Below, piece by piece: positions 1 to 14,504 of a DNA stretch of 14,504 nt; the stretch's first letter is position 1, and each line of letters begins with the position of its first letter. The position numbers were made by a program, and so were the translations under genes. The stretch is from assembly GCA_007126865.1 (NCBI GenBank), contig SLAN01000065.1:1-14504 (forward strand), in the 5' to 3' direction. The notes below the pieces were generated by a model, which saw only the letters and a program-made list of their open reading frames with translations, searched no databases and had not been told where the DNA came from. The stretch comes from Spirochaetales bacterium. GTDB taxonomy: Bacteria > Spirochaetota > Spirochaetia > DSM-27196 > SKKC01.

Positions 1-10
1 CTATTACTGA

Positions 11-96
11 CGGAGAGAGTGGGATTCGAACCCACGGAGCCCGGAGGGCTCAACGGTTTTCAAGACCGCCTCATTCGACCACTCTGACATCTCTCC
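11..96 (-). tRNA. tRNA-Ser (anticodon UGA)
   Basis: Read on the minus strand, this stretch folds as a class II tRNA. The 7-bp acceptor stem GGAGAGA/TCTCTCC pairs 90-96 with 12-18, and position 11 gives discriminator G. The anticodon loop CTTGAAA holds TGA at 60-62. A long variable arm (GAGCCC-TCC-GGGCTC, plus 37-51) is diagnostic of serine tRNA. The T arm is GTGGG-TTCGAAT-CCCAC. The bases after the discriminator read TCA, so the CCA tail is not encoded and must be added by nucleotidyltransferase. It decodes UCA and, by wobble, other UCN codons. It is transcribed in the same direction as the LysM gene but has its own promoter. Confidence 0.97.
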
Positions 97-122
97 GGGG
101 TGTCGTCTCCAAGTAAGCTCCA

Positions 123-151
123 ACTATAGCGACGGCATTTCCATTTGTCAA
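123..151 (-). promoter_or_regulatory. sigma70-type promoter of tRNA-Ser
   Basis: On the minus strand a perfect -35 box TTGACA (146-151) is followed by a 17-bp spacer and the -10 box TATAGT (123-128). Transcription would start near 116, about 20 nt before the tRNA 5' end at 96. Just upstream lies a 10-bp direct repeat CGAGCGGTGC at 159-168 and 172-181, of unknown meaning. The near-consensus hexamers suit a stable-RNA gene. Confidence 0.85.
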
Positions 152-184
152 CGCGGCACGAGCGGTGCGCGCGAGCGGTGCCTC

Positions 185-889
185 TCACTCCAACGGAGGG
201 CGACCGAAGCGCTCCAGGAAGTGCGTGACGGCTTCGATGTCCGAGGCGTGAATTGCCGCCGACCGAGTTGCGATGTAGTCGGCGTCGAACCGCGTACCTG
301 AGTAGAGCAGCCATTGTGCCTTGCTGTACTTCAGCCGACTTCGCAAATCCAGATCCCTCCGTCCGGTAATACGCGCTCGATCTCTGAGTGTCGCTCCGAT
401 ATCACGATACGCCTGATATGCGACAACGTACGCGTCCATGAGGTGCTCACGAGCACGTTCTCCGAGCGTTGCATTCTGCATGAGTGATTCGGGAATCCGG
501 AGTGATGTGCCGATCTGCAGGTGGTCCGGATCATCGATCGAATCGGAGTTCCACTCGTAGAGATCGGGCCACAGATGTCTGCTTCCCCAATAGTTCTCGG
601 AGAGATCCCACAGAGTATCGCTGCTTTCCACGGAATGGGTTGCGATTACCCCTCGATCGGCCGGGTCAACGTCGTCGAGTTCCGCTACCGTTTCTTCCGG
701 ATCCACTTCGATCGGCGCGGCAGGTTCGTCGATTTCGGTCGCGGGCTCCTGTTCCGGCTCCAATTCGGTTACGAGCGTCGGAAGATAGACGAATATGGCC
801 AGAAGCACTGCAGCGAGGAGTACGATCTCGAATACAATCAGTTTGACTGCCCGAGCTACGGGCGAAATGTTCAGCGGACCATCACTCAC
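185..889 (-). CDS. membrane-anchored LysM domain protein
   Basis: The 234-aa protein has a short cytoplasmic N-terminus and one hydrophobic segment at about 16-40. An acidic, Pro/Glu/Asp-rich linker follows at about 41-78. A LysM module lies at about 84-133, with the family pattern HSV...DTLWDLSENYWG...LWPDLYEWN...I..PDHLQIGTSLRIP. The charged C-terminal part (about 140-234) has no recognised domain. LysM modules bind the N-acetylglucosamine backbone of peptidoglycan, so a periplasmic protein tethered to the inner membrane is the likely picture. I infer a structural or cell-wall-sensing role; no catalytic domain is visible. The start is GTG (plus 887-889) with GGAGG (plus 902-906) about 12 nt upstream, a slightly long spacing. 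Proteins of this shape are common in spirochaetes, but I cannot assign a gene name. Confidence 0.85.
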   Translation of the reverse strand: MSDGPLNISPVARAVKLIVFEIVLLAAVLLAIFVYLPTLVTELEPEQEPATEIDEPAAPIEVDPEETVAELDDVDPADRGVIATHSVESSDTLWDLSENYWGSRHLWPDLYEWNSDSIDDPDHLQIGTSLRIPESLMQNATLGERAREHLMDAYVVAYQAYRDIGATLRDRARITGRRDLDLRSRLKYSKAQWLLYSGTRFDADYIATRSAAIHASDIEAVTHFLERFGRPPLE

Positions 890-923
890 TAATTCGCAAT
901 CCTCCAGCCCTTACTAGTATCGA

Positions 924-948
924 GCACTTCGAGCGGTTCATGAAGTGC
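924..948. repeat. 7-bp inverted repeat in the divergent intergenic gap
   Basis: GCACTTC (924-930) and GAAGTGC (942-948) form a perfect dyad with an 11-bp loop. It lies between the divergent LysM and DNA glycosylase genes, in the presumed 5' UTR of the LysM transcript. It could be an operator or an mRNA hairpin. Nothing else supports a function. Confidence 0.4.
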
Positions 949-962
949 ACTCGTATGTACGT

Positions 963-992
963 ATGATACACTCGCGGTCGATATGAGACCAA
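963..992 (-). promoter_or_regulatory. possible promoter of the LysM gene
   Basis: On the minus strand, TTGGTC (987-992) and TATCAT (963-968) are separated by 18 bp, about 75 nt before the GTG start. The -10 box matches 5 of 6 bases, but the -35 matches only its first half. It is the best candidate I could find in the LysM/glycosylase gap. No convincing plus-strand promoter for the glycosylase was found. Confidence 0.3.
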
Positions 993-1037
993 CACGTATC
1001 CGTCGTGTCGGATGCGGGCATATATGGAAGCCGGCGA

Positions 1038-1664
1038 ATGCGTGAGTTGCTTCAATCTTCGCTTGACTCCGACACGATTCTCGCCGCACAGAGGCTGATC
1101 GGGCATCTTCTGGTCCGGGTCGACGGCCTCGGACGACGACGCAGCGGGCGCATAGTGGAGACCGAAGCGTACACTCAGTCCGACCCGAGCTCCCACAGCT
1201 ATCGTGGGCCGAGTGCCCGCAATGCGCCGATGTTCGAGGCTCCGGGTGTTGCGTACGTTTACCTCATTTACGGGGTTCACCACTGTCTCAACGTCGCGAC
1301 CGCTCCCAGGGGAACCGGCGAGGCGGTACTGATCCGCGCGCTTGAGCCGGTCGAGGGAATCGACGCGATGAAAGAGACGAGATCGGTTGCGGATACTGCG
1401 GCTCTGTGCAGCGGCCCCGGTAAGCTCTGCCAAGCGCTCGAAATCGATCGCTCGTTCAACGGCACCTATCTGCTCGACCCGACCTCCGAGCTTCGGATCG
1501 AGCCCGGGTCGTATCGCCCTCCCGTACAGCTGGAAAGTACGGTTCGAATCGGGTTGAGCATACCGCAGAGTGAGCGTTTGCGTTTCGTGGAACAGGGCAG
1601 CAGGTTTCAATCGCGAGGTCGGGTCTCACGATCGGCGGTCACTCCGGCGGGTCGTCGCCGGTGA
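1038..1664 (+). CDS. mpg: DNA-3-methyladenine glycosylase (AAG/MPG family)
   Basis: This 208-aa protein is a monofunctional base-excision repair glycosylase that removes alkylated purines such as 3-methyladenine and flips the base into its pocket. Family marks are GRIVETEAY (38-45), where E43 and Y45 match the human general base E125 and stacking Y127. H53 lies in SHS, YVYLIYG (73-79) carries the intercalating tyrosine at Y78, and R100 lies in LIRALEP. Length fits bacterial members (about 190-210 aa). I chose ATG 1038 because GGAAG (1026-1030) sits 7 nt upstream and the family usually begins just before the LL...LIGHLL segment. A GTG at 1005 would add 11 residues but has no ribosome site. The 3' end overlaps the convergent parB tail by 26 bp. 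Confidence 0.93.
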   Translation: MRELLQSSLDSDTILAAQRLIGHLLVRVDGLGRRRSGRIVETEAYTQSDPSSHSYRGPSARNAPMFEAPGVAYVYLIYGVHHCLNVATAPRGTGEAVLIRALEPVEGIDAMKETRSVADTAALCSGPGKLCQALEIDRSFNGTYLLDPTSELRIEPGSYRPPVQLESTVRIGLSIPQSERLRFVEQGSRFQSRGRVSRSAVTPAGRRR

Positions 1665-2562
1665 GCCGTCGATAGAGAGCCTCGAGATCGTCGACCGAAT
1701 AGTATGCGATCTCGAGGCGGCCACGCTCATTGGATCCGTGAATTGAGACTTTGGTACCCAGTTTCTCAATCAGCCGGTCTTCGAGCTCCCTCATCTCCGC
1801 GGTCTTTGCCGAACCGCCGGCACTACCCGTCCCGCGGTCGCCGGTCGCAGTCTCATGCTTCTTCCTGCGCTCGGGGCGTTGCTCGATTTCCCGGGCACGC
1901 TGCTCGGCGACCCGCACCGAGAGTCCACCATCGATGATCTCCTGCAACAGTTCGGTAGTACGATCGGGATCGGTGAGGCTGAGCAGGGCTCGGGCATGTC
2001 CCGAGCTCACCCGTCCGTCGGCAACCGCCCGCCGGGCCTCATCGGGCAGCTTCAACAGGCGCAACGCGTTGGCCACCGTCGAGCGATTCTTCCCGACTCG
2101 CCGCGCCAACTCATCCTGCCCGATCCGCGCGGATTCCATAATGTCGCGGTACGCAGTGGCCTCATCGATGGGTGAGAGATTTTCCCGCTGAATATTTTCA
2201 ACGAGTGCGATCTCTCGTTTCTCGGCGTCACTGAACTCCGTCAGGATTGCCGGAATCTCGGCGAGTCCCGCTTTCTCGGCTGCACGCAACCGCCGCTCTC
2301 CGGCGATGATCGTGTAATTGCCGTCACCGTCGGCCTCGGCGAGAATCGGCTGGATAACTCCCCGGGAGCGGATCGAATCGGCGAGCTCCTCGAGGGCTTC
2401 TTCGGCGATCGAACTGCGCGGTTGATACGGGTTCGGTTTCAGCTTCTCAAGCGGTATCTTGTGAACGCCCGGCTGGACCGGAGCGGTGGAAGCCGTCGGC
2501 TCATCGATTTCCTGAGCGCTCATGAGTGCGTCGATTCCTCGGCCGAGTCCTCGCTTAGCCAC
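1639..2562 (-). CDS. parB: chromosome-partitioning protein ParB (Spo0J)
   Basis: The 307-aa protein is the CTP-dependent DNA clamp that nucleates at parS and spreads to build the partition complex. The N-terminus MAKRGLGRGIDAL is the conserved ParA-stimulating peptide of chromosomal ParB proteins. The CTP-binding fold includes NPYQPR (44-49), the C motif GERRLRA (88-94) and VENIQRENLSPIDEA (121-135). The helix-turn-helix lies near 149-170 (QDELARRVGKNRSTVANALRLL). A low-complexity linker (about 229-254) leads to the C-terminal dimerisation domain. I chose GTG (2560-2562) over the TTG at 2566-2568 because GGAGG lies 9 nt from the GTG and only 3 nt from the TTG. With this start the gene overlaps parA by 8 nt, suggesting coupled translation. 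Its likely target is the parS site at 6262-6277. Confidence 0.97.
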   Translation of the reverse strand: MAKRGLGRGIDALMSAQEIDEPTASTAPVQPGVHKIPLEKLKPNPYQPRSSIAEEALEELADSIRSRGVIQPILAEADGDGNYTIIAGERRLRAAEKAGLAEIPAILTEFSDAEKREIALVENIQRENLSPIDEATAYRDIMESARIGQDELARRVGKNRSTVANALRLLKLPDEARRAVADGRVSSGHARALLSLTDPDRTTELLQEIIDGGLSVRVAEQRAREIEQRPERRKKHETATGDRGTGSAGGSAKTAEMRELEDRLIEKLGTKVSIHGSNERGRLEIAYYSVDDLEALYRRLTGDDPPE

Positions 2563-3310
2563 GTTCAAGTACCTCCGATGCCAGCTCCCGATAACTCTTC
2601 GCTCCCAAACAGCTCGGATCGTACCGGTTGATGGGCATCGAGTAGCTCGGTGCTTCGCTCAATCTTACATTCCTGGGAATGATAGTACGGAACACAATTC
2701 GACCGAAATGTCCGACAACCTCCTCGACAACCTCATGGGCGAGGCGTGTGCGGGAGTCGTACATCGTGAACACGATCCCCCCGATCTTCAATTCACTGTT
2801 GAGACGGCCCTGCACACTGCGGATTGTCTGCTGCAATTGAGCCAGTCCTTCAAGGGCGAAGTACTCACACTGTAACGGTATGAAGACCTCTTCGGCGGCA
2901 ACGAGCCCGTTCAGCGTAAGAATGCCGAGACTCGGCGGGCTGTCAATAAGGATGAAGTCGTATCGACCTCGGAGGGGTTGGATCGCATCTTTCAGAAAGA
3001 ACTCACGGCGACTCTCTTCGACAAGCTCGATTCCCGCTCCGGCGAGATCGGGGCTGGACGGCACAACCCAAAGGTTCTCCGAGTCCGTCCTCTGCACAAC
3101 ATCGTCGGCGCCGGCGTTACGGCTGATCAATTCGTAGACACCCGGTTTCGAACGGTCGCCACCGACGCTGCTTGAAAGATTTCCCTGCGGATCGAAATCA
3201 ACCAGAAGTACCTGCTTTCCCGATTCAGCGAGATAGGCGCCCAGATTAACCGCGGTCGTGGTCTTGCCGACACCGCCCTTCTGGTTCGCAAAGACTATTG
3301 TGTGCGTCAT
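2555..3310 (-). CDS. parA: chromosome-partitioning ATPase ParA (Soj)
   Basis: This 251-aa P-loop ATPase of the ParA/MinD family binds nucleoid DNA as an ATP dimer and is released by ParB, moving replicated origins apart. The deviant Walker A is KGGVGKTT at 11-18, with signature K11 and K16. Walker A' is VDFDPQGN (37-44) and Walker B is FILIDSPPSLG (119-129). Late motifs include RNVRLSEAPSYSMPINRYDP near 210-230. There is no N-terminal DNA-binding extension, so this is the short chromosomal type (about 250-260 aa) and not a plasmid ParA. The ATG at 3308-3310 has no good Shine-Dalgarno sequence. Translation may be coupled to the permease gene that ends 27 nt upstream. parB overlaps its 3' end. 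Confidence 0.97.
   Translation of the reverse strand: MTHTIVFANQKGGVGKTTTAVNLGAYLAESGKQVLLVDFDPQGNLSSSVGGDRSKPGVYELISRNAGADDVVQRTDSENLWVVPSSPDLAGAGIELVEESRREFFLKDAIQPLRGRYDFILIDSPPSLGILTLNGLVAAEEVFIPLQCEYFALEGLAQLQQTIRSVQGRLNSELKIGGIVFTMYDSRTRLAHEVVEEVVGHFGRIVFRTIIPRNVRLSEAPSYSMPINRYDPSCLGAKSYRELASEVLERG
2572..2576 (-). promoter_or_regulatory. ribosome binding site that sets the parB start
   Basis: GGAGG on the minus strand lies inside the last codons of parA. Spacing is 9 nt to GTG 2562 and 3 nt to TTG 2568, so the GTG is the functional start. Confidence 0.8.
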
Positions 3311-3337
3311 AAATCGTCAGCGATTATAGAACAAGAA

Positions 3338-4312
3338 CTAGCGGCGGACCAGCGCCCTCGTACGCAGTCGGCTCAACTGACTCAACAGAACCCCGCATAT
3401 TACTACGGCCATTCCTGTCACCGTACCGACGTGCACCCGCTCACCGAGCACGAGAACGCTGAAGAGTGCAGCGAACACCGGAACGAGGTTAGTTGTTACG
3501 TTGGCCCGCGTCGCGCCGAGAATACGAATTCCACGACTGAGAAACACGAAACTCACCGTGGATGGGAATACGCCGAGGAACACGATCGCACCGATAAGCG
3601 GATACAGTGAGTGGTCGTCGGGACCGGCGAAGAACAGCGAACCGATTGTCGGCAAACCCGGCAGATCGACAAGGACGAACAGTGGCGTGAGAAGGAGCAG
3701 CCCGATTACGTTCTGCCAGGTGACAACGGTAATCGCCGAGTACTTGTCGGGGAGTTTGCGCAGAGCGACGGAGTACCCCACCGCGGCGATCACTGCACCG
3801 GAAACGAGCAGTACGCCGATCGGCTGCGACTGACCTGACTCTGCATCCGACAGCACGAGAATGAGCACGCCGAGAAAACTCAGGATTGCACCCACAACGG
3901 TTGCTGTCCCGATGCGCTCACGAATCAGGAAATGCGCGAAAACCGGGGTGGCAACGGGAATCGTCCCGACGACTATTGCGGCCGCCGCCGGAGATGCGTA
4001 CAGCAGACCGGTATTCTCGGCGAGAAAGTAGAGAAACGGCTGGAAGAACGCTATCATTAGAAAGTGTCGGCGGTCGCTACGATCCGGACGTTGAAGGGAG
4101 CCGACAATTCGAACTACGACCGGAACGCGGGAGAACAGAAAGAGTATCGCAGTGGATACGATCAGCCGAAAGACTATCAACGTGATCGGCGGAAGCGTCT
4201 GCAACGCGAGCGCACTGAAGACGAAACTCAGTCCGAAAAAGAGCATAGCGAGAACGAGCTGCGAGTAGACTGTGAGAAGTCGCGAGTCGATCATAGGGAG
4301 ACGAATCCTCAT
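3338..4312 (-). CDS. EamA-family (DMT superfamily) permease
   Basis: The 324-aa protein consists almost entirely of hydrophobic segments. About ten transmembrane helices are arranged as two five-helix EamA repeats, the first starting near 17 and the second near 160. Typical marks are the first-helix pattern LAMLFFGLSFVFS, the PPITLIVFRL segment, the short ENTGLLYASPAAAAIVVGTIPVATPVFA block and its later counterpart GATRANVTTNLVPVFAALFSVLVLGE. The family exports amino acids, nucleobases or other metabolites, but substrate cannot be told from sequence. The start could be ATG 4312 or ATG 4294; neither has a strong ribosome site. It is the first gene of a tight minus-strand set with parA and parB (27-nt gap), an unusual companion for partition genes. 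It is divergent from the adenosine deaminase gene. Confidence 0.9.
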   Translation of the reverse strand: MRIRLPMIDSRLLTVYSQLVLAMLFFGLSFVFSALALQTLPPITLIVFRLIVSTAILFLFSRVPVVVRIVGSLQRPDRSDRRHFLMIAFFQPFLYFLAENTGLLYASPAAAAIVVGTIPVATPVFAHFLIRERIGTATVVGAILSFLGVLILVLSDAESGQSQPIGVLLVSGAVIAAVGYSVALRKLPDKYSAITVVTWQNVIGLLLLTPLFVLVDLPGLPTIGSLFFAGPDDHSLYPLIGAIVFLGVFPSTVSFVFLSRGIRILGATRANVTTNLVPVFAALFSVLVLGERVHVGTVTGMAVVICGVLLSQLSRLRTRALVRR

Positions 4313-4350
4313 GCCATGAATGGCACGATCGATTCAAGCACCGATCGCAC

Positions 4351-4374
4351 GATTTGCGAAGTTGCACTCAAATC
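4351..4374. promoter_or_regulatory. operator-like dyad over the add promoter
   Basis: GATTTG (4351-4356) and CAAATC (4369-4374) are perfect inverted repeats 12 bp apart. They cover the -35 box and spacer of the promoter above, where a repressor could block polymerase. The arms are short, so chance is possible. Confidence 0.3.
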
Positions 4375-4382
4375 GCTACACT
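4354..4382 (+). promoter_or_regulatory. sigma70-type promoter of the adenosine deaminase gene
   Basis: TTGCGA (4354-4359), a 17-bp spacer and TACACT (4377-4382) form a good promoter. Initiation would fall near 4389. That rules out the in-frame ATGs at 4316 and 4385 as start codons and gives a leader of only about 11 nt. Confidence 0.65.
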
Positions 4383-4399
4383 TCATGCAGAGGTACGCC

Positions 4400-5479
4400 A
4401 TGGAAGGCATGAACGCAGAGTCGACCTCGCGGGCGCGCGGGCTTTCGCATGCTGAGCTCGCCCGATTTCCGAAGGTCGAGTTGCATCGACATCTTGAAGG
4501 CACGTTCGAACTCAATTCCCTCTTTGCAATGTCTCAGCGCAATGGGCTGGATTTGCCGTCCACGTTTGAGGATTTCAAGCGTGAGGTGCAGTTCCCGAAG
4601 GATTCAGAGCCCGATTTTCTTACCTTTCTCAGCAAGTTCAGAAACAACTGGTACCGCAGCCTCGACGATGTTCGAGAGATCACCTACGAGTCCATCAAGA
4701 GTTTCGCGGCTGACGGCCTCCATTACATCGAGGTGCGTTTCTCTCCGGAGCATTTCGCCATACACAACAACTTCGATCGCCGAGAGATCACTCGACTCGT
4801 GATCGACGCCGGCAATGAAGGTGCGCGTGAGGCAGGTGTGCAGCTCCGGTATTTGATCACTTTCAACCGCAGCAAACAGACCGAAGAGGAAATGCTCGCT
4901 CTCTACCGCGAGCTGCGCGATCTCGATATCCCCGAGATCGTCGGAATCGATCTCGCCGGCGACGAGATCAACTATCCTCCCGAACTCTTTCAACGATTCT
5001 TCAAAATGGTGAGAGACGACGGGCGATTTGGCACAACGATTCACGCCGGGGAGGTAACTCACGCCCAGCAAGTATGGGAGGCGCTGACCCTTCTCGGGGC
5101 CGACCGAATCGGTCACGGAACCTCCGCGATCGAAGATGAGAAGCTACAGGAGCGCCTGGCAAGTACCGGCGTGGCGCTCGAACAGTGCATTACCTCCAAC
5201 CGTCAGACCGGGTCGTGGACCGACGAAAAGCACCATCCGTTCGGAGTGCTCTATCGCCGCGGGGTAAATGTGACCTTGAACTCAGATGATCCGACGATTC
5301 AGGACTCGGACTTGACCGACGACTACGAAAAGGCCGTCCGCTATTTCGGTCTGACCGTTGACAATCTGGTGGACATCAACGAACGAACAATCGATTCGAC
5401 ATTCCTCTCCGACGAGGAGAAACGGCGCCTGAAGAGCACCTACGCGAAAGCTGTCGAGAATTTCAAGCAACGCAACTAA
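4400..5479 (+). CDS. add: adenosine deaminase
   Basis: The 359-aa metal-dependent hydrolase converts adenosine (and probably deoxyadenosine) to inosine in purine salvage. The zinc ligands and catalytic residues are all visible. H29 and H31 lie in VELHRHLEG, and H215 and E218 in TIHAGE. H239 lies in DRIGHG, and D296 and D297 in LNSDDP. GIDLAGDE (182-189) is also typical. The segment CITSNRQTGSW (263-273) has the SN-QTG form of adenosine deaminases, against the SN-KL form of adenine deaminases. CITSN replaces the more usual CPTSN. ATG 4400 was chosen because AGAGG (4389-4393) lies 6 nt before it and because of the promoter position. ATG 4409 is the alternative. It is the only purine gene in the window and reads against the surrounding minus-strand genes. 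Confidence 0.93.
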   Translation: MEGMNAESTSRARGLSHAELARFPKVELHRHLEGTFELNSLFAMSQRNGLDLPSTFEDFKREVQFPKDSEPDFLTFLSKFRNNWYRSLDDVREITYESIKSFAADGLHYIEVRFSPEHFAIHNNFDRREITRLVIDAGNEGAREAGVQLRYLITFNRSKQTEEEMLALYRELRDLDIPEIVGIDLAGDEINYPPELFQRFFKMVRDDGRFGTTIHAGEVTHAQQVWEALTLLGADRIGHGTSAIEDEKLQERLASTGVALEQCITSNRQTGSWTDEKHHPFGVLYRRGVNVTLNSDDPTIQDSDLTDDYEKAVRYFGLTVDNLVDINERTIDSTFLSDEEKRRLKSTYAKAVENFKQRN

Positions 5480-5489
5480 ACGCAACTAC

Positions 5490-5619
5490 GAGTTTGTCGG
5501 ACTTCACGTCGGTATTGAATATCGGACGTATACACCGACATCGCAATGCACACCGCTCGGCGAGAATATGCGCCAGGTCCTTCCGATATTCAATTCAGCC
5601 CGTATGTCCAGCGAGCTCC
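5490..5619. repeat. 130-bp imperfect palindromic element, copy 1
   Basis: This element fills the gap between the convergent add and yigZ genes. The left arm begins GAGTTTGTCGGACTTCAC. The right arm ends ATATTCAATTC...TGTCC...GAGCTCC. The best-paired internal arms are ATTGAATATCGGA (left) and its complement TCCGATATTCAAT (right), a perfect 13-bp stem. The outer stem is degraded. It aligns gap-free with copy 2 at 12209-12338, about 90 of 130 bases identical by hand count, with the highest identity in the arms. Its right end touches the yigZ stop codon TAG (5619-5621). TA dinucleotides flank both ends (5487-5488 and 5620-5621). No T-run is present, so it is not a classical intrinsic terminator. 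Confidence 0.8.
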
Positions 5620-6278
5620 TAACGGCGGAGCGAAATCGCCCCTCCCGATAGTTCGAGCAGGTCGGCGTCGAGCTCTTCGACGAGGATGCGTTCCACCGAT
5701 AATCGGATCTGGACCTGCTCGCCGAAATCCTCTCCGACGAGATCTACACCTTCCTGCGTACACCGTTTTCTGACACTGTCGTACAGCTCATACGGTAGTG
5801 AGAGGTGAAAGGTGGTTCGTTCCACGCAGCGTCGCACGTTTGCCTCGGCGATAGCTCGACGGGCCGAATCGCCGTAGGCGCGGACTAATCCGCCGGTACC
5901 GAGCTTCGTCCCCCCGAAGTACCGAACCACTGTTATGAGCGTATTCGTCAGATGAGCGTACCCGATCGCATCGAGAACCGGCCGCCCCGCGGTCCCATGT
6001 GGCTCTCCGTCATCGCTGCACCCTTCATCGTTGGGACTCGGCACTCCCACAGCGTATGCATATACCACGTGTGTCGCCGCAGGGTGCTCATTGCGACGCT
6101 CAGCGATTCGTTCTTTCAGCAGACTGCCATCGGTAAACGGTTCAACACGCCCGATGAACCGCGAGCCGCGATCGTATAACTCCGAGGCGACCACTCCGGT
6201 CGGCTCGGTGTAATAAACCCGATCTCGCGACACGTTGTCGGACTCCACTTCGCCACCAGAATGTTTCACGTGAAACAT
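5619..6278 (-). CDS. yigZ: YigZ/IMPACT family (UPF0029) protein
   Basis: The 219-aa protein carries the UPF0029 N-domain with its signature blocks NDEGCSDDGEPHGTAGRPVL (83-102) and ITVVRYFGGTKLGTGGLVRAY (about 115-135). A smaller C-terminal ferredoxin-like domain follows (about 155-215). The family is related to eukaryotic IMPACT, a regulator of the eIF2-alpha kinase GCN2. Its bacterial role is unsettled, with RNA or ribosome links proposed. The ATG lies 5 nt after the gyrA stop codon, with no strong ribosome site, so it is probably translated by coupling as the third gene of gyrB-gyrA-yigZ. The first six codons (MFHVKH) are formed by the parS palindrome. The first 20 or so residues lie outside the conserved domain. 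GTG codons at residues 11 and 16 are alternative starts. Confidence 0.92.
   Translation of the reverse strand: MFHVKHSGGEVESDNVSRDRVYYTEPTGVVASELYDRGSRFIGRVEPFTDGSLLKERIAERRNEHPAATHVVYAYAVGVPSPNDEGCSDDGEPHGTAGRPVLDAIGYAHLTNTLITVVRYFGGTKLGTGGLVRAYGDSARRAIAEANVRRCVERTTFHLSLPYELYDSVRKRCTQEGVDLVGEDFGEQVQIRLSVERILVEELDADLLELSGGAISLRR
6235..6252 (+). repeat. arm fragment of the 130-bp element inside yigZ
   Basis: TTGTCGGACTCCACTTCG matches the left arm of copy 2 (12213-12230) at 17 of 18 positions. Similarity stops on both sides. It encodes residues of the non-conserved N-terminal extension of YigZ and lies 9 bp from parS. It may be a relic of an element or a protein-binding motif shared with the repeat. 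Confidence 0.5.
6262..6277. promoter_or_regulatory. parS: parS, ParB loading site
   Basis: TGTTTCACGTGAAACA is a perfect 16-bp palindrome and equals the canonical parS sequence recognised by chromosomal ParB in Bacillus and many other phyla. With the flanking A and T it makes an 18-bp palindrome. It spans the start codon and next codons of yigZ, right after gyrA. It is the only perfect copy I found in the window, about 3.7 kb from parB and 6.2 kb from the candidate oriC. Confidence 0.95.
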
Positions 6279-6283
6279 CCGAT

Positions 6284-8719
6284 CTATTCGGCCTCGTCTT
6301 TAGCCACCCTGTCGGCTGCGACTACGAAATCAGGGCGCTCGATATTCACGATCCGCACCCCCGTCGCCTGTCTCCCGTATACGGGAACGGTATCGAGTCG
6401 AAGCTTGATCGTATTCCCCTGGCTCGTAATCACCATTACGTCATCGTCCGGCTCGCCGCCGATCACACCGACAATCTCTCCACTCTTCTCCGATACGGTT
6501 AAAACCTTCTGACCCCGAGTCCCACGTCCGTGGGGAGAAAACTGGTCGAAATCGACGCGTTTTCCGTAGCCGAACTCCGTTACCACCACCAGTTGCCGGC
6601 CCTCACTCACGGTGACCGCACCTGCGAGCTCGTCGTCATTCTGCAGGCGCACTCCTTGCACCCCTCGCGTCGCCCGCCCCATCGCACGCACCTCATCCTC
6701 ATTGAATCGCAGTGCGTATCCTCGGCGGGTTGTCAGTATAAGGTGGCCCGATCCGGTCGTCAGCATCGCCTGCACCAGCTTGTCACCCTCGTCCAGTCGG
6801 ATGGCGACGATGCCACGGGTACGTGCGTTGGCGAAATCACTTGTACGAACCTTCTTCACCACCCCACGGGAGGTCGCCATGAAAACGAAGCTCTCATCGT
6901 CGAACTCCTTGAGGCTTACGACCGTCGCAATCTCCTCGTTAGCCGAAATAGCAATCAGCCCCTTAATGTGAGTCCCTCGCGAAGCCCGCGTTGCCTCCGG
7001 AATCTCGTGGACCTTCATCCAGTACGCCTTACCTTCGCTTGTAACGAACATGATGTAATCGTGAGTGCTCGCAATAAACAGGTGCTTGATGAAGTCGTCG
7101 GTCCGAAGCCTGGTCGACATCGAACCCTTTCCTCCACGTCCCTGGAGTCGATACGCGCTGACCGGCACACGCTTGATATAGCCGTCGTTGCTCATGACAA
7201 CGACCATGTCTTCCTTCTGGATCAGGTCCTCGATATTGATTTGCTCGATTTCGTCCGGAACAATATCGGTTCGCCTTTCATCACCGTGTTTCTCGGCAAT
7301 CTCCACCGTCTCGCTTCGCACAACACCGAGGATCTTCTCCTCGCTCGCAAGCAGCTCCTTGAGATACGCAATCAGAGCGCGCACTTCCTCGAGCTCTTCG
7401 ACGATCTTCCGCGTCTCCAGGCTGGTCAGTTTCTGCAGCCGCATGTCGAGAATCGCCTGTGCCTGTGCTTCGGAGAGCTCGAAGCTCTCCATGAGTCCGC
7501 TTCGCGCGACCTCGACATTCTCGCTCTCGCGAATGAGTCGAATGACTTCGTCGATATTATCGAGTGCGATCTTCAAGCCGATGAGGATGTGTTCGCGCTC
7601 CTCGGCTTTCCGCAGATCGTACCTGGTGCGGCGAATGACCACATCCTTGCGATGGTCGATGAAGCACTGAATCAGCTCCTTGAGATTGAGCAGCTTCGGT
7701 TTTCCGTCGACAAGCGCCAGGGAGTTCACGTTGAAGTTCGTCTGTAGCTGCGTATTCTGAAAGAGATGGTTGAGCACAATCTTCGGGCTCGCTCCCTTCT
7801 TGAGCTCAATCACCACCCGCATCCCGTTGCGGTCGCTCTCATCGCGCAGATCCGAGATGCCCTCGATCTTCCTGTCCTGGACGAGCTCGGCGATGCGCAT
7901 GACCATCGAAGCCTTGTTCACCATGTAGGGGATCTCGTGAACGATGATCACGTCCTTGCCGGTTTTCGTCGTCTCGATGGTGAACCGAGCCCGCACCGGA
8001 ATACGCCCCTTACCTGTGCGGAAGGCATCACGGATTCCTCGCCGACCATAGATAATGCCACCGGTCGGAAAGTCCGGCCCCTGAATGTACTGCATGAGCT
8101 CGTCGACATCCGCCTGCGGATTATCGATAAGGTGACAGATCGCATCTCCGATCTCCCGCAGGTTGTGCGGCGCCATGTTCGTAGCCATTCCGACGGCGAT
8201 ACCGTTGGCTCCGTTGGCCAGCAGATACGGAAAGGCGGCCGGAAGCACCACCGGCTCCTGCAGCGAGTCGTCGTAGTTCGTGGTGAAGTCGACGGTCTCT
8301 TTCTTGATGTCCCGGGTCATTTCCTCGGCGATCTGGTCGAGTTTCGCCTCGGTATAGCGCATTGCAGCGGGTGAGTCACCGTCGACCGAGCCGAAGTTCC
8401 CCTGTCCGCGAATAATCGGGTAGCGCATGCTGAATGTCTGCGCCATTCGGACAAGCGCGTCGTACACCGACTGATCGCCGTGCGGATGGTATTTACCGAG
8501 AACGTCACCAACAATACGCGCACATTTACGACTCGGGCGATCGTACCGAAGCCCCATCTCATCCATGGAATAAAGCACACGCCGATGAACCGGCTTGAGC
8601 CCGTCGCGCACGTCCGGCAACGCCCGCGAGACGATTACGCTGAGCGCATAGTTGAGAAAACTATCTTTTACCTCGTCCTCTATAGCTACAGGTATAACGT
8701 TTCCGCGGTTGTCCGCCAT
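6284..8719 (-). CDS. gyrA: DNA gyrase subunit A
   Basis: The 811-aa subunit cleaves and rejoins DNA in the A2B2 gyrase, which introduces negative supercoils ahead of forks and transcription. The breakage-reunion domain begins with the family N-terminus and keeps Escherichia coli numbering. The catalytic tyrosine is Y122 in AAMRYTE and the quinolone region is [10 protein letters not shown] at 78-87. The C-terminal beta-pinwheel carries a GyrA box, QGRGGKG, at 526-532; this separates it from ParC. Repeated pinwheel blades run to the end. Position 83 is glutamine where E. coli has serine, while D87 is kept. AAAGGAG (8730-8736) lies 10 nt before the ATG. The gene follows gyrB by 44 nt and precedes yigZ by 5 nt, so the three form one operon. 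Confidence 0.99.
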
Positions 8720-8763
8720 GGTAGAGTATCTCCTTTGGGGTGTGTGTACGCCGGAGTCCCGGT

Positions 8764-10683
<1,920 letters not shown>

Positions 10684-10714
10684 TTACTCAATGTACGGAT
10701 TTCGCGACAGTGCC

Positions 10715-10743
10715 ATTATAGAAACTTTCCGCTTCGTGGTAAA
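10715..10743 (-). promoter_or_regulatory. sigma70-type promoter of gyrB-gyrA-yigZ
   Basis: On the minus strand, TTTACC (10738-10743), a 17-bp spacer and a perfect TATAAT (10715-10720) lie upstream of gyrB. Initiation near 10708 would leave a leader of about 27 nt. Gyrase promoters are often supercoiling-sensitive, but nothing here shows that directly. Confidence 0.75.
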
Positions 10744-10784
10744 GCTACCCCCGACTCACACGTGCATGCAGACCTCGGTGCGAC

Positions 10785-10813
10785 TTGAATGAGCAGCGCC
10801 TATCAAATACACT
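10785..10813 (+). promoter_or_regulatory. sigma70-type promoter of dnaA
   Basis: TTGAAT (10785-10790), a 17-bp spacer and TACACT (10808-10813) precede dnaA by about 27 nt. The start would be near 10820. I found no good DnaA box over this promoter, so DnaA autoregulation is not visible here. Confidence 0.65.
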
Positions 10814-10840
10814 CCTCTCTCGGTCATGGAGTAGGTAGCT

Positions 10841-12208
10841 ATGGAAGGTGACACGCTCGGCTATTCACTGTTCTGGGATGAAGCAATCAATCAGCTTCGG
10901 TCGGAAATCTCGGAGCAGGAGTTCTCTATGTGGTTCTCCGGAATGAGCTATGTCGGCTGTAACGAGGAGGCCATTACCGTTTCCGTACCGAGCTACTTCT
11001 ACCGGGACCAGGTGAAGCAGCGCTACCTCACCCGAATCGAAGAGAAGTTACAGGAGCTCTCCGGCCGGAACTTCTCACTCGACTTCGAGATCCGACCTGC
11101 CAGGCAAAGCGAAAAACCGGTTCCCACACAGCCGACCACTCAACCGAAACAGAATGCGAAACGGGGAAAGCCCCACCCCGAGCTGCGACCCGAGTATACT
11201 TTTGAAAATTTCGTTATTGGAGAAAATAATAGTTTTGCGGCTAATGCAGCCATGGCGATCGCGAGAAATCCCGGAACCGGTTACAATCCGTGCCTCGTCT
11301 ACGGCGGTGTCGGACTTGGAAAAACACATCTGGTCCAGAGTATCGGCAACTCGGTACATCACGAGTTTCGTGACCTGAAGGTCGTCTACGTTACCGCGGA
11401 AAACTTCACGAACGAGTTCATTCGAAGTATCCGCGAGAAGAAGATGCACCAGTTCAAGAACAAGTATCGTTACGCCGACGTGTTGCTCATCGACGATATC
11501 CACTTTCTGCAGAAGAAGACCGAAACCCAGGAAGAGCTCTTCCATACATTCAATGCGCTCTACGACGCGAACAAACAGATGGTATTCACCTGCGACAGAC
11601 CGGTGAGCGAACTGCGCGAGCTTGCCGACCGGCTCCGCAGTCGCTTCGAGCGCGGACTGAACGTCGATCTGCAACCGCCGAGCTACGAAACGCGATTTGC
11701 CATTCTGAAGAAGAAGATGGAGGCCGCCGGCGTTCAAATTCCCGAAGAGGTAATCAGTCTTATCTCGGCAAATGTCACGACGAACGTTCGCGACCTCGAA
11801 AGCGCGTTGACAAAGCTTATAGCCTATGCCGAGCTCGTCAACAAGAACATCACCCTGGATATAGCAAAGCAGCAGCTCAAGGACGTGTTCTCCAATCCGA
11901 AGCAGAGCAATATCAGCATCGATCTGATTCAACGACAGGTGGCAGAGTACTTTGGACTGTCAACGAACGATTTGAAGGGAAAGAAGCGCACACAGGTCAT
12001 AACGTTTCCCCGCCAGCTGGCGATGTACATAACTCGCGAAATCACCGAGTACTCAACCACGGAAGTCGGCCTCGAGTTCGGCGGGCGGGACCACACAACG
12101 GTAATGCATGCCTGTCAACGTATCGAGAGCAGAATGCGTACGGATGCAACTCTCGAACCGACCATTCAGAACATAATCCGAACCATCAAAGAGAAGTCTG
12201 CACGGTAG
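10841..12208 (+). CDS. dnaA: chromosomal replication initiator DnaA
   Basis: This 455-aa AAA+ protein binds DnaA boxes and melts oriC. Domain I spans about 1-85 (WDEAINQLRSEISEQEFSMWF at the start) and a Gln/Pro-rich linker lies at about 86-113. The AAA+ core has Walker A GGVGLGKT (155-162), Walker B LLIDDIHFL (215-223) and the arginine-finger region LADRLRSRFERG (261-272). The C-terminal helix-turn-helix carries the DnaA signature GGRDHTTVMHACQRI (414-428), which reads TTATNCACA sites. Length is normal. GGAG (10828-10831) lies 9 nt before the ATG. Its TAG stop codon (12206-12208) directly abuts the 130-bp repeat copy 2, and no T-run terminator follows. Confidence 0.99.
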   Translation: MEGDTLGYSLFWDEAINQLRSEISEQEFSMWFSGMSYVGCNEEAITVSVPSYFYRDQVKQRYLTRIEEKLQELSGRNFSLDFEIRPARQSEKPVPTQPTTQPKQNAKRGKPHPELRPEYTFENFVIGENNSFAANAAMAIARNPGTGYNPCLVYGGVGLGKTHLVQSIGNSVHHEFRDLKVVYVTAENFTNEFIRSIREKKMHQFKNKYRYADVLLIDDIHFLQKKTETQEELFHTFNALYDANKQMVFTCDRPVSELRELADRLRSRFERGLNVDLQPPSYETRFAILKKKMEAAGVQIPEEVISLISANVTTNVRDLESALTKLIAYAELVNKNITLDIAKQQLKDVFSNPKQSNISIDLIQRQVAEYFGLSTNDLKGKKRTQVITFPRQLAMYITREITEYSTTEVGLEFGGRDHTTVMHACQRIESRMRTDATLEPTIQNIIRTIKEKSAR

Positions 12209-12338
12209 GAGCTTGTCGGACTTCACTTCGGAATTGAATACTGGGCGCATACCCTTGCGCGAACATGCATTTTTAAGGGCGGGAGTATGCAATAGGTCGT
12301 GCCAATATTCAATTCTGCCCACCTGTCCGACAAGCTCC
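12209..12338. repeat. 130-bp imperfect palindromic element, copy 2
   Basis: The outer arms AGGAGCTTGTCGGAC (12207-12221) and GTCCGACAAGCTCCT (12325-12339) are perfect 15-bp inverted repeats. A 9-nt mismatched patch follows. Inner arms GAATTGAATA and its near complement, then GCATAC (12247-12252)/GTATGC (12285-12290) and CCCTT/AAGGG, extend the hairpin towards a short central loop. As RNA this would be a very long stem. Asymmetric positions (TTCACTTCGG on the left, CTGCCCACC on the right) let it be oriented the same way as copy 1. The element begins at the last bases of the dnaA stop codon. Confidence 0.85.
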
Positions 12339-12339
12339 T

Positions 12340-12350
12340 GGCTTGTCGGA
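12340..12350 (+). repeat. truncated extra arm of the 130-bp element
   Basis: GGCTTGTCGGA directly follows copy 2 and repeats 10 of 11 bases of its left arm start. Similarity then ends. It could be the stub of a second element inserted side by side or a duplicated end. Confidence 0.45.
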
Positions 12351-12400
12351 AAAACTCCGGGATACCACATACGCCGGACGTGAATCGATTGGGCATATCG

Positions 12401-12409
12401 TGTGAATAA
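12401..12409 (-). promoter_or_regulatory. DnaA box
   Basis: TGTGAATAA on the plus strand reads TTATTCACA on the minus strand, a full match to TTATNCACA. It faces the opposite way to the box at 12524. Confidence 0.65.
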
Positions 12410-12523
12410 TCGGCTTCCGCCGGCCCGAAGAATCGAGTGTCAGTGGACAGTGTGGAACACCTCTGCATATTACGCCGTAGTTGTTCATGACGCAGGCATC
12501 GACTGTCACAGGAATTACGGCGG

Positions 12524-12532
12524 TTATCCACA
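12524..12532 (+). promoter_or_regulatory. DnaA box, perfect consensus
   Basis: TTATCCACA is the strongest DnaA-box sequence known. It lies 12 bp before the CTACTA/AT-rich tract where unwinding is expected. Confidence 0.8.
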
Positions 12533-12540
12533 CTATACAT

Positions 12541-12580
12541 GCGCCTACTATCAATACTTCTCTTTTATCTATTTATAAAG
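12541..12580. other. possible DNA unwinding element with DnaA-trio-like start
   Basis: After the box at 12524-12532 comes GCGCC (12541-12545), then CTA CTA TCA ATA CTT and a T/A-rich run to 12580. Read 3' to 5' the complementary strand is GAT GAT AGT TAT GAA. The DnaA-trio element of Bacillus has the order box, GC-rich patch, then 3'-GAT-5' repeats. Only the first two triplets fit perfectly. The last bases overlap the flavoprotein stop codon. Confidence 0.45.
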
Positions 12581-13693
12581 GGATGAAGAAGATATCAGGC
12601 AAGCCAACGGTCCGAACGGTAATGCTCTATACAGACCCCTCCATCCCTTTCCGATTACCCATCGACTGATGCGTGATGCACTACCGAAAGAATCGGTTAA
12701 CAGTGTCTGCCGTTTCTCATCTGCGCACCCACCGCCGGCGATCGAATCCACCACAAGCGAAATGTCCGAGCACAGATGATCGAAGTCGACGGTCGACATG
12801 GCGGGGACCCGATAGGCAGCATCACCGACGATAAACGCTCTTCCTACTCTCAGAGAATCGGCACGAGCCGACTGTACTCTTACGAGATCGGCACCATCGA
12901 GTCCGGCTTCTTTACCGAACCACCCGGTTCTGAAACGAACTTCCTGGTCCAGGGTATCGGTTTCCGAGCCAAGACGTTTCGCATATCGTGCCGACATTCT
13001 CTGCTCAGGTATACCGATTCGGTCGTTGATCTGTACGAACCACTGTGCCAGATCATTGCCCACGGGAAGGAGGATCGCCGTGCCGTTTCGGTGGGTGTAG
13101 ATTTCGCATTCGGATTCTCCGGGTGTTGCAAACGAACTGGAGACGAGAAACGCCTCATGGTACCGCTTTGTACGAAACGGAACCGATAGCGCCGAACGCA
13201 GCCTGCTCGCCGCGCCGTCGGCCACTATTACATAGCGTGCGGTAATCTGATCGTACCGGGCACCTCTGATTCTCAGTAATCCATCGGCCGGAGAAATAGC
13301 GATTACCTCCGTTCGAAGCATAGGCTCCACCGAGCGATTCCTGAGTACCGCGTGGACGAGTGCACGGCAGTACCGTGTGCTCTCGAAGCTGTAGAATGGT
13401 GTCAGTAGTTTCGTTCCGAAATCGAGTTTTCGGGTCAGGCGATCGTTGCGATAGAACGAGACCGACGAGATACGTCTTGCATATCCCGTTAACGCGTCGT
13501 TGAGTTCGAGATCGAGGGCAATAACGATCTGCCGCGCCGGATCATGCACGATTCGAGCACTTCTTTCGCCGGTGTTACAGAGTCGATCTCCTCGCTCGAC
13601 GACGATAACGCGTGCGCCACGATCGGCACATAGTAGTGCCGTGAGTAATCCGGCCGGTCCACCTCCGACGACTGCGACATCACATCTATACAC
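12569..13693 (-). CDS. FAD-dependent oxidoreductase (PHBH/UbiH-like fold)
   Basis: The 374-aa flavoprotein has the dinucleotide-binding fold at its N-terminus: VAVVGGGPAG (6-15) followed by acidic E34 at the end of the second strand. It has the DG motif ARYVIVADGAASRLR (152-166) and the second FAD motif GRAFIVGDAAYRVPAMS (284-300). This order belongs to the group that includes aromatic hydroxylases, UbiH and geranylgeranyl reductases. The usual GDAAH-x-P-x-GGQG stretch is altered: Y replaces H, and the glycine-rich part is missing. Substrate and reaction are unknown. The start is GTG (13691-13693) with no clear ribosome site. The gene lies between dnaA and dnaN, convergent with dnaA. Its last codons form part of the AT-rich oriC segment. 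Confidence 0.8.
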   Translation of the reverse strand: MYRCDVAVVGGGPAGLLTALLCADRGARVIVVERGDRLCNTGERSARIVHDPARQIVIALDLELNDALTGYARRISSVSFYRNDRLTRKLDFGTKLLTPFYSFESTRYCRALVHAVLRNRSVEPMLRTEVIAISPADGLLRIRGARYDQITARYVIVADGAASRLRSALSVPFRTKRYHEAFLVSSSFATPGESECEIYTHRNGTAILLPVGNDLAQWFVQINDRIGIPEQRMSARYAKRLGSETDTLDQEVRFRTGWFGKEAGLDGADLVRVQSARADSLRVGRAFIVGDAAYRVPAMSTVDFDHLCSDISLVVDSIAGGGCADEKRQTLLTDSFGSASRISRWVIGKGWRGLYRALPFGPLACLISSSSLYK

Positions 13694-13738
13694 AGCAATG
13701 GTAGAATACTAATGCAGCTCGAGATTGGGGAGTCGCGC

Positions 13739-13767
13739 TTGCGAAAAAGCGATGCCCGCGGTATTTT
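13739..13767 (+). promoter_or_regulatory. sigma70-type promoter of dnaN
   Basis: TTGCGA (13739-13744), a 17-bp spacer and TATTTT (13762-13767) place initiation near 13774, about 22 nt before the dnaN ATG. A small hairpin CGCTT-gcgaaa-AAGCG (13736-13751) covers the -35 region. dnaN therefore seems able to be expressed apart from dnaA, as it must be with a gene between them. Confidence 0.6.
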
Positions 13768-13795
13768 GGCGCATCACCGGAAGGAGCCGACTAGT

Positions 13796-14504
13796 ATGAT
13801 GAAGTTTACATGCGAGCGTGATGTGCTCATCAAGGAGATATCGGTCGCTCAAGAGATCATCTCGTCACGTAACGTTCTCAGCATTCTCAGCAACGTAATG
13901 CTTGAGGCTGCCGAGAATACTCTGCGAATCAGAGCAACCGACCTGAAAGTCGGCTTCGAAACCCGTATACCGGTCGAAGTAGCGCAGGAAGGCTCGAGTA
14001 CCGTCTTCTGCGACAAGCTCCTCGGGATCCTGCGCTCACTTCCCGAGGGTGAAGTCGAGTTTGAAACGAGCGAAAACGACGTATTCAGTATACGTCCGGT
14101 ATTTCGCAAGATCGATTTCCAGCTCAAGAGTATCTCCAGCGAGAAGTTTCCGGAGATTCAGCAGGCTCAGAGCGATTCGTTCTTCGAGTTTCCGCAGGCT
14201 GCGATTATCGAAATGATTCGCCAGACAGCCTTCGCGGTCAGCGATGACGAGACCCGCTACTTCATGAACGGGGTCTACATGGAGAATGTCGACGGCCACC
14301 TTGTTATGGTAGCAACCGACGGCCGCCGGCTCAGCTATATTCGCAGCGAAGACGAAAGCGAGCTTCCCGACTTCCCCGGCGTAATCGTACCTCCGAAAGT
14401 ACTGGGACTCGTACGGAAACTCGCCAGCGGTGAAGGAACGGTCCGGATCTCGATCACGCCGAAGGCGGTGTTTTTCCACTTCGATAATCAGAAGCTCAGC
14501 TCGA
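13796..14504 (+). CDS. dnaN: DNA polymerase III beta clamp, 5' part
   Basis: The open frame starts at ATG 13796 and runs off the window after 236 codons, against about 370 for a full clamp. It begins MMKFTCERDVLIKEISVAQE. It contains the domain I pattern SSRNVLSILSNVMLEA with RATDLKVGFET, and the clamp hallmarks FPEIQ (about 119-123) and LVMVATDGRRLSY. The last is the conserved ATDGRRL loop of the second domain. The protein forms the ring that tethers the polymerase to DNA. AAGGAG (13781-13786) lies 9 nt before ATG 13796 and 12 nt before the second ATG at 13799, which favours the first. The third domain lies beyond the edge. Confidence 0.97.
   Translation, partial: MMKFTCERDVLIKEISVAQEIISSRNVLSILSNVMLEAAENTLRIRATDLKVGFETRIPVEVAQEGSSTVFCDKLLGILRSLPEGEVEFETSENDVFSIRPVFRKIDFQLKSISSEKFPEIQQAQSDSFFEFPQAAIIEMIRQTAFAVSDDETRYFMNGVYMENVDGHLVMVATDGRRLSYIRSEDESELPDFPGVIVPPKVLGLVRKLASGEGTVRISITPKAVFFHFDNQKLSS

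Follow-up and report, generated by a model that had tools for sequence, protein, structure and literature searches.

Two palindromes beside stop codons

The window analysed here, the whole stretch of 14,504 nucleotides, is contig C32 of a draft spirochaete genome (G000; 1.88 Mb in 343 contigs, ~65% complete), which we compared with its congeners G001 and G002 and with G036, a bin from another family. It carries genes that we take, in part following the earlier note, to be add, yigZ, gyrA, dnaA and a flavoprotein gene, together with two imperfect palindromes of 131 bp each, one in the add/yigZ gap (copy 1) and one between dnaA and the flavoprotein gene (copy 2). The earlier note had described these as two ungapped palindromes of 130 bp with about 90/130 identical bases and with arms better conserved than centres; ungapped alignment gave 91/132 overall, 73/94 in the arms and 17/37 in the centre, so that only the length needed correction, to 131 bp. 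The perfect 15-bp outer arm that had been reported for copy 2, AGGAGCTTGTCGGAC, was recovered on both strands, the sequence at the element ends is GGAGYTTGTCGGAC, and the first base of copy 1 is C, not G. Each palindrome adjoins a TAG stop codon, as had been observed: the dnaA reading frame (10841-12208) ends in TAG at 12206-12208, and yigZ, on the minus strand, ends in TAG at 5619-5621, while the add stop is a TAA at 5477-5479 that does not adjoin copy 1. The features of both copies and of two possible remnants are as follows.

5487..5488, no strand: target TA on the left of copy 1, present as a single CTAAC in G002 and G001
5489..5619, plus strand: copy 1 core, subfamily B-like and diverged (nhmmer E 1.9e-38, with a profile that includes copy 1)
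5620..5621, no strand: target TA on the right of copy 1, which, read on the minus strand together with the last base of the element (5619), gives the TAG stop of yigZ
6235..6255, plus strand: probably the decayed remains of another copy, in the yigZ/gyrA gap (profile E only 0.28)
12206..12207, no strand: left target TA of copy 2, which with the first G of the element forms the dnaA TAG stop
12208..12338, plus strand: copy 2 core, subfamily A
12208..12221, plus strand: outer terminal inverted repeat of copy 2, left
12222..12228, plus strand: left spacer of copy 2, TTCACTT, unpaired and conserved about as well as the arms
12229..12244, plus strand: inner inverted repeat of copy 2, left
12302..12317, minus strand: inner inverted repeat of copy 2, right
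12318..12324, plus strand: right spacer of copy 2, unlike the left spacer and conserved less
12325..12338, minus strand: outer terminal inverted repeat of copy 2, right
12339..12340, no strand: right dinucleotide TG of copy 2, read from the flanking sequence, probably an altered TA
12340..12358, no strand: candidate fused end fragments, GGCTTGTCGG...AAACTCC, read by eye, possibly from another copy

The orthologous yigZ/gyrA gap of G002 holds a 77-bp relic with a firmer profile match (E 1.1e-4). Copy 2 lies between dnaA and what we take to be a TTATCCACA box near 12520, spotted by eye, and so may border the replication origin. An Rfam scan of the window returned tRNA only, and a tRNA-Ser (TGA) is present at 9-97 on the minus strand.

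A family of dispersed copies

A BLAST search of G000 with copy 2 returned 68 matches at E<=10, a figure that counts copy 2 itself and its palindromic self-matches. The closest of the other copies was 98% identical over 133 bp (E 1.2e-60), and five others matched at 91-98% identity along almost the whole element, in keeping with the earlier view that the palindromes are too ordered for chance. Further copies, for which a profile search had been suggested, were abundant: with a profile built from 16 copies, and partial copies taken at E<=0.01, we counted at least 70 full-length copies (23 in G000, 10 in G001, 35 in G002 and 2 in G036) and at least 31 partial copies on 96 stretches totalling 317 kb, both being lower bounds because not every match was retrieved. 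A further end pair spanning 131 bp, at G002:C317:3972-4102, lies outside the 70.

The family is narrowly distributed, with matches in 4 of 61 genomes, namely the four just listed. An exact scan for the left end across the named genomes of 84,980 species matched 46 stretches. Apart from chance-like hits, the left end was found only in three spirochaete MAGs (PUOG B1Sed10_148R1, SLIN CSSed165cm_200 and PUPD B1Sed10_113R1); 14 matches fell in unrelated taxa, and these we take to be chance from their profile hits, which were absent at E<=0.01 for 11 and weak for the remaining 3 (E 0.003-0.0042, one over ~100 bp). With one subfamily-A copy as query, a phylum sample of 392 genomes gave a match in one, G000 itself, the congeners apparently not having been drawn into that sample. 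No stretch among the viral contigs matched the element, and with one copy as query for each there was no match in the plasmids, phages or E. coli genomes. The G036 contig has a 2-kb match to G001 at 71% and only short ones to other genomes, and its copies would fit either transfer or mis-binned contigs. Judging from sediment-like MAG sample names, the host spirochaetes apparently come from soda lakes. Searches of the literature by text, rather than by sequence, returned no account of this family.

At each end of the element a 14-bp outer and a 16-bp inner inverted repeat flank a 7-bp spacer, whose sequence on the left is unlike that on the right. We sorted the 54 copies of exactly 131 bases into subfamilies A (n=13) and B (n=34), with 7 set aside. 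The two consensus sequences differ at 33 positions, 4 of them in the stem, where they amount to two intact exchanges (5/127, CG to TA; 35/97, TA to CG). Changes from the subfamily consensus affect 1.1-4.4% of arm positions, 2.2% (A) and 3.8% (B) of the left spacer, 3.3% (A) and 8.0% (B) of the right spacer, and 7.6% and 13.2% of the centre in the two subfamilies. The left spacer stays conserved although it does not pair, as would be expected of a protein-binding site more than of paired RNA.

The copies show several forms of decay. At six sites a copy is present in two species; the most similar pairs differ at 3 and 6 of 131 bases and the remaining sites by more. At one shared site (G000:C234:4107 and G002:C260:51516) arms and flanks are common to both copies and the centres are very different, a pattern that either two independent insertions or a replaced centre would produce; the left flank there resembles, by eye, the 3' end of a tRNA. 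Short forms made up of the two ends only occur at G001:C10:309-376, G002:C105:10665-10710 (46 bp) and G002:C85:3010-3054 (45 bp), and one short form stands at the place of the full G000 copy on C122; these suggest that the centre of the palindrome was lost in place. At G000:C236:5488-5758 a copy is interrupted by another palindrome with ends GTGTCTCGAAGATTATGGATGG, and a motif like it adjoins, by eye, the copy on G002:C73. This palindrome looks like a second MITE family.

Empty sites, target choice and probable mode of transposition

Neither window copy is present at its orthologous place in G001 or G002. For copy 1, G002 aligns to the window through 5472 and resumes at 5618 with only 2 bases between, the left junction in G000 being imperfect owing to a tandem repeat of ~10 bp just outside the element; for copy 2, the dnaA-orthologous frames end at the same place in TAG (G002) and TAA (G001). 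We tried 30 sites for empty alleles, the two in the window and 28 elsewhere, of which 14 were informative; the other 16 had no spanning match or a junction that was unresolvable. A single dinucleotide in the empty allele, with one on each side in the occupied allele, was found at C271, C125 and C224 (TA), at C276 (TG), at C140 and C188 (GA) and at C79 (CG in G002, CT in G001), so that four resolved empty sites are non-TA in the congener. Five more sites (C22, C205, C315, G001:C117 and C353) are consistent with TA but less exact; at G001:C117 an older relic seems to be present in the congeners, and the copy may be a re-insertion next to one. The two window palindromes are copies of a mobile insertion, and the empty-site comparison gives a target-site duplication of 2 bp, usually TA.

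The choice of target is apparent from the flanks. Across 139 ends the flanking dinucleotide is TA at 47, CA at 40, TG at 12, CG at 10 and others at the rest, so TA is retained at only about a third of the ends. C or T precedes the dinucleotide at 88% of 118 ends of well-scoring copies, compared with 34% of intergenic TAs. Where both flanks are present, 49 of 69 sites have Y..R flanks, against 155 of 2,070 intergenic TAs, and 18 of the 69 have C..G flanks, against 17 of 2,070. Across the family, C is often found as the outer base of the flanking TA (read as CA or TG), and CTAG is rare between genes, at those 17 of 2,070 TAs. A bias resembling very-short-patch repair and acting on CTAGG might produce both the frequent CA/TG flanks and the rarity of CTAG.

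The combination of TA duplication with a Y..R and CTAG preference is a signature of IS630/Tc1-mariner transposition. Members of the IS630 family are described as inserting at TA with duplication of that dinucleotide (PMC2170065), and a preference of IS630 for CTAG is in print as the title of a paper cited there. The element is shorter than 200 bp, has terminal inverted repeats, occurs as dispersed copies with insertion polymorphism and is bordered by a target-site duplication, all of which are characters of a MITE. We therefore assign a probability of roughly 0.88 to the reading that it is a non-autonomous MITE moved by IS630/Tc1-mariner-type transposition with a partner transposase supplied in trans. 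The family is new, and it belongs to a well-known kind of bacterial parasite DNA. Of the two names that the earlier note had offered jointly, REP and MITE, it is the second that holds.

A plausible cycle would begin with the putative transposase binding the outer and inner boxes at both ends and excising the element, which would then insert at a TA, preferably Y-TA-R and best of all CTAG, with duplication of the TA. Entry of a G-first element into TAA or TAG leaves TAG, and insertions into stop codons need then do no harm, even where convergent stops overlap, as they do at add/yigZ. Inserted copies subsequently drift, losing pairing and, by deletion, the centre of the palindrome, and selection against hits in genes, together with target preference and the tolerance of stop codons, would leave many copies at the 3' ends of genes.

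The partner itself may have been lost or may lie in unassembled parts of the genomes. Among the matches listed, no transposase with matching ends was found in the incomplete drafts of G000 and G001. Within the genus, PF13358 transposases number two, both in G002, and their ends are unlike those of the element; across the order, 7 of 46 genomes were positive with at least 13 loci, and a scan of 12 of the 13 listed loci, both G002 loci included, revealed no matching end pair around the transposase. Inward-facing ends 600-3000 bp apart with at most one mismatch were listed in G002 on C252, C260 and C265. As candidates for an autonomous element we rejected all three, each being two separate full copies around a gene that is not transposase-like (Pfam: SIMPL, PAP2_3 and no family). 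A pair of ends 1.7 kb apart on G001:C18, with 2 mismatches each, was likewise rejected as a partner, since it encloses ordinary genes and no transposase; one of these resembles, by eye, a flagellar sigma factor. Genes enclosed by separate copies 300-3500 bp apart were, by eye, not transposase-like.

Stop codons, gene context and rival readings

The palindromes abut TAG because the target TA and the first G of the element together rebuild that codon: insertion of a G-first element after the TA of TAA or TAG yields TAG, on either strand. At add/yigZ the empty allele, CTAA, carries both stops; insertion left TAG for yigZ, and the stop of add is now found a few bases away from copy 1, inside the tandem repeat of ~10 bp. 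Under strict boundaries, with copies that have degenerate ends left out of the count, a called gene stops at the junction in 16 of 70 copies, in 1 of these 16 at both ends; the stop codon is TAG throughout in 12 of the 16 and TAA in 4. This exceeds the 5.1% expected from TA sites (p 4e-7) and also the 8.4% expected when target classes are weighted (p 2e-4; the weighting depends on a single CTAG stop among 109). The stop pattern is thus explained in kind by target preference and tolerance, and in number partly.

Gene context was classified with a home-made codon-usage caller, which misses the flavoprotein gene and so scores copy 2 as 'edge', making the context counts approximate. The 53 classifiable copies comprise 27 in codirectional, 18 in convergent and 8 in divergent gaps, compared with 69, 22 and 24 among 115 control gaps; of the other copies among the 70, 11 are at edges and 6 are inside called genes, 5 of these 6 overlapping only by way of the predicted gene start. 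The earlier statement that the palindromes lie only in convergent gaps is accordingly true of the two window copies as placed and not of the family, whose convergent excess has odds of 2.2 (p 0.050). The same excess has been described in pneumococcus for RUP, BOX and IS elements, where it is read as tolerance of parasites (PMC3049150).

A stronger form of this argument would make the element adapted to stop codons: a YTAR-seeking target and G-first ends would permit residence in the stops of essential genes and in overlapping convergent stops, with both stops rebuilt and a hairpin added between the messages, and some hairpins would then be kept by selection as gene separators. We regard this as unlikely. 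What the MITE reading does offer is that a TA-targeting, G-first element can sit harmlessly in housekeeping stop codons such as those of dnaA and add/yigZ, which accounts for the striking yet misleading appearance of palindromes that abut TAG in convergent gaps.

Very improbable, too, is a cis-acting RNA, in which a hairpin transcribed from either side would end or stabilise convergent mRNAs and be kept for that purpose; the earlier note had raised it both as a bidirectional transcript end and as a structured RNA. Copy 2 folds strongly on both strands (z -6.6 and -6.3), copy 1 less so (plus strand, z -3.7; minus strand, z -1.0), and the convergent excess given above could be counted in its favour. 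The paired stem substitutions that the earlier note had thought worth seeking do exceed chance, and as further copies are also many, the outcome that the note had named as refuting did not arise: in 63 aligned copies stem covariation was 0.095, compared with 0.073 for shuffled and at most 0.042 for slid alignments and above all 500 shuffles, and there were 35 double-changed stem cells against 12.8 in shuffles, above every shuffled and slid version. However, the A/B subfamily switch, with its two positions, accounts for 30 of these 35 cells; each of the remaining 5 comes from one sequence, at five pairs in all. Since transposition itself needs matching ends, such a switch requires no RNA function and is equally well explained by transposition. 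Within the 47 copies of A and B, 65 single changes break a pair and 24 leave G-U, while 2 double changes pair and 1 is unpaired, against a chance expectation of 1.6. The two closest two-species pairs, with their 3 and 6 differences, show no compensation, copies are lacking from orthologous gaps in congeners, and copies also occupy codirectional and divergent gaps. Six or more T in 10 nt were found at 1 of 139 ends; a scan for intrinsic terminators (hairpin and T-run, loops of 3-8 bases) gave none near copy 2 and one terminator-like match near copy 1, at 5424-5440, outside the element. Because the doubles are mostly one subfamily switch and single changes mostly break pairs, an RNA role is not supported in either form.

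The MITE reading was weighed against two further alternatives, both of which we consider very improbable. A REP/BIME-like repeat mobilised by a RAYT (Y1 tyrosine) transposase would also be palindromic, mostly extragenic and present in tens of copies per genome, but a Y1 transposase is present in none of the three drafts G000, G001 and G002 (it occurs in G004, G005 and G036), and an element of 131 bp that has long terminal repeats and duplicates a TA-type dinucleotide is unlike the REP hairpin, which is given as 20-40 bp (PMC3733652). Alternatively, an AGGAG...CTCCT element might enter between Y and R through an unknown enzyme and without target duplication, which would explain C276 without any mutation and would fit the better conservation of the inner base beside the core (A at 69% at -1) than of the outer one (T at 52% at -2); at a TA target, however, a TA duplication gives the identical sequence, and IS630 transposition as known, with its CTAG preference, suffices with no new enzyme.

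As a MITE, the family adds to those described a well-resolved case from uncultured spirochaetes, documented by its empty sites, its subfamilies and its decay forms. Among known systems it can be compared with RUP of pneumococcus (107 bp), by description also a small MITE with TA duplication and reported enrichment in convergent gaps (PMC2229807, PMC3049150); for RUP a partner with similar ends, IS630-Spn1, has been proposed, whereas none was found here, and the host is another. ERIC/IRU (127 bp) and Correia/NEMIS (107-155 bp) share its size, paired stem, terminal TA and target-site duplication (PMC2229807). ERIC probably differs in sequence, as a subfamily-B copy had no match in the E. coli collection, where ERIC occurs (word size 11, E<=1e-5), and effects on mRNA were not in evidence here. 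BOX of pneumococcus likewise supplies the stop of an adjacent gene, with 36 annotated cases (PMC3049150); its ends are likened to ISSpn2, whereas the spirochaete element rebuilds the stop from TA and its own first G. The Rickettsia palindromic elements, at 105-146 bp (PMC2229807), are palindromes of similar length that are also fused in frame inside genes, whereas 6 of 70 copies of the spirochaete element overlap a called gene.
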